The notes under the pieces were generated by a model. That model saw only the letters and a program-made list of their open reading frames with translations. It was not told where the DNA came from and did not search any database. Shown here piece by piece: positions 1 to 64,000 of a stretch of DNA of 64,000 nucleotides; position 1 is the first letter of the stretch; each line of letters begins with the position of its first letter. Where the stretch lies: NCBI RefSeq assembly GCF_004346195.1, contig NZ_SMAK01000007.1:124001-188000 (forward strand), in the 5' to 3' direction. Source of the DNA: Tepidamorphus gemmatus. Its GTDB lineage: Bacteria; Pseudomonadota; Alphaproteobacteria; Rhizobiales; Tepidamorphaceae. Both the position numbers and the translations under genes were made by a program.

Positions 1-1050
1 ATGTTCGGCGCGCTCGCCGCGTCCGGCGCGCTGCCATTCCCGCGCGATGCCTACGAGGCGGTGATCCGAGCCGGCGGAAAGGGGATCGAGGCCAGTCTGA
101 GGACATTTGCGGACGCCTACGACCGGGCCGTGTCGAAACCCTCCGAGCCGCTGCGGCGCGGCGTCGACAAGGAGCTGCCGGGGCTGCCGGAGGCTTCCTC
201 GGGTCACCCGGAGCTCGACCGGCTGGTCGATAGGATCCGCAGGGAATTTCCCGACGCCCTGCATCCGATGGTCTTCGCGGGCGTGCGCCGGTTGGTCGAC
301 TGGCAGGATCCCGCCTATGCGGACGAGTATCTCGATCGGCTCGCCGCCATCCGCATCGCCGACGCCGCCGCCGGCGGCGACGCGGGCGGATTCCGCTTCA
401 CGCTCGCCGCCGCCAAGTATCTTGCCGTCGCCATGGCCTATGACGACGTGATCCGCGTCGCCGATCTCAAGACGCGCGCGAGCCGCTTCGCGCGGGTCAA
501 GGCCGAGGTCGGCGTAGGCGAGGATCAGATCGTCTACACGACGGAATTCATGCATCCGCGCATGGAGGAAGTCGCCGGTACGCTGCCGCGCCGGCTCGGC
601 GAATGGATCGAGGCGCGGCCACGCCTGTTCGCCGCGCTTAACCGCCTCGTCAACCGCGGCCGGCGCGTGCGCACCGGCACGATCCGCTGGTTCCTGCCGC
701 TCTATGCCCTGGCGGGGATGAGGCGGATGCGCCGCAGCACCTTGCGCCATGCCCGCGAGATGGACCACATTGCGGCGTGGCTTGGGCTTGCGCTCGACCG
801 GATCGGCCGCGACTACGATCTGGCGGTGGAAATCATCAACACCCGCCGGCTGGTAAAGGGCTATTCGGACACCCATGCGCGGGGGACCTCGAAATTCGAG
901 CGGGTCCTCGCGACGCTGCCACTCATCGAGGGCCGCCCCGACGCTGCCGACTGGCTACGTCGCCTGAGGCAGGCCGCGCTGATCGACGAGGACGGCATCG
1001 CACTCGACGGCGCGATCCGGACGGTGGAGAGCCTCGACGCGGCGGTCTGA
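1..1050 (+). CDS. Indolepyruvate oxidoreductase (IorAB-type), C-terminal part, 5'-truncated by window edge
   Basis: The 349 residues match the C-terminal part of the large fused indolepyruvate:ferredoxin oxidoreductases of alphaproteobacteria, which oxidatively decarboxylate aryl-pyruvates (from aromatic amino acids) to aryl-acetyl-CoA in the cytoplasm. The first residues (FGALAASGALPFPRDAY) correspond to the interior of the gamma-type domain, so the ATG at base 1 is an internal codon and the gene begins before the window. The rest is the helical tail usual in this family, with FRFTLAAAKYLAVAMAYDD near residue 134 and a conserved GTSKFERV near 295. The ORF is open to its TGA. Family identity is fairly secure; the exact substrate is not. 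Confidence 0.8.
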   Translation: MFGALAASGALPFPRDAYEAVIRAGGKGIEASLRTFADAYDRAVSKPSEPLRRGVDKELPGLPEASSGHPELDRLVDRIRREFPDALHPMVFAGVRRLVDWQDPAYADEYLDRLAAIRIADAAAGGDAGGFRFTLAAAKYLAVAMAYDDVIRVADLKTRASRFARVKAEVGVGEDQIVYTTEFMHPRMEEVAGTLPRRLGEWIEARPRLFAALNRLVNRGRRVRTGTIRWFLPLYALAGMRRMRRSTLRHAREMDHIAAWLGLALDRIGRDYDLAVEIINTRRLVKGYSDTHARGTSKFERVLATLPLIEGRPDAADWLRRLRQAALIDEDGIALDGAIRTVESLDAAV

Positions 1051-1269
1051 GGCCGTGCCGGCGCTGTCCCGCCGCCCAAGCGCGACGCATGACAGCGTGG
1101 CGCAGCGTGGGCGAGATCGCGGGGCGGGCGCGGGATCGTGAGGCGAGCCGCCCCGCCGATGCGGCCGCGCCGCTCTGGAAGGCAACGGAGACTCCGCCCA
1201 TATTGGGCCATGTGGCAGGCTTCGGGCACCCGGCCCGAGGCCAAATGTCGTCGGTCGGGAAACACATCC

Positions 1270-1839
1270 ATGCCTGCGATCCATGTCTGCTCGCTCGCCC
1301 GCCTCGCCTCGGTGGTGGAGGAGACGGACGCCTCGCATCTGGTCACGCTGATCACCGAAGGGACCGAGGTGGTACGTCCTCCAGCGATTTTGCCGGAGCG
1401 GCATCTGTTCCTGGCGATGCATGACATCGTCGAGCCGCAGGACGGCATGATGCCGCCCAACGAGACGCATGTCGCCAACTATCTCGATTTCATCGAGCGC
1501 TGGGATCGCAACCAGCCGATGGTGGTGCATTGCTTCGCCGGCATCAGCCGCTCGACGGCGGCCGCCTTCATCGGTGCCTGCGCGCTCAATCCGCGGCTCG
1601 ACGAGGCCGAGATCGCCGCCGAGATCCGCGCCAGTTCGCCAACCGCCACGCCCAACGCCCGACTGGTTGCGATCGCCGACCGGCTGCTCGGCCGTGGCGG
1701 ACGGATGAACGCCGCGGTTGCGGCGATCGGGCGCGGCGCCTTCGCCTACGAGGGTGTGCCGTTCGCCCTGCACATCGGCCCGCGCGAGACGGCTGCGGCC
1801 GCCCCGTTCGCCCCGCGCCAGCTGCCGGGCAGCGCATGA
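1270..1839 (+). CDS. Tyrosine-phosphatase-family protein
   Basis: A 189-residue cytoplasmic protein with a cysteine-phosphatase loop, HCFAGISRSTAA (residues about 83-94), which fits the C-x5-R-S/T active site of dual-specificity and tyrosine phosphatases. An upstream aspartate suited to the general acid lies in the MHDIVEP stretch. The start chosen is the ATG that begins MPAIHVCSLARL; the open frame runs further upstream but that part is low-quality sequence. Its TGA overlaps the ATG of the NadQ-like gene (ATGA), so the two are translationally coupled. The substrate is unknown. A role in NAD control is only a guess from position. Confidence 0.75.
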   Translation: MPAIHVCSLARLASVVEETDASHLVTLITEGTEVVRPPAILPERHLFLAMHDIVEPQDGMMPPNETHVANYLDFIERWDRNQPMVVHCFAGISRSTAAAFIGACALNPRLDEAEIAAEIRASSPTATPNARLVAIADRLLGRGGRMNAAVAAIGRGAFAYEGVPFALHIGPRETAAAAPFAPRQLPGSA

Positions 1840-2861
1840 GCAGCACCGGCGCGCCCTCCTCGCGCGCCAAAGCGCCATCCACCGGGCCTCTGCCCGCGCG
1901 CACGCCGATCGAGATCGGCCTCAATGCCGCCATCGTCACCGTCGAGGCTGAACGACCGCTGATCCTGGTGGTGCCCGGCGATGCAATCGAGCGGCGCGAT
2001 GCGCTCCCCTTCGGTCCATTCGATCCGCTTGCCCACCGGACACTGGAGATCGGATTGCGAGCCTGGGTCAGCGAACAGACCGCGCTCAAGCTCGGCTATG
2101 TCGAGCAGCTCTACACGTTCGGCGACCGCGGCCGCCACGCCATGCCGGGCGATACCGGCCCGCACGTGGTCTCGGTCGGCTACCTGGCGCTGACCCGCCT
2201 GCCCGAGGATTTTCATGCGCAGGCGGCGCGCTTCGAGGACTGGTATGCCTATCTGCCCTGGGAGGACTGGCGCGACGGCCGCCCGGCGGTGCTCGACGAG
2301 GTGATCCTGCCGGCGCTCGAATGCTGGGCGGCGGAGCCTGCCCATCCGTCCGAGGCGCAGCGAGGGCCTGACCGCCGCACGCGGCTGCTGATCTCGTTCG
2401 GCCTCGACGGCGCACGGTGGGACGACGAACGGGTGCTCGAGCGCTACGAGCTGCTCTATTCGGCAGGGCTTCTGGCCGAGGCCCTGTCTGATGGACGCGA
2501 GGCGGCCCTGCGCCGCGGCAACCTGCCGCCGCTCGGCCGGCCGATGCGCTTCGATCACCGGCGCATCCTGGCCACGGCGATAGGCCGGTTGCGCGGCAAG
2601 CTGAAGTACCGGCCGGTGGTGTTCGAACTGATGCCGCCAACCTTCACCCTCACGGAGTTGCAGCGCACGGTCGAGGCGCTGGCCGGCACCCATCTGCACA
2701 AGCAGAACTTCCGCCGTCTGGTCGAGCAGACCGCCCTGGTCGAGCCGACCGGCGGCTATCACACCTCGACGGGAGGCAGGCCCGCGCGTCTGTTCCGCTT
2801 CCGCCGCGAGGCGGTGCTGGAGCGCCCCTCGCCGGGCCTGAGGTTCGGCCCCCGCGGGTGA
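1836..2861 (+). CDS. nadQ: NadQ-like transcriptional regulator of NAD biosynthesis (COG4111 type)
   Basis: A 341-residue protein with an N-terminal region resembling a degenerate Nudix fold (AAIVTVEAERPLILVV near residue 31) and a C-terminal winged-helix region (FTLTELQRTVEALAG, then HKQNFRRLVEQT). This is the layout of the Nudix-related NAD regulators NrtR and NadQ; in Rhizobiales, NadQ is described as the repressor of nadABC. No intact Nudix box is visible, as expected for a sensor rather than a hydrolase. The start ATG overlaps the stop of the phosphatase gene. Its likely targets are the two inverted repeats before nadA, about 5.6 kb downstream. Assignment is from recalled family features, not a search. 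Confidence 0.75.
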   Translation: MSSTGAPSSRAKAPSTGPLPARTPIEIGLNAAIVTVEAERPLILVVPGDAIERRDALPFGPFDPLAHRTLEIGLRAWVSEQTALKLGYVEQLYTFGDRGRHAMPGDTGPHVVSVGYLALTRLPEDFHAQAARFEDWYAYLPWEDWRDGRPAVLDEVILPALECWAAEPAHPSEAQRGPDRRTRLLISFGLDGARWDDERVLERYELLYSAGLLAEALSDGREAALRRGNLPPLGRPMRFDHRRILATAIGRLRGKLKYRPVVFELMPPTFTLTELQRTVEALAGTHLHKQNFRRLVEQTALVEPTGGYHTSTGGRPARLFRFRREAVLERPSPGLRFGPRG

Positions 2862-2928
2862 CGGAGGGGACGATGGCAGGGGTAACGGCGGCTGTGCCGG
2901 ATGAAGCGATCGGTCACCGAAATCCGAC

Positions 2929-3426
2929 TCAACGGCCGACCTTGTCGGCCGGCGGACTGTCGGCGCTGCCGGGCTCGACGGCCCGCGCGACCGCCGACAC
3001 CTTGCGCAGGAGGGCGTGCAGTTGCGCCACCTCGCCGCCGAGCGCCCGCTCGACCCGTCGCTGGGCCTCGCGCCAGTAGGGAACCGCAAGACCTGCCGCG
3101 TGCTTTCCGGCATCAGTGATCGCGACGTTCTTCACCCGCCGGTCCTCGCCCGGCTCGACCACGAGGTCGCCGCGCTCGATGAGCGGCTTCAGCGTCCGGG
3201 TCAGCGTCGAGGGCTCCATGCCGAGCGCGTCGGCGAGCGTCGACATGGGCCGCGGTCCGGTGAGGGCGACCATGGCAAGGATCGAGAATTGCGTCACTGT
3301 CATCCCGACCGGCGCCAGCGCCTCGTCGTACATGGCGGTGACGCGCCGCGTCGCCTTGCGCAGCCGGTAGCAGGTGCAATGCAGGTCGGCGAGCGGGTGC
3401 GGCGGAGGCGCAGACTTGTCATTCAT
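2929..3426 (-). CDS. MarR-family transcriptional regulator
   Basis: A 165-residue one-domain repressor from the start MNDKSAPPP. The winged-helix core is clear: MTVTQFSILAMVAL, MSTLADALGMEPSTLTRTLKPL as recognition region, and the wing VEPGEDRRVKNVAIT. MarR proteins are dimers that leave DNA when a small ligand binds. An ATG 36 bases further upstream also exists, but a TGGACA-N17-TACAAT promoter places transcription initiation at about the chosen ATG, so the mRNA is probably leaderless. The gene is divergent from a thioesterase, with the operator between them. The ligand is unknown; the neighbours suggest an aromatic or CoA-thioester metabolite. Confidence 0.85.
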   Translation of the reverse strand: MNDKSAPPPHPLADLHCTCYRLRKATRRVTAMYDEALAPVGMTVTQFSILAMVALTGPRPMSTLADALGMEPSTLTRTLKPLIERGDLVVEPGEDRRVKNVAITDAGKHAAGLAVPYWREAQRRVERALGGEVAQLHALLRKVSAVARAVEPGSADSPPADKVGR

Positions 3427-3432
3427 ATGATC

Positions 3433-3461
3433 ATTGTATATGCATCTAATTATCCTGTCCA
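3433..3461 (-). promoter_or_regulatory. marR promoter with overlapping operator-like site
   Basis: On the minus strand, -35 TGGACA (3461-3456) and -10 TACAAT (3438-3433) are separated by exactly 17 bases. The spacer and -10 contain GATGCATATACA, nearly identical to the perfect palindrome GATGCATATGCATC at 6569-6582. The expected transcription start falls on or next to the marR ATG at 3426. An operator covering the -10 fits autorepression. Confidence 0.65.
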
Positions 3462-3485
3462 TCGCGGCGAATCCGGGAGTCGCAG

Positions 3486-3995
3486 ATGTCCGAGATGAAC
3501 CCTGGCAGCCGCCCGTATCCGTCCGGCGAGATCGGCGTGCTGCCGTTGGCGCGGATCAGGGACATGGACGGGCTCAGCCAGCTCGAGGCAGTGATCGCCG
3601 GCACGTTTCCCGCCCCGCCGATCGCCCGGACGCTCGGCTTCATGTTGCGTGAGGTCGAGCCGGGGCGCGCGCTGTTCGCCGGTCTGCCTGGCTTCGACCA
3701 TCTCAATCCGCTTGGTACGGTGCATGGCGGCTGGGCAGCGACGCTGCTCGACTCGGCGCTCGGCTGCGCCGTGCACACCACGCTGAAGGTGGGCGAGGCC
3801 TACACGACGATCGAATTCAAGGTGAACCTGGTGCGGCCGCTGCTGCCCGACACCGGCGAGGTCGTCTGCGAGGGGCGGATCGTCCACCGCGGCGCCCGCA
3901 TCGCCACCTCCGAGGCAAGCCTGCGCGGCGCTGACGGCCGGCTCTACGCGCACGGCTCGGAAACCTGCATGATCTTCCCGATGAAGGGCGCCTGA
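3486..3995 (+). CDS. PaaI-family hotdog-fold thioesterase
   Basis: A 169-residue protein with the hotdog signature GTVHGGWAATLLDSALG (about residues 77-93) and the following strand YTTIEFKVNLVRP, typical of PaaI/YdiI-type acyl-CoA thioesterases, which hydrolyse aryl- or acyl-CoA esters in the cytoplasm. A GGGAG ribosome site precedes the ATG by about six bases. It is divergent from marR across a 60-bp gap that holds the operator-like site, so it is probably in the same regulon. The location near an indolepyruvate oxidoreductase is compatible with aryl-CoA turnover, but the substrate is not shown. Confidence 0.85.
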   Translation: MSEMNPGSRPYPSGEIGVLPLARIRDMDGLSQLEAVIAGTFPAPPIARTLGFMLREVEPGRALFAGLPGFDHLNPLGTVHGGWAATLLDSALGCAVHTTLKVGEAYTTIEFKVNLVRPLLPDTGEVVCEGRIVHRGARIATSEASLRGADGRLYAHGSETCMIFPMKGA

Positions 3996-4135
3996 TGGCC
4001 GCGGCGCAGGCGGCCTTGCAGGAGGCGCACCGGCGGCCCCACCTGCCGAAGGCCGCACGGCTGCGACCGGCTATCCGGCCTGTCGCAGTGTCGCACGCCC
4101 GGACTAGACCCGGCTTGAACGGCCCCGGACCCGGT

Positions 4136-5131
4136 CTAGCCTCCGACCTCGACGACGATGCGCCCGCGCACCTTGCCGGCGAGGATGTCCGGGGCGACGG
4201 CCACGACTTCGGCGAGCGGTATCGTCCGCGTCATCGCGGCAAGCTTCGCCTGATCGAGATCGCGCACGAGCCGGTCGTAGGCCTCGATGCGGCGCGCCTT
4301 CGGGGCCATCACCGAATCGATGCCGATCAGGCTCACCCCGCGCAGGATGAAGGGGGCAACCGAGGTCGGCAGGTCCATGCCACCGGCAAGGCCACACGCG
4401 GCAACCGAACCGCCGTAGCGGGTCATCGACAGGATATTCGCCAGCGTGGTCGAGCCGACCGCATCAATGCCACCGGCAAAGCGCTCCTTGTTGAGCGGAC
4501 GCGGCTTTCCGGCCAGTTCCTGGCGATCGATCACTTCGGCCGCTCCGAGCCCCTTGAGGTAATCGGCCTCGCCGAGCCGGCCGGTCGCGGCGACGACATG
4601 GTAGCCGAGCTTGGAGAGGATCGCGATCGCCACCGATCCGACACCGCCGGCCGCGCCGGTGACCACCACCGGCCCGCGCTCCGCCGTCACTCCCTGGCGC
4701 TCCAGCGCAAGCACGGACAGCATGGCGGTGTAGCCGGCGGTGCCGATCGCCATCGCCTGGGCGGCGGTCAGCCCCGCGGGGAGGTGGATCAGCCAGTCGC
4801 CCTTGACCCGCGCCTTGCCGGCATAGCCGCCGTAATGGGTTTCGCCGACACCCCAGCCGTTGAGCACCACCTGGTCGCCCGGCTTGAACTCGGGATTGTC
4901 CGAACTCTCGACGACGCCGGCGAAATCGATGCCGGGGATCATCGGCCAGCGGCGCACGACCGGCGCGGCGCCGGTGATCGCCAGCCCGTCCTTGTAGTTG
5001 ATCGTCGAATGCGAGACGCGGATGACGACGTCCCCCTCCATCAGGTCGTCGAGGGCGAGGGCCACCGTCTCGACCCTCTGCCCCCTGTCGTCGTCCTTCT
5101 GGATGAGGATCGCCGGAAACCTGTCAGCCAT
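4136..5131 (-). CDS. acuI: Acrylyl-CoA reductase / YhdH-type MDR oxidoreductase
   Basis: A 331-residue zinc-free medium-chain dehydrogenase of the YhdH/AcuI group, which reduces acrylyl-CoA to propionyl-CoA with NADPH. Visible are the N-terminal [15 protein letters not shown] and [13 protein letters not shown] stretches and the Rossmann motif [16 protein letters not shown] (about residues 156-171). The zinc-binding cysteines of alcohol dehydrogenases are absent. A GGGAGGGA ribosome site lies upstream of the ATG. It follows the MFS gene on the same strand after 113 bp and could be co-transcribed. The group identity is strong; the precise acyl-CoA substrate is inferred. Confidence 0.8.
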
Positions 5132-5244
5132 GGAACGAGTCCCTCCCTGTCATACGCGCGACTAGTAGCCCGCGGGAGGGGCGAGCGGCAAGGCCGGCCT
5201 GCCCGATCCACTGTCCGGGGACCGCTGCGCCCGGCGGCGCAGGC

Positions 5245-6465
5245 TCACCGAGCCGGCTGCAGCCGCGCCACGGGGACCTCGCGGATCGGGTAGTGCACGG
5301 CCGCGGCGAACAGGCCGGCGAGGATCGCAAGCCACCAGAACATGTCGTAGTTGCCGTAGGCCGCGTAGAAGACGCCGCCCAGCCAGATACCGAGGAACGA
5401 GCCGACCTGGTGCGAGAGGAAGACGAAGCCGAACAGAGTGCCCATGTATTTCGGCCCGAACATCAGCGCCACCAGCCCCGAGGTCGGCGGAACCGTGGAC
5501 AGCCACAGAAGGCCGATGGCGGCCGAGAAGATCATGACGCTTGCCGGCGATACCGGAAGCAGGATGAACGCGGCGATCACTGCCGAACGGAGGAAGTAGA
5601 TCCAGCACAGGATCCAGCGTTTCGACAGCCGCCCGCCGAGAACGCCGGCCGAATAGGCGCCGATCACGTTGAACAGGCCGATCACCGCCAGCGACCAGGC
5701 ACCGTAGCTGGCGTCAAGGCCGATATCGTTGAGATAGGACGGCATGTGGACGGTGATGAACGCGACCTGGAAGCCGCAGACGAAGAAGCCGGACACCAGC
5801 AGGATGTAGCTGCGGTGTCCGAATGCTTCGCCGAGCGCCTGGCCGAAGGTCTGCGACCCCGCCAGCGCAGGGCCTCGCGCCGGTGCGCGCAGACCGATCG
5901 CCAGGAACGGAACCGCGAGCAGCATCAGCGCGAACAGATAAAGGGCCGTCTGCCAGCCGAAGCTCGCCAGGAACGCCATGCCGATCGGCGCGAAGATGAA
6001 CTGGCCGAGCGAGCCGGACGCCATGCCGATTCCGAACGCCCACGACCGGCTCTCGGCCGGCAGCAGCTTGCTGAAGGCCGAGATGACCAGCGCGAAGGCG
6101 CAGCCGGCGATGCCGAGACCGACGAGTATGCCGGAGGCCAGCATCAGCACGAACTGCGACTCCGTATAAGCGGTCAGCGCCAGCCCACCGGCATAGAGCA
6201 CAGCGCCCAGCACCATCACCCGCGCCTCGCCCCAGCGATCGGCAACGGCACCAAGCAGCGGCTGGCCAAAGCCCCAGACCAGGTTCTGGATCGCCAGCGC
6301 CAGCGCGAACACCTCGCGACTCCAGCCGCGTGCCTCCGACAGCGGCGTCAGGAACAGCCCCATCGCCGATCGGGGTCCGAAGGCGATCGCCGAGATCAGA
6401 CAGCCGCAGACGACAATGACGGTCGGGGCGAGCCAGTCGGGAAGTCGGGCGTGCTGGACGGTCAT
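5245..6465 (-). CDS. Major facilitator superfamily transporter
   Basis: A 406-residue inner-membrane protein with about twelve hydrophobic segments and an MFS loop-2-like motif after TM2 (LGAVADRWGEARVMVLG). It resembles OFA/monocarboxylate-type MFS carriers. I chose MTVQHARLPD because GCGAGG lies eight bases before it; an ATG fifteen bases upstream has no such site. The gene is divergent from the hydratase-like gene, and the 195-bp gap carries the GATGCATATGCATC palindrome. An organic-acid substrate related to that hydratase is an inference. Confidence 0.85.
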   Translation of the reverse strand: MTVQHARLPDWLAPTVIVVCGCLISAIAFGPRSAMGLFLTPLSEARGWSREVFALALAIQNLVWGFGQPLLGAVADRWGEARVMVLGAVLYAGGLALTAYTESQFVLMLASGILVGLGIAGCAFALVISAFSKLLPAESRSWAFGIGMASGSLGQFIFAPIGMAFLASFGWQTALYLFALMLLAVPFLAIGLRAPARGPALAGSQTFGQALGEAFGHRSYILLVSGFFVCGFQVAFITVHMPSYLNDIGLDASYGAWSLAVIGLFNVIGAYSAGVLGGRLSKRWILCWIYFLRSAVIAAFILLPVSPASVMIFSAAIGLLWLSTVPPTSGLVALMFGPKYMGTLFGFVFLSHQVGSFLGIWLGGVFYAAYGNYDMFWWLAILAGLFAAAVHYPIREVPVARLQPAR

Positions 6466-6565
6466 GAGCGGGCCTCGCATCGCAGCCGGGCAGGATCAGC
6501 CGGAGAGACTAGGCGGCCGCAGGCAATAACTGTAATGCAAATTGGTTATGGCAGCCATCAGCGAC

Positions 6566-6586
6566 TTTGATGCATATGCATCCAAA
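6566..6586. promoter_or_regulatory. Probable MarR operator between MFS and hydratase genes
   Basis: GATGCATATGCATC (6569-6582) is a perfect 14-bp palindrome, flanked by TTT on one side and CAAA on the other, which extends the symmetry with a one-base slip. It lies in a short AT-rich island about 100 bp from the MFS start and 75 bp from the hydratase start. A close variant overlaps the marR promoter at 3433-3450, the best reason to call this a site for that regulator. Confidence 0.6.
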
Positions 6587-6660
6587 TCATCCGGTGGTGG
6601 TGTCGGTATCGCGAATTGCCGGGCAGAGGCGGGAACGCCGAGGGCGTCAGGGAGGATCGG

Positions 6661-7443
6661 ATGGACGACGCAACGATCGACGACATCGCAGCGCGGCTCG
6701 CGTCGGCGCGGCGCGGCGGGCGGTTGATCCCGCTACCGGATGCCGGATGGCCGCCGGCCGATCTCGAGACGGCCGAGCGGATCAGCGACCGCGCCGCCGC
6801 AGCGATCGGCGAACCGGTCGCCGGCTGGAAGATCGGTGCGACCAGTCCCGACGCGCAGGCGATCATCGGCTGCAACGGCCCCTTCTTCGGCCCGATGTTC
6901 GCGTTCCAGATCACGGCAAGCGGCGGAACGCTCGCCCCCTCCCCCGGCCTGCTCGGGGTCGAATGCGAGTTCGCGTTCAGGATCGGGCGCGACCAGCCGG
7001 CCGGTCGCGGCGGCTGGAACCGGCAGTCGATCGGCGATCTCGTCGAAAGCTGTCATCCGGCCCTGGAGATCATCGCCCGGCGCACGGCCGGCAGCGGCTT
7101 TCCGGGCTTCACCCCGGCGGTCGCCGATTTCGCGCTCAACGCCGGCTTCGTCCACGGCCCGGCCATCGTCGGCTGGCGCGAGGCCGACCTTGCCGACACC
7201 GAGGTGCTCGGCCTTGTCGATGGGCGACAGACCAATGCGGGCTTCGGCCGCAACGTGCTCGGCCATCCACTCGAGGCGCTGGCCTGGCTCGCCAACGCGC
7301 TGGCGGCGCGGCGGCGCGGCCTCGTTGCCGGGCAGTGGGTCTCGACCGGCACCTGTCTCGGCGTCGTCCCCGCTCAGCCGGGCTCCATCGTTTCGGGCGA
7401 TTTCGGCCCCCTCGGCACCGTTTCGGTCAGGCTCGGCGGGTAA
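6661..7443 (+). CDS. 2-keto-4-pentenoate hydratase-like protein (FAH superfamily)
   Basis: A 260-residue cytoplasmic protein of the MhpD/2-oxopent-4-enoate hydratase group. These enzymes hydrate 2-oxo-dienoates in meta-cleavage pathways using a divalent metal. Supporting stretches are GWKIGATSPDAQ (about residue 57), GVECEFAFRIG (about 99-109, holding the metal-ligand glutamates of the fold) and STGTCLGVVPAQPG near the end. GGGAGG lies just upstream of the ATG. The divergent MFS gene and shared operator suggest uptake and degradation of one compound, but no ring-cleavage gene is present in the window, so the pathway stays open. Confidence 0.8.
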   Translation: MDDATIDDIAARLASARRGGRLIPLPDAGWPPADLETAERISDRAAAAIGEPVAGWKIGATSPDAQAIIGCNGPFFGPMFAFQITASGGTLAPSPGLLGVECEFAFRIGRDQPAGRGGWNRQSIGDLVESCHPALEIIARRTAGSGFPGFTPAVADFALNAGFVHGPAIVGWREADLADTEVLGLVDGRQTNAGFGRNVLGHPLEALAWLANALAARRRGLVAGQWVSTGTCLGVVPAQPGSIVSGDFGPLGTVSVRLGG

Positions 7444-7521
7444 CACCCGGCCCCGTTAACGGGCCGACAACCGGGTCGATGCTGCTCTCGTGTCGAAGAC
7501 CCTCGCTCCGGATCCTCCGTC

Positions 7522-8256
7522 ATGCGCGTTTTCCCGCTCGCCTGTCTTGCCGCCCTCGCGTTTCTCACCGGGGCGATGCCTGGCGCGCAGGCGAAGACGC
7601 TGCGCTTCTCCGGCCATGACTTCGTGGTGCGCCCGGCGGGCGTCGGCGGGCCGGGCCCGAACAACTGGTCGGCGCGCAATGCGTGGGTCGACGAACAGGG
7701 GCGGCTGCACCTGAAGCTCGCCCGCCGCGGCGGCGAGTGGTATGCGGCGGAGGTCTACACCCGGCAGCGGTTCGGTTTCGGACGCTACGAGTTCCGCATC
7801 GAAACCAATGTCGACAGACTCGACCGCAACGTCGTGCTGGGCCTGTTCCACTATCCCACCTCCGATGTCGGCCCGGACGCGACGCATGAGATCGACATCG
7901 AGTTTGCCCGCTGGGGCAGGCGCTCGGGGCCTGTCGGCAACTATACGGTCTGGCCGGCCGATGCGGCACTCGACTACACGACACGCCGGTTCCGCATGCC
8001 TGCGAATGCGGTGCGGACGACCCATGTCTATCACTGGAGCGCCGACAAGGTCGTCTTCACCTCGTGGCGCGGCCACGGCACGGACCCGGGCCGCACGATC
8101 GCGCGCTGGCGTTTTGTGCCGAGGGACGCGCCGGCGCGCATCGCGCAGCAGCCGATGCCCCTGCACATCAACCTGTGGGCCTACCGTGGCAATCCCCCCT
8201 CGGACGGCCGCGACGTCGAGGTCATCATCACCTCGTTCAGCTTCACGCCGGAGTGA
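7522..8256 (+). CDS. Secreted glycoside hydrolase family 16 protein
   Basis: A 244-residue protein with a Sec signal peptide (hydrophobic core LACLAALAFLTGA, cleavage probably after AQA near residue 24) and a GH16 jelly-roll domain. The catalytic stretch THEIDIEFARWG holds the E-I-D-I-E active-site pattern (about residues 115-121), so it should be a retaining endo-beta-glucanase-like enzyme in the periplasm or outside. GRYEFRIET and the late PMPLHINLWAYRG are also typical. Length is right for a single domain. It is followed by a hairpin plus T6 (8384-8416) that may end its transcript. The polysaccharide attacked is not known. Confidence 0.85.
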   Translation: MRVFPLACLAALAFLTGAMPGAQAKTLRFSGHDFVVRPAGVGGPGPNNWSARNAWVDEQGRLHLKLARRGGEWYAAEVYTRQRFGFGRYEFRIETNVDRLDRNVVLGLFHYPTSDVGPDATHEIDIEFARWGRRSGPVGNYTVWPADAALDYTTRRFRMPANAVRTTHVYHWSADKVVFTSWRGHGTDPGRTIARWRFVPRDAPARIAQQPMPLHINLWAYRGNPPSDGRDVEVIITSFSFTPE

Positions 8257-8338
8257 ACCGGCGCGGCAGACGCCCGGAAGCGGGTCGGACTGGACCACAG
8301 CTCCACGCCTGCAGCATGGCTGACCCGCTGGAAGCGAC

Positions 8339-8382
8339 TGGAAAGCCCTTCCGGCTTCCCTTATATTCGTGCTGAACATAAG
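8339..8382 (+). promoter_or_regulatory. Candidate promoter and distal NadQ-type operator upstream of nadA
   Basis: The left arm CTTATATTC (8360-8368) and right arm GAACATAAG (8374-8382) form an inverted repeat with eight of nine pairs and a 5-bp spacer. It matches the spacing and arms of the proximal site at 8427-8447. TGGAAA (8339-8344), 17 bases and TATATT (8362-8367) make a plausible promoter whose -10 lies inside the operator. The operator call is stronger than the promoter call. Confidence 0.6.
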
Positions 8383-8383
8383 G

Positions 8384-8416
8384 CCCGGACCCGGAATCAA
8401 CCGTCCGGGATTTTTT
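8384..8416 (+). terminator. Intrinsic-terminator-like hairpin between the two nadA operators
   Basis: CCCGGAC (8384-8390) pairs perfectly with GTCCGGG (8403-8409) around a 12-base loop, followed by A and six T (8411-8416). A T6 run is rare in this GC-rich window. It may terminate the GH16 gene 130 bp upstream. If transcription of nadA starts within the distal operator, it would instead act as an attenuator. Confidence 0.6.
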
Positions 8417-8426
8417 CGGGGAAGGG

Positions 8427-8447
8427 TTATACTCTTATCGAGTATAA
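8427..8447. promoter_or_regulatory. Proximal NadQ-type operator at nadA
   Basis: TTATACTC (8427-8434) and GAGTATAA (8440-8447) are perfect 8-bp inverted arms around TTATC. The right arm overlaps the AAGGAGG ribosome site (8446-8452) of nadA, so a bound protein would block transcription start or elongation. The half-site is shared with the distal repeat centred 66 bp upstream. NadQ is the obvious candidate ligand because its gene is in the window. Confidence 0.7.
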
Positions 8448-8458
8448 GGAGGCGCGAC

Positions 8459-9538
8459 ATGACCAGGACGGCGGCAGAATTGCGGGGTACGCTGGCCCGC
8501 CCGCGCGGCGAGGCGGCGCGGCGGCACGGCAGACTGCCGATGCCCCCGCTCGCCTATACCGATGAGATCGCCCGCGCGACCGCGCCGCTCTATGCGCGCG
8601 TCGCCACGATCATCCCGCCGGTCGAGTGGCCGTTCCACGCGCCCTATGTGCACGCCATCAACCAGCTCAAGGCCGAGCGCAACGCGGTCATCCTGGCACA
8701 CAACTACATGACGCCGGAGATCTTCCATTGCGTCGCCGACGTGGTGGGCGATTCGCTGCAGCTCGCCATCGAGGCAACGAAGACCGACGCCGAAGTGATC
8801 GTGCAGTGCGGCGTCCACTTCATGGCCGAGACCTCGAAGCTGCTCAATCCCGACAAGACCGTGCTGATCCCGGACATGGACGCCGGCTGCTCGCTGGCCG
8901 CCTCGATCACCGGGGCCGACGTGCGTGCGCTGCGCGAGGCCTATCCGGGCGTGCCGGTGGTCGCCTATGTCAATACATCGGCCGATGTGAAGGCGGAGGT
9001 CGACATCTGCTGCACCTCCTCGAATGCGGTACAGGTGGTCGAGTCGCTCGGTGCGCCGCGGGTGATCTTCCTGCCCGACGAGTACCTGGCGAAATACGTG
9101 CAGACCCAGACGGACGTCGAGATCATCGCCTGGAAGGGCCACTGCGAGGTGCACGAGCGTTTCACCGGCGCCGAATTGCGCGCCTATCGCGAGGCGGATC
9201 CATCGATCCGTATCATCGCCCATCCCGAGTGCCCGCCGGACGTGCTGGCCGAGGCCGACTTCACCGGATCGACGGCTAGGATGATCGACTGGGTGAAGCG
9301 CGAGCATCCGGCCCGTGTCGTCATGGTCACCGAGTGCTCGATGGCCGACAATGTCGCCGCCGAGACGCCGGACGTGAAGTTCGTCAGGCCGTGCAACCTG
9401 TGCCCGCACATGAAGCGGATCACCCTGCCGAAGATCCTCGACTCGCTCGTCAGCATGACCGAGGAGGTCGTCATAGACCCGGCCATCGCCGCCCGAGCGC
9501 GCCGCTCGGTCGAGCGGATGATCAACCTGAAGAGCTGA
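8459..9538 (+). CDS. nadA: Quinolinate synthase
   Basis: A 359-residue enzyme that condenses iminoaspartate with dihydroxyacetone phosphate to quinolinate in de novo NAD synthesis. The three cluster cysteines of NadA are seen in [20 protein letters not shown] and CNLCPHMKR, and ILAHNYM marks the substrate region. An ideal AAGGAGG lies seven bases before the ATG. The first gene of a nadABC set: a 213-bp gap precedes nadB, and nadB overlaps nadC. Two operators lie just upstream. Identification is secure. Confidence 0.97.
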
Positions 9539-9751
9539 GCGGCGGCGAGCGCCCCTGCAGCCCCGCCCCGATCTCGAGCCGCCCCGATTCCCAGCCAGAG
9601 GCACGTCCACCGATGGCTCGCCCGTCTCCCCCTGCCCGCGTCCTTCGGCACGCCGCGCGAGCGCCGATCCGGGATCGGACGGCCATCACCGCTCCCGGAG
9701 CCAAGCACGCGCCGCTTGCGTCAGCCGGAAGGACTGAAGGGAATCCGGCCG

Positions 9752-11359
9752 ATGCCTGAGTCCTCCAGCAATCGGCTCCATGCCGTTTCCGACGATGTCG
9801 TGATCGTCGGCGGAGGGCTGGCGGGACTGTTCTGTGCGCTCAAGCTCGCGCCCCGTCCCGTGACGCTGATCACCGCCGCACCGATCGGCGAGGGGGCGTC
9901 TTCCGCCTGGGCGCAGGGCGGCATCGCCGCCGCCGTCTCGGACGGTGACACCCCGGAGAAGCACACCGCCGACACCGTCGCGGCAGGAGCGGGTCTCGTC
10001 GATGAACGGATCGCCTTGTCGATGACCCGCGAGGGTCCGGACCGGGTCCGCGACCTGCTTGCCTTCGGCGTTCCCTTCGACCGCGACCTCGAGGGCCATC
10101 TGGTGCTGTCGCGCGAGGCCGCCCACGGCGCGCGACGTGTGGTGCGGGTGCGCGGCGATCTTGCCGGCAAGGAGATCATGGCGGCGCTCGTCGCTGCCGT
10201 CCGGCGGACCCCCACGATCCGGCTGGTCGAGGGCTACACGGCCGAGGAACTGATCCTGGAGGGCGGCCGCGTCGCCGGGTTGGTCGCGATCGCCGGCGAC
10301 GATGTCGATGGACCGGGCGAGATCCGCCTCGCTGCGCGCGCGGTGGTGCTCGCCTCGGGCGGCATCGGCGCGCTCTACGCGATCACCACCAATCCACGCG
10401 AGGCGCGCGGCCAGGGCCTCGCCATAGCTGCGCGGGCCGGCGCGCTCGTCGCCGACACGGAGTTCGTGCAGTTCCATCCGACCGCGATCGCCATCGGCCG
10501 CGACCCCGCCCCGCTCGCCACCGAGGCCCTGCGCGGCGAGGGGGCGATCCTCCTCAACGGCGCCGGAGAGCGCTTCATGCGCACGGTCCATCCGGCAGCG
10601 GAGCTTGCCCCGCGCGATATCGTCGCCCGCGCCGTATTCGCCGAGATCGCGGCCGGACGTGGCGCCTTCCTCGATTGCCGTACGGCGGTCGGCGCACGCT
10701 TTCCCGTCGAGTTCCCCAAGGTCTACGAGACCTGCAGAGAGGCCGGCATCGACCCGGTCCAGCAACCGATCCCGGTGGCGCCGGCGGCGCATTATCACAT
10801 GGGCGGCGTCCTGACAGACGCGCGTGGCCGCACCAGCATCGATGGGCTGTGGGCCTGCGGCGAGGTCGCCTCGACCGGCGCGCACGGGGCCAACCGGCTT
10901 GCCTCGAACTCGCTGCTCGAGGCGGTCGTGTTCGCCCACCGCATCGCCGAGGATGTACGCACCGTGTTTCCGTCCCCGATGCCGATGCCTGCGCCCGCGA
11001 TCCTGTCGCAGGCCGCGCAGCCCGACCTGTTCGGCGAGGCGGCAGCGGTCGCCCGGCTGCGGCAGACCATGTCGCAGCTGGTCGGCGTCGTGCGCGACGG
11101 TGCCGGGCTCGCGGCAGCCCTGGCCGAGATCGCCGACCTGGAGCGCAGCGGCGGCCCATCGCACGGATTCCGCAACATGATCACCGCGGCGCGACTCGTC
11201 GCCTATGCGGCGCTGGTGCGCCAGGAAAGTCGCGGCGCGCATTTCCGCTCCGACTTTCCGGACACCGACCCGGCACTGGCGCGTCGCAACATCTTCACCC
11301 TCGCCACCGCCGAGCGGGCGGTGCGCCGTCTGACCTGCAATGAGCCCGCCCATGCCTGA
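9752..11359 (+). CDS. nadB: L-aspartate oxidase
   Basis: A 535-residue FAD enzyme that oxidises L-aspartate to iminoaspartate for NadA. The FAD-binding [19 protein letters not shown] is at the N-terminus, [13 protein letters not shown] follows, and the active-site region QFHPTAIA and [14 protein letters not shown] are intact. The ATG giving MPESSSNRL was preferred over an in-frame TTG twelve codons earlier. Its end overlaps nadC by 20 bases, so the two are coupled. The 213-bp space after nadA holds no gene or clear signal. Confidence 0.96.
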
Positions 11360-12212
11360 TACCCAGGATCTGGCGCCGCTGCCCGCCGGCCTCGTCGCCG
11401 ACGCCGTCGCGGCCGCACTCGCCGAGGACTTCGGACTCGCCGGCGACATCACGACGGCCGCGACGATCCCGGCGGGGGCGATGGCGCGCGGCGTGATCGC
11501 AGCACGCCAGCCCGGCGTCGTGGCGGGTCTCGCGGTCGCTGCGGAGGCCTTCGCGCAGGTCGACCCGGCGATCCTGTTCGAGCCGGTGCACGCGGACGGC
11601 ACGCTGATCGAGGCCGGCACCGTCGTCGCGCGCCTCGAGGGGCCGGCACGCGGAATGCTCGGCGCCGAGAGGGTGGCGCTCAACTTCCTCGGCCTGCTGT
11701 CGGGTGTCGCCACGCTGACCCGCCGCTTCGTCGATGCCGTCGAGGGCACCGGCGCGCGCATCGTATGCACCCGCAAGACCGTGCCGGGCCTGAGGGCGCT
11801 GCAGAAATACGCCGTGCGCGCAGGCGGCGGCCACAATCACCGCTTCGGTCTTTACGACGCCGTGCTCATCAAGGACAACCACATCGCCGCAGCCGGCGGC
11901 GTGGCGGCGGCGGTCGGCGCGGCGAAGCGCCATGTCGGCCACATGGTCAGGATCGAGGTCGAGGTGACGGATCTGGACGAGCTCGACGCCGCGCTCGGCG
12001 CAGGCGCCGACGTTGTTCTGCTCGACAACATGGATCTGGCAATGCTGGCCGAGGCGGTCGGCCGCTGCCGCGGCCGCGCCGTGACCGAGGCCTCGGGCGG
12101 CGTCACGCTCGACACCGTGCGGTCGATCGCGGCGACCGGCGTCGATCTCGTATCGGTCGGGGCGCTGACCCATTCGGCCCCTGTGCTCGATCTCGGGCTC
12201 GACTTCGAGTAG
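11340..12212 (+). CDS. nadC: Nicotinate-nucleotide pyrophosphorylase (carboxylating)
   Basis: A 290-residue quinolinate phosphoribosyltransferase, which converts quinolinate and PRPP to nicotinate mononucleotide. Landmarks: [67 protein letters not shown], and the C-terminal [11 protein letters not shown] second ATG (MPDTQD) twelve bases in is possible. It completes the de novo NAD branch of nadA and nadB. Confidence 0.96.
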
Positions 12213-12263
12213 AGCTCGGCGACCGGCTCAGGCCGGGTTCCGATCGCAGCGGGAGGAAACCCC

Positions 12264-12866
12264 ATGGCTGCTCCGCAAACTCTTCTGGCGATGTCCGGCG
12301 CAAATCCCGGACCGACGCCGCTGTCGCAGGCCGCGCTGCTGGTGATCGATGCGCAGAACGAGTATCTCGATGGCCGGCTCAGGCTTCACGGCATCGATGC
12401 CGCGGTCGACGAGATCGCAAGGCTGATCGCCCGGGCGCGGAAGCTGGGCCGCCCGGTCGTGCATGTCCGCCACCGCGGCCAGCCGGGCGGGACCTTCGAT
12501 CCCGAGGCGCATGGCGGCCAGATCATCGACGCGGTGGCTCCACGCGACGGCGAGACGGTGGTCGACAAATCGCTGCCCAATGCCTTCGCCGGGACGGAAC
12601 TGATGCCGCGCCTCGCACAGACCGGCACCAGACAGCTCGTCGTCGCCGGTTTCATGACGCACCTGTGTGTCAGCGCCAGCGTGCGCTCGGCCATCGACCA
12701 CCGGCTGTTCTCGACGGTGGTCGCTTCGGCCTGTGCGACCCGCGACCTGCCGTCGGCGACCGGCGGATCGGTGGTACCGGCCAGCACCCTGCACGAGGCC
12801 ACGCTGGCCGCGCTCGCCGACCGGTTCGCGGTGGTGGTGGCGAACGCGGCGGCCCTGCCCGACTGA
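12264..12866 (+). CDS. Isochorismatase-family cysteine hydrolase
   Basis: A 200-residue cytoplasmic hydrolase with the catalytic triad of the family: Asp in LLVIDAQNEYL (about residue 29), Lys in VVDKSLPNAF (about 102) and Cys in GFMTHLCVS (about 135). The same fold includes nicotinamidase PncA, and its place 51 bp after nadC invites that idea. However, the metal-binding histidine pattern of PncA is not evident, so a general amidohydrolase role is equally likely. GGGAGG lies nine bases before the ATG. Its gene meets the response-regulator gene tail to tail across 26 bp. Confidence 0.8.
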   Translation: MAAPQTLLAMSGANPGPTPLSQAALLVIDAQNEYLDGRLRLHGIDAAVDEIARLIARARKLGRPVVHVRHRGQPGGTFDPEAHGGQIIDAVAPRDGETVVDKSLPNAFAGTELMPRLAQTGTRQLVVAGFMTHLCVSASVRSAIDHRLFSTVVASACATRDLPSATGGSVVPASTLHEATLAALADRFAVVVANAAALPD

Positions 12867-12892
12867 GCGCGCGCCGCAATGACCATGCAGGC

Positions 12893-13672
12893 CTAATTGC
12901 GCTCGCCGGCGAACAGGTAGCCCGAGCCGCGCACCGTCCGGATTATCTGAGGCTTCGAGCAGTCCGGCTCGATCTTCCGCCTCAGCCTGGCGATACGGAT
13001 GTCGATCGACCGATCGAACGGTTCCCAGCCGCGATTGTGGGCGAGATCGAGCAGCTGGTCGCGGGTCAGCACCCGGTTCGGGTGGTCGGCGAACGCCTTC
13101 AAGAGGTCGAATTCCATCGCTGTGATGGCGATGTCGTCGCCGTTGCGGTCGAACAGCCGGTGCGCCTCCATGTCCAGCGTGCACGCGCCGAAGCGCACGG
13201 TGCGGCCGGCCGGCGCGGCGGCCGTCCCGGCGACCTCGCGCGGCGCACCGCGCCGGAGCACGGCCTTGATCCGCGCCAGCAGCTCGCGCATGTCCACCGG
13301 CTTGCCGAGATAGTCGTCGGCGCCCATCTCGAGGCCGACGATCCGATCGACGACCTCGCCGGATGCGGTCAGCATGACGATGGCGACGTCGGTATCGGCC
13401 TTGAGGAAGCGGGTGATCGACAATCCGTCCTCCTCCGGCATCGAGATGTCGAGCACGACGAGATCGACGCGCGACTGCCGCAGGATCTGGCGCAGGGCGG
13501 CACCACCGGCGGCCGTGCTGACGCGCAGCCCCTTCATCTGCAGATAGTCTGCGACCGTCTCGCGCAGGTCCGCCTCGTCATCAACGACCACGACATGCGG
13601 CGTCGGCGCGGCAACCGGCCGTTCCTCAGCGGAGTCCGCGACCCGCCGCAGGGCGGTGGAAGCCTGGGCCAT
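12893..13672 (-). CDS. OmpR-family response regulator
   Basis: A 259-residue two-domain regulator. The receiver has the acidic pair in VVVVDDEADL (about 27-36), the phospho-acceptor Asp75 in VVLDISMPE and the conserved Lys in DDYLGKPVD. The C-terminal winged helix (FGACTLDMEAHRLF to RTVRGSGYLF) is of the OmpR/PhoB class. The start ATG lies four bases after the kinase stop, with AAGGAG overlapping that stop, so kinase and regulator form an operon. Target genes are not evident in the window. Confidence 0.9.
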   Translation of the reverse strand: MAQASTALRRVADSAEERPVAAPTPHVVVVDDEADLRETVADYLQMKGLRVSTAAGGAALRQILRQSRVDLVVLDISMPEEDGLSITRFLKADTDVAIVMLTASGEVVDRIVGLEMGADDYLGKPVDMRELLARIKAVLRRGAPREVAGTAAAPAGRTVRFGACTLDMEAHRLFDRNGDDIAITAMEFDLLKAFADHPNRVLTRDQLLDLAHNRGWEPFDRSIDIRIARLRRKIEPDCSKPQIIRTVRGSGYLFAGERN

Positions 13673-13676
13673 TCGT

Positions 13677-16472
13677 CTACTCCTTCCCAATCGGGCCGAC
13701 CAGGTCGATGAGGCGGCGCACCGTCGCGCGCACCTCGCGAGGGGTCAGCGGCTTTTCGATGCAGGGCCGCCCGGCGGCGGCCAGGAATTCCCTGATGCGG
13801 GGCGACAGCGTGTCGCCGGTGACGAAGGCGACCCGCTCGGCAAGCTCGGGCCGCCGTTGCACCAGTGCGGCGAACATGGCCGGGCCGTCGAGATCCGGCA
13901 TCCTCAGGTCGCTGAGGATCAGGTCGAAGTCGGCAGTGCTGACCCGCTCGAGGGCGTCGCTGCCCGAGCGGGCGATGACGACACCGTGACCGTCCTCCCT
14001 CAATATGTCGGCAAGCAGCTCCGCCACGGCGACGTCGTCATCAGCCACCAGGATGCGGGCCGGGCCGGTTGACGCGGCAAGGGGTTCTGCAACATCGGTG
14101 GCGGGCAGCGGCCGGGCGCGGACGGCCGGCAGTCGGACGACCATGGTCGCGCCCTCACCGCGAGAGCTCTCCGCCTCGATCGTGCCGCCGTGCGTGGTGA
14201 TGATCCTGTGGCAGAATGCAAGGCCGATGCCGGTTCCGTAGGCAACCTGCCGGGTCGTGAAGAACGGCTCGAAGATGCGCGAGCGTATCCCTTCCGGGAT
14301 GCCGGGGCCGTTGTCCTTCACCTTCAGCACGATCTCGCGGCTCTTCTCGCGCAGCCTGGTGGTGATCTTGATCCGGCGCCACCCGTCGGTCTCCTCGAGA
14401 GCCTTCTGCGCGTTCAGGATCAGATTGGTGACGACCTGCTTGAGCTGATCGGAGTCGCCTTCCACCTGCGGCAGGCCGGGCGCAAGCGACAGCTTGACAT
14501 CGATGTTGCTGGCCTGCAGCGAATAGGCCGTCATCTCGACCGCGCTCGTCGCCAACGCGTTGACGTCGAGAGGTCGCCGCTCGGCCGGCTGTTGCCGGGC
14601 CATGGCGAGGAAGGTGCGGATGATCCGGGCGCAGCGGTCTGCGGCGTTGCCGATCCTTGCCGCCCGGTCGGCGATCGCACCGTCGCGCGCCGTCTCCTGC
14701 AGAAGCAGCGCCTGGCCGACGACGACCGACAGCGGGTTGTTCAGTTCATGGGCGACGCTGGCCAGCAGCTCGCCGAGCGCGGCGAGCTTCTCGCTCTGGT
14801 GCAGCGCTTCACGCTGGCGGGCCATCTCCGCCTCGACGCTGTGCCGCTCGGTGAGGTCGTAGACGGCCGAGACGATCGCCTGCGTGCCGTGCCATTCGAT
14901 CATCCGCGCCGAAATGGCCGCCCGGAACGGTTCTCCGCTGGAGCGCTTCAGCTCGACCTCGAAGCCGTCGACGCTGCCGGTCTGGCGGAGCCGAGCGACA
15001 TAGCGGTCGCGGTCGCGGCGATCGACGAAGAAGTCGGTGGCGTAGACCGGCCCGCCGACCTGGCCACGCTCGAACAGCGCCTGGGCGGCCGGGCTCTCGT
15101 AGATGATGAGACCGTCGGCGGCGTGGGTCATGCTGACCGGGGCGGGACACGCCTCCAGGACCTGGCGGATCAGCGCCTCGCCGTCGCGCAAGGCCAGTTC
15201 CGCCCTCTTGAGCTTGGTGATGTCGTGGCGGATCGTCACGCGGCCGCCGTCGCTGGTGGGCGAGACAGCGATCAGCCGCCATTCGCCGGAGTTGAGCTCC
15301 GCCTCGACTGGGGCCGGGTTGCTCGACAGGAGCCACCCGGTCACCTGCGCCTGAAAGGCCTCCGGCGCCTCGACGGTGTGGCCGTCCAGCCGTCGGATCT
15401 GCGACTGCAACCGCCGCATCAGATCCTCGTGCGACCAGCCGACCAGATCTTCCGGCGGACAGCCACACTCTTCCGAAAGGGCGCGGTTGCACAGCACGAC
15501 ACGCCCCTGCGGATCGGACAGGGCAAAGCCCGCCGGCATGCTGTCGACCGCATCGCGAAGCATCTGCATCAGCCGCCGCTGGGTTGCTTCCGCCGCCATC
15601 CGCTCGGACAGGTCCCGGATCTCCGCCACATACATCGGCGCGTCGTCGACACAGACACGCTTGATGACGATCTCGGCCGGGAAACGCCCGCCGTCGCGCC
15701 GCGCCGCCGAAATTTCCATGCGCTCGTCGAGCACCGACGACACGCCGCGCGCGCGGTAGCGGGCGAAGACCTGCCTGTAGTGCTCGCGCTCGGGCTCGGC
15801 GACGATCAGATCGCACAGGTTCGTGCCCTCCGCCTCCTCGCCAGAGCAGCCGAACATCTGCTGCGCGACCGGATTGACGTCGATGACCAGACCGTCGGCA
15901 TCCATGGTCACGACGGCGACCATCGACGTTTCGATAATCGCGCGCCGCAACGCGTTGACCCGCCTGAGTTCCGCTTGCGCGTCCTTCTCGCGGCTGACGT
16001 CGATCAAGCAGCCGACATACTCGCGCGCCGGGTCACCCGGAAGCGACGTGAGCCGCAGCTGGTCGCGCACCCATACATAGCGTCCGTCGGGACGGCGCAG
16101 CCGGTACTCCTGCACGGACTGCCCCTCGGCCACGAGCCGCTGTGTCGCGGCAGCGCAGGCTGCGCGGTCCTCCGGGTGTACGAGGTCGCGCCAGACGGAA
16201 ACGCAGCCGAGCAGGCGCGCGGCGGGATGGCCGATCACCTGCTGCGCGTTCGAGGAAACGAAGTGCACGAGGCCCGGCTCCTCGAGCGTGCCGAGGTACA
16301 GGACGGCGGGAGATTGCGACATCGCGAAGTCGAGCAGCATGCGGTCCCGGTCGATCGGGCCCGCAGCCGCCGGCGGGCCGCGCCGGATCGGATCTGCGTC
16401 CGGCTCGCCCGCGGTCCGGAAGACCGATGGACCGTTGCCCGGCGTGACACTGCTCAGTTCCCTGCCGCGCAT
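13677..16472 (-). CDS. Hybrid sensor histidine kinase with four PAS domains
   Basis: A 931-residue protein without clear membrane segments, probably a cytoplasmic sensor. Four PAS/PAC units follow in order (roughly residues 45-165, 175-290, 300-420 and 430-550), then HisKA with the phospho-histidine in SVAHELNNPLS (about 574), the ATPase domain (NLILNAQKAL, DNGPGIPEG, GTGIGLAF), and a C-terminal receiver with Asp in LILSDLRMPDLDGP (about 854). The ATG at MRGRELSS has AAGGA eleven bases before it; a GTG 39 bases upstream is an alternative. It is coupled to the OmpR regulator downstream. The signal is unknown, and no haem, flavin or redox cysteine motif stands out. Confidence 0.88.
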   Translation of the reverse strand: MRGRELSSVTPGNGPSVFRTAGEPDADPIRRGPPAAAGPIDRDRMLLDFAMSQSPAVLYLGTLEEPGLVHFVSSNAQQVIGHPAARLLGCVSVWRDLVHPEDRAACAAATQRLVAEGQSVQEYRLRRPDGRYVWVRDQLRLTSLPGDPAREYVGCLIDVSREKDAQAELRRVNALRRAIIETSMVAVVTMDADGLVIDVNPVAQQMFGCSGEEAEGTNLCDLIVAEPEREHYRQVFARYRARGVSSVLDERMEISAARRDGGRFPAEIVIKRVCVDDAPMYVAEIRDLSERMAAEATQRRLMQMLRDAVDSMPAGFALSDPQGRVVLCNRALSEECGCPPEDLVGWSHEDLMRRLQSQIRRLDGHTVEAPEAFQAQVTGWLLSSNPAPVEAELNSGEWRLIAVSPTSDGGRVTIRHDITKLKRAELALRDGEALIRQVLEACPAPVSMTHAADGLIIYESPAAQALFERGQVGGPVYATDFFVDRRDRDRYVARLRQTGSVDGFEVELKRSSGEPFRAAISARMIEWHGTQAIVSAVYDLTERHSVEAEMARQREALHQSEKLAALGELLASVAHELNNPLSVVVGQALLLQETARDGAIADRAARIGNAADRCARIIRTFLAMARQQPAERRPLDVNALATSAVEMTAYSLQASNIDVKLSLAPGLPQVEGDSDQLKQVVTNLILNAQKALEETDGWRRIKITTRLREKSREIVLKVKDNGPGIPEGIRSRIFEPFFTTRQVAYGTGIGLAFCHRIITTHGGTIEAESSRGEGATMVVRLPAVRARPLPATDVAEPLAASTGPARILVADDDVAVAELLADILREDGHGVVIARSGSDALERVSTADFDLILSDLRMPDLDGPAMFAALVQRRPELAERVAFVTGDTLSPRIREFLAAAGRPCIEKPLTPREVRATVRRLIDLVGPIGKE

Positions 16473-16623
16473 CCCGTCACCGATCCTTCTGGCGCGAGGG
16501 CGCGCCGGCACATTCCCGGAGACACCACCCCGAGCGGCGGTCTTAGGGACGCTCCATTTCAGCTTGGCGTCGTCGGAAGCGATGTTTGTTTCAATTGTTG
16601 CAGGCGCCCGAGGTCGCGCCCGA

Positions 16624-19047
16624 TCAGCCGCCCTCGGCCACGACAGCGGTCGCGGCGCCGCCTGTCAGCGCCGGTTTGCGGGGGAGGTCGTCGTCCTCCT
16701 CGAAGTGGTTCTCGGCCGGCACCTCGACGATCACACGCTTCGGCGCGAAGGCGATCCCGTTCTCCCGGAAGGCGCGCTGGACCTTTTCATAGACGGCCTT
16801 CCGCACCGCCCACTGCTTGTTCGGCTTGGTCATGAACTTGCCGGACACAATGAAGGCGGAATCGTCCATCTTCACCACGCCCTGCGACTTGAAGGGCTGC
16901 AGGAAGTTGGGGCCGAGCTCGGGATCTTCCAGCATCTCCTGGCCGATCTTCTTGAAGATCTTGCGGACCTTGTCGAGGTCGGTGTCATAGGGGACGCGGA
17001 AGCGCAGCTTCATGATCACCCAGTCGCGGCTGTAGTTGGTAACAGCGCCGATCGCGCCGTAGGGCACGGTGTAGACCGCACCGAGATACCCGCGCAGCGA
17101 CAGGGAGCGCAGGTTGAACCGCTCGACGGTCCCGGAGACGTTGCCCGATTCGATGTACTCGCCGATGCGGAAGGCATCGTCCATCAGGAAGAACAAGCCG
17201 GAAATGATGTCCTTCACCAGGGTCTGCGAGCCGAAGCCGATGGCCAGACCGATCACCCCGGCACCGGCGATCAGGGGCACGATGTTGACGCCCAGCGCGT
17301 CGAGCGAGACGAGCAGCGCCAGCAGCAGGATCGTGACCGCCAGCGTCTTGCGGATCAGCGGCAGAACCGTCTGCAGCCGGGTACCGCCCTGCATCGCGGG
17401 GCCGATGTCGTCGTGCTCCTCGGGCGGCATCTTGGCGTGCTCCTCGGCGAGCTTGCGGTCGATCCAGGCAGAGGCGAACGACCACACGGCATAGGCCACC
17501 AGCCCGACGAGGCCGACATCGACGAGGACGCGGATCAGGAAGCTCGCGACCGGATGGGCGCTGGTATCGCCGAACAGGTCGACCCCGATCACCACACCGA
17601 ACAGCAGCACGCAGGCGACGAAGGTGGCGATGGCGACGATGCGCCGGAGCACCCGCCGGTCGGCCTGCAGGCTGCGGCGGTCGGCGGCGCGCAGCGCGGC
17701 GGAGGAGATGGCGGCATTGATGGCGCCCTCGTCCTCGCTCTCGCCGATTTCGGCCATGAACTGCGCATCATAGGTCGGTCCCGGCGCTGCGACCTCCCCG
17801 GCCGGGCCGAGCGGTGCGATCATGCGGCCGAACAGCGTGTTGAGATAGGGATAGAGCACGAACAGCACGACGAAGCCGAGCACCGCCGCTACCGGATCGA
17901 ACGGCTGGTCGAGCAGGACGCTGACCGAGCCGATCAGGAAGGCGGCGATCACATAGAGCACCGCCAGCAGATGCCAGAACCAGCCGGCCACCCCACCCGC
18001 CCAGCGCGGCACGGTCTCGCTGCCGAGGGCGGCCTCGACGGCGCGGCGCGCATGGCGCTGGAAGCTCAGGAGGAAGGCCAGAGCCGCCGCCGCGAACAGC
18101 AGTCCGGACACCAGGGCAACGAAGCGCCATTCGTCATGTCCCATGCCCCAGGCATGTCCGAACATCGAGCCAAGCAGCAGCAACGACCCGAACACGGCGA
18201 GCTGCCGTGCTCCGCGCACGAAATGGGCCGCCGCCTCGTCGTCGACCGGCATCAGCCGCCAGTCCGGGGATTTGGGCGCGAAGACGAACCGCGTCAGCGC
18301 CACGGCGACGCGGGTGATCAGGATCGCCACCAGCACGGCGAGCACGAAATCCCGCCGCGCCGGATTGCCGTGCCAGGCCGCGACGAACGCAGCGACATAG
18401 CCGCCGGCAAAGGCCAGCAGCGCCACCAGCTCGGCGACGAGCCAGATGACGGTGCGCAGGAACTGGTCGCGCGCGGTCGCGCAGGGTCCCTGCCGATTGG
18501 CCCGCAGGATCGGCTCCAGGGCGCGCCGCGCCAGCCATTCGGTCAGGGCTCCGGCCACGCAGAGCAGCAGCAGCGAACCGACAATCAGCAGGCCGCCACC
18601 GGCACCGAACGTCACGTCCAGACGCTCCTGCAGGACCCGGCCGTAGGCCACCATGGCGTCGGGAGCGGCGGCCGCGACCCGGCGCAGGCTCTCGCCGACC
18701 TGGCCGGCCATCGCCTTGACCCGTGCGATCACCGAAGCAGACGTGGAGACGGGGGCCTGCGCGGCGGCGGGCGCGTCGCGCGTCAGATAGTGGATCAGCA
18801 GCTCGCGGGCCTGGGCGTCGGTCACTCTTGCCAGCAGCGCGGCCCGCTCCTCGGCCGACAGCGGCCCCATCTGCTCGGCCAGCGCCGCCACGTCGGACCC
18901 GGCGCCGGCTTCCCCGACCGCGCCGGTATGACTCTGCGCCCGGACGTCCGCACAGGCCAGCATGACCGAAACGATGACGGCGAGAGCGATCACCATCCGG
19001 CTCGCCCGCAACGGCCAATGCCCGACCCTGCAACCGCCGCCCGTCAT
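16624..19047 (-). CDS. MscS-family mechanosensitive ion channel, large form
   Basis: An 807-residue inner-membrane protein. A signal-like hydrophobic stretch and a roughly 100-residue periplasmic section precede about ten membrane segments. The MscS pore and beta domain are at the C-terminus, with GVIGLAIGFGSQTLVKDIISG and FFLMDDAFRIGEYI, then the cytoplasmic vestibule. Such channels open under membrane tension and release solutes on osmotic downshock. GGAGG sits six bases before the ATG. It precedes the hybrid kinase on the same strand by about 150 bp; co-transcription is possible. Confidence 0.9.
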   Translation of the reverse strand: MTGGGCRVGHWPLRASRMVIALAVIVSVMLACADVRAQSHTGAVGEAGAGSDVAALAEQMGPLSAEERAALLARVTDAQARELLIHYLTRDAPAAAQAPVSTSASVIARVKAMAGQVGESLRRVAAAAPDAMVAYGRVLQERLDVTFGAGGGLLIVGSLLLLCVAGALTEWLARRALEPILRANRQGPCATARDQFLRTVIWLVAELVALLAFAGGYVAAFVAAWHGNPARRDFVLAVLVAILITRVAVALTRFVFAPKSPDWRLMPVDDEAAAHFVRGARQLAVFGSLLLLGSMFGHAWGMGHDEWRFVALVSGLLFAAAALAFLLSFQRHARRAVEAALGSETVPRWAGGVAGWFWHLLAVLYVIAAFLIGSVSVLLDQPFDPVAAVLGFVVLFVLYPYLNTLFGRMIAPLGPAGEVAAPGPTYDAQFMAEIGESEDEGAINAAISSAALRAADRRSLQADRRVLRRIVAIATFVACVLLFGVVIGVDLFGDTSAHPVASFLIRVLVDVGLVGLVAYAVWSFASAWIDRKLAEEHAKMPPEEHDDIGPAMQGGTRLQTVLPLIRKTLAVTILLLALLVSLDALGVNIVPLIAGAGVIGLAIGFGSQTLVKDIISGLFFLMDDAFRIGEYIESGNVSGTVERFNLRSLSLRGYLGAVYTVPYGAIGAVTNYSRDWVIMKLRFRVPYDTDLDKVRKIFKKIGQEMLEDPELGPNFLQPFKSQGVVKMDDSAFIVSGKFMTKPNKQWAVRKAVYEKVQRAFRENGIAFAPKRVIVEVPAENHFEEDDDLPRKPALTGGAATAVVAEGG

Positions 19048-19269
19048 TCACGCCTCCTCGAGCCCCCTGGGTGCGCCGGCCCGACCGCATCAGACCGACC
19101 GCCCGGAACCCCGCCAGCCTGGCCGGGCGACGCGCGACTATATAGCCGGGCGCGGGATCTCCGGAAGCGCCGCGGCGGTCGCGCCAGCGGCGCCGCGCAG
19201 GCCCGTGTCTGCTGCCGACACCGACTTGCGGCCATCGGAGCCTGCGGCTATATACGCCCGCATCGATGG

Positions 19270-19346
19270 CGGAGTGTAGCGCAGTCTGGTAGCGCACCTC
19301 GTTCGGGACGAGGGGGTCGCAGGTTCAAATCCTGCCACTCCGACCA
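19270..19346 (+). tRNA. tRNA-Pro (anticodon CGG)
   Basis: A complete cloverleaf: acceptor arms CGGAGTG and CACTCCG, an anticodon stem CCTCG/CGAGG enclosing the loop TTCGGGA with anticodon CGG, a T-arm with GTTCAAAT, discriminator A and an encoded CCA. It reads the Pro codon CCG, common in this GC-rich DNA. No integrase or duplicated 3' end lies next to it. Confidence 0.95.
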
Positions 19347-19456
19347 CTATCCGGCCCCGTCCCGAAGGGCTTCGGCATGCGGGCGCCATGCTGCGGCCGG
19401 GCGCGCGATGCACGTTGGCAAGCGCACTGCCGGTCGGCACTGGCATGGCGATCCCG

Positions 19457-19924
19457 TCACACTGGCAGCCGGGTCGTCTTCTTCACCTCTCGCAGCGTCA
19501 GTGTCGAGTTGACTCGAACCACGCCGGGCAGGCGGGTGAGGATCTCGGTGTGGATGCGCTCGAGATCGGCGGCGTCGCGGTAGACGACGCGCACCAGATA
19601 GTCCGAGGCACCGGCGAGCAGGTGGCATTCGAGGATCTCGGGCACGCCCTTCACCGCGGCCTCGAAGGCATCGAGTGCCTGCCGGCCCTGCTGGTCGAGC
19701 GTGATGAACACGAAGGCGGTGCCGGGCAGCCCGCAGGCCTTCTGGTCGAGGATCATCGCATAGCCCGCCACCAGCCCCGACTCCTCGAGCAGTCTGAGCC
19801 GCCTGAGACAGGCCGACGGCGACAGCCCGACCCGGTCGGCGAGCTCGGCATTGGTCAGCCGGCCGTCCTGCTGCATCACGCGCAGGATGGCACGATCGCG
19901 GGCGTCCAGATCGTCGAGTCGCAT
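19457..19924 (-). CDS. Lrp/AsnC-family transcriptional regulator
   Basis: A 155-residue protein with an N-terminal HTH ([20 protein letters not shown], then [20 protein letters not shown]) and a RAM/AsnC ligand-binding domain (FVFITLDQQ to [18 protein letters not shown]). Such proteins sense amino acids. The ATG at [10 protein letters not shown] has GGAGGA about twelve bases upstream. It is divergent from alanine dehydrogenase across 172 bp, the arrangement of regulators of ald, so L-alanine is the likely effector (inference). Confidence 0.9.
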
Positions 19925-20096
19925 CCTGTGCCGATTTCCTCCGGTTTCTTCGCAGGAAGTTGCGCCACTCAAGCAGATCGCTCCGAAGATTCCAACACTC
20001 TTGCGCGCCGGTCGTGGCACACTTCGCCGATGTCAACAGGCCGGACGGCCGCGTCGGTGTCGCGGCCGCCGGCGCCGTTCATCGGGAGGATCCGCG

Positions 20097-21215
20097 ATGC
20101 TGGTCGGTGTGCCGAAGGAGATCAAGAACCACGAGTACCGGGTCGGCCTCGTGCCGTCCTCGGTCCGCGAGCTGGTGCTGCACGGGCACAAGGTGATCGT
20201 CGAGACAGGGGCCGGACTGGGCGCCGGCCAGACCGACGCCGATTACGAGGCAGCCGGCGCCGAGATCGTGCCTGACGCCGACGCTGTGTACGGCCGCGCA
20301 GACATGATCGTCAAGGTGAAGGAGCCGCTGCGCGTCGAGCGGCGCAAGCTGCGGCCGGGTCAGATCCTGTTCACCTACCTGCATCTTGCCCCCGATCCCG
20401 AGCAGACCAGGGACCTGATCGAATCCGGCGCGGTCTGCATCGCCTACGAGACGGTGACGAGCCGCGCCGGCACGCTGCCGCTGCTGACCCCGATGTCGGA
20501 GGTTGCCGGCCGCATGTCGGTGCAGGTCGGCGCGCGCTGCCTGGAGAAGGAGGCCGGCGGCCGCGGCGTGCTGCTCGGCGGTGTGCCCGGCGTGCCGCCG
20601 GCGGACGTGGTCATCCTGGGCGGCGGCGTCGCCGGCACCAATGCCGCGCTGATGGCGCTCGGCATGGGTGCGAGCGTCACCGTCGTCGACCGTTCGGCCG
20701 ACGTTCTGCGGCGGCTGGTCGCCGAGTTCGGCACGTCGATCCGCACGGTGTTCTCCACCCGCGATTCGATCGAGCGGCTGGTGCTCGGTGCCGATCTCGT
20801 GATCGGCACGGTGCTGGTGCCGGGCGCCGCGGCGCCGAAGCTGGTCACCCGGCAGATGGTGTCTCGCATGAAGACCGGCAGCGTCATCGTCGACGTGGCG
20901 ATCGACCAGGGCGGCTGCTGCGAGACCAGCCGGCCGACCACGCATTCCGAACCGACCTATGTGGTCGACGACGTGGTGCATTACTGCGTCACCAACATGC
21001 CCGGCGCGGTGGCGCGGACCTCGACCTTCGCCCTCAACAACGTGACGTTGCCATTCGCGCTGGCGCTCGCCGACAAGGGCTATCGGGCCGCTCTCGCCGA
21101 GGATCCGCATCTGCGCGCAGGCCTCAACGTCATCGACGGGCAGGTGACCTGCAAACCGGTCGCCGAGGCGCAGGGCCTTGCCTATGTGAAGCCGGAAGCC
21201 GCGCTGAAGCTGTAA
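20097..21215 (+). CDS. ald: Alanine dehydrogenase
   Basis: A 372-residue NAD-dependent enzyme interconverting L-alanine and pyruvate plus ammonia. The N-terminal [18 protein letters not shown] with its substrate Arg and Lys, VKVKEPL, the Rossmann motif [14 protein letters not shown] (about 177-190) and [19 protein letters not shown] are all typical, and the length is standard. GGGAGGA precedes the ATG by six bases. It is probably controlled by the divergent Lrp-type gene. Confidence 0.96.
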
Positions 21216-21337
21216 CGGCCCCCGACCGCGGCACAGGTGACGGGTATTCAGGCGCCAAGCATTTGTGCTGCGCGCGTGACGAGGCCGCGCGGCCCGTGTC
21301 ACCCTCCCGGGCGCGTCCAATCCCCGGGAGGCTCCCC

Positions 21338-21765
21338 ATGCCGATCAGGCTCCTTGCCGCAGCGCTTGTCGCCTCGGCGCTCGTCGCCACGCCCGCCTTG
21401 CTCGGTCGCCGCACTGGCCCGAGTTCGACACGCTGCAGTCGCAGCTGTTCTCCGGCATGTTCAGCGCCGACGGCAACGGTGTCAGCGAACAGGAATGGGG
21501 GCCTTCGTGCGCGAGGTGGTGACGCCACGTTTCCCCGACGGCCTGACCGTGGTCAACGCCGACGGTCAGGGCGCGCGCTCCGCCGGCGACCGGCGTCGAG
21601 GCTGAGACCGCCAGGCGGCTGATCATCGTCCTCGAGAACACCAACGACGCGCAGACGAAACGCGCCGAGATCAAGACCGAGTACCGTTCGCGGTTCGGCC
21701 AGAAGGGCGTGTTCCGCGTCGACTTTCCGGGGTGGCTCGTCGACGATCCACCGGCCGGCTACTCG
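21338..21765 (+). pseudogene. DUF3574-type secreted protein, broken by three frame changes
   Basis: A signal-peptide start [20 protein letters not shown] (frame 2) is followed by [15 protein letters not shown] to SEQEW (frame 1, from 21421), then [20 protein letters not shown] (frame 0, from about 21498) and [15 protein letters not shown] to RSRFGQKGVFRVDF (frame 1 again, from 21595). Put end to end these give a continuous DUF3574-like protein of about 140 residues. The function of that family is unknown. Three shifts within 260 bp suggest real decay, though assembly error in G-runs (GGGGG near 21497) cannot be excluded. The 3' end runs into the convergent membrane-protein gene. Confidence 0.65.
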
Positions 21766-22046
21766 GTGGCGCGGGTGGCACGGCGCCGGATCGGCCGGGT
21801 CCGGCGCAGCGGCACTGCCAGCCAGCGGACGAGCCGCGGTTCGATCCCCTCGAGCGCGCGGTCGAGCCGGGGGAAGCGGGCACGCAGCCGCCGCACCTGG
21901 ATCCGAACCGTCGCGCTCGTCGCGATCAGCAGCGCGGTGCCGAGTCCGATCAGCAGGATTCCGGTCGGCAGCGGCGTCGGCAGCGTGATGGCGCCGAGAA
22001 TCAGCGTCACGATCCCCGCAGGCCTCAGCACCAGCCATGCCAGCAT
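21759..22046 (-). CDS. Small integral membrane protein, function unknown
   Basis: A 95-residue protein starting MLAWLVLRPAG, with two hydrophobic helices separated by LPTPLPTG and a basic, probably cytoplasmic C-terminus rich in Arg. The proline-rich turn between helices resembles small PGPGW-type membrane proteins, but I do not recognise a function. GGAG lies eight bases before this ATG; another ATG 51 bases upstream is possible. It overlaps the end of the decayed DUF3574 gene tail to tail. Confidence 0.6.
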   Translation of the reverse strand: MLAWLVLRPAGIVTLILGAITLPTPLPTGILLIGLGTALLIATSATVRIQVRRLRARFPRLDRALEGIEPRLVRWLAVPLRRTRPIRRRATRATE

Positions 22047-22146
22047 GTCCGTCGCGCTCCACCAGTCCGCGGAGGCGACAGGAAACGCGCAAATCATGCC
22101 AGCCGCATGACAGTTGCGGCGCTGAGCGCCCGTCCCGAACAGGCTC

Positions 22147-23571
22147 TCAGAGCCCGATGCGCGGGTCGATCGGCGTGATCGGCCGTGGCCACAGGATCGA
22201 TTCCAGCACCCGTGCGGCCGCCAGCAGCCGCGCCTCGCCGCGCGGCGGCGCGGCGATCTGCAGGCCGACCGGCAGGCCATCTCCGGTGAAGCCCGCAGGA
22301 ATCGAGATCGCCGGGCTCGCCACCATGGTGAAGGCATAGGCGATCGCCAGCCACTCGACATAGTTCGTAAAGCGCTTGCCGCCGCATTCCTCGACGAAGC
22401 GGATCTCGACCGGGAACGGGGCGACGATGGTGGCGGGCGTCAGGATCAGGTCGTACTGCCCGAAGAAGGCGAGCGCCCGCTCGAACAGCCGGGCGCGTTC
22501 GCCTTGCGCCCGCGCGATGTCCTCGCCGGTAAGCTTCATGCCCTGCTCGATGTTCCAGACCACCTCGGGCTTGAGGAGATCGCGCTTCTCGGCGTAGAGC
22601 GTGCGGTGCGCGGCCACATAGCTGGCCGCGCGCAGCACGTTGAAGCACTCGTGCAGGCCGGAGAAGTCCGGATGCGCCTCAACCACCTCGACCCCGGCCT
22701 CGGCGAAGCGGGCGGCCGCTGCGCGACAGATGTCGGCGACCTCCGGATCGACCGGCGTGATGCCGAGATCCGCCGAGAAGGCGACGCGCCGAGGCTTCCA
22801 GCCGGATCGCGCCGCCTCCAGGAACGGGGTCGCCGGCCTCGGCAGCGAGATCGGGTCGCGCGGATCCTCGCCCGACATGGCATCGAGCAAGAGCGCCAGA
22901 TCCTCGACATTGCGGGCCATCGGTCCCTCGACCGCCAAGGTCTGGTCGATCGGCGGGGTCGGGGTCGCCGCCACCCGTCCGGGCGAGGGACGCAGGCCGA
23001 CGATGCCGCAGAAGCTCGCCGGATTCCTCAGCGAGCCGCCGAGATCGGAGCCATGCGCGAGCCAGGCCATGCCGGTGGCGAGCGCCACCGCCGCCCCACC
23101 CGAGGAGCCGGCGGCCGAGCGCGAGGTGTTCCAGGGATTGAGGGTGCGCCCGAACACCTCGTTGAAGGTATTGGCGCCGGCGCCGAACTCCGGCGTATTC
23201 GACTTGGCGTAGACGATACCCCCCTCCGCCTCCAGCCGCTCGACCAGCAGGTCGGAGGTGGCGGGCACATTGTCCGCAAAGATCGGCGACCCCCTGGTGT
23301 TGCGAACGCCGGCGACATCGACCAGGTCCTTGATCGGCACCGGCATGCCGGCGAGCAGCCCGCGCTCGGCGACGGGCCTTTCCATCAGTCGGCGAGCATG
23401 GTCGCGGGCGCGATCGAGACACAGGGTGGGCAGCGCGTTCACCGCCCCGTCCACCGCGCCGATGCGGGCCTCGAGCGTGTCGATCAGATCGAGCGGTGAA
23501 ACCTCCCCGGACAGCAGCTTGTCGCGGACGGCGACGGCGGTGAGGCGGATCAGGGCGGGATCGGCAGACAT
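22147..23571 (-). CDS. Amidase signature-family enzyme
   Basis: A 474-residue cytoplasmic amidase with the Ser-Ser-Lys machinery of the family: Lys in [15 protein letters not shown] (about 81), the Gly/Ser-rich stretch [19 protein letters not shown], and the nucleophile region [20 protein letters not shown]. The C-terminal [19 protein letters not shown] is also typical. GAGGAA is found before the ATG. The family covers amide, nitrile-derived and carbamoyl substrates, so specificity cannot be given. It is divergent from the aminotransferase across 200 bp with no obvious operator. Confidence 0.9.
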
Positions 23572-23771
23572 CGGGGGGTTCCTCGGCAGATTGTTTCCGG
23601 CAGGAGCTTTCCGCTATTTTCCCGCCCCTGTCATCAGGCCCTCGGCCCGGTCAGGCCGGGGTGGCGCCAGCATTGCCCGACCGGCCCGGCTTTACTTTGC
23701 CGCAAAGATCGCCTCTCTTGGCGTCGGTCGGCACGCGCCGGCCCTGCCTGCTGCGAACGGAGTCCTTCCCC

Positions 23772-25160
23772 ATGTCGCCCCTGTCGAACCTCGCCGTCCG
23801 CGACATCGAGACGGTGCTGCACCCCTATACCAATCTCGACAAGCACCGTCAGACGGGGCCGCTGGTGCTGGAGCGCGGCAAGGGCATCTACGTCTACGAT
23901 TCGACCGGCAAGCAATATATCGAGGGCATGGCCGGGCTGTGGTGCACGTCGCTCGGCTACGGCAACGAGGAACTGGTCGAGGCCGCTGCCGAGCAGATGC
24001 GGCGCATCTCCTTCACCCATCTGTTCGCCGGCAAGAGCCACGATCCCGCCATCGAGCTGGCCGAGAAGCTGAAGGCGATTGCGCCGAATGACGCCTCCAA
24101 GGTGTTCTTCGTGTCGTCGGGCTCCGAGGCCAACGACACCCAGGTCAAGATGATCTGGTACATCAACAACGCACTCGGCCGGCCGAACAAGAAGAAGATT
24201 ATCTCGCGCCACAGAGGCTATCACGGTGTCACCATCGCCTCGGCCAGCCTGACCGGGCTTCCCGCCAACCATGCCGATTTCGATCTGCCGCTGCCGGGCA
24301 TCCTGCACACCGACGCGCCGCATCCCTACCGGTCGCGGCAGGATGGCGAAAGCGACGCGGACCTCGCCACGCGGCTTGCCGACTCGCTCGAGGCAATGAT
24401 CCTGCGCGAGGGGCCGGAGACGGTCGCCGCCTTCATCGCCGAGCCGGTGATGGGTGCCGGCGGCGTCATCATCCCGCCTGCGACCTATTACGAGAAGGTC
24501 CAGGCTGTGCTGGCCAGATACGACATCCTCTACATCGACGACGAGGTGATCTGCGGCTTCGGCCGGCTGGGGACGATGTTCGGCGCCGAAGCGTTCGGCA
24601 TCCGGCCGAACTCGGTGTCGGTCGCCAAGGCGCTGTCGTCTGCCTACCAGCCGATCGGCGCGGTGATCGTCGACGAGGGCATGTATCAGGCCATGGTCGA
24701 GGAGAGCCGCAAGATCGGCACCTTCGGTCACGGCTACACCTATTCGGGCCACCCGGTGGCCGCCGCGGTCGCCTGCAAGACGCTCGACATCTACGAACGC
24801 GACAACATTCTGGGTCAGGTCAACAGGGTCTCGCCGACCTTCCTGAAGCGGCTGACCGCACTCGGCGATCACCCGCTGGTCGGCGAGGCGCGCGGTATGG
24901 GACTGATCGGCGCGCTTGAGATCGTCGCCGACAAGGCGACGCGGCGCAGCTTCGATCCGAAATCGGCCGTCGCCGCGAAGATCGCCGCCCTGGCCGAAGA
25001 GGAGGGGCTGATCGTCCGCGCCGCCTTCGGCGACATCGTCGCGCTGTGTCCGCCGCTGATCATCAGCGAGGACGAGATCGGCGAGATGTTCGACCGGCTC
25101 ACCCGCGCGCTCGACCGTGCCGAGGCCTGGGTGTCCGGCCAGTCGCTGCGGGCGGCGTGA
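23772..25160 (+). CDS. Omega-aminotransferase, class III PLP-dependent
   Basis: A 462-residue fold-type I enzyme. [14 protein letters not shown] and the [13 protein letters not shown] region build the PLP site. [19 protein letters not shown] supplies the PLP-ring Asp, and [15 protein letters not shown] carries the Schiff-base Lys. N-terminal HPYTNLDKH and the lack of ornithine-type features favour the beta-alanine/pyruvate or putrescine group of omega-transaminases acting on non-alpha amino groups. Its TGA overlaps the GTG of the following phosphoesterase gene, so the two are coupled. Confidence 0.9.
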
Positions 25161-26065
25161 GCGATTGCGTGAGGATCAGCCGGCGCACCTTCCTGCGGGG
25201 CGGCATCGCCGCTGCGACCGGATCATTCGGCCTCGGCGGATATGCCTTCGCGGTCGAGCCGCATTTCCGGCTGATCGTGCAGCGCTGGGACCTGTCGCTG
25301 CCAGGCTGGCCCGCGAACTATCCGCCGCTGCGCATCGCGGTATTGACCGACATTCACGCCTGCGAGCCGTGGATGCCGGCGCGGCGGATCGAGCGGATCG
25401 TCGCCCGCACCATGCGCCTCAACCCGGACATCGTGCTGATCCTCGGCGACATGGTGGCGAGCATGGCGCGTTTCGGAACGCAACCCGTGCCGCCGGCCAC
25501 CTGGGGCCGGGCGCTCGCCGGACTGAAGGCGCCGCTCGGCGTCCACGCGGTGCTCGGCAATCACGACTGGTGGAGCGACGTCGATGCGGTGCTGCACGGC
25601 TTCGATGTCGCCGCCATCCCCGTCTACGAGAACACCGCGGTGCGGCTGCGCCACCGGGGCCGGCCGTTCTGGCTGGCAGGACTGGGCGATCAGATCGCCT
25701 ATCCGTCCGGGGGCGGCGGCTTCCGGGGGCTCGATGATCTGCCCGGTACACTCGCCCAGGTCATCAACCGGGCGCCGGTGATCCTGATGGCCCACGAGCC
25801 GGACATCTTCGTGGATGTGCCCGCCAGGGTGACGCTGACGCTTGCCGGTCATACTCATGGCGGCCAGGTCAACTTGCCGCTGATCGGCAGCCCCATGGTT
25901 CCGTCAGCCTACGGCCAGCGCTTCGTCTACGGCCACATCGTCGAGGACGACCGCCACATGGTCGTCTCGGCTGGCCTCGGCTGCTCGGTGATGCCGGTAC
26001 GCTTCGGCCGGCCGCCGGAGATCACCCTTGTCACCGTGCGGGCGCGACCTCCCGTCGCAGTCTGA
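25157..26065 (+). CDS. Tat-exported metallophosphoesterase (YkuE/LpxG-like)
   Basis: A 302-residue calcineurin-fold phosphoesterase. The N-terminus has a twin-arginine signal (SRRTFLRGG, then an Ala/Gly-rich hydrophobic stretch), so it should be exported folded. Metal ligands appear in order as [34 protein letters not shown] and LAGHTHGGQ. Related YkuE/LpxG proteins act on lipids such as UDP-diacylglucosamine, but the substrate here is unknown. Two GTG starts are possible (25157 and 25169); the first overlaps the aminotransferase stop. Confidence 0.85.
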
Positions 26066-26199
26066 CGTGACGGCGGTGCCGGCGTGCCGGGCTGCGCTCA
26101 GGCGCTGATACCGAGCCGGCCCCCCGACAGGCGGCTGGACGTGATGAGGTGAGGTTGAAAGGGGCTCGCCGGTTCGATCAGGCGGCCAGACGAGAGGCC

Positions 26200-26236
26200 A
26201 GAGCCGGATCGCGTCGGTCTGAAGCGATCCGGCTCT
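26200..26236. terminator. Hairpin at the 3' end of the lipoprotein gene
   Basis: The arms AGAGCCGGATCGC (26200-26212) and GCGATCCGGCTCT (26224-26236) are a perfect 13-bp inverted repeat around an 11-base loop. The right arm includes the stop codon of the minus-strand lipoprotein gene, and the phosphoesterase gene converges from the other side. No T-run follows on either strand, so it is a stem-only terminator or a repetitive palindrome rather than a canonical terminator. Confidence 0.55.
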
Positions 26237-26717
26237 AGCCAGCCACGTCGAGCGGTGTCACGGTCCAGGCCTGACCGGAGCGGCAGACACGCGCGTCGAA
26301 GCTGTCGGTCCGGTGGTCGGCCCTGGCGGTTATGGCGAGGCCGCGGCAGGGGGAGCCGGCAGTGCGGAACACCATCTCGATCACCGTCACCGTCCCCGAA
26401 ACGGGCGCGGTCGCGCTGCGCCAGGCCAAGGCATGGCCGGGGCCCGGCGCGGCGATCGCGGCGGCAACGGCCGGACGCAACGCTTCCCATGCCTCCTCGC
26501 CAAGCCGCGCGGCCACCCCCTCGTCGACGATCGCCGCCGTCTGAAGGCTCGCCGTATCGACGGTTTCGTCGGGAGCGACCATCAGCGGGCCGAGCGGGAT
26601 CGAGATCGGAATGGAGCAGCCACCGCCGGCCAGAGCGATCGCCGCCAGCAGCAGGCAGGCGGCACGGCGACGGCTCGTCAACGGCAGGCGGGAACGGTAT
26701 ATCAACGCTGTAGCCAT
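26235..26717 (-). CDS. Probable lipoprotein of the RT0821/Lpp0805 type
   Basis: A 160-residue envelope protein. After [18 protein letters not shown] comes a hydrophobic stretch ending LAGGGCS, a weak lipobox with Cys about residue 34. The mature part has [20 protein letters not shown], which resembles the surface-antigen family found next to pdxH in many alphaproteobacteria. The role is unknown. It is divergent from pdxH across 64 bp. No enzyme motif is visible. Confidence 0.65.
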
Positions 26718-26781
26718 TGCCCGGCGGCATCCTTCGCGGAGTCCCCCGCCGACGGCCAGTTCGCCCGGGAGATCTGCGATC

Positions 26782-27411
26782 GTGAGTGATTCAGCCTCCG
26801 AAGAGTTAATTTCCGGTGACACAATCCTCGGCGAGGATCCGCTGAGGCTGTTCGCCGACTGGCTCGCAGACGCGGAGGCGAGCGAGCCGAACGACCCGAC
26901 GGCGGTGGCGCTGGCCACCGTCGATACGGACGGTCTGCCGAACGTCCGGATGGTGCTGCTGAAGGGCTTCGACGCGCGCGGCTTCGTCTTCTACACCAAC
27001 TTCGAGAGCGCCAAGGGTCGCGAGATCCTCGCCACTCGCAAGGCGGCGATGTGCTTTCACTGGAAGAGCCTGCGCCGCCAGGTTCGGTTGCGCGGGCCCG
27101 TCGACATCGTTGACGACGCCGAGGCCGACGAATACTTCGCCTCGCGACCGCGGGGCAGCCGCATCGGCGCCTGGGCCTCGCAGCAGTCGCGGCCCCTGGA
27201 AAGTCGCCTGGCACTAGAGAAGGCGGTGGCGCGGGTGACGGCGAAGTATCCCGTCGGCGAGATTCCACGGCCGCCATACTGGTCCGGCTTCCGCATCCGC
27301 CCCATCGAGATCGAGTTCTGGAAGGACCGCCCGTTCCGTCTGCACGAGCGGCTGGTGTTCCGGCGGGAGACGCCGGAGGCCGCCTGGCACACCATCCGTC
27401 TCTATCCCTGA
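26782..27411 (+). CDS. pdxH: Pyridoxamine 5'-phosphate oxidase
   Basis: A 209-residue FMN enzyme that oxidises pyridoxamine or pyridoxine phosphate to pyridoxal phosphate. Family stretches: [58 protein letters not shown] and the C-terminal [16 protein letters not shown]. It starts at a GTG with GGGAG ten bases upstream. The PLP product serves the aminotransferase gene nearby, but that is not evidence of co-regulation. Confidence 0.95.
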
Positions 27412-27432
27412 GGCGCGATCGAGGAGGAGAGC

Positions 27433-28185
27433 ATGTCGCTGTCGAACGAGCCGCGCAAGACACTGATCCTGACCGGCGCGAGCCGGGGCATCGGCCATGC
27501 CACCGTGAAGCGGTTCTCGAGCGCCGGCTGGCGGGTGATCACCTGCTCGCGCCAGCCCTTCCCGGAGAACTGCCCATGGGAGGCGGGACCGGAGGATCAC
27601 ATCCAGGTCGACCTCGCCGATCTCGACAATACCCGCGCCGCGATCGCCGAGATGAAGGAGCGGCTCAAGGCGGATGGATCGCGCCTCAATGCGCTGGTCA
27701 ACAACGCCGCGATCTCGCCCAAGAATCCCGGCGGCGCCCGCATGGGCACGCTCGACACCGCGATCGAGGACTGGAAGCGGGTATTCAACGTCAATTTCTT
27801 CGCCCCGATCCTGCTCGCCCGCGGTCTTCTCGACGAGCTGGTCGCGGGCAAGGGCGCGGTTCTGAACGTCACCTCCATCGCCGGCAGCAGGGTGCATCCC
27901 TTTGCCGGTGCCGCCTATGCCACATCAAAGGCGGCGCTGGCGGGGTTGACGCGCGAGATGGCACACGATTTCGGGCCGCTCGGCGTGCGCGTCAATGCCA
28001 TCGCGCCCGGCGAGATCGACACCTCGATCCTGTCGCCCGGTACCGAGAAGATCGTCGAGCAGATCCCCATGCGCCGTCTCGGCACGCCCGAGGAGGTCGC
28101 CAAGATCATCTACGTGCTGTGCACCGACACCTCATCCTACGTGAACGGCGCCGAGATCCACATCAACGGCGGCCAGCACGTATGA
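27433..28185 (+). CDS. Short-chain dehydrogenase/reductase
   Basis: A 250-residue classical SDR with cofactor motif TGASRGIGHA (about 14-23), NNAAISP and the catalytic Ser in NVTSIAGS. The Tyr and Lys lie in YATSKAALAG, and the C-terminal VNGAEIHINGGQHV is typical of FabG-like enzymes. GAGGAGG precedes the ATG. It lies 21 bp after pdxH and may share its transcript. The substrate is unknown. Confidence 0.88.
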   Translation: MSLSNEPRKTLILTGASRGIGHATVKRFSSAGWRVITCSRQPFPENCPWEAGPEDHIQVDLADLDNTRAAIAEMKERLKADGSRLNALVNNAAISPKNPGGARMGTLDTAIEDWKRVFNVNFFAPILLARGLLDELVAGKGAVLNVTSIAGSRVHPFAGAAYATSKAALAGLTREMAHDFGPLGVRVNAIAPGEIDTSILSPGTEKIVEQIPMRRLGTPEEVAKIIYVLCTDTSSYVNGAEIHINGGQHV

Positions 28186-28213
28186 GCCGCGGGCCGCGCT
28201 GGCACGCGTCGCC

Positions 28214-28711
28214 ATGGCTTGGCCGATGACCGGCATGGCGCCGCCGCCGATCGATGCTCTCGCGTTGATCGTCGCGCTCGGGGCGCTGGCCGGCGCCGCG
28301 CCGGCGCCGCGCCGGTTCGCGCTGCTGGCGACTGCGGGAATGGCGGGCGGAGCGGGCTTCGCGCTGAGCGGCGTGGAACTGCCCTGGTGGACCGGCCCTG
28401 TGTGGGCGCTGGGACTCGGCGTGATCGTCTATGCCGGAGTGCCGCTGGCGGCGCGGGCGGGCATGCCGGTTGTCATCGCGGCAGGGCTGATCGGCGGAAT
28501 GGTGCTCGGTCCGCGCGAACTCGCCGACGCCGGCCTCGCGGTTGCGGGCAGTGCCCTCATGCTCGGCCTCACCGCGCTGCTTACTGCACGGCCGTCCCGG
28601 CGCAGCGGCGTCTGGGCCTGCCAGACCGCCCGGCTGATCGGCGGGCTCGCCGCCCTCGCGGGAGCGGCAACCCTGATCCTCGGAGACGCCGGCTCGGGGG
28701 TCGGGTCCTGA
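28214..28711 (+). CDS. Small integral membrane protein, function unknown
   Basis: A 165-residue protein composed almost entirely of hydrophobic Ala/Gly/Leu-rich segments, about five membrane helices, with a short charged loop (TARPSRRSGVW) near residue 125. No known motif was recognised. Starts at MAWPMTG or MTGMAP are equally possible, and neither has a strong ribosome site. It follows the SDR gene by 28 bp and could be the last gene of the pdxH transcript. Confidence 0.55.
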   Translation: MAWPMTGMAPPPIDALALIVALGALAGAAPAPRRFALLATAGMAGGAGFALSGVELPWWTGPVWALGLGVIVYAGVPLAARAGMPVVIAAGLIGGMVLGPRELADAGLAVAGSALMLGLTALLTARPSRRSGVWACQTARLIGGLAALAGAATLILGDAGSGVGS

Positions 28712-28781
28712 TCGCGCCATGCGCATGCCATGCCGGCGTTGCGGGCGGCGGTCGGCCCCCTTTGTCCGTGCCGCCGACCTA

Positions 28782-28979
28782 TCAGTCGGTCGCGAAATCG
28801 TGATCGCTGAAGGGAAATGCACGGCGCACCGGCTTCACCTCCCTGTGCGCCACCTTCTCCTTGTCACGACAGATCGATGCCGCGGCGACAGCGTTGATGC
28901 CGATGCCGGCCCAGCGCGTCTCCTGGCGGCGCTCGGTGGTCTTCTCTTCAACGCGCTTTGCTGCCGAATTCATCATCAT
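28782..28979 (-). CDS. Small basic protein, function unknown
   Basis: A 65-residue reading frame starting MMMNSAAKRVEEKTTERRQE and ending SDHDFATD, with a central AGIGINAVAAASICR segment. The composition (charged N-terminus, amphipathic middle, few rare codons) looks like a real small protein rather than chance, and it ends in a stretch with no other gene. The ribosome site is weak (GAGTGAGC). I do not recognise the family. No paralogue was seen in the window. Confidence 0.45.
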   Translation of the reverse strand: MMMNSAAKRVEEKTTERRQETRWAGIGINAVAAASICRDKEKVAHREVKPVRRAFPFSDHDFATD

Positions 28980-29537
28980 TTTGCTCACTCGCTGTGCACG
29001 ATGGCCGCTCGGAGCGGGGATATGGACATCGACTGTGGCCCAACTTGGGCATCGTCGCGCTCGTCGAACATGCTGTCGGGCTATTGCCGGCGGTCTGCAA
29101 AACCGGTTGCATTCCAGCAACCTTTGCCAACACCTTCACAACCGAATGGGTCTCCGCCGCTTCCGCGAACCTTGTGCACCGGGCCTGATGGCTGCGAGGG
29201 CCTGCCCATCGGATCGCGATCGGTCGAACCGGGCGCGAGCCGCAGCCCGGCGCCGGCGGGCATGATGAGCGTGCCGACGGCTGTTGATCTGCGGGAGCCG
29301 GGAGTTTCCCCGCGGCAGTTGTCGCCGGCCTGCGGGACGTGAACGGGCACCTGCCCGACACGGGTGCGGCGGCATCGGCCGCCGATCGGGTGGTCGAAGC
29401 GGACGGCCCACCGGCCCGTTCACGCAGATCAGTCGCGCGCACCTGGACGGTCCGATGCCGGCCTCCGCCCGGCCGGCATCCGACCTGCAATCCCTCCCCA
29501 ACGGCGATCCCCCGACTCGACGAGAGGCCGGACCGAT
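28980..29537. other. 558-bp stretch without a recognisable gene
   Basis: Open frames here are short and overlap on both strands without family motifs. The only structure found is one copy of a dispersed repeat at 29361-29465. It separates the small protein from ribB, both on the minus strand, and so may hold the small protein's promoter, but no convincing -35/-10 pair was seen. Confidence 0.5.
29361..29465 (+). repeat. Copy B of a two-copy, roughly 100-bp repeat
   Basis: This stretch aligns with the reverse complement of 39709-39800. Shared blocks include CGATCGGG, CCGTTCACGCAGATCA and GTCCGATGC, at about 80 percent identity by eye, with about nine extra bases in this copy. Both copies lie in gene-poor gaps. 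Copy A could read as protein (EPFTQIIRESADRPMLVPA); this copy needs a frame change to do so. Confidence 0.5.
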
Positions 29538-30644
29538 CTAGCCGTCGATGAATTCGGTCGCCTCGATCTCGATGCCGAAGCCGCTCAGGCCCACATAGTG
29601 GCGCGCCCGGGTGGTGATGAGGCGGATCGTTGAAACGCCGAGGTCGCGCAGGATCTGGGCTCCCAAGCCGATCTCCAGCCACTGTTCCTCGCGACTTTGC
29701 GCCGTGCCGTGATCATCGCCAGACACCCCGCGGCTACGGCGGCTGTGGCCACGGGCGACGCCGACGGCGCCTTCGCGCAGATAGACGACCACGCCGCGCC
29801 CACCCCGGGCGATCCGCTCGACGATATGGTCGAGCGGGCGGTTCGCGCCGAACACGTCGTCGAAGACCGTTTCCAGATGCAGGCGGACCGGCACGCTGCG
29901 GCCGTCTCGGATGTCGCCGAACACGAGCGCGAGATGCTGCATCGGATCCCAGGGCGTGCGATAGCTGATCGCTGTGGCGGGCCCGGCGAACGTCTCGACC
30001 CGGGCCTCGTCGACGCGCTCGACCAGCCGCTCCTGACGCTGGCGGTAGGCGATCAGGTCGGCGACCGAGACCATCCTGAAGCCGTGCTCCGCGGCGAAGG
30101 CCGCCACCTCGGCCCCACGCTTGACGGTACCGTCATCGTTCACCAGTTCGCAGATCACGCCCACCGGTGGCAGGCCGGCCAGCCGACACAGATCGACGGC
30201 CGCCTCGGTATGGCCGGAGCGCATCAGCACGCCGCCCTCCTTGGCGACCAGCGGGAAGATATGGCCCGGCCGGACGAAATCTGACGGCCCTGCGTTGGGA
30301 TTGGCGAGCCCCCGGACCGTCGCGCAGCGATCGTCGGCCGAGATGCCGGTCGTGGTGCCGTGCCGGAAGTCGACCGAGACGGTGAAGGCGGTGCCGTGCG
30401 GGGCATCGTTTTCGGCCACCATCGGGTCGAGACGGAGCCGTCTTGCATTCTCGCGCGTCATCGGCGTGCAGACGATGCCGGCGGTATGGCGGACGATGAA
30501 GGCCATCTTCTCCGGCGTGGCATGGACTGCTGCCATCACCAAATCGCCCTCGTTCTCCCGGTCATCATCGTCGGTGACGACGACGATCTCGCCCCGTTCG
30601 ATCGCCCGGATCGCCTCGGCAACCCGCCGCATGTCCTCTGTCAT
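29538..30644 (-). CDS. ribB: 3,4-dihydroxy-2-butanone 4-phosphate synthase with inactive GTP cyclohydrolase II-like domain
   Basis: A 368-residue fusion. The first 205 or so residues are RibB: VTDDDDRENEGDLVMAA and FVRPGHIFPL, with HTEAAVDLCRLAG. RibB makes the four-carbon unit of riboflavin from ribulose 5-phosphate. The C-terminal part has the GTP cyclohydrolase II fold (VRLHLETVFDDVFGANRPLD), but where RibA needs S-E-C and R-C-D-C zinc cysteines it has L-E-T and N-R-P-L. The second activity should be absent, as in other alphaproteobacterial RibB proteins. No FMN riboswitch was found in the 156 bp upstream. It follows aroC on the same strand. Confidence 0.93.
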   Translation of the reverse strand: MTEDMRRVAEAIRAIERGEIVVVTDDDDRENEGDLVMAAVHATPEKMAFIVRHTAGIVCTPMTRENARRLRLDPMVAENDAPHGTAFTVSVDFRHGTTTGISADDRCATVRGLANPNAGPSDFVRPGHIFPLVAKEGGVLMRSGHTEAAVDLCRLAGLPPVGVICELVNDDGTVKRGAEVAAFAAEHGFRMVSVADLIAYRQRQERLVERVDEARVETFAGPATAISYRTPWDPMQHLALVFGDIRDGRSVPVRLHLETVFDDVFGANRPLDHIVERIARGGRGVVVYLREGAVGVARGHSRRSRGVSGDDHGTAQSREEQWLEIGLGAQILRDLGVSTIRLITTRARHYVGLSGFGIEIEATEFIDG

Positions 30645-30800
30645 GTCACATCCTTGCCTTGCTTCGACGGCACCTTGCGCGCAGCCGCCCGCGCCATGTC
30701 ACCTCGTCCGCGGCACGGACAGACGGATCGGGTCCGGACCCGACGCTCGTGGGCATGACACCCCTGGCGGCCTGTCCCCCTTCTCCCGACGTCGGCGCAG

Positions 30801-31889
30801 TCAGCGCCCAATCTGCGCCCGGTGGCGCAGATAGTGGTCGGCGATGACGATGGCGAGCATCGCCTCGCCGACCGGAACCGCCCGGATGCCGACACAGGGG
30901 TCGTGCCGCCCTTTGGTCGAGATCTCGGCGTCGGTACCCTCACGCGTCACCGTACGACGCGGCGTCAGGATCGACGAGGTCGGCTTCACCGCGAATCGGG
31001 CGACGACCGGCTGGCCGGTGGAGAGTCCGCCGAGGATGCCGCCGGCATTGTTGGACAGGAAGCGGACCGTACCGTCATTGCCCATGCGCATCTCGTCGGC
31101 ATTGTCTTCACCCGACAGCGCGGCGGCGGCGAATCCGGCGCCGATCTCGACCCCCTTGACCGCGTTGATCGACATCAGCCCCGCGGCGATGTCCTGATCG
31201 AGCTTGCCGTAGACCGGCGCGCCGAGGCCAGCCGGCACACCGTCGGCGACCACCTCCACCACCGCGCCGGTCGACGATCCCGCCTTGCGCACGCCGTCGA
31301 GGAAGTCGGCCCAGAGTTCCGCCGTCGTCGCGTCCGGACAGAAGAACGGATTGCGGTCGACCTCGTCCCAGTCCCAGCGCTGCGGGTCGATGCGGTGCGG
31401 GCCGACCTGCACCAGCGCGCCGCGCACCCGCAGTCCCGGCACCACCTTGCGGGCGATCGCCCCGGCCGCCACGCGCATCGCCGTCTCCCGTGCCGAGGAG
31501 CGGCCGCCGCCACGCGGATCGCGGATGCCGTACTTCACCTCATAGGTGTAATCGGCATGGCCAGGACGGTAGCTGGTGGAGATATCCGAGTAATCCTTCG
31601 ATCGCTGATCGACGTTCTCGATCATCAGCGCGATCGGCGTGCCGGTGGTCACCTGGCGGCCATTCTGGTCGGTGTGGACGCCTGACAGGATGCGCACCGC
31701 GTCGGGTTCGCGGCGCTGGGTGGTGTATCGCGACTGGCCGGGCCGCCGCCGATCGAGCCACGGCTGGATGTCCGCCTCGGTGAGGGGAATCAGCGGGGGG
31801 CAGCCGTCCACCACGCAGCCGATCGCCGGCCCGTGGCTCTCGCCCCAGGTGGTGACACGAAACAGATGTCCGAAGGTGTTGTGCGACAT
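30801..31889 (-). CDS. aroC: Chorismate synthase
   Basis: A 362-residue FMN-dependent lyase making chorismate from EPSP, the last shared step of aromatic amino-acid synthesis. Signatures: [17 protein letters not shown], then [15 protein letters not shown] and the [10 protein letters not shown] block, and the late [17 protein letters not shown]. The ATG at [10 protein letters not shown] gives the standard length. It lies 156 bp before ribB on the same strand. Confidence 0.97.
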
Positions 31890-31954
31890 GGCGGCGATAT
31901 GGACGCGCAGCGCCCGGTTTGTCGAGTCCCGCCGTCGCGCCGCAGCCGCGCCGC

Positions 31955-32150
31955 TGCGGCCATGCAGCACTCAAGACGGTCGATCCGACCCTGCACCGCA
32001 TCACGCGATCCGACGGCAAGGATTTCGCGCTCGCCAAGACCATCGCGCCCGGCCCGCGGCCTGCCGGCGACAGGGTGAAGGTGACCGGCATCACAATGAA
32101 CGGCGTCAACATGGCAAGCGCCGTCGAATCGGCCAGACAGCGGCAACTGC
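31955..32150 (+). pseudogene. Headless DUF1344-like fragment
   Basis: In one frame this encodes [28 protein letters not shown] and GDRVKVTGITMNGVNMASAV. This matches the core of small periplasmic DUF1344 proteins (a beta-domain reading roughly IKSID-x-ITLxDGK-x-GDKVKVTY). The signal peptide expected upstream is missing, only a TTG at 31919 could start it, and the frame runs on through the convergent phosphatase gene. I read it as a decayed remnant. The function of the family is unknown. Confidence 0.45.
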
Positions 32151-32210
32151 CGAATGCGGGCCGGGCGGGGCCGCAGGATTCGGCCGATCCGCGGTCAAGT
32201 CCGGAGCGGA

Positions 32211-32822
32211 TCAGGCCCATTCAGCGCGGTCGCCGGTCCAGACATAGATGCGATCCTGGCGGATTGGCAGGGCGGGAATCTCGGCGGACGGGATAGCCTC
32301 GAGCAGTCCGCGCGTCACGCGCGTGATACCGCCATGGGCGACACAGACGGTATCAGTCGCGAGACCGGCAAGCCACGGTGCGATACGACGCGACAGCATC
32401 TCGTAGCTTTCGCCGCCCGGCGGTACGAACCCCCACTTGTCCGCCTTGCGGGCAGCATGTCCGGCCGGATCGCTGCGCTTCAGCTCGGACAGCGTCGATC
32501 CTTCCCAGGCCCCGAAGGAGATCTCGAGGAGCCTCGGGTCCAGCCGGTATCCCGCCGGGTCGAGACCCATCACCGCGCGCAGGATTTCCATCGTCTCTCG
32601 CGCGCGAGAAAGCGGGCTTGCCACCCAGTCGAGCTCGGCCGGATCGCGTCCGGCCGCTGCCAGCAGACCTGCTAGCACGGTGCCATTGCGGCGGGCCTGA
32701 ACCCGGCCGATGGCGTTGATCGGGATGTCGCGCTGGCCCTGCAGGCGTCCCTCGACGTTCCAGTCGGTCTCGCCATGCCGGATCAGCCAGAGCCGCCGCC
32801 CCGGGGCAATCATGTGGCCCAT
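32211..32822 (-). CDS. Histidine phosphatase family protein (phosphoglycerate mutase-like)
   Basis: A roughly 203-residue cytoplasmic phosphatase with the catalytic LWLIRHGETDWNVEGRLQG near the N-terminus, the acid/base region LLEISFGAWEG and the second active histidine in VCVAHGGITR. Such proteins range from phosphoglycerate mutases to sugar and cobalamin-precursor phosphatases; nothing here fixes the substrate. Starts at MGHMIAP (32822) or MIAP (32813) cannot be separated. It lies 70 bp after the oxidoreductase gene and ends the fabI-led group on the minus strand. Confidence 0.85.
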   Translation of the reverse strand: MGHMIAPGRRLWLIRHGETDWNVEGRLQGQRDIPINAIGRVQARRNGTVLAGLLAAAGRDPAELDWVASPLSRARETMEILRAVMGLDPAGYRLDPRLLEISFGAWEGSTLSELKRSDPAGHAARKADKWGFVPPGGESYEMLSRRIAPWLAGLATDTVCVAHGGITRVTRGLLEAIPSAEIPALPIRQDRIYVWTGDRAEWA

Positions 32823-32892
32823 CTGCAGACCCCGCCCGACTGTGGCCGGCCGCCCGTCGGCAAGGCCGCCCCGCAGCGGGTCGCCCCCGGCC

Positions 32893-33897
32893 TCACAGCG
32901 CAAGCACCAGCTTGCCGAGATTTCCGCCGGTATAGAGCTCGTTGAGCACGTCGGGAAAGGCGTCGATGCCGCCTTGACGGACGTCCTCGCGCATCTTCAG
33001 CCGGCCCTCGGCATGCCACCGCCCGAGCGCCTCGTTCGCCTCGGCGATCCGGTCCTGGAAGTCGAAGACGATGAAGCCGCGCACGGTGAGCCGGTTGACC
33101 AGGATCGAGCGGATGTTGCGGATCGGCGCCGGCGGCTCGGTCGCGTTGTACATCGAGATCATGCCGCAGACAGGAATGCGGCCGAACAGGTTCATCCGCC
33201 CCAGAACCGTGTCGAAGATCTCACCGCCGACATTCTCGAAGTAGACGTCGATGCCGTCCGGGCAGGCGGCCGCCAGATCGGCATCGAGATGGCCAGCCTT
33301 GTAGTCGACCGCGGCGTCGAATCCGAGTTCCTCGACGACATACCGGCACTTCTGCGGTCCGCCGGCGATTCCGACAGCGCGGCACCCCATGTTCCGGGCG
33401 ATCTGGCCGACCAGCGAGCCGACGGCTCCGGAGGCGGCCGAGACCACCACCGTGTCGCCCGGCTTCGGCCGGCCGATCTCGAGGAGGCCGAAATAGGCGG
33501 TCTGGCCGGGCATGCCGAGGCCGCCGATCCAGCGCGGCAGCGGCGCCTGCGCGGGATCGACCTTGGCGACCCGCGTGCCCTTCGAGACGGCGTAGCGCTG
33601 CACGCCGAGGAGACCCGCGACCGCATCGCCGACGGTAAAGTCGGGATGATTGGAGGCTTCCACATAGCCGGCCGCAAAAGCGCGCATCGGCGCCCCGATC
33701 TCCACCGGCGGGACATAGGACCTGCCTGGCGAGATCCAGCCGCGCATGGCCGGATCGAGCGAGACATAGTCGATCCGGACCAGGAACTCGCCCTCGCCGG
33801 GCTGCGGCACCGGCTCGTCGGCGATCTCGAAATCGTCCCGGCTCGCCATCCCCACCGGACGGCGCTTCAGTCGGACGACGCGGTTCTGCCGGCTCAT
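32893..33897 (-). CDS. NADP-dependent oxidoreductase of the leukotriene B4 dehydrogenase / CurA type
   Basis: A 334-residue zinc-free MDR enzyme reducing carbon-carbon double bonds of enones, as in CurA. Visible motifs: YVSLDPAMRGWI, MPGQTAYFGLLEIG and the NADP motif VVSAASGAVGSLVGQIA (about 152-168). VDVYFENVGG-type sequence appears as IDVYFENVGGEIFD. Its ATG overlaps the fabI TGA (ATGA), so it is translationally coupled to a fatty-acid synthesis gene, an uncommon pairing that suggests a lipid-derived enone substrate (inference). Confidence 0.87.
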   Translation of the reverse strand: MSRQNRVVRLKRRPVGMASRDDFEIADEPVPQPGEGEFLVRIDYVSLDPAMRGWISPGRSYVPPVEIGAPMRAFAAGYVEASNHPDFTVGDAVAGLLGVQRYAVSKGTRVAKVDPAQAPLPRWIGGLGMPGQTAYFGLLEIGRPKPGDTVVVSAASGAVGSLVGQIARNMGCRAVGIAGGPQKCRYVVEELGFDAAVDYKAGHLDADLAAACPDGIDVYFENVGGEIFDTVLGRMNLFGRIPVCGMISMYNATEPPAPIRNIRSILVNRLTVRGFIVFDFQDRIAEANEALGRWHAEGRLKMREDVRQGGIDAFPDVLNELYTGGNLGKLVLAL

Positions 33898-34718
33898 GCC
33901 TCGTCCCTGACAACGCTGATGTCGGGGGCATCGACGGCCTTCATGCCGACGACGTGGTAGCCGCAATCGACGTGGTGGACCTCGCCGGTGACCGCACGGC
34001 CCATGTCGGAGAGGAGGTAGACCGCCGACTGGCCGACCTCGTCGATGGTCACGGTCCGCTTCAGCGGCGCGTTGTATTCGTTCCACTTCAGGATGTAGCG
34101 GAAATCGCCGATGCCGGAGGCAGCGAGCGTCTTGATCGGCCCGGCCGATATGGCGTTGACGCGGATGCCCTTGCCACCCAGATCGACGGCAAGGTAGCGC
34201 ACGCTTGCCTCCAGCGCCGCCTTGGCGACCCCCATCACGTTGTAGTGGGGCATCACCTTCTCGGCACCGTAATAGGTGAGCGTCAGCATCGATCCGCCGT
34301 TCTGCATCAGCTTCTCGGCGCGCTGCGCGATCGCGGTGAACGAGTAGCAGGAAATGAACATCGTCCGGGTGAAATTGTCCGCCGTGGTGTCGATGTAGCG
34401 GCCGTCGAGCTGGTCCTTGTCGGAGAAGGCGATGGCATGGACCAGGAAGTCGAGGCCGCCATAAAGGTCGCCGCATCTGGCGAACACCGCGTCCAGCGAG
34501 GCCTCGTCGGTGACGTCGCAATGGCCGACAACCGTCGCGCCGAGCTCGGCGGCAAGGGGTTCGACACGCTTGCGCAGCGCATCGCCCTGATAGGTGAGCG
34601 CCAGCGCGGCACCTTCCGCAGCGCAGGCTCGGGCGATCCCCCAGGCGATCGACCGGTTGTTGGCGATCCCCATGATGAGGCCGCGTTTTCCCGCCATCAA
34701 ACCGCGCGGCTCGCTCAT
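33894..34718 (-). CDS. fabI: Enoyl-[acyl-carrier-protein] reductase (NADH)
   Basis: A 274-residue FabI, the last reductive step of fatty-acid elongation. The N-terminal GKRGLIMGIANNRSIAWGIA carries the FabI cofactor pattern. Tyr and Lys of the Y-x6-K centre are present (YNVMGVAKAALEASVRYLA), along with VHAIAFSDKD and ISAGPIKTLAASGI. Length is standard. It is the first gene of the fabI-oxidoreductase-phosphatase set. Confidence 0.95.
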   Translation of the reverse strand: MSEPRGLMAGKRGLIMGIANNRSIAWGIARACAAEGAALALTYQGDALRKRVEPLAAELGATVVGHCDVTDEASLDAVFARCGDLYGGLDFLVHAIAFSDKDQLDGRYIDTTADNFTRTMFISCYSFTAIAQRAEKLMQNGGSMLTLTYYGAEKVMPHYNVMGVAKAALEASVRYLAVDLGGKGIRVNAISAGPIKTLAASGIGDFRYILKWNEYNAPLKRTVTIDEVGQSAVYLLSDMGRAVTGEVHHVDCGYHVVGMKAVDAPDISVVRDEA

Positions 34719-34927
34719 TCCAGACCCTCGACACCTTCACAACCGGAGTTGGGTCCGTATGGCACGGCCTCGGCGGGATCGCAAGGCGCGGCCGCCACCC
34801 ACGGCAGCCCGGCCGTTGCCGGACCGCCTGGAGATCGAACGCCGCAACCGATCTCCCCGGATCCGGAACCCGGTGGTGTCCGGCGGCGTTGTCGCCGCGT
34901 CGGACTTCCCCCCAAAGGAGCCAGCAC

Positions 34928-35311
34928 ATGCACATGGACAAGCAGACGCTCGAGAAGCGTGAGACCGTCGAGCTGATCGGATCGGACAAGGTCGAGGGCA
35001 CCGCGGTCTACCGGCCGGACGGCGAGAAGATCGGCACGATCGACCGCATCATGATCGACAAGCGCAGCGGCCGGGCGGCCTATGCGGTGATGAGCTTCGG
35101 CGGCTTCCTCGGCATCGGCGAGGACCACTATCCGCTGCCCTGGAGCAAGCTCGACTACGACACCCGCTATGGCGGCTATGTCGTGAATGTCAGCGAGGCC
35201 GAGCTGGAAGGCGCGCCGCGCGTGGCCCGCAAGGACGAATGGGATCCGGTCGACCGTGCCTGGGAGCGCCGGGTCCACGACCACTACGGCGTGCCTCCCT
35301 ACTGGATGTAG
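34928..35311 (+). CDS. PRC-barrel domain protein
   Basis: A 127-residue protein that is almost entirely one PRC-barrel: ELIGSDKVEGTAVYRPDGEK, IGTIDRIMIDKRSGRAAYAV, then SFGGFLGIGEDHYPLPW. The fold is known from the H subunit of photosynthetic reaction centres and from RimM; small stand-alone versions are common in Rhizobiales with unknown roles, often stress-related. An excellent AAAGGAG lies seven bases before the ATG, suggesting strong expression. It is followed by a GC-rich hairpin. Confidence 0.85.
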   Translation: MHMDKQTLEKRETVELIGSDKVEGTAVYRPDGEKIGTIDRIMIDKRSGRAAYAVMSFGGFLGIGEDHYPLPWSKLDYDTRYGGYVVNVSEAELEGAPRVARKDEWDPVDRAWERRVHDHYGVPPYWM

Positions 35312-35360
35312 GGCCGAGGCGTCAGGACCACCCTCAGCCCCTCGCCTGCGATCGGATCCC

Positions 35361-35387
35361 GCGCCCCGGCCCGGCAGGCCGGGGCGC
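35361..35387. terminator. Hairpin between converging PRC-barrel and xseB genes
   Basis: GCGCCCCGGCC (35361-35371) and GGCCGGGGCGC (35377-35387) form a perfect 11-bp stem with a 5-base loop, midway between two genes that end toward each other. No T-run follows. A bidirectional stem-type terminator is the likely role. Confidence 0.55.
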
Positions 35388-35405
35388 ATGCTTCGCGCGG
35401 ACCGG

Positions 35406-35669
35406 TCAGTCCATGTCCAGCGGCGCGGTCCCCGCAGCCGCGCCGTTGCGGCCGACGACGATCTTCTCGACCTTCGTCTCGGCCGTCCTCAGGAGCGCCT
35501 CGCAGTATTCGCGCAGCGCGTTGCCGCGCTCATACATCGCGATCGATTCCTCGAGCGGCACATTGCCGCTTTCGAGACGCTCGACGATCTTCTCCAGCGC
35601 CGCCAGCGCCTGCTCGAATGTCAGCGCCGAGATGTCCCCTGGCGCCGTCGGGGCATTGCTTGCCGTCAT
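35406..35669 (-). CDS. xseB: Exodeoxyribonuclease VII small subunit
   Basis: An 87-residue protein with the XseB core [27 protein letters not shown] followed by a second helix ([25 protein letters not shown]). It binds the XseA large subunit, which degrades single-stranded DNA. It lies 25 bp after the deacetylase gene, its usual partner in alphaproteobacteria. xseA is not in the window. Confidence 0.93.
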
Positions 35670-35694
35670 CAGGTCCCTCGTGGCCTCCGCCCCA

Positions 35695-36621
35695 TCATCC
35701 CTGCATCAGTGTCCGCACGTGCGCCGCCGCCGAGAGGGCGAGCCCCATCAGATCGTAGCCGCCTTCCAGCACCGATACGACCCTGCCGTTGCAGGACGTG
35801 TCCGCAATGTCCATCAACCGTCTGGTAATCCAGGAAAAATCCTCCTCGACGAGATTGATGTTGGCGAGTGGATCGCGGGTGTGGGCGTCAAAACCGGCGG
35901 AAATCAGGACAAGATCGGGTGCGAATCGTTCGAGGCCGGGCAGCACGATCGCCTCCATCGCCTCGCGGAACTCCGCGCCGCCGGCACCCGGTGCGAGCGG
36001 GGCGTTGAAGATGTTGCCCACGCCGCGCTCAGAGATCGCGCCGGTGCCCGGATAGAGGGGCATCTGGTGCGTCGAACCATAGAACAGGCTGGCATCCTCC
36101 CAGAAAATGTCCTGGGTGCCGTTGCCGTGATGGACGTCGAAATCGACAACTGCGACGCGCGCCGCCCCGTGCGCCACCTGGGCGTACCTTGCGGCGATCG
36201 CGGCTGTGTTGAACAGGCAGAATCCCATCGCCCGGGCGGTTTCGGCGTGATGTCCGGGCGGGCGGACGGCGCAGAACGCGTTGGCAACCTTGCCGGTCAT
36301 CACCTCGTCGACCGCCGCGAGCGCCGCGCCGATCGCATGCAGTGCGGCATCGAGACTGCCCGGCGACATCGCGGTGTCGGCGTCGATATGGACGATGCCC
36401 TCGGCCGGCGACATCGCCGCGATCCGCTCGACATGGGACATCGGATGGGCCAGCGCCGCCTGCTCGAGCGTGCCGCGCGGCGCCTGCTCGCGCACCAGCA
36501 GCGCGAAGGCCTCGTCCTCAAGCGCCCGCTCGATCGCCCGGAGGCGATCGGCGCGCTCCGGATGTCCGTAGCCATTGTCGTGTTCGAGGCAGGCGGAATG
36601 GGTGAGGTAGAGAGTGGACAA
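35695..36621 (-). CDS. Histone deacetylase family protein (acetylpolyamine/acetoin type)
   Basis: A 308-residue arginase-fold deacetylase. The zinc and proton-relay motifs are intact: [35 protein letters not shown], and [17 protein letters not shown]. Bacterial members remove acetyl groups from polyamines or other small amides; histones are not substrates here. The chosen start is a TTG giving [15 protein letters not shown], which aligns with family N-termini; no nearby ATG does. It forms an operon with xseB. Confidence 0.88.
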
Positions 36622-36727
36622 CGCGGCAAACCGGTTCGGATCGTCGGCTGGAAGCCTAGCGGCGCCCTCAGGTGATGGCGAGAGGTTTGTTCAGGGCAGA
36701 GGCCGTCGCCGGCTTGCTCCGTCCGGC

Positions 36728-38506
36728 TCACGAGGCGAGCGCCATCTCGGCCGCCTGCACGGACGGTGCGCCGCCGATCACGATCTCGGCGAGCGCGGGC
36801 GCCTCCGGCGCGATGTTCTCGGCGAAGAATCGGGCAAGCGCCACCGACCCGGCCGGCGCCTCGCTCGCCAGTGCCCTGGCGGCCAGCGCACCGCGCGCGA
36901 GCGCGATGCCGCCCGCAGCGATGCCGAACAGCCTGAGATACGGCGTCGCACCCGCCAGCGCGGCATCCGGATCGGTTGGCATCGTTGCGGCGAGCCAGAT
37001 CCCTGCCCGCTCCAGCGCATCGACGGCGGCGGCAAGCCGCCCGCCCGTCGCACCGAAGGCCGGATCGTCGATCCGCGCCACCGCCTCGACGATCCGACGC
37101 ATGTCGGCGATGTAGGCGCCGATCGCCCGCCCGCCCTCCAGGGGCAGCTTGCGGACGACGAGGTCGATCGCCTGGATGCCGTTGGTGCCCTCGTAGATCG
37201 GCGCGATGCGAGCATCGCGCAGATGCTGGGCGGCACCGGTCTCCTCGACATAGCCCATGCCGCCATGGACCTGGATGCCGATGGAGGCGACCTCCACCCC
37301 GATGTCCGTGGAGAAGGCCTTGGCGACAGGGGTGAGCAGGTTGGCACGCGCCTGCGCCGCCTCCCGTTCGCCGGCCTCGCGCGCATGGCGGGCCAGATCG
37401 GCCGCCAGCGCGGTCTCGTAACAGATCGCCCGCGCGGCCTGGGTCAGCGCCTTCATGGTCATCAGGCTGCGCCGTATATCGGGATGGGCGATGATGGCGA
37501 CGGCGTCCTCCGCCGGCATGCCCGGCAGGCGACCCTGGCGACGTTCGCGGGCATAGGCGAGCGCGGTCTGATAGGCGCGCTCGGCGATCGCGACCCCCTG
37601 GATCCCGACACACAGCCGGGCGTTGTTCATCATCGTGAACATGCAGTTCAGGCCGCGGTTGGGCTCTCCGACCAACCAGCCGACCGCGCCCTCGTTGTCG
37701 CCGAAGGCCATGACGCAGGTCGGGCTGGCGTGGATGCCGAGCTTGTGCTCGAGGCTGCGGCACCACACGTCGTTGCGCGGCCCGAGACTGCCGTCGGGCT
37801 GCACTAGGAATTTCGGCACGAGGAACAGCGACAGGCCGCGCGTTCCGGGCGGTGCATCGGTAAGTCTGGCCAGCACGAGGTGCACGATATTGTCGGTGAA
37901 GTCGTGTTCACCATAGGTAATGAAGATCTTGGTGCCGCGAATGAGATAGCTGCCGTCGCCGCGCGGCTCGGCCCGGGTCCGCAGCAGGGCGAGGTCCGAG
38001 CCCGCCTGCGGTTCGGTAAGGTTCATCGTGCCCATCCATTCGCCGGACACGAGCTTCCCGAGGAAGATGTCCTTCAGTTGCGGGCTCGCATGGGCATGAA
38101 TCGCCTCGACCGCGCCAAGGGTCAGGGTCGGGCCGATGCCATAGGCCATCGATCCGGAGTTCCACATCTCCAGCGTTGCCACCGACAGGCTGGTCGGCAG
38201 GTCCTGGCCGCCGAACGCGGCCGGCCCCGTCAGGCTCGCCCAGCCGGCCTTGGTCCAGCGGGCATACGCCTCCTTCCAGCCGGGCGGCATCGTTACCTTG
38301 CCATCGGCCAGGATCGCGCCGACCTCGTCGCCGATCCGGTTGAGCGGGGCGATCTCCTCCGTGGCGAAGCGGCCGGCTTCGGTCAGGATCGCCTCGACGA
38401 GATCGGCGCCGAGATCCCCGAAGGTGCCACGCTCCAGTTCGCGGTCGAGACCGACGACATGACGCAGGGTGAAGACGATGTCGGACACCGGGGCGCGATA
38501 GCTCAC
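36728..38506 (-). CDS. Acyl-CoA dehydrogenase
   Basis: A 592-residue FAD enzyme of the long acyl-CoA dehydrogenase class with the extra C-terminal domain seen in FadE-like and 3-methylmercaptopropionyl-CoA dehydrogenases (DmdC). WMGTMNLTEPQAGSDLALLR binds FAD and substrate; GIQVHGGMGYVEETGAAQHLRDARIAPIYEGTNGIQA carries the catalytic-Glu region in its last part. It starts at a GTG (SYRAPVSD follows) with GGAGG six bases upstream. A possible promoter, TTGACG-N16-TAAAGT, lies at 38619-38592. The acyl-CoA preferred is unknown. Confidence 0.88.
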   Translation of the reverse strand: MSYRAPVSDIVFTLRHVVGLDRELERGTFGDLGADLVEAILTEAGRFATEEIAPLNRIGDEVGAILADGKVTMPPGWKEAYARWTKAGWASLTGPAAFGGQDLPTSLSVATLEMWNSGSMAYGIGPTLTLGAVEAIHAHASPQLKDIFLGKLVSGEWMGTMNLTEPQAGSDLALLRTRAEPRGDGSYLIRGTKIFITYGEHDFTDNIVHLVLARLTDAPPGTRGLSLFLVPKFLVQPDGSLGPRNDVWCRSLEHKLGIHASPTCVMAFGDNEGAVGWLVGEPNRGLNCMFTMMNNARLCVGIQGVAIAERAYQTALAYARERRQGRLPGMPAEDAVAIIAHPDIRRSLMTMKALTQAARAICYETALAADLARHAREAGEREAAQARANLLTPVAKAFSTDIGVEVASIGIQVHGGMGYVEETGAAQHLRDARIAPIYEGTNGIQAIDLVVRKLPLEGGRAIGAYIADMRRIVEAVARIDDPAFGATGGRLAAAVDALERAGIWLAATMPTDPDAALAGATPYLRLFGIAAGGIALARGALAARALASEAPAGSVALARFFAENIAPEAPALAEIVIGGAPSVQAAEMALAS

Positions 38507-38643
38507 CTGAACCTCCAGATCGGACGAGACGGCTGGGTATGCTTGACGCTCGGCCAGCGACCCGGCCAATAGGCAGGGCCATGCTGTGGGGACTTTATGC
38601 CCTGCTCGCATGACGTCAACGGCAAATCCCGCCGCATGATCTA

Positions 38644-38656
38644 CCTTACGTAAAGG
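38644..38656. promoter_or_regulatory. Possible operator CCTTACGTAAAGG between acyl-CoA dehydrogenase and tsaC
   Basis: TTACGTAA is a perfect 8-bp palindrome whose flanks CC and AGG extend it with one slipped base. It recalls TTACGTAA-containing sites of MerR-type fatty-acid and branched-chain catabolism regulators in proteobacteria, and an acyl-CoA dehydrogenase gene is divergent from here. No such regulator gene is in the window, so confidence is low. Confidence 0.3.
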
Positions 38657-38666
38657 GAAAGTACCC

Positions 38667-39656
38667 GTGTCGGACCTGATCCGCCTCGACCCCGCCGCCG
38701 GTGCCGATCTGCGCGGGACGGTCGCCGCGACGGCAGCCCGGCATCTGGCAGCGGGTGAGCTGGTCGTGCTGCCGACCGAGACCGTCTACGGGCTCGCCGC
38801 CGACGCGACCGACAGCGCGGCCGTGGCGCGGCTCTACGCGGCGAAGGGCCGACCAACCTTCAATCCGCTGATCTCGCATGTCGCCGACCGGGCAATGGCG
38901 GAGGCGCATGGCCTCTTCGATGCGACCGCCGCGCGGCTCGCCGACGCCTTCTGGCCGGGTCCGCTGACGCTGGTCGTGCCGAGGCGGCCCGGCTCGGCAA
39001 TCAGCGAACTCGTCACCGCCGGGCTCGATACGGTGGGGCTGCGACTGCCAGACTCGGCGGTTGCCCGCGACGTCGCCCGTCTGCTCGACCGCCCCTTCGC
39101 CGCGCCAAGTGCCAACCGCTCCGGCCGGATCAGCCCGACCACGGCCGACGCCGCGATCGAGGAACTCGGCATGGCGGTTGCGCTGGTCATCGATGCCGGG
39201 CCGTGCCGGGTCGGCCTCGAATCGACAATCGTCGCCTGCGTCGGCCCCGATCCCGTGCTGCTCAGGCCGGGCGGCATCGCACGCGCGTCAATCGAGGCGG
39301 TGCTGGGCCGCCCGCTGGCTCTGCCCGACTTCGCCGATCCGGAGCGGCCGCAAGCGCCCGGCATGCTCGCCGCCCACTACGCGCCGAATGCCCGGGTGCG
39401 CCTCGACGCCTGCACGGTGGAACCGGGCGAGGCATTGCTCGCCTTCGGTCCGCGATTGCCGGCTGGCACCGAGCGGGCGGTGATGATCCTCAACCTGTCC
39501 GCGGCCGGCGATCCGACCGAGGCTGCCGCCAATCTGTTCACCTGGCTGCGACGGCTGGACGCGTCGGGAGCATCGACCATCGCCGTCGCCCCCATTCCCG
39601 ACGACGGACTCGGCGAGGCGATCAATGACCGGTTGCGCCGCGCCGCCGTCCGCTAG
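38667..39656 (+). CDS. Threonylcarbamoyl-AMP synthase (Sua5/YwlC/YrdC family)
   Basis: A 329-residue Sua5-type enzyme that makes threonylcarbamoyl-AMP from threonine, bicarbonate and ATP for the t6A37 tRNA modification. The YrdC domain shows LPTETVYGLAADATD, KGRPTFNPLISHV and FWPGPLTLVVP. APSANRSGRISPT and STIVACVG follow, and a C-terminal Sua5 domain starts after PGMLAAHYAP, making this the long two-domain form. It starts at a GTG with AAAGGGA upstream. Confidence 0.94.
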   Translation: MSDLIRLDPAAGADLRGTVAATAARHLAAGELVVLPTETVYGLAADATDSAAVARLYAAKGRPTFNPLISHVADRAMAEAHGLFDATAARLADAFWPGPLTLVVPRRPGSAISELVTAGLDTVGLRLPDSAVARDVARLLDRPFAAPSANRSGRISPTTADAAIEELGMAVALVIDAGPCRVGLESTIVACVGPDPVLLRPGGIARASIEAVLGRPLALPDFADPERPQAPGMLAAHYAPNARVRLDACTVEPGEALLAFGPRLPAGTERAVMILNLSAAGDPTEAAANLFTWLRRLDASGASTIAVAPIPDDGLGEAINDRLRRAAVR

Positions 39657-39957
39657 ATCCCGTCCGGAGTAGGGCGCATTTGATTGACGTGGCCGGTCGC
39701 GCGGGGACCAGCATCGGACGGTCCGCGCTCTCGCGAATGATCTGCGTGAACGGTTCGGTGCGGGCGTCCGGGTCGACCGCCCGATCGACGGCCGCACCCG
39801 CCCCGCAAATGCCAGATGCGCTTCGATGAGTGCCTGATCCGGGCGGGCCGGATCATCGCTACACGCAACCGCTGCTCGGCTCCCATGCCCCGTTGCGTCG
39901 CACGTCTCGACGGCGAACCGCGTTCGACCGCACGGGACACTGCTCTGGTCAGGTTCC
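39657..39957. other. 301-bp gap holding repeat copy A
   Basis: No gene is supported. The space lies between two genes that converge (tsaC and the DUF2207 gene). It contains copy A of the dispersed repeat at 39709-39800. Short minus-strand frames across it show no family motif. Confidence 0.5.
39709..39800 (-). repeat. Copy A of the two-copy repeat, inverted relative to copy B
   Basis: Read on the minus strand it aligns with 29361-29465. In one frame it encodes AAVDRAVDPDARTEPF then TQIIRESADRPMLVPA, which looks protein-like but has no start or supporting gene. Both copies lie in gaps at gene ends. It could be a mobile noncoding repeat or remnants of a duplicated gene. Confidence 0.5.
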
Positions 39958-41898
39958 CTACCAGCCGCCCCCGCCACGGCCGCCACCGCCCCCACCCGAG
40001 CCTCCGCCTCCCGACGAGCCAGAGGACCTGGTGGTCGTCGCGCTTCCCAATGCCGCGCTTAGCGAGGATCCGAGGTTGCGAAGCTGCCCGGCGTCGCTGA
40101 AGCCGCGCCCCCGGCTGCCGATGCGGTACCACGAGGGCTTCAGATAGGCCTCCGCCTCGCCCCTGCCGCGCGCCGCCTCGATCTCGGCCTTGAACTGCGC
40201 ACTCCAGGCCGTTTCCAGATCGAGCGCGACCGCATAGGGCAGCATCTCGTGGAAGTGCTCCGGGGTCTTGTCCGGGGGGCTTTCGAACTTCAGCCGGTCC
40301 TTTTCGGCCACCGTCATGTAGAGCCGGGTGCCCTCGATCTCATCGAGCGCCTGGCGGCCGAGCGCCGTCGGCGCCTTGAGCAGGTGGTAGAAGACGACGT
40401 TGACCAGCGCCGCCAGCAGCAAGGCCACGAACGGCACGGCGCCGATCTGGGCGCCGACGAACAGGAAGAACACGCCAACGACGAAGCACATCATCGTCAG
40501 CAGTATGGCCGGGATCAGCGCGCCGAACAGGGCTGCGTACTCGCCTGAGCGGCGGAACAGCGCAACCTGCTTCCACGTCGCGACCGCCGAGTTGCCGGCG
40601 ACGATCGCCATCGCCGCCGGAACGGCGGCGACAAGCGCCACATCAAGATGGTCCAGAGACAGCAGCGCGGCCGCCAGCCATCCGATCACCGTGATCGCCA
40701 GTCCCAGCGCGAACCACTTGCCGTTGCGGTTGAAGTAGATCCGGTTGAAGGTCCGCTCGAAGTGCTTCTCCAGCGCCTTGCTGGCCGCGGTCAGCCGCTG
40801 ACGGCTCGTCTCCGTTAGCGTCACCTTGTCGGCGCCGGTGAAAAGGGCATCGAACAGGACCCGCTCACCGTCCGACATCGGCTTCGCAGCGGCAGTTCCG
40901 GGAGCCACGGACACCGAGCGTGTCGCCTGGGTGCCGTCGATGATGACATGCCCCTTGACGGCGAGGCTGACGAGCGCTGCGGCGAAAGCGGTGGTGTCGT
41001 AGCCCATCCGCTCGATGTAGCGCATCGCCGCCGGCGGCAGGGTGGGACGATAGATCGGGATGATCGATCCACCGCGCGGGTCGCGGCCGATCCGATGCCA
41101 GACGACCAGATAGTAGCCGAGCACGATTGCCAGGGTCAGGACGGACGCCGCCAGCGACCCCCAGCGCTCCAGCCACTGGACGATGCGCTGGCCGGTCGTG
41201 GCAGGCGCAAGGAATCCTGACGGCCAGCCCACCGCCACCGTCAGCCCCTCGCCCGGCTGCAGCGGACGGGTCATGCGGAAGCGCGGATAGCCGTTCTGGG
41301 TCTCGTCGATCAGCACATCGCTGCCGGTGTCGCCCCAGTAACCGGAATAGGCCGCCACCTGCGACACCGGCGCGCCGACCGGCGGCACCACGACCGCGGT
41401 CGCCTCCAGAATGAGGAAGCTCCACGCGTTGCCGGTTACGTTCCAGTAGATCTCGTCGAATCCGTCGAATCGCCGCGCCTGGTCGCTCATCCGGTAGACG
41501 ATCCGGTATCGGTAGATGCCGGGCGACAGGAACTGATCCGGATTGCCGAGATAGATGCGGACATTCGCCCCGTCCTGCTCGGTGCGATGCTGCTCCGGAG
41601 CGCCGTCGCGCAGGGTCTGCACGATGTCGAGGGTGGCGCGCCCGATACCGAGTACACCGACGCCACCAAGAGCGACGTCACGATAGATGCCCCGCCGGAT
41701 CTCCCGGCCGAGCGCGACGACCTCGATGTCCTCGGTGACCAGCACCCCGCCATCGGTCTGGACTGCGATGCGCGCATCAAAGCTGCGGATCTCCTCGCGC
41801 GTCATGCCGCCAACGGACTGCGCCGCGGACGGGCCTGAACCGCAGATGAGGATGACCAGCGCCAGGCAGGCGCCAAGCAGCTGGAGGCTCGACGGCAT
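39958..41898 (-). CDS. DUF2207-family membrane protein with Gly-rich C-terminus
   Basis: A 646-residue protein with a signal peptide (cleavage after SAAQS), a large extracytoplasmic DUF2207 domain (about residues 35-240), a membrane helix near 250, and a cytoplasmic section followed by four more helices around 400-510. The end is a Gly/Ser tail (SGSSGGGGSGGGGGGRGGGGW) typical of the family. The function is unknown. It lies four bases after lemA, the usual partner, and the pair may act as an envelope-stress or surface complex (inference). Confidence 0.85.
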   Translation of the reverse strand: MPSSLQLLGACLALVILICGSGPSAAQSVGGMTREEIRSFDARIAVQTDGGVLVTEDIEVVALGREIRRGIYRDVALGGVGVLGIGRATLDIVQTLRDGAPEQHRTEQDGANVRIYLGNPDQFLSPGIYRYRIVYRMSDQARRFDGFDEIYWNVTGNAWSFLILEATAVVVPPVGAPVSQVAAYSGYWGDTGSDVLIDETQNGYPRFRMTRPLQPGEGLTVAVGWPSGFLAPATTGQRIVQWLERWGSLAASVLTLAIVLGYYLVVWHRIGRDPRGGSIIPIYRPTLPPAAMRYIERMGYDTTAFAAALVSLAVKGHVIIDGTQATRSVSVAPGTAAAKPMSDGERVLFDALFTGADKVTLTETSRQRLTAASKALEKHFERTFNRIYFNRNGKWFALGLAITVIGWLAAALLSLDHLDVALVAAVPAAMAIVAGNSAVATWKQVALFRRSGEYAALFGALIPAILLTMMCFVVGVFFLFVGAQIGAVPFVALLLAALVNVVFYHLLKAPTALGRQALDEIEGTRLYMTVAEKDRLKFESPPDKTPEHFHEMLPYAVALDLETAWSAQFKAEIEAARGRGEAEAYLKPSWYRIGSRGRGFSDAGQLRNLGSSLSAALGSATTTRSSGSSGGGGSGGGGGGRGGGGW

Positions 41899-41903
41899 TC
41901 CGT

Positions 41904-42479
41904 TCAGGTCCGGCTGAACGATACCGGCACCGGCTGCGAGGCGGCGGTGGCCTCGGTGGCGTCCAGCTCGAAGAATTCGCCCCTGGTGAAGCCGAACTGC
42001 CGGGCGACGAGGTTGGACGGGAACTGATCGATCTTGATGTTCAGGTCGCGGACCGACCCGTTGTAGAACCGCCGCGACATGTTGATGCGGTTCTCCGTGT
42101 CGGTGAGGTCGGCCTGCAGCTGCAGGAAGTTCTGGTTGGCCTTGAGATCGGGATAGGATTCGGCCAGCGCGAACAGATTCCTCAGCGCGTGCTGCAGGAC
42201 GTTCTCGCTCTGCGCCTGATGCGCCGGGCTGCCGGTATCGGCCATCGCAAGATTGCGCGCCCTGACGACGGCCTCGAGCGTGTTCGCCTCGTGCGTCATG
42301 TAGCCCTTAACCGTCTCGACCAGATTGGGGATGAGGTCGTAGCGCCGCTTCATCTGTACCTGGATGTCGCTCCAGGCCTCCTCGGCGCGCGTCCTCAGCG
42401 AAACGAGACCGTTGTAGGTGACGACGACATAGATGCCGGCCGCAACGGCCAGCGCGATGAGCACGTAGGCAACGACCAT
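41904..42479 (-). CDS. lemA: LemA family protein
   Basis: A 191-residue protein with an N-terminal membrane anchor (VVAYVLIALAVAAGIYVVV) and a long helical body: YNGLVSLRTRAEEAWSDIQV, QMKRRYDLIPNLVETVKGYM, then ENRINMSRRFYN. All are diagnostic of LemA. It is thought to be held in the inner membrane with its helices outside; the molecular role is unsettled. GGAG precedes the ATG. It is the first gene of a two-gene operon with the DUF2207 gene. Confidence 0.92.
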   Translation of the reverse strand: MVVAYVLIALAVAAGIYVVVTYNGLVSLRTRAEEAWSDIQVQMKRRYDLIPNLVETVKGYMTHEANTLEAVVRARNLAMADTGSPAHQAQSENVLQHALRNLFALAESYPDLKANQNFLQLQADLTDTENRINMSRRFYNGSVRDLNIKIDQFPSNLVARQFGFTRGEFFELDATEATAASQPVPVSFSRT

Positions 42480-42591
42480 GGCAGGTACTCCGCATTGGGG
42501 CCGCAAGCCTACATAAGCAGGTGACGTAGGGAAATGCCGATTTCGACCTGAGAAAGATCTCGGCCTGAGGAATGTTCCGGCCCACGGAAGC

Positions 42592-42620
42592 CTGCCCCGC
42601 CGGCAAGGCCGGCGGGGCAG
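42592..42620. other. Perfect 13-bp-stem hairpin in the lemA/rpoE intergenic region
   Basis: CTGCCCCGCCGGC (42592-42604) and GCCGGCGGGGCAG (42608-42620) pair completely around AAG. Flanking genes are transcribed away from it, so it is not an ordinary 3' terminator. In the 472-bp gap (42480-42951) there is also an AT-rich island with ATTCGA-ATAA-TCGAAT at 42729-42744. No open frame with family motifs was found in the gap. Confidence 0.6.
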
Positions 42621-42893
42621 TCGGCCGGCATCCGGTTGGGGGCTCGGATGTCGGCCGTGAGGGCACCCGGTTCAGGCTGCGGCCACGCGGGCCGCGCCGA
42701 ATGCTCGATCCGGATCTTTCATAGGCACATTCGAATAATCGAATTCGGGAACTCCCTTAAGTCAACTTCTCGTAACAATCGCCGGCGCGTAACAAGCCGG
42801 AGGCGCGGACTGCACAGCGACCACCAGGCTTGCTGAGACCTCGAACATACGCAACGCCTGCCGCCATGGATCGCGGCTCTGTCGGCCACCCGG

Positions 42894-42921
42894 TGATCCG
42901 GATCCGTTCCCTCGGCGTATC
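42894..42921 (+). promoter_or_regulatory. ECF sigma (RpoE-type) promoter of rpoE-chrR
   Basis: TGATCC (42894-42899), 16 bases, then CGTATC (42916-42921), ending 30 bp before the rpoE ATG. TGATC is the -35 element known for the Rhodobacter RpoE/ChrR class. The same two blocks at the same spacing precede the amine-oxidase operon at 51132-51105. Placement fits autoregulation by the sigma factor. Confidence 0.75.
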
Positions 42922-42951
42922 AGCCGCGGTATCAACGAGGGATCTTGAGGC

Positions 42952-43572
42952 ATGCACGCGGCATTCGCCATGACACCCGATCCCGCTGCCACAGCAATGT
43001 CGGCATCCGCCGAGCCGATGGCGCTGCTCGTGGCGCGCGTCGCCTTGAGCCGCGACCGCGAGGCGTTTCGGCAGCTCTATTGCCATTATGCGCCGCGGGT
43101 GAAGGGCCTGATGCTGCGCAAGGGAGCGAGCCCGGAGCTGGCCGAGGAACTGATGCAGGAAACGATGCTGGCGGTATGGACCAAGGCGTCGCTCTTCCAT
43201 CCCGGTCGCGGCTCTGTGGCGACGTGGATCTTCACCATCGCCCGCAACCTGCGCATCGACCGGCTCAGGCGCGAGAACGTCCAGCATTTCGAGGATGTGC
43301 ACGAGCTCGAGATCGCCGAGGGCGATCTGCCCGGCGGCCGCGAGGTGCTTGCCCAGGACGAGGCGGCGATCGCCCGGCAGGAGCAGCGCCGCGTGGCCGA
43401 AGCGCTCGGCACCTTGCCCGGCGAGCAAGCCGATATTCTCAGGCTGTCCTTCGTCGACGAGCTGTCGCAGAGCGATATCGCGCAGCGGCTGTCCCTGCCG
43501 CTGGGCACGGTCAAGTCGCGCATGCGGCTCGCCTATCGCCGGCTTCGCCTGGCCCTGGAGGAACGGTCGTGA
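42952..43572 (+). CDS. rpoE: ECF RNA polymerase sigma factor, ChrR-regulated (ECF11-like)
   Basis: A 206-residue sigma factor with region 2 (REAFRQLYCHYAPRVKG to ATWIFTIARNLRIDRLRR, about residues 36-107) and region 4 (LGTLPGEQADILRLSFVDEL, then LSLPLGTVKSRMRLAYRRLR), and no other domain. In Rhodobacter sphaeroides the corresponding RpoE is held by ChrR and released by singlet oxygen. Its TGA overlaps the GTG of chrR. A TGATCC-N16-CGTATC promoter lies 30 bp upstream. The targets visible in the window are its own operon and the amine oxidase-DUF1365-CFA operon. Confidence 0.92.
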   Translation: MHAAFAMTPDPAATAMSASAEPMALLVARVALSRDREAFRQLYCHYAPRVKGLMLRKGASPELAEELMQETMLAVWTKASLFHPGRGSVATWIFTIARNLRIDRLRRENVQHFEDVHELEIAEGDLPGGREVLAQDEAAIARQEQRRVAEALGTLPGEQADILRLSFVDELSQSDIAQRLSLPLGTVKSRMRLAYRRLRLALEERS

Positions 43573-44225
43573 ACATTCGCCACCATCCCGACGAAGCGAC
43601 CCTGTTGGCCTACGCGGCCGGCAGCCTGACCGAGGCCCTGTCCGTGACAGTCGCCGCGCATCTGGCAATGTGCGCACACTGCCGCGCCGCAGTGCGCACC
43701 GCCGAGGCGATCGGCGGCGCCTCGCTGGAGAACGCCGAAATCGCTCCGCTGGCGGCCGATTCGCTCGCCCACATGATGGCGCGGATCGAGACCCCGGCGG
43801 CGCTGAGGCCGGAGCCCCGGCCGAAGCCCCGCGTCACCGATCCGCGTGTTCCGATGCCGCTCGCCCGCCGTATCGACGGCGGTCTCGACGAGATCCGCTG
43901 GCGCTGGATTGCGCCGGGTGTGCGCAGCCACGAGATTTCCGTGTCGCCGAGCGGCGGACGGCTGGTGCTGCTGCGGATTGCGTCGGGCAAGGCGATGCCC
44001 GAGCACGGCCATCGCGGCAGCGAACTGACGCTGGTGCTGGCCGGCTCCTACAGCGATGCGACAGGCCGCTATGGCCCCGGTGATCTCGCCGACCTTGACG
44101 AGGATCTCGAGCACACTCCGGTGGTCGATTCCGAGGAGGATTGCATCTGCCTCGTGGCGACAGAGGCGCCGACCCGGTTCAAGTCGCTGATCGGGCGGTT
44201 GCTGCAGCCCTACCTGCGACTCTGA
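43569..44225 (+). CDS. chrR: ChrR-family zinc-binding anti-sigma factor with cupin domain
   Basis: A 218-residue two-domain protein. The N-terminal anti-sigma domain has His6, His31, Cys35 and Cys38 (HLAMCAHC), the same four zinc ligands at the same positions as R. sphaeroides ChrR. The C-terminal cupin carries a second metal set: His146, His148, Glu152 (EHGHRGSELTLVLAGSY) and His182 (DLEHTPVV). It starts at a GTG overlapping the sigma stop, the usual coupling for stoichiometric production. In the model, singlet oxygen triggers loss of ChrR and frees RpoE. Confidence 0.93.
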   Translation: MNIRHHPDEATLLAYAAGSLTEALSVTVAAHLAMCAHCRAAVRTAEAIGGASLENAEIAPLAADSLAHMMARIETPAALRPEPRPKPRVTDPRVPMPLARRIDGGLDEIRWRWIAPGVRSHEISVSPSGGRLVLLRIASGKAMPEHGHRGSELTLVLAGSYSDATGRYGPGDLADLDEDLEHTPVVDSEEDCICLVATEAPTRFKSLIGRLLQPYLRL

Positions 44226-44229
44226 GGCC

Positions 44230-45000
44230 ATGGCCGCGGCAACCGGAGCGGCCTGGACGACCGCCTGGGTGATCGGCGCCAGCTCCGGGCTCGGCCGTGA
44301 GATCGCGCGTCAGCTTGCGGCCCGCGGCGTCAGCGTCGCCGCTTCGGCGCGGCGGGCCGACGCGCTCGAAGTCCTCACTCGCGACAGTGGCGGCGCGATC
44401 CGGCCCTATCCGCTCGACATCGTCGACACAAGTGCAGTTCGTGCGGTGGCGGACCGGATCGAGCAGGACCTCGGAACGCCGGACCTGGTGGTGCAGGCAG
44501 CGGCCGTCTGGCATCCGTTTCGCCTCGACGACGTCTCGGCGGACAGCTTCGAGCGGTCGATGCAGGTCAACTATCTTGGCAGCGTCAACGTCGTCGCGGC
44601 GGTGCTGCCCCGGATGCGGCAGGCCGACCGCGGGACCATCGCGCTGATTGCCTCGGTCGCCGGTTATCGCGGCCTGCCGAAGGCGGCGATCTATGCCCCG
44701 ACCAAGGCCGCCCTGATCAGCCTGGCCGAATGTCTGCACACCGAGCTGGACGGCAGCGGGGTGTCGGTCAGGATCGTCAATCCCGGCTTCATCGCAACAC
44801 CGATGACCGCGCGGAACGACTTCCCGATGCCATTCCTGATGCAGCCCGACGAGGCGGCACGGCGCACGATCGACGGGCTGGCCGGACGCGGTTTCGAGAC
44901 GGCCTATCCCCGCCGGTTCGTGGCCGTCCTCAAGCTGATGCGGCTGTTGCCCTATTCCCTCTACTTCCCGATCATCCGCAAGCTGGTGTCGCGCCGATGA
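44230..45000 (+). CDS. Short-chain dehydrogenase in the rpoE-chrR operon
   Basis: A 256-residue SDR with cofactor motif WVIGASSGLGREIA, a catalytic Ser in ASVAGYRG and Y-x3-K in IYAPTKAALIS. The C-terminal LLPYSLYFPIIRKLV is hydrophobic and basic, suggesting membrane association. It lies four bases after chrR and overlaps the next gene by ATGA, so it is part of the stress operon. SDR genes occur in RpoE-regulated lipid clusters of Rhodobacter; an oxidised-lipid substrate is inferred. Confidence 0.85.
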   Translation: MAAATGAAWTTAWVIGASSGLGREIARQLAARGVSVAASARRADALEVLTRDSGGAIRPYPLDIVDTSAVRAVADRIEQDLGTPDLVVQAAAVWHPFRLDDVSADSFERSMQVNYLGSVNVVAAVLPRMRQADRGTIALIASVAGYRGLPKAAIYAPTKAALISLAECLHTELDGSGVSVRIVNPGFIATPMTARNDFPMPFLMQPDEAARRTIDGLAGRGFETAYPRRFVAVLKLMRLLPYSLYFPIIRKLVSRR

Positions 45001-45440
45001 ACAGCCAGTCTGAGGCCCGTGCGGCCGTGGACCGCTACAACCGAACGCTCGAGACGCTGCGCCCCGACACGATCGACGATCTGCTGGCGCTGTGCACCGC
45101 GGACATCCGTTTTGCCGATCCGTTCAACGACGTGGTCGGTCGCGCCGCGGTCGGACGCGTCTACGAAGACATGTTCGGGAAGGTCCGCGACCTGAAGTTC
45201 ACCGTGCTCGACTGTCATGGCGCCGGTCCGGTGTATCTGACCCGCTGGCGGTTCGAGGGCCGCATGGGCCGGCTCGGCCACAATGCGGTCGAGGGAATGA
45301 GTCACCTCACGCTCGACGGCGACGGGCTGGTGCGGGCCCATATCGACTACTGGGACGCCGCCCGCCTCTACGCGCGCCTGCCGCTGCTCGGAGCCATCCT
45401 CGCCGCGATCCGGCGGCGCATCTCTGCCCGCGCCGGCTGA
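44997..45440 (+). CDS. NTF2/SnoaL-like protein
   Basis: A 147-residue protein of the cone-shaped NTF2/SnoaL fold: YNRTLETLRPDTIDDLLALC, TADIRFADPFNDVVGRAAVG, LTRWRFEGRMG and the final HIDYWDAARLYARLPLLG. The fold serves small isomerases, hydratases and binding proteins. It starts at an ATG overlapping the SDR stop. As the last gene of the rpoE operon it probably handles the same metabolite as the SDR. Its own reaction is unknown. Confidence 0.82.
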   Translation: MNSQSEARAAVDRYNRTLETLRPDTIDDLLALCTADIRFADPFNDVVGRAAVGRVYEDMFGKVRDLKFTVLDCHGAGPVYLTRWRFEGRMGRLGHNAVEGMSHLTLDGDGLVRAHIDYWDAARLYARLPLLGAILAAIRRRISARAG

Positions 45441-45463
45441 GGCTGCTGGCGACCGTCCGCGGC

Positions 45464-47185
45464 TCAGTCCCGGGCGGACAGCCGACGGCGCAACTTGCCG
45501 ACTGCGTCCTCGATGCGCCGGTCGAACCGCGCCAGCGGCGGCTTGATGCCGTTGGCGAACAGCGTCTGTCGCATCTCGTGGGTGGTGCCGGTGAACACCA
45601 GCCGGACACCGCGCCGGTGGGCCTTGTGCGCCAGGGTCTCCAGCGTGTTGGCTGCGGTTGAATCGAGGAAGGGAACCGCCGACAGGTCGATCACCAGGGC
45701 CCGGTGGCGATCGGCGATGCGGTCCAGTACCGAGCCAATCGAGGCGGCGGCCCCGAAGAAGAACACGCCGGAGATCCGGTAGACGACGACGTCGGGATCG
45801 GCGGCGACGGTCTCGTCGTAGGGCGTACGGCCGCCATTGGCGGTGTCGGCGCGGTCCTCCGGCACGAACGGCACAGCCGTCTCGATCGCGGTCATCCGCG
45901 ACATGCGCTGGATGAACAGCAACGAACCGAGCGCGACGCCGACGACGATACCTTCTGTCAGATCGCGGAAGATCGTCAGCAGGAAGGTCGCCAGCAGGAC
46001 GGCGGCATCGCCCCACGAGGCCTTCAGCAAGGCGGCGAAGGCCTGCTTCTCGGCCATGTTCCAGGCGACCACGATCAGGACAGCGGCAAGGCTCGCCAGC
46101 GGAATGAAGCGCGCCAGCGGCGCCGCCACCAGCACGAAGCCGAGCAGGAAGACCGCATGCAGCATGCCCGCGATCGGGCCGTGCGCGCCGGCCCGCACGT
46201 TAGTCGCGGTGCGCGCGATCGTGCCGGTCACGCAGATGCCGCCGAACAGCGCGGAGCCGATATTGGCGATGCCCTGGGCGACCAGCTCACAGTTCGAACG
46301 GTGCCGGCGCCCGGTCATGCCGTCCGCAACCACGGCCGAGAGCAGCGATTCGATCGCCCCGAGCAGGGTGAAGCTCACCGCGCTGGGCAGGACGGCCACC
46401 ACCTTGGCGAGGCTCATCTGCGGCAGCGCCGGCATCGGCAGGCTGGCCGGGATGCCGCCGAAGGCGGAGCCGATGGTGGCGACCGGCAGATCGAGCAGCG
46501 CGGTGGCGAGCGTTGCGATGGCCACCGCCATGAGCATGCCGGGCCAGTGCGGGCGCACCGCCTTGAGCCCGGCGATGGCGGCCACCGTGGTCGCCGACAG
46601 CGCCACCGTGACGGGATCGACGGTGGCGGCGGCTTTCCACAGCGCCGGCAGCTTCTCGATGAGCGGACCAGGCTCCGGACCGGCGAGTGCAAGACCGAAC
46701 AGGCTCTTGATCTGGCTCGCGGCGATGATCACCGCGATGCCGGCCGTGAAGCCGACCGTCACCGGATAGGGGATGAACTTCACGTAGGTGCCGAGCCTGA
46801 GCAGCCCGACGGCGACGAGCATCACCCCTGACATGAGGGTGGCCAGGATCACCCCGTCCATGCCGTGGGCAGCGGCCGTGGTGGCGACCAGCACGATGAA
46901 GGCGCCAGCCGGCCCGCCGATCTGGAACCGGCTGCCGCCGAGTGCGGAAACGAGAAATCCGCCGACGATCGCCGTGTAGAGCCCCTGCGCCGGTGTCGCA
47001 CCGGAAGCGATGGCAATGGCCATCGAAAGCGGCAGCGCGACGATGGCGACGGTCAGCCCGGCCAGGGCGTCAGATCGCAGGTTCGCGACGCTGTAGCCTT
47101 CGCGGAGGACGGTGACCAGCTTCGGGGTGAACAGTTCGACGAAGCTCGGTGCGGCCTCAACCGCTGTGGTCCTCGATGGTCTCAT
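45464..47185 (-). CDS. SulP-family inorganic anion transporter with STAS domain
   Basis: A 573-residue inner-membrane protein with about a dozen helices, the SulP signature stretch ALPLSMAIAIASGATPAQGLYTAIVGG and FQIGGPAGAF, and a C-terminal STAS domain (VYRISGVFFFGAAASIGSVL, LVIDLSAVPFLDSTAANTL). Members carry sulfate, bicarbonate or other anions. The gene lies 72 bp after an XRE regulator gene on the same strand, probably in one operon. It sits between the two RpoE-linked operons but has no matching promoter itself. Confidence 0.9.
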   Translation of the reverse strand: MRPSRTTAVEAAPSFVELFTPKLVTVLREGYSVANLRSDALAGLTVAIVALPLSMAIAIASGATPAQGLYTAIVGGFLVSALGGSRFQIGGPAGAFIVLVATTAAAHGMDGVILATLMSGVMLVAVGLLRLGTYVKFIPYPVTVGFTAGIAVIIAASQIKSLFGLALAGPEPGPLIEKLPALWKAAATVDPVTVALSATTVAAIAGLKAVRPHWPGMLMAVAIATLATALLDLPVATIGSAFGGIPASLPMPALPQMSLAKVVAVLPSAVSFTLLGAIESLLSAVVADGMTGRRHRSNCELVAQGIANIGSALFGGICVTGTIARTATNVRAGAHGPIAGMLHAVFLLGFVLVAAPLARFIPLASLAAVLIVVAWNMAEKQAFAALLKASWGDAAVLLATFLLTIFRDLTEGIVVGVALGSLLFIQRMSRMTAIETAVPFVPEDRADTANGGRTPYDETVAADPDVVVYRISGVFFFGAAASIGSVLDRIADRHRALVIDLSAVPFLDSTAANTLETLAHKAHRRGVRLVFTGTTHEMRQTLFANGIKPPLARFDRRIEDAVGKLRRRLSARD

Positions 47186-47257
47186 GCGTGCTGCGCCCTC
47201 AACAGGCGCGGCGGGAATTGTCCGGCCGGGGTCGGTGTTCCCGTCGCAGATGGTGTC

Positions 47258-47521
47258 TCAGCTCTGGGGTGGGGCCGGCTCCTTGAGGCGGACGCCGCGC
47301 CCGCCGGCAAGGCTCTGGGCATTGTCGCCGATCAGCTCGACGCCGGCGCGGTCGAGGGCCTCGATCACCCGGGTCAGGCTGTCGACGACACCCCGCACGG
47401 TACCGGGGCTCGCCTCCATCCGCTGGATGGTCGGAACCGAGACGCCCGCCAACTCGGCCAGCCTGCGCTGGTCGAGTCCGAGCAGCGCCCGCGCGGCGCG
47501 AAGCTGCATGCCGGTCATCAT
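47258..47521 (-). CDS. XRE-family helix-turn-helix regulator
   Basis: An 87-residue protein that is essentially one Cro/CI-type HTH: MQLRAARALLGLDQRRLAEL, AGVSVPTIQRMEAS, plus a short C-terminal part (RVIEALDRAGVELIGD) usual in regulators paired with SulP genes. The start is one of two consecutive ATGs. Upstream DNA is AT-rich (TATATG, TGTATATTGA) and contains GATGTTT-C-AAACATC, a likely binding site. It is likely to control itself and the SulP gene. Confidence 0.85.
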   Translation of the reverse strand: MMTGMQLRAARALLGLDQRRLAELAGVSVPTIQRMEASPGTVRGVVDSLTRVIEALDRAGVELIGDNAQSLAGGRGVRLKEPAPPQS

Positions 47522-47567
47522 GATTGCGGCCTTGTATATGTTTATGACTGCTTGCGCAATGTATATT

Positions 47568-47582
47568 GATGTTTCAAACATC
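47568..47582. promoter_or_regulatory. Palindrome upstream of the XRE gene
   Basis: GATGTTT and AAACATC are perfect 7-bp arms around a single C, 47 bp before the XRE start and within an AT-rich island that probably holds the promoter. Short dyads of this kind are typical operators of small XRE repressors. The 94-bp gap to the converging-strand CFA gene end lies on the other side. Confidence 0.5.
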
Positions 47583-47676
47583 AACATCGTGGCGACGACC
47601 AGCACCTGCCCGGCCGCCGCGAGCCGGTCTGCCGGTGTGCGGAAAAGGCCGGCAGGGCCGGGCACCCGCCACGCGC

Positions 47677-48918
47677 TCAGCCGGTCTTCACCAGCCGGTA
47701 GATGCCGACGTCGATCGTGCGTTCGGTGAAACCCGCCTCGCAATAGGCGAGGTAGTAGTCCCAGCGCCGGCGGAAGCGCTCGTCGAATCCGAGCGCGGCG
47801 ATCTGCGGCCAGGCCGCGTTGAACCGCGACCGCCATTCGCGGAGCGTTCGCGCGTAGCAATCGGCGAAGGTCTCGACGCCGTCGAGCGCGAGACCGGCCC
47901 GCTCCGCCTCGCGTGCGATCACCGTGCGCGTCGGCAGCATGCCGCCGGGAAAGATGTATCGCTGGATGAAATCGACGCCGCGCCGGTAGCGCTCGAACAG
48001 CGGTTCGGCAATGGTGATCGCCTGGATGGCCGCCGTGCCGGACGATCTGAGCCGCGCCGCCAGCGTCGCGAAGTAGTGCGGCCAGTTGGCCTCGCCGACG
48101 GCCTCGATCATTTCGATCGAGGCGATCCGATCGTAGCTGCCCTCGGTATCGCGGTAGTCCTCAAAGCGCAGATCGCACCGGGCCGCCAGACCGGCCTCGG
48201 CAATGCGGCGCCTGGCATAGACGAGCTGCTCGCGCGACAGGGTGATGCCGGTCACGGTCAGATCGCGCTCGCCCGCCGCCACCTCGGCGAAGCCGCCCCA
48301 GCCGCAGCCGATTTCCAACACATGGTCGCCGGCCTGCGGCGACAGCGCCTCGATCACCTTGCGGTACTTGGCATGCTGGGCAGAGGCGAGGTCGTTGGCG
48401 CCATCGGCAAAATAGGCGCTGGAATAGGTCATGCTGTCGTCGAGCCAGAGCCGGTAGAAATCGTTCGACAGGTCGTAATGCGCCGCGATGTTCCGCCTGG
48501 CTCCGGCGCGGGTGTTGGGCCTGACCAGATGGTAGAGCCGGTCGGGGAGGCGCACGCGGAACAGCCGCCCGCCGGCCGCCCCGAGCGCGGCCTCGTTATG
48601 CAGGAAGAACCGCAGCACCGCCACCAGATCGGGCGTGGTCAGATCGCCGTCCATATAGGCCTGGGCAAAGCCGATGGTGCCGCGGCGGATTGCCTTCGGA
48701 ATGATTGCGAGATTCCGGAAATCGATCTCGGCGTCGATGCCGTCGCACCCGGACTCCAGCCGGAAGCGGCCCCCGTCCGGCACCGTCAACGTCAGACTGC
48801 CGACCGGCCGGAAGTTCCGCAAGGCATGCTGGAGGGCGGCAAGCGCGGCACGATCGAGCAGACCGGCGACCGGCCCGCGCGGACGGTAGGTCAATCGGGG
48901 CAGGGGCGACAGGCTCAT
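47677..48918 (-). CDS. Cyclopropane-fatty-acyl-phospholipid synthase-type SAM methyltransferase
   Basis: A 413-residue enzyme of the CFA synthase family acting on unsaturated acyl chains of membrane phospholipids. HYDLSNDFYRLWLDDSMTYSSAYF (147-170), the SAM motif VLEIGCGWGG (200-209), IEMIEAVGEANWPHYF and QRYIFPGGMLP are all present. Family members either cyclopropanate or simply methylate the double bond, as UfaM does in Rhodobacter furan fatty-acid synthesis; sequence alone does not decide. I chose ATG 48918 over an in-frame TTG twelve bases upstream. It is the last gene of the amine oxidase-DUF1365-CFA operon. Confidence 0.9.
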   Translation of the reverse strand: MSLSPLPRLTYRPRGPVAGLLDRAALAALQHALRNFRPVGSLTLTVPDGGRFRLESGCDGIDAEIDFRNLAIIPKAIRRGTIGFAQAYMDGDLTTPDLVAVLRFFLHNEAALGAAGGRLFRVRLPDRLYHLVRPNTRAGARRNIAAHYDLSNDFYRLWLDDSMTYSSAYFADGANDLASAQHAKYRKVIEALSPQAGDHVLEIGCGWGGFAEVAAGERDLTVTGITLSREQLVYARRRIAEAGLAARCDLRFEDYRDTEGSYDRIASIEMIEAVGEANWPHYFATLAARLRSSGTAAIQAITIAEPLFERYRRGVDFIQRYIFPGGMLPTRTVIAREAERAGLALDGVETFADCYARTLREWRSRFNAAWPQIAALGFDERFRRRWDYYLAYCEAGFTERTIDVGIYRLVKTG

Positions 48919-48931
48919 CGATGCTTGCAAC

Positions 48932-49729
48932 TCACTGCAACGGTCCGTCAGGTTCCGGGGAGGAGAAGATGGCGGAATGGCCGGTGTCGCGCGGCCGCGG
49001 CACCATGCGAAGGCCCTTCCGCCACAGCTTCAAGGCCTCCCAATGGATGCCGGCCGTAACTTTCCACGTCAATGCCGGATGACGCGCCAGGGTTCGGACC
49101 AAACCGCGATCGTCGAACGGCCGCCGTCGACCGACCAGATGGGCCGTGAGGATCGGCTGGCGCCGGCGCGACAGGGCGACGCCGACCCTGACCCGGTCGC
49201 CGGGCGGTGCTATGGTGAAATCGTAGCGGCCGTCGGCATGATTGAAGGGCGACACGTAGAGTCGCTTGTCGGCCACCTGCCGGATCGGGCCCGTCGGTGC
49301 CGGCCCAGCCGGAACGACATAGGTCTTGCGCTCCCCGAAGGTGTTGGAAACCTCGTACAGGATCAGCCGCACCTCGCCCGAGCGGGCATAGCAGAAGTAG
49401 ACGGAGAGCGGATTGAAGACATAACCCAGCATGCGCGGCAGGCACAGGAGCTCGACACGCGCGATCTCCCCCGCCAGCCCGGCCGCCGCGGCGAGCCGTG
49501 CCGCGTGCTCGGCCAGCGGGGTGCCGTCGCCCGGTCCGTGATCCCGATCGCGGATCGAGAACAGGTTGAAGCGGTTGTGGGAGAACAGCCGCGATCGGCG
49601 GTCGAGCTCGTCGAGCCGGGCGATGTCGACCAGCGCATAGGTCAGCGCGTATCGCAGTTCATGGTCGACCGGATGCAGCCTGCGGTGGACGACGATCACG
49701 TCGTAGAGGGCTGCGGGCGCGTCGCTCAC
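48932..49729 (-). CDS. DUF1365 family protein
   Basis: A 265-residue protein with the family's core: VVHRRLHPVDHELRYALTYA near the start, LLCLPRMLGYVFNPLSVYFC, and ILYEVSNTFGERKTYVVP with KRLYVSPF. DUF1365 genes nearly always stand between a flavin amine oxidase and a CFA-type methyltransferase, and are implicated in fatty-acid modification. The chemistry is not established to my knowledge. It starts at a GTG overlapping the amine oxidase TGA, and ends 13 bp before the CFA start. Confidence 0.88.
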   Translation of the reverse strand: MSDAPAALYDVIVVHRRLHPVDHELRYALTYALVDIARLDELDRRSRLFSHNRFNLFSIRDRDHGPGDGTPLAEHAARLAAAAGLAGEIARVELLCLPRMLGYVFNPLSVYFCYARSGEVRLILYEVSNTFGERKTYVVPAGPAPTGPIRQVADKRLYVSPFNHADGRYDFTIAPPGDRVRVGVALSRRRQPILTAHLVGRRRPFDDRGLVRTLARHPALTWKVTAGIHWEALKLWRKGLRMVPRPRDTGHSAIFSSPEPDGPLQ

Positions 49730-51054
49730 TCGGCAGGCTCCGGTACGGGCCCGCCGGTCAGCGGCGGGGTGACCGCGATTCGACCTGATTCCGCGGCAAC
49801 AGTCCACGGCCGGCGCAGTCCGCCGAGCTGTTCGGCCACGGCTAGCCCGGACTGTATGCCGTCCTCGTGGAAGCCGTCGCCGAAATAGGCCCCGCAGAAC
49901 CAGGTGCGGCGGCGTCCCTGCAGCTGCCACAGCCGCGCCCTGGCGGCCATCGACCGGGCATCGAACACCGGATGATGGTAGACGAAGCTGCCCAGCACGT
50001 GCGCTGCGTCCGGCATGGCGGGCGGATTGAGTGTCACGAAGATGTCGGTCCGCGTCGCCAGCGGTTGCAAGCTGTTCATCCAGTAGCTGACACATAGTCC
50101 GGTCTCGGCGCCGGCGCCTGTCTTGATGTAGTTCCAGCTCGCCCACAGCCGCCGCCGCCTCGGCATCAGCCGGACATCGGTATGCAGGACGGCATGGTTG
50201 CGCTGATAGGGGAAGGCCGACAGCAGCTCGCGCTCGACGTCGTCGGCGTCGGCGAGAATCGACAGGGCCTGGTCGGCATGGGCGGCGACGACCACCTGGT
50301 CGTAGCGCTGGCGACCTCCGTGCCCGTCCAGCACCTCCACCGCGGCGCCACGCCGCGCCACCTCCCGGACCGGCGTCTCGAGACGCAGCACGATGCGCGA
50401 ATCCGCTAGCAATCGCCGGACATATTCGCGGCTGCCGCCGATCACGGTGCGCCAGCGCGGCCGGCCGACCAGGCGGGTGAGGCCGTGATTGCGGTAGAAC
50501 CTGAGGAAGGCGGCCACCGGATAATGTAGCATCCTGTCGGCCGGTGTCGACCAGATCGCCGCGCCCATCGGCAGCAGGTGCTCCTCGATGAAGCGTCGCG
50601 AATATCCGGCGGCAGCCATCGCCGCGCCGAGACCGAGCGGGGACTCGCACAGCGCATCATCGCGCGAGGCCTCGCGAAAGAACCGGAGGATCTCGGCAAG
50701 CAGGCGCCAGTGGTCGCGGTCGAACAGATTGCCGGGCTGGCCGAAGAAACCGGCGAGCGAGCCGGAATATTCGTAGCGTCCGTCCCCTGCCGACAGCGCG
50801 AAACTCATCCGGGTGGATGCGGTGGGTACCGCGAGGTGGCGGAACAGCGCAGTCAGGTTCGGATAGTTGCGCTCGTTGTAGACGATGAAACCGGTGTCGA
50901 CCGGAACCTGCCCCTCTGGCATTGCGACGTCGACGGTGTTGCTGTGGCCTCCGACATGCGCTCCCTGTTCGTAGAGCGTCACGTCATGGGTTCGCGACAG
51001 CAGCCAGGCGGCCGACAAGCCGGAAATTCCGCTGCCGATCACGGCGATTTTCAT
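49726..51054 (-). CDS. FAD-dependent amine-oxidase-family protein (fatty-acid modifying cluster)
   Basis: A 442-residue flavoprotein with MKIAVIGSGISGLSAAWLL (FAD dinucleotide fold) and VTLYEQGAHVGGHSNTVDV. YNERNYPNLTALF is also present, and RRTWFCGAYFGDGFHEDGI closes the FAD site. Despite the family name, such proteins next to DUF1365 and CFA genes are linked to desaturation of methylated acyl chains in furan fatty-acid synthesis (Rhodobacter UfaD, by recall). It is the first gene of the operon, 51 bp after a TGATCC-N16-CGTATC promoter. Confidence 0.87.
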   Translation of the reverse strand: MKIAVIGSGISGLSAAWLLSRTHDVTLYEQGAHVGGHSNTVDVAMPEGQVPVDTGFIVYNERNYPNLTALFRHLAVPTASTRMSFALSAGDGRYEYSGSLAGFFGQPGNLFDRDHWRLLAEILRFFREASRDDALCESPLGLGAAMAAAGYSRRFIEEHLLPMGAAIWSTPADRMLHYPVAAFLRFYRNHGLTRLVGRPRWRTVIGGSREYVRRLLADSRIVLRLETPVREVARRGAAVEVLDGHGGRQRYDQVVVAAHADQALSILADADDVERELLSAFPYQRNHAVLHTDVRLMPRRRRLWASWNYIKTGAGAETGLCVSYWMNSLQPLATRTDIFVTLNPPAMPDAAHVLGSFVYHHPVFDARSMAARARLWQLQGRRRTWFCGAYFGDGFHEDGIQSGLAVAEQLGGLRRPWTVAAESGRIAVTPPLTGGPVPEPAE

Positions 51055-51104
51055 GCAGGCCCCCTTCCGGACGGCATGTCCGGCCGTCCCGGACGCTCGC
51101 GACG

Positions 51105-51132
51105 GATACGATGTGCAGCCAGGGGCGGATCA
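51105..51132 (-). promoter_or_regulatory. ECF sigma (RpoE-type) promoter of the amine oxidase-DUF1365-CFA operon
   Basis: On the minus strand TGATCC (51132-51127), 16 bases, then CGTATC (51110-51105), ending 50 bp before the amine oxidase ATG. Both hexamers and the spacing are identical to the site before rpoE, while the spacers differ. This links the lipid operon to the sigma factor encoded 8 kb away. Confidence 0.75.
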
Positions 51133-51172
51133 CCGCCGCGAGCGGGAGCGGCGCGGGGCGCGGCGGGGCGTG

Positions 51173-52216
51173 TCAGGTGCCGTAGTAGTCGCGATACCAG
51201 TCCACGAAGCGGCGGACGCCGATCTCGATCGGGGTGTCGGGACGGTAACCGATGGCGGCCGCGAGATCCTCGACATCGGCGGCCGTGGCGCGGACGTCGC
51301 CGGGTTGCATAGGCTGGTAGTCGCGCACCGCCTTGCGCCCGAGAACCTCCTCGAGCAGCTCGATCAGCCGCTCGAGCCCGACGGACCGGTCGGTGCCGAT
51401 ATTGTAGATGCGCCATGGTGCGGCGGCGGTGGCGGCGGCCGGCTCGCGGCCGTTCCAGGCAGCGTCGGCGACCGCCGGCCGGTCGGCAATCCGCACCACG
51501 CCTTCGACGATGTCGTCGACATAGGTGAAGCTGCGCTGCATCTGCCCCTCGCCAAACACGGCGATCGGCTCGCCGGCGAGGATCGCGCGAGTGAACAGGA
51601 ACAGCGCCATGTCCGGCCGGCCCCACGGGCCGTAGACCGTGAAGAACCGCAGGCCCGTCGTCGGCAGCTCGAACAGATGGCTGTAGGCGTGCGCCATCAG
51701 TTCGTTGGCGCGCTTCGTCGCGCCATAGAGGCTGACCGGATGGTCAGCCGGGACGCGCTCGCGGAAGGGACTGGCGGTCACCGCCCCGTAGACAGAACTG
51801 GACGAGGCATAGACCAGGTGGCGCACGCCGTGGTGGCGACAGCCCTCCAGCACGTTGATGAATCCGGCGAGATTGGCCGACACGTAATCGTGCGGCGAAT
51901 GCAGCGAATGCCGCACCCCCGCCTGCGCGGCCAGATGGATGACAAGGTTGGGTTCGTGCGCCTCGAATACCGTCGCCATCTGCTTCTGGTCGGCGATGTC
52001 GGTGCGGCGGAACACGAACCGGTCGAAGGCCGCCAGCCGCTCGAGGCGCGCCGTCTTCAGTGCGGGGTCGTAGTAGGCATTGAGATTGTCGATGCCGACG
52101 ACGGCACGGCCGGCCTCCAGATAGCGCCGCGCAGTGTGGTAGCCGATGAAGCCCGCAGCCCCGGTCACCAGGATTGGCCGGTCGGCATAGGCGGCCGCGA
52201 TCCCCTGGGCTGCCAT
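51173..52216 (-). CDS. NAD-dependent nucleotide-sugar epimerase (UDP-glucuronate 4-epimerase-like)
   Basis: A 347-residue extended SDR. ILVTGAAGFIGYHTARRYLE binds NAD, GIDNLNAYYDPALKTARLERL resembles UDP-glucuronate epimerases (LpsL/Cap1J type), and SSSVYG plus YGATKRANELMAHAY supply Ser, Tyr and Lys. GLRFFTVYGPWGRPDMALFLF completes the substrate site. It lies two bases after the dehydrogenase gene, so the pair should act in sequence on one nucleotide sugar for a surface polysaccharide. No glycosyltransferase is nearby. Confidence 0.88.
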   Translation of the reverse strand: MAAQGIAAAYADRPILVTGAAGFIGYHTARRYLEAGRAVVGIDNLNAYYDPALKTARLERLAAFDRFVFRRTDIADQKQMATVFEAHEPNLVIHLAAQAGVRHSLHSPHDYVSANLAGFINVLEGCRHHGVRHLVYASSSSVYGAVTASPFRERVPADHPVSLYGATKRANELMAHAYSHLFELPTTGLRFFTVYGPWGRPDMALFLFTRAILAGEPIAVFGEGQMQRSFTYVDDIVEGVVRIADRPAVADAAWNGREPAAATAAAPWRIYNIGTDRSVGLERLIELLEEVLGRKAVRDYQPMQPGDVRATAADVEDLAAAIGYRPDTPIEIGVRRFVDWYRDYYGT

Positions 52217-52218
52217 TG

Positions 52219-53499
52219 TCACAGGCTCCAGTAGGCAATGCCTGGCGGCATCTGCGGAGCCGCAAAGGCCGAGGTCACATCGACGAACAGACCGCCAGGC
52301 CGCAGCATCGCCGCCAGGCTCGCCGCGCCGGCCTCGAGATAGATGCGGTGCGGCACCGCCAGCACCAGCGCGTCGAGCCCCGCGAGGCTGTCGGCGGGCA
52401 TCAGCGCGAGCCCGGTGTCGGCTGCAAACCTGGCGGCGTCGGCAAGCGGATCGGCGAGCAGAACCGTGATGCCGAAGTCGGACAGTTCGCGGGCGATGTC
52501 TGGGACCCGGCTGTTGCGGGTGTCGGTGACGTCGGCCTTGAAGGTCACGCCGAGGATGCCGACCCGGGCGCCGGCGAGCGGACGGCCGTCGCGGGCGAGC
52601 CGGCGTGCGACCTCTGCACCGACATATCCGCCCATGCCGTCGTTGATGCGGCGCCCGGCAAGGATCATCTGCGGGTGATGGCCGGCCATCTCCGCCTTCG
52701 CGGCCAGCCAGTACGGATCGACGCCGACGCAGTGGCCGCCGACCAACCCCGGCCGGAACGGCAGGAAATTCCACTTGGTGCGGGCTGCAGCGATCACGTC
52801 GGCGGTGCGGATCGACAGCCGGTTGCAGATCATGGCGAGCTCGTTCATCAGCGCGATGTTGATGTCGCGCTGGGTATTCTCCAGTACCTTTGCCGCCTCC
52901 GCCACGGCAATCGACGGTGCGCGGTGGATCCCGGCCGGAACGATCGCCGCATAGGCACGGGCGACACGCTCCAGGGTGTCTGCATCCTCGCCCGCGACAA
53001 CCTTGACGATCTGGGCGAGCCCATGCTCCCGGTCGCCGGGATTGATGCGCTCCGGCGAATAGCCGAGCGTGAAGTCCCGACCGCGTACCAACCCCGACGT
53101 CGCCTCGAGCAGCGGCCCGCAGATTTCCTCGGTCGCGCCTGGATAGACGGTCGATTCGAACACGACGACCGCTCCGGGCGACAGATGCGGGCCGACGGCG
53201 ATGCAGGCCTCGCGCAGCGGCCCGAAGTCCGGCCGGCGGTGATCGTCGATCGGGGTCGGCACCGCCACGACGATGAAGCTGGCGCCGGCGAGCGCCGCCG
53301 CATCGGCGCTGAAGCGCGCGGTGGTAGCGGCCAGCTCGGCCGGCTCGACATCGCCGTTGCGATCGCGCCCGGCGGCGAGATCTGCGACGCGGTCGCGATC
53401 CCGGTCGAAACCGGTTGCCGTGCCGAATGCCCGTGCGAAGGCGAGCAGCACCGGCAGACCGACATAGCCGAGGCCGACGACCGCGACCCTCTCCTGCAT
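52219..53499 (-). CDS. Nucleotide sugar dehydrogenase (WbpO/TviB-type)
   Basis: A 426-residue NAD enzyme oxidising the C6 hydroxyl of a UDP-sugar to a uronic acid. VAVVGLGYVGLPVLLAFA (NAD site), GYSPERINPGDREH, and the catalytic Cys in RPGLVGGHCVGVDPYWLA are intact. ILGVTFKADVTDTRNS is also present. The GDREH and YWL forms favour UDP-N-acetylhexosamine dehydrogenases (TviB/WbpO) over UDP-glucose dehydrogenase, though specificity is inferred. GGAAAGG is five bases before the ATG. It is divergent from the ABC importer across 184 bp that contains two direct copies of CTTTCGCTGTC. Confidence 0.88.
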   Translation of the reverse strand: MQERVAVVGLGYVGLPVLLAFARAFGTATGFDRDRDRVADLAAGRDRNGDVEPAELAATTARFSADAAALAGASFIVVAVPTPIDDHRRPDFGPLREACIAVGPHLSPGAVVVFESTVYPGATEEICGPLLEATSGLVRGRDFTLGYSPERINPGDREHGLAQIVKVVAGEDADTLERVARAYAAIVPAGIHRAPSIAVAEAAKVLENTQRDINIALMNELAMICNRLSIRTADVIAAARTKWNFLPFRPGLVGGHCVGVDPYWLAAKAEMAGHHPQMILAGRRINDGMGGYVGAEVARRLARDGRPLAGARVGILGVTFKADVTDTRNSRVPDIARELSDFGITVLLADPLADAARFAADTGLALMPADSLAGLDALVLAVPHRIYLEAGAASLAAMLRPGGLFVDVTSAFAAPQMPPGIAYWSL

Positions 53500-53683
53500 C
53501 CTGAACCTTTCCGCTTCCGCCGCCCAGTCCTGCCGGCTCGCGAACCGGCCGGCATCAACTAACGTCTTTCGCTGTCGGCGAACAGATCCGCGACGGCGGA
53601 ACGAGGCTTTCCTTTCGCTGTCAATCCACCTTAACATTCACGCCAAAGACTGAGGCCTTAAGGGGAACGGGGCCCGAGCGAAA

Positions 53684-55549
53684 TTGACCATCCTTGCGGT
53701 CGAGGATCTGACGATCGACTTCCGGTCGATGGAAGGCGGTCTGCGGGCGGTCGACGGTGCCACGTTCGAGGTGGCGGCCGGTCGCACCACTGCGCTGGTC
53801 GGCGAATCGGGATCGGGAAAGACCGTGATCTCGCAGGCGATCATGGGGATCCTGCCGCAGGCCGCGCGGATCACCGGCGGCCGGCTGCTGTTCGATGATC
53901 CAGCCACCGGCAGCCGGACCGACATCGCCGCTCTCGACCCTGCCGGCAACAGGATGCGCGCCCTGCGCGGCAACCGGATCGGCATCGTCTTCCAGGAGCC
54001 GATGACCTCGCTGTCGCCGCTGCACACGATCGGCGACCAGATCGGCGAGTCCGCCGAACTGCATCTCGGCCTCACCGCCGCCCAGGCGCGGGCGGCGACG
54101 CGCGACATGTTGAAGCTAGTCCAGTTTCCCGACCCCGAGCGCGCGCTCGACACCTACACGTTCGAGCTGTCGGGCGGCCTGAGACAGCGTGCGATGATCG
54201 CCATGGCACTGATCTGCCGCCCGGCGCTGCTGATCGCCGACGAGCCGACCACGGCGCTCGACGTCACCATCCAGGCCGAGATCCTCAAGCTGATGCGGTC
54301 GCTCCAGGCCGAACTCGGCATGTCGATCCTGCTGATCACCCACGATTTCGGTGTGGTCGCCAACATGGCCGACGACGTGGTCGTGATCTATCGCGGCCGC
54401 ATCATGGAATCCGGTCCGGTCGCCGACATCTTCGGCAACCCCCAGCATCCCTACCTCAAGGCGCTGCTCAACGCGGTGCCGCGCTTCAACATGGCGCCCA
54501 ACGAACGGCTGGTGCCGCTGCGCGAGATCAAGCCGCAGACCGGGGGCCACCTGATGAAGCCGCGCGAGGAGGCCGGCGCGCGCGGCCAGCCGATCCTCGA
54601 GGTCGACCGCATCTGCAAGAGCTTTCCGCTGCGCAGCGGCGGCTTCTTCTCGGCGCCGCGCATGGTCAGGGCGCTCGATGCGGTGTCGTTCGTGGTCCGG
54701 CGCGGCGAGTGTCTCGGTCTCGTCGGCGAATCAGGCTCCGGCAAGACCACCACCGCGATGGCGATCCTGCGGGCGATCACCCCGGACTCCGGCCAGATCC
54801 GCGTCGCGCTGGACGGAACGATGCGCGACATCGCCACGCTGGAGGGTCCGGACCTGATGACGTTCCGGCGCAAGCTCCAGGTGGTGTTCCAGGATCCGTT
54901 CTCCTCGCTCAACCCGCGCATGACGGTCTACGATATCCTCTCGGAGCCGTTCATCATCCACAAGACCTGCGACATTGCCGAACGCAACGAGCGGATCGGC
55001 GAGCTGATGCGCCTGGTCGGCCTCGACGAGCGGCATCTGCGGCGCTATCCGCATTCCTTCTCCGGCGGACAGCGCCAGCGCATCGGCATCGCCAGGGCGT
55101 TGGCGCTCGGCCCTGAGATCGTCCTGTGCGACGAGCCCGTCTCGGCACTCGATGTCTCGGTCCAGGCGCAGATCCTCAACCTGTTGCGCGATCTCAAGGA
55201 CAAGCTCGGACTGACCTATATCTTCGTCAGCCACAACCTCGCGGTGGTCGACTACATCGCCGATCGCATCGCGGTGATGTGCCGGGGGCTCGTGGTGGAA
55301 CTGGCCGACAAGACCGACCTGATCCGCGATCCGCGCCACCCCTATACCCGGGCGCTGCTGGCGGCGGTTCCGGAACCGCGCCTCGATGCCCTGCTCGACT
55401 TCGAGGCATTGTCGGCGGGTCGCGCCTCAGATCCGATGGCCTGGCCGGAACCCTTCCGCCCGCGGCCGGGCCCCGCGCCGGCACTGACCGAGGTGTCGCC
55501 GGGCCATTTCGTCCTCGCCCCCGGACTGGTCGGCGCCGAGGCTGCATGA
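53684..55549 (+). CDS. Opp/Dpp-type ABC transporter, two fused ATPase domains
   Basis: A 621-residue cytoplasmic subunit with two complete ATP-binding cassettes. First: Walker A GESGSGKT (40-47), signature [15 protein letters not shown], Walker [13 protein letters not shown]. Second: Walker A from about 347, [15 protein letters not shown], and [12 protein letters not shown]. Each ends with the Opp/Dpp C-terminal zinc-less extension ([28 protein letters not shown]). The start is a TTG; no ATG fits the family N-terminus. It is the first gene of a five-gene set with the binding protein and both permeases. Confidence 0.92.
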
Positions 55550-55565
55550 ACAGGAGAGCCGTCAA

Positions 55566-57476
55566 ATGTCGATGATCGGCCGACCGGCCGCACTGGCCGT
55601 CGTTCTGGCGGTAAGCCTGGCGGCGGGACCCGCCCAGTCCCTCGAATTCCAGGAAACCGAAACGCTGTCGCGCACCCACGATGCGGCCAGCCTGCCGCCG
55701 GTCGCCGAAAGGCTGCCGAAGGAACCGCTGGTGGTGGACCTCGAGTCGCGGGGACGAACGGCAGGTCGGCACGGCGGCGACATCAATACGCTGATCGGCA
55801 GGGCCCGCGACGCCCGGCTGATCAATGTGTGGGGCTATGCGCGGCTCGTCGGCTACGACGAGAACCTCAACCTCGTCCCCGACATCCTGCGCGCAATCGA
55901 GGTCGAGGGAGACCGGGTGTTCACGCTGCACCTGCGCGAGGGCCACAAATGGTCCGACGGCCATCCCTTCACCTCCGAGGACATCCGCTACTGGTGGGAG
56001 GATGTCGTCGGCGAGCCGTCGCTGACGCCATCCGGACCGGCGCCGTTCATGCTCGCGGACGGCCGGCCGCCGGTGTTCGAGGTGATCGACGAGACGACCG
56101 TCCGGTTCACCTGGGACAGCCCGAATCCGCTGTTCCTGCCAAGCCTCGCGGCGGCCCGCGATCCGTTCATCTACCGTCCGGCGCACTACCTGAAGCAGTT
56201 CCACATCAAGTACGGCGACAAGGATGCGATCGAGCGGCAGGTGAAGGAGGCGCGCGCCTCGAGCTGGGCGTCGCTGCACAACGCCAAGGACGACATGTAC
56301 AATGCCGAGAACCTCGACCTGCCCAGCCTGCAGCCCTGGGTGATCCGCTCGACCGGCGGCGGCCAGCGCTTCGAGATGGTCCGCAACCCCTATTACCATC
56401 GGGTCGACCCCGACGGGCGGCAGCTTCCCTATGTAGACCGCGTGATCATGTCGCTCGCCGACGGACGCCTGATCCCGACCAAGACGCAGGCCGGCGAGGC
56501 CGACCTGCAGGCGCGCGGTCTCTCGCTGGCCGACGTCACCGTGCTCAAGCGCGGCGAGGCGACCCAGAACTACCGCACCCTGCTGTGGGCGAATGGCAAC
56601 GCCGCGCAGGTCGCGCTCTACCCCAACCTGACCACCAGGGATCCGGTGTGGCGGCAGCTGTTGCGCGACACCCGGTTCCGCCACGCACTGTCGCTTGGCA
56701 TCGACCGCGAGATGATCAACCGGGCGATCTATCTCGGACTCGGCAAGCCCGGCAACAATACGGTCCAGCCGCAAAGCCCCCTGTTCAAGGAAGCCTATCG
56801 CACCCAATGGGCGGGCTTCGACACGGCCGAGGCGAACCGTCTGCTCGACGAGATCGGTCTGACCGAGCGGCGCGCGGATGGGATCCGGCTGCTCCCGGAC
56901 GGTCGGCCGCTCGAGATCATCGTCGAGACGGCCGGCGAAAGCGCCGAGCAGCTCGACGTGCTGGCACTGGTGGCGGAAACCTGGAAGGAGATCGGCGTCG
57001 CGCTGTTCGCCAAGGCCTCGCAGCGCGACGTGCTGTTCAACCGTGCCCTGTCGGGCGATCTGGTGATGGGCGTGTGGTCGGGCTGGGACAATGGCATCGC
57101 CACGGCCGACATGCCCCCCGACGAACTCGCGCCGGTCCACGGCGACTCCTCGCTGCTGTGGCCGGCCTGGGGCGACTACTGGGAGAGCCACCAGGCCTCC
57201 GGCGAGCCGGTCGACTACGCGCCGGCGCAGGAACTGCTCGACCTCTATATCGCCTGGCTCGGCTCCGCCTCGTCGCAGGAGCGCGCGCGGATCTGGGACC
57301 GGATGCTGGCGATCCATGCCGACGAGACGCTGATCATCGGCATCGTCTCCGGCGTCCGCCAGCCGGTCGTCGCCAAGACCAAGCTGAAGAACGTTCCTGC
57401 CAAGGCCTTCTACGGCTGGGACCCCGGGGCGCAGTTCGGGATCTGGCGGATGGACGAATTCTGGATCGACGGCTGA
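55566..57476 (+). CDS. ABC transporter substrate-binding protein, large SBP_bac_5 type
   Basis: A 636-residue periplasmic protein with a Sec signal (AALAVVLAVSLAAGPAQS, cleaved about residue 26). The SBP family 5 fold is marked by LREGHKWSDGHPFTSEDIRYWWEDV and the C-terminal FGIWRMDEFW. At 636 residues it is longer than peptide binders such as DppA (about 535), and resembles oligosaccharide-linked members such as AgpA. It follows the ATPase gene by 16 bp. The ligand is not known. Confidence 0.9.
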   Translation: MSMIGRPAALAVVLAVSLAAGPAQSLEFQETETLSRTHDAASLPPVAERLPKEPLVVDLESRGRTAGRHGGDINTLIGRARDARLINVWGYARLVGYDENLNLVPDILRAIEVEGDRVFTLHLREGHKWSDGHPFTSEDIRYWWEDVVGEPSLTPSGPAPFMLADGRPPVFEVIDETTVRFTWDSPNPLFLPSLAAARDPFIYRPAHYLKQFHIKYGDKDAIERQVKEARASSWASLHNAKDDMYNAENLDLPSLQPWVIRSTGGGQRFEMVRNPYYHRVDPDGRQLPYVDRVIMSLADGRLIPTKTQAGEADLQARGLSLADVTVLKRGEATQNYRTLLWANGNAAQVALYPNLTTRDPVWRQLLRDTRFRHALSLGIDREMINRAIYLGLGKPGNNTVQPQSPLFKEAYRTQWAGFDTAEANRLLDEIGLTERRADGIRLLPDGRPLEIIVETAGESAEQLDVLALVAETWKEIGVALFAKASQRDVLFNRALSGDLVMGVWSGWDNGIATADMPPDELAPVHGDSSLLWPAWGDYWESHQASGEPVDYAPAQELLDLYIAWLGSASSQERARIWDRMLAIHADETLIIGIVSGVRQPVVAKTKLKNVPAKAFYGWDPGAQFGIWRMDEFWIDG

Positions 57477-57488
57477 CCGGGACCGCAG

Positions 57489-58517
57489 ATGCTGCTGTAT
57501 ACCCTGCGCCGCCTGGCCGGCATGGTACCTACGCTGCTGGTGATCAGCCTGATCGTGTTCTTCGTGATCGAGCTGCCGCCGGGCGACTACCTGTCGAACC
57601 AGATCGCCCAGTTGCGGGCGCAGGGCGAGGCGTCGAGCGTCGCGCGTCTCGAATTCCTGCGAACCGAGTTCGCGCTCGATGAACCGTTCTGGAAGCGGTA
57701 TCTGATCTGGATCGGTCTGTGGCAGGGCCCGCACGGCTTCTCCGGCCTCTTGCAGGGCAACTGGGGCTGGTCATTCGAGTTCAACAAGCCGGTCGAGCAG
57801 GTGGTCGGGCCGACCCTGCTGCTGACCGTCATCCTGAACTTCGCCACAGTGCTGTTCGTCTACGTGGTTTCCTTTCCGATCGGTATCTATTCGGCGACGC
57901 GGCAGTACAGCTGGGGCGACTACGGCTTCACCTTGCTCGGCTATCTCGGGCTCGCGACGCCGAACTTCCTGCTGGCGCTGATCTTGATGTACCTGGCCAA
58001 TGCCTGGTTCGGCCTCACCGTCGGCGGACTGATGGCGCCCGAATATGTCGACAAGCCCTGGACGCTCGACAAGGTCCGGTCGGTGATGGCGCATCTTGTC
58101 ATCCCGGTCATCGTCATCGGCACCTCCGGCACTGCCGGCATGATCCGCCGGCTGAGGGCCAACCTGCTCGACGAACTGCACAAGCAGTACGTCACCACGG
58201 CCCGCGCCAAGGGGCTCGGCGAGACCCGGCTTCTGGTGAAGTATCCGCTCAGGATGGCGCTCAATCCGTTCATCGCCGACATCGGCAACATCATCCCCTC
58301 GCTGGTGTCGGGATCGGTGATCGTCTCGGTGGTCCTGAACCTGCCGACGGTCGGGCCAATCCTCCTGACCGCGCTGCAGAGCCAGGACCAGTTCCTGGCC
58401 GGCTTCATCATCCTGTTCGTGGCGATCCTGACGCTGGTCGGCATGCTGATCTCCGACCTGCTGCTGGCCGTCGTCGATCCGCGCATCCGGCTCGGGGCGG
58501 AGGCCGGTCGCACATGA
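57489..58517 (+). CDS. ABC transporter permease (DppB/OppB type)
   Basis: A 342-residue inner-membrane permease with six helices. The N-terminal YTLRRLAGMVPTLLVISLIVF is the classic DppB start, and the coupling helix motif ARAKGLGETRLLVKYPLRMAL contacts the ATPases. An extra loop near residues 160-190 (AYGFT-type region, LMAPEYVDKPWTLDKV) is longer than in peptide systems. Its TGA overlaps the ATG of the next permease. It lies 12 bp after the binding-protein gene. Confidence 0.93.
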   Translation: MLLYTLRRLAGMVPTLLVISLIVFFVIELPPGDYLSNQIAQLRAQGEASSVARLEFLRTEFALDEPFWKRYLIWIGLWQGPHGFSGLLQGNWGWSFEFNKPVEQVVGPTLLLTVILNFATVLFVYVVSFPIGIYSATRQYSWGDYGFTLLGYLGLATPNFLLALILMYLANAWFGLTVGGLMAPEYVDKPWTLDKVRSVMAHLVIPVIVIGTSGTAGMIRRLRANLLDELHKQYVTTARAKGLGETRLLVKYPLRMALNPFIADIGNIIPSLVSGSVIVSVVLNLPTVGPILLTALQSQDQFLAGFIILFVAILTLVGMLISDLLLAVVDPRIRLGAEAGRT

Positions 58518-59680
58518 CGATGGAAACCGTGGGTCCGAATCATCGCGTCGACCGCGCCCCGTTCGATCCCTCCGGCCCCGAGATCGTCGATGCCGACCGC
58601 GAGCGCTACTATCAGGCCTCGCAGTGGCGGATCGTCTGGTGGAAGTTCCGCCGGCACAGGCTGGCGGTCTGGGCCGGCGTCGTGCTGATCGTGTTCTACC
58701 TCGCCGTGCCCTTCGCCGAGATCATCGCGCCCTATGCCGCCAACGCGCGCAGCAACGACCATCTCTACGCCCCGCCGCAGGCGGTCCGGCTGTTCCACGA
58801 GGGGCGTTTCGTCGGCCCGTTCGTCTACGGTCTCAACGCCGAGATCAATCTCGAAACGATGGCCTGGGAATATGTCGCCGACACCGATGACGTGCAGCCG
58901 ATCCGCTTCCTCTGCCTCGGCGAGTCCTACAGTTTCTGGGGGCTGATCCCCGGCCGCTTCCATCTGTTCTGCCCGGCCGAAGGCGGCACGCTGTTCCTGC
59001 TCGGCACCGACCGTCTCGGCCGCGACCTGTTCTCCGGCCTCGTCTACGGGGCGCGGCTGTCGCTCACCATCGGCATCGTCGGGGTCGCCATCTCGATCAC
59101 GCTCGGTATGTTCTTCGGCGGCATCGCCGGCTATTTCGGCGGCATCGTCGATGCCGCCGTCAACCGGCTGATCGAGGTACTGCGCTGTCTGCCGGAACTG
59201 CCGCTGTGGATGGCGTTGTCGGCGGCACTGCCGGTGACGTGGAGCCCGGTGTGGATCTATTTCGGCATCACCATCATCCTCGGGCTGCTCGACTGGCCGG
59301 GTCTCGCACGCGCGGTGCGTGCCAAGCTCCTGTCGCTCAGGGAGGAGGATTACGCGCGCGCGGCGGTGCTGATGGGGGCGGGGCCGAAGCGGATCATCGG
59401 CAAACATCTGCTGCCGGGCTTCACCAGCCATCTGGTGGCGAGCGCGACGCTGGCCATCCCGAACATGATCCTCGGCGAGACGGCGTTGTCCTTCCTCGAT
59501 CTCGGTCTGCGCCGGCCGGCGGTCAGCTGGGGCGTGCTGCTCAACGAGGCGCAGAGCATTACCGTCGTCACCGTCTATCCCTGGCTGATGGCGCCTGTGG
59601 TCCCGGTGATCATCGTGGTGCTCGCCTTCAACTTCCTCGGGGACGGCTTGCGCGACGCGGCAGATCCGTACAAGACGTGA
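58514..59680 (+). CDS. ABC transporter permease (DppC/OppC type) with long N-terminal loop
   Basis: A 388-residue permease. A cytoplasmic N-terminus (QWRIVWWKFRRHRLAVWAG before TM1) is followed by an unusually long periplasmic segment of about 100 residues (LYAPPQAVRLFHEG to RFHLFCPAEGG), then GTDRLGRDLFSGLVYGARLSL and five more helices. The coupling motif AAVLMGAGPKRIIGKHLLPG and the end FLGDGLRDAADPYK are standard. The long loop is a feature of AgpC-like permeases rather than peptide ones. It overlaps the preceding gene by ATGA. Confidence 0.92.
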   Translation: MTMETVGPNHRVDRAPFDPSGPEIVDADRERYYQASQWRIVWWKFRRHRLAVWAGVVLIVFYLAVPFAEIIAPYAANARSNDHLYAPPQAVRLFHEGRFVGPFVYGLNAEINLETMAWEYVADTDDVQPIRFLCLGESYSFWGLIPGRFHLFCPAEGGTLFLLGTDRLGRDLFSGLVYGARLSLTIGIVGVAISITLGMFFGGIAGYFGGIVDAAVNRLIEVLRCLPELPLWMALSAALPVTWSPVWIYFGITIILGLLDWPGLARAVRAKLLSLREEDYARAAVLMGAGPKRIIGKHLLPGFTSHLVASATLAIPNMILGETALSFLDLGLRRPAVSWGVLLNEAQSITVVTVYPWLMAPVVPVIIVVLAFNFLGDGLRDAADPYKT

Positions 59681-60312
59681 GCGAAGGCGCCGCCCCGGCG
59701 CTTGCGACGAGGATGATTGATATGCCGAACGCCGCCACGGGCAGGGAGTGGGACGAGGAGTATCGCGGCGGCCGCTGGGGCTTCCTGCTCGACGTGAAGG
59801 AAGTGGCCCGCACCGGCGCGATCGCGGGTTGGCTGAAGGCGACAGGCACGGGTGAGCGCGTGCTCGACATCGGCTGCGGCGAGGGCGTGCTGTTCGGCCA
59901 TCTCGACCGCGGCGCACTTGCCAGCTATGTCGGCGTCGACATTTCCGCAGAGGCGCTGGCGCGCGCCAGGGTCGATCGGTCCGTGGCGCGGCTGGTCGAG
60001 GCCGACCTGCAGGGCTTCGAACCTGATCCGGGCGAGACCTTCACCGCCGTGGTCTTCAACGAGGTGCTGCATTTTGCCGACGATCCCGGCGCCGAGCTTT
60101 CCCGCGCCGCGCGATGGCTCGCGCCCGGCGGCGTGATCGCGGTGTCGATGTATGCGCCGTGGAAGGAGACCGGCGGCGGCTACGCCAAGGTGACCGCCAT
60201 GGAGGCGGCCTGTGTAGGTCGGGAGTGGACGGTGCTCGATGCGCTCGAACTCGTCAGCCAGGCCAAGGATGTGCGCTGGCGCCTCAGGCTGATCCGGCCG
60301 GCAGACGCATAG
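59677..60312 (+). CDS. Class I SAM-dependent methyltransferase
   Basis: A 211-residue cytoplasmic protein with REWDEEYRGGRWGFL at the start, motif I VLDIGCGEGVLFGHLDRG, motif II YVGVDISAEALARA and ALASYVG. Motif post-II VVFNEVLHFADDP and APGGVIAVSMY complete the fold. The substrate is unknown. A GTG overlapping the permease TGA gives coupling; ATGs at 59713 and 59722 are alternatives. Its link to the importer suggests it acts on the imported compound, but this is only positional. Confidence 0.8.
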   Translation: MSEGAAPALATRMIDMPNAATGREWDEEYRGGRWGFLLDVKEVARTGAIAGWLKATGTGERVLDIGCGEGVLFGHLDRGALASYVGVDISAEALARARVDRSVARLVEADLQGFEPDPGETFTAVVFNEVLHFADDPGAELSRAARWLAPGGVIAVSMYAPWKETGGGYAKVTAMEAACVGREWTVLDALELVSQAKDVRWRLRLIRPADA

Positions 60313-60584
60313 AGCCGGTCCCGGAGATCCGGAGCCGATGCTCCGTCGGGCGAAGCGCGACAACAGGCGGGCGGAGCGGGCTGTAGATTCCGTGGCCCGA
60401 CGAACCGGTGCGGCCACGCCGCCCCGCGGCTCCACGCCCGCATCATCAAGGCCAGGCGCCTCGGTGCGGCGAGCCGGGATCGGGACGCGTCCACGCGCGC
60501 CCAGCCTTGCTGCTCCTGCCGCTATGCTCTAGGTAGGGCCGCGCCCCGGATGGCGTTTCCCGTACCACATCAGAGCGTTCCGAC

Positions 60585-62090
60585 ATGGCCAGGACCGACA
60601 GGCTGAAGGCGCGGCTGCCGCGCGGCTTCCAGGATCTCGACGCAGCCACCCTGCGCGCCCAGCGCCGCATGCTCGCGACGATCCGCGAGGTGTTCGAGCG
60701 CTACGGCTTTGATCCGCTCGAGACGCCGGCGATCGAATACACCGACGCATTGGGGAAATTCCTGCCCGACCAGGACCGGCCGAACGAGGGCGTGTTCTCG
60801 TTCCAGGACGACGACGAAGAGTGGCTGAGCCTGCGCTACGACCTCACCGCGCCGCTCGCGCGGCATGTGGCGGAAAACTATGACCGCCTGCCCAAGCCCT
60901 ACCGTACCTACCGCGCCGGCTACGTGTTCCGCAACGAGAAGCCCGGGCCGGGACGGTTCCGCCAGTTCATGCAGTTCGACGCCGACACGGTGGGAAGTCC
61001 CGGTGTCGCGGCCGATGCCGAAGCCTGCATGATGGCGGCGGACGTGATGGAAGCCCTGGGCATCAAGCGCGGCGACTATTTGGTGCGGGTCAACAACCGC
61101 AAGGTCCTCGACGGGGTGATGGAAGCGATCGGGCTTGGCGGAGAGCAGAATGCCGGCCGGCGACTGATGGTGCTGCGGGCGATCGACAAGCTGGATCGAC
61201 TGGGGCAGGACGGCGTCACCCTGCTGCTTGGTCCGGGGCGGAAGGACGAGAGCGGTGACTTCACCAAGGGTGCCGGGCTCAACGACGACCAGATCACGAC
61301 CGTGATCAACATCATCGGCGATCCCGCAACGCCGCGTTCCAGCGTCCAAGGCGATTCCGACATCGTCACCATTCACAACATGATGGCGCAGCTCGGCGGC
61401 TCTGCGACCGGACTGGAGGGCGCGCGTGAACTGCAAGAGATCAGCGCATTCATCGAAGCTGCCGGTTACGCCGATCGTGTCAAGATCGACCCCTCCGTCG
61501 TGCGCGGCCTGGAATACTACACCGGGCCGGTCTACGAGGTCGAACTCACCTTCGAGACCGTCAACGAGAAGGGCGAGAAGGCCCGCTTCGGCTCGGTCGC
61601 CGGCGGCGGGCGCTATGACGGGCTGGTCGAGCGGTTCCGGGGCGAGAAAGTGCCGGCGACCGGCTTCTCGATCGGGGTGAGCCGTCTGTTCGCGGCGCTC
61701 AATGCGCTCGGGCGGATCGAGACCGGCGGCGATCTCGGCCCGGTCGTGGTGCTGGTCGACAGGGACGAGGCGAGTATCGCCAACGCCCAGAAGATGGTCG
61801 CCGAGCTGCGCGGCGCCGGCATCCGCTCCGAGATGTATCTCGGAGGCTCGCGCAGTTTCGGCCCGCAGATGAAATATGCCGACCGCCGCAACAGTCCCTG
61901 TGTCGTCATCCAGGGCGAGGACGAGCGGGCGCGCGGCGTCGTGCAGGTCAAGGATCTGATCGAGGGCGCCCGCCTGTCTGAGGCGATCGAAAGCCGCGAG
62001 GAATGGCGCGCGGCAAGGCCCGCACAGGTCGAGGTCGCGCGCGGCGATCTCGTGGCGACGGTGCGCGCCATCCTGTCGCGGCACGGGTAG
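60585..62090 (+). CDS. hisS: Histidyl-tRNA synthetase
   Basis: A 501-residue class II synthetase. Motif 1 and 2 regions appear as [20 protein letters not shown] and [20 protein letters not shown]. The histidine loops show as [17 protein letters not shown] and [12 protein letters not shown], and the anticodon domain is at the C-terminus. The [21 protein letters not shown] form is that of the divergent alphaproteobacterial HisRS, which recognises tRNA-His lacking the extra G-1. The 272 bp upstream holds no gene. Confidence 0.94.
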
Positions 62091-62225
62091 AGCGATCCTG
62101 ACCGGATGGGGTGTGCGGCGCGCCCGCCGGTGGCTTGCGACAGCCGCATCGGGGCACCTCGATGCCGGGAGTGACGACCGTCCACCCGATCAGGTCGCGT
62201 GCCCGAGATCAGGAGCGAGAGAAGA

Positions 62226-62302
<77 letters not shown>

Positions 62303-62501
62303 TTCGCCTGAAATCGCGCGGACCATAGCGGATCGGCGCGGGGCGGGCAATCGGGCAGAAGCGATGAGGGACACGGCACGCGGCGCCTCGGACGAGGTTT
62401 CAGGCTCGAATCCTGTCGCATCCGCCTCGGGTGGCGAATGTCCCACCGAATGGTGTCGGTGGCGAGGATGGTCGCGGCGCTGTGCGGCATTGCCGGGTTA
62501 A

Positions 62502-62885
62502 TCAGCGCGCCACGGCGGGCAGGCTGGCGACGGGATCATCGCTGACGCTGGCGACGCATTCGAGCTTCATGGAGCGGGTGCGCTGGACGGCCCATGCGTC
62601 ATTCCGTCGGAGCAGCCGAGCCGCGACGCGGCGGACGATGACATCATCATTCGCGGGCATCGTCGTTCGGCAGCGGCAGCTTCTGGCGTCTCCCGGGCCC
62701 AGGCGGAGGCGAAGAAGGCCGAGACGAGGCAGCCGCCGCGGCATATCTTCAGGTAGGTGGCGGAGTAGGTGGCGGAGATCCAGATATCGGGCCAGTCGCC
62801 CTCGATCGGCCGCTCGAGGACAGTCTTCACCTTGCCGTCGATCTCTTCGCACAGCAGAGACACCTGGGTCCTGGAGATGCCGCTC
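62502..62885 (-). mobile_element. IS256 (Mutator)-type transposase remnant with internal deletion
   Basis: The 5' part (from 62885) reads GISRTQVSLLCEEIDGKVK then ERPIEGDWPDIWISATY, the central signature region of IS256-family transposases. The 3' part, ending at the stop at 62502, reads RRNDAWAVQRTRSMKLE then SDDPVASLPAVAR in another frame, which is the extreme C-terminus of the same family. The catalytic core between them (normally well over 100 residues) is missing and the N-terminus is absent. The element is dead. No intact terminal inverted repeats were found. Confidence 0.75.
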
Positions 62886-62918
62886 CCCGGAGCCACGCGC
62901 GCTCGACGCCACGGCATC

Positions 62919-63902
62919 TCACGGCACGAGCACGGCCGCGCCGGTCAAGGCCCCGTCGCGAAGCCGTGCCAGGGCCTCGTTCGCCCGTTCGAGGGGGACG
63001 ACCTCGATGCTGGTTTCGATGGGCATCTCGGCGGCGACGCGCAGGAAGCTCTCGCCGTCGGCGCGCGTCAGGTTGGCAACCGAGCGCACGACGCGCTCGC
63101 CCCACAGGATCGCGTAGGGAAAGGAAGGGATGTCGCTCATGTGAATGCCGGCGCAGACGACCGTGCCGCCCTTTCGCACCGACCGAAGCGCGGCGGGAAC
63201 CAGCGGCCCCGCCGGCGCGAAGATGATCGCCGCATCGAGCGGTTCGGGCGGGGTCTCGTCCGACCCCCCTGCCCATCCGGCACCGAGGCTGCGCGCGAAA
63301 TCCTGCGCCGCGGTGTCTCCCGGCCGCGTGAAGGCGAAGACCGTCTGGCCCTGATGGCGGGCGACCTGCGCCATGATGTGGGCGGCGGCGCCGAAGCCGT
63401 AGATGCCGATCGTCTCCGCTTCGCCGACCATGCGGTGGGCCCGGTGGCCGATCAGGCCGGCGCAGAGCAGCGGCGCAGCATGCAGGTCGTCAAAGGACGG
63501 CGGCAGCGCAAAGCAGTAGCGCGCCTGCGCGACAGTATACTCCGCATAGCCTCCGTCGATCTGCCAGCCGGTGAAGCGGGCGGTATCGCACAGGTTCTCC
63601 CGCCCGGACCGGCAGTAGCGGCAGGCGCCGCAGGTCGCGCCGAGCCAGGGGATGCCGACGCGATCGCCTTCCTTCAGGCCGGCGATGCCGGGGCCGGTCG
63701 CGGCGACATGGCCGACGATCTCGTGGCCAGGAACGATCGGAAACCGGGTATCGGGAAGTTCCCCGTCGACCAGGTGCAGGTCGGTGCGGCAAACGCCGCA
63801 GGCGGCGATCCGCACCAGGACCTGCCCCTCGCCCGGAGCGGGAACCGCCCGCTCGCGCAGGACGAGCGGGGCGCGCGCAGCCTCAAGCACCATCGCCCGC
63901 AT
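62919..63902 (-). CDS. Zinc-dependent alcohol dehydrogenase
   Basis: A 327-residue MDR enzyme. The catalytic zinc site uses Cys in AACGVCRTDLHLVDG and GHEIVGHV; the structural zinc site has four Cys in CGACRYCRSGRENLC. The NAD fold is reduced to IGIYGFGAAAHIMAQVA. It belongs to the AdhA/AdhP-like group that oxidises primary alcohols. The start MRAMVLEAARAPLVLRE fits the family. Its end abuts the IS256 remnant, 33 bp away, so insertion probably occurred just downstream of the gene without damaging it. Confidence 0.9.
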   Translation of the reverse strand: MRAMVLEAARAPLVLRERAVPAPGEGQVLVRIAACGVCRTDLHLVDGELPDTRFPIVPGHEIVGHVAATGPGIAGLKEGDRVGIPWLGATCGACRYCRSGRENLCDTARFTGWQIDGGYAEYTVAQARYCFALPPSFDDLHAAPLLCAGLIGHRAHRMVGEAETIGIYGFGAAAHIMAQVARHQGQTVFAFTRPGDTAAQDFARSLGAGWAGGSDETPPEPLDAAIIFAPAGPLVPAALRSVRKGGTVVCAGIHMSDIPSFPYAILWGERVVRSVANLTRADGESFLRVAAEMPIETSIEVVPLERANEALARLRDGALTGAAVLVP

Positions 63903-64000
63903 GGCAGCCGCTCACCGCACCGCGCGCATGCGCACGCCGACATCGCTCCGATGACGGGGCTCTCCGATCGGGCGACCGACGAGCGGCCCCGGGCGGAACA

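Follow-up and report, generated by a model that had tools for sequence, protein, structure and literature searches.

A predicted RpoE-ChrR (ECF11) stress regulon that includes a furan-fatty-acid-type operon in Tepidamorphus gemmatus

In a 64,000-nucleotide stretch of the Tepidamorphus gemmatus genome, hereafter the window, two operons with matching upstream sites appear to belong to the ECF11 (RpoE-ChrR) stress regulon of an anoxygenic phototroph, one of them carrying rpoE and chrR and the other a ufaD-ufaO-ufaM gene set, a reading that we consider correct with a probability of about 0.9. We observed the genes, the metal ligands of ChrR, the promoter sequences, their conservation in relatives, additional sites elsewhere in the genome and reaction-centre genes. 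Earlier publications have described the promoter, the ECF11 group and the place of furan fatty acid genes among the core targets, and what is described here is a known mechanism in a new organism.

Results

Matching sites precede the rpoE and ufaD operons

The initial annotation had reported that the same sequence, TGATCC-N16-CGTATC, stands before rpoE on one strand and before an amine oxidase gene on the other, and the sequence as well as a scan of the whole genome (3,775,092 bases in 32 contigs) confirmed it (Table 1). Both 28-base sites combine the same -35 element (TGATCC) and the same -10 element (CGTATC) around a 16-base spacer, and the distance between site and first ATG, given before as 30-50 bp, was measured as 30 bp for rpoE (42952) and 50 bp for the amine oxidase gene (51054). 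The spacers, described as having no common sequence, are indeed equal at only 5 of 16 positions, which is about the level of chance.

Table 1. Features of the two operons and of the intervening region, in window coordinates, and further candidate sites in the genome, as contig:position.
Feature	Position	Strand	Support or letters
Predicted ECF11 promoter, rpoE operon	42894..42921	+	TGATCC-N16-CGTA(TC); TGATCCGGATCCGTTCCCTCGGCGTATC
Operon 1 (rpoE-chrR operon)	42952-45440	+	
rpoE, ECF sigma factor, regions 2 and 4 only	42952..43572	+	Pfam Sigma70_r2/r4
chrR, zinc/cupin anti-sigma factor	43569..44225	+	NCBIfam TIGR02451 above cut-off
Short-chain dehydrogenase (SDR), third gene	44230..45000	+	Pfam adh_short 1.5e-41
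SnoaL/NTF2-like protein, fourth gene	44997..45440	+	Pfam SnoaL_2 1.9e-14; overlaps SDR stop
SulP-type transporter	45464..47185	-	Pfam Sulfate_transp and STAS
Small XRE-type HTH protein	47258..47521	-	Pfam HTH_3
ufaM-like SAM-dependent fatty-acyl methyltransferase (CMAS family), third gene	47677..48918	-	Pfam CMAS 1.8e-83
ufaO-like DUF1365 protein, second gene	48932..49729	-	Pfam DUF1365 4.9e-77
ufaD-like flavin amine oxidase family desaturase, first gene	49726..51054	-	Pfam Amino_oxidase
Operon 2 (ufaD-ufaO-ufaM operon)	51054-47677	-	
Predicted ECF11 promoter, ufaD-ufaO-ufaM operon	51132-51105	-	TGATCCGCCCCTGGCTGCACATCGTATC
Candidate site before folE-hisI	C2:338328		Exact core, N16
Candidate site before DUF3833 gene	C14:42929-42904		Exact core, N16

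The exact 12-mer with its 16-base spacer occurs just twice in the genome, both times in the window, against an expectation of 0.008 per window and 0.46 per genome from the hexamer frequencies of the window. The earlier argument that twelve fixed bases are unlikely to coincide by chance stands as far as this count is concerned, but it does not hold for the final TC. At 130 exact sites, the first base after CGTA was A in 49, T in 37, G in 35 and C in 9 cases and the second A in 49, C in 33, T in 27 and G in 21, with TC at 12 of the 130. Because the bases after CGTA vary in this way, the last two of the twelve common bases are largely due to chance, and the promoter signal, as predicted from sequence, is the ten-base core TGATCC-N16-CGTA.

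Genes of the two operons

RpoE has the solved R. sphaeroides RpoE as its best PDB match (2Q1Z_A, 8.8e-35), and the genome holds a single match to it at E <= 1e-15. ChrR is closest to the anti-sigma factor of the same solved pair (2Z2S_B, 6.1e-54) and keeps all eight metal ligands, H6, H31, C35 and C38 of the anti-sigma site and H146, H148, E152 and H182 of the cupin site; the ligands of both zinc sites are named in PMC6852236. A sigma factor of regions 2 and 4, an adjacent ChrR with the HHCC and HHEH ligands and a predicted promoter of its own would make this an ECF11 pair. The two genes that follow are less constant companions: an SDR match was found in 65 of 88 ufaD neighbourhoods, some of them merely distant SDRs, and a SnoaL-like gene in 10 of 88.

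In both operons, genes overlap or are separated by gaps of at most 14 bp. Operon 2 unites an amine oxidase, a DUF1365 protein and a SAM-dependent methyltransferase, which is the gene set of the furan pathway in the order ufaD-ufaO-ufaM. According to PMC7380195, R. sphaeroides makes the furan fatty acid 9M5-FuFA with RSP1091 (UfaD), RSP1090 (UfaO) and UfaM, the three genes RPA2571-2569 of R. palustris encode the same pathway and suffice for furan fatty acid synthesis, and UfaO proteins contain DUF1365; the RSP1091 homologue of P. syringae carries the annotation of a flavin-containing amine oxidase (PMC5507510). By analogy of gene set and order, we consider operon 2 a furan-fatty-acid-type operon with a putative product.

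The SulP-type transporter and XRE-type genes that separate the two operons were treated as unlinked to them, being absent or almost absent from the loci of relatives: SulP relatives amounted to one 26% match in 88 loci and one match among 80 further loci (the best 80 of 593), and the XRE-type gene had no match in the 88 ufaD neighbourhoods. Both genes are probably unrelated to the two operons.

Conservation of promoters and linkage in relatives

Relatives of ufaD were found in 89 of 150 genomes of the order, the T. gemmatus genome included. We compared the 88 other ufaD neighbourhoods and 80 further loci (the best 80 of 593) by scanning 250 bp before each gene for the exact core, TGATCC-N16-CGTA. 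It was present before rpoE in 26 of 41 cases in the 88-locus set and in 50 of 66 among the best 80 of 593 (76/107 in total), and before ufaD in 24 of 87 and, among the best 80 of 593, in 31 of 80 (55/167). It was found before neither ufaO (0/88, and 0/80 for the best 80 of 593; 0/168 in total) nor ufaM (0/79, and 0/65 among the best 80 of 593; 0/144 in total). When at least 9 of the 10 bases were accepted, the respective figures for the 88-locus set and the best 80 of 593 loci rose to 32/41 and 59/66 before rpoE and to 40/87 and 56/80 before ufaD, with none before ufaO in either set and 0/79 and 3/65 before ufaM. Random 250-base pieces from the same loci, true sites included, contained an exact core in 167 of 20,000 cases and a 9/10 match in 356 of 20,000. 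Promoters as well as linkage are found again in many relatives, and the proposal of the initial annotation that ECF-type promoters tie rpoE-chrR to the lipid operon is supported, at the level of prediction, by sequence and conservation.

The exact core stands before both operons in only 16 of 41 loci of the 88-locus set and 26 of 66 of the best 80 of 593, and most relatives have none before ufaD, which counts against our reading. The missing ufaD core seems to be due in part to operons that are headed by photolyase instead; a photolyase gene was present in 23 of the 25 loci of one clade.

Further candidate sites in the genome

The regulon had been described as one of two operons, with the suggestion to scan the genome for TGATCC-N15-17-CGTA and to look upstream of photolyase, rpoH-type and other lipid genes. 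The pattern turned out to be no more frequent than expected, with 9 matches against 14.4 (4 against about 4.8 for N16), so that the number of loose matches gives no support and it is position that discriminates. All four N16 sites lie at most 60 bp before a gene start (rpoE, ufaD, folE and a DUF3833 gene), and all five N15 or N17 matches overlap ORFs; one of the five remains a candidate, a same-strand ORF beginning 74 bp past the site. A scan with the 12-mer and two mismatches was dropped since its 342 matches made it useless; we put the gap to the 33 matches of a backward-pattern control down to base composition, and this control is hard to use.

The regulon probably extends beyond two operons, given predicted exact sites at folE-hisI and the DUF3833 gene and 9/10 sites at photolyase (CGATCC, N16, 37 bp before the gene) and upstream of the second-best rpoH match (TGAACC, N16), which scores 274 bits, under the family cut-off of 323. 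The folE site is just 16 bp from CGTA to ATG, so that the leader would be very short, and it is overlapped by an antisense ORF of 186 aa. The DUF3833 gene is flanked by a cytochrome-like gene, itself behind two genes with a match to the Photo_RC family, the two reaction-centre subunit genes of the genome, and by a geranylgeranyl-reductase-like gene; from the look of the translations, we take the genes in this neighbourhood to be pufL, pufM, pufC, bchP and the like. Since neither the folE nor the DUF3833 site was recovered at the matched loci inspected in six relatives (30 of 52), both are regarded as predictions.

The other genes of the suggested classes gave less. Upstream of the best and the third rpoH matches, sites reach 7/10 only, the third (135.7 bits in a 695-aa frame) being probably another sigma-70 protein. 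For the genes of the two further strong CMAS proteins of the genome (315 and 273 bits), scans with three near-consensus patterns revealed no site close to the start.

The zinc site of ChrR in relatives

In R. sphaeroides, ChrR needs its anti-sigma zinc site to hold RpoE, and this site is a proposed singlet-oxygen sensor. We surveyed it in 129 proteins, the window ChrR and 128 relatives from the 168 loci, including the best 80 of 593; 40 of the 168 loci had no ChrR of at least 150 aa in the stretch and were left uncounted. The cupin ligands HHEH were whole in 128 of 129 proteins. The HHCC ligands of the anti-sigma site were degenerate in 24 of 101 rpoE-linked relatives, a number that includes one alignment or frame artefact (L081) and two rows with Cys for His6 only (L163 and L164), and in 25 of 27 ChrR proteins without rpoE within 1.5 kb. 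In a maximum-likelihood tree of 128 rows, with the zinc columns kept in and L081 left out, well-supported branches force nine changes of zinc state (gains or losses), one of which is the His6-to-Cys pair, and a branch with support 100/98 separates the 25 unlinked zinc-less proteins from the rest.

At these 25 zinc-less loci, the exact core stood before chrR in 21 (16 with N16 and 5 with N15), and a photolyase- or ufaD-headed operon had it in 14. Their genomes were searched together with two more in which ChrR, also zinc-less, lies outside the ufaD stretch (G010 and G034). A single ChrR was found in 26 of these 27 genomes, and one had an additional weak cupin fragment. Each contains one strong RpoE-like sigma factor (E 1e-36 to 1e-45; next best 9e-22), encoded at a distance from ChrR. 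The short flanks of the 27 sigma genes hold no ChrR-like gene, and the 300 bp upstream of them no site above 8/10. We infer that this unlinked sigma factor reads the promoters of the zinc-less-ChrR loci. The cupin domain may be the conserved working part of ChrR, whether it serves as a sensor independent of zinc, as an anti-sigma factor acting in trans or as an enzyme, an idea that we put forward tentatively and to which we give somewhat less than even odds. No published account of a zinc-less, unlinked ChrR was found in the openly accessible literature that was searched (including passages of PMC8999054, PMC7406223 and PMC6852236).

Discussion

For signal, ChrR release, promoter use, product and feedback, our model draws on R. 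sphaeroides. By this analogy, ChrR would keep RpoE inactive until ChrR is released or degraded in response to singlet oxygen or organic peroxides, whereupon free RpoE would read TGATCC-N16-CGTA and turn on both rpoE-chrR-SDR-SnoaL and ufaD-ufaO-ufaM. The product of UfaD, UfaO and UfaM would then be a methylated furan fatty acid, which may shield the membrane from singlet oxygen and feed back on ChrR turnover. In PMC7380195, singlet oxygen is described as killing cells that cannot make 9M5-FuFA.

If two promoters read by other sigma factors shared the motif by coincidence, the frequency of the motif in the genome would cause no surprise, the loose ten-base form being no commoner than expected. 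That coincidence is hardly credible considering that the twelve-base form is found solely at these two places, that the core is identical to a published promoter whose starts have been mapped and that it recurs at this position in many relatives while it is absent before the operon-internal genes. A more serious alternative accepts the ECF11 sites as real and has the operon make not furan fatty acids but acyl chains with a cyclopropane ring or some other modification, as the closest solved structures of the methyltransferase, which are cyclopropane synthases, and the two other strong CMAS proteins of the genome might suggest. We find this improbable, since the methyltransferase scores far under the cut-offs of the NCBIfam cyclopropane synthase models (262 vs 600 and 241 vs 400) and the gene order and the amine oxidase and DUF1365 partners are those of the furan pathway.

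The nature of the signal leaves somewhat more room for doubt. The V. cholerae ChrR homologue answers nitric oxide, and Caulobacter answers organic hydroperoxides besides singlet oxygen (PMC6852236), so that the T. gemmatus regulon might mainly answer organic peroxide, nitrosative stress or another such signal. This is rather unlikely for an organism whose genome contains reaction-centre genes, where light and oxygen should make singlet oxygen, and in which one candidate site adjoins these genes. A singlet-oxygen-responsive ECF11 regulon that includes ufaD-ufaO-ufaM is the reading that we prefer.

Both sites match published promoters of RpoE/ChrR systems. The R. sphaeroides Pos19 promoter is TGATCC(N15)GCGTA (PMC5036791), and the S. 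oneidensis rpoE2 promoter is TGATCC-N16-CGTATT, the rpoE2 and pgpD starts being mapped (PMC4336711). The core of the regulon includes rpoE-chrR together with the genes for furan fatty acids (PMC6852236, citing Dufour 2008), rpoHII is an RpoE-dependent, direct target in R. sphaeroides (PMC6852236), phrB belongs to the core set of targets, and the P. syringae RpoE/ChrR sites are listed for homologues of RSP1087, 1088, 1090 and 1091, phrB and cfaS (both PMC5507510).

The window most resembles the R. sphaeroides RpoE-ChrR system (ECF11; RSP1092-1093 with RSP1091-1087 and RSP2144) in its sigma/anti-sigma pair, metal ligands, promoter, amine oxidase-DUF1365 pair and linkage of that pair to rpoE. It differs from it in that the methyltransferase gene lies inside the ufaDO operon and an SDR gene behind chrR, in that a SulP transporter gene lies between the convergent operons, and in folE as a candidate target. 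With RPA2571-2569 of R. palustris it shares the gene order ufaD-ufaO-ufaM, a likeness of order and not of aligned proteins. The regulons of Shewanella oneidensis RpoE2-ChrR and P. syringae PSPTO_1043 have the same promoter, with mapped starts in the former and scored binding sites in the latter, as well as photolyase, cfa and SDR targets, but they belong to Gammaproteobacteria and have other extended targets.

Altogether, T. gemmatus would be one more phototroph in which an ECF11 promoter, recognisable as such from its sequence, controls a furan-fatty-acid-type operon, and the analysis adds testable extra targets, one of them beside photosynthesis genes. Natural ChrR variants that lack the anti-sigma zinc site could help to settle which domain of this family senses singlet oxygen.

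Genes and promoter sites around the two operons

The SulP-type transporter and XRE-type regulator genes that separate the two convergent operons in the window are absent from between the operons in the closest relative (L079). Two other genomes, G109 and G074, have in common a second exact TGATCC-N16-CGTA site about 500 bp past the ufaD promoter.

Positions of the features discussed (L, loci of relatives or of the own genome; G, genomes, G000 being the own genome; C, contigs)
Feature	Position	Remark
SulP-type transporter	window 45464-47185	between the two convergent operons
Small XRE-type regulator	window 47258-47521	between the two convergent operons
Second exact TGATCC-N16-CGTA site	G109:C1:173680-173705	ufaD strand
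Second exact TGATCC-N16-CGTA site	G074:C14:178029-178054	ufaD strand
DUF3833 gene	L352:8364-8930 = G000:C14:42363-42929	putative exact ECF11-type promoter; adjoins reaction-centre genes
Unlinked zinc-less ChrR	L122, L126-L130, L132-L139, L141, L142, L149-L155, L160, L161	
Unlinked zinc-less ChrR, example	L138:15018-15662	

ChrR homologues apart from rpoE

Zinc-less ChrR homologues, none of them adjoining an rpoE gene, were found in 25 loci of relatives; an exact RpoE-type promoter (N16 or N15) precedes the ChrR gene in 21 of these, and a photolyase-ufaD-ufaO-ufaM operon lies nearby in most. At two further loci, L092 and L099, ChrR has an intact zinc site, an exact promoter upstream and no adjoining rpoE, and a search of one of the two genomes, G097, placed the sigma gene on a different contig from ChrR. 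The arrangement at L092 and L099 looks like an intermediate state.
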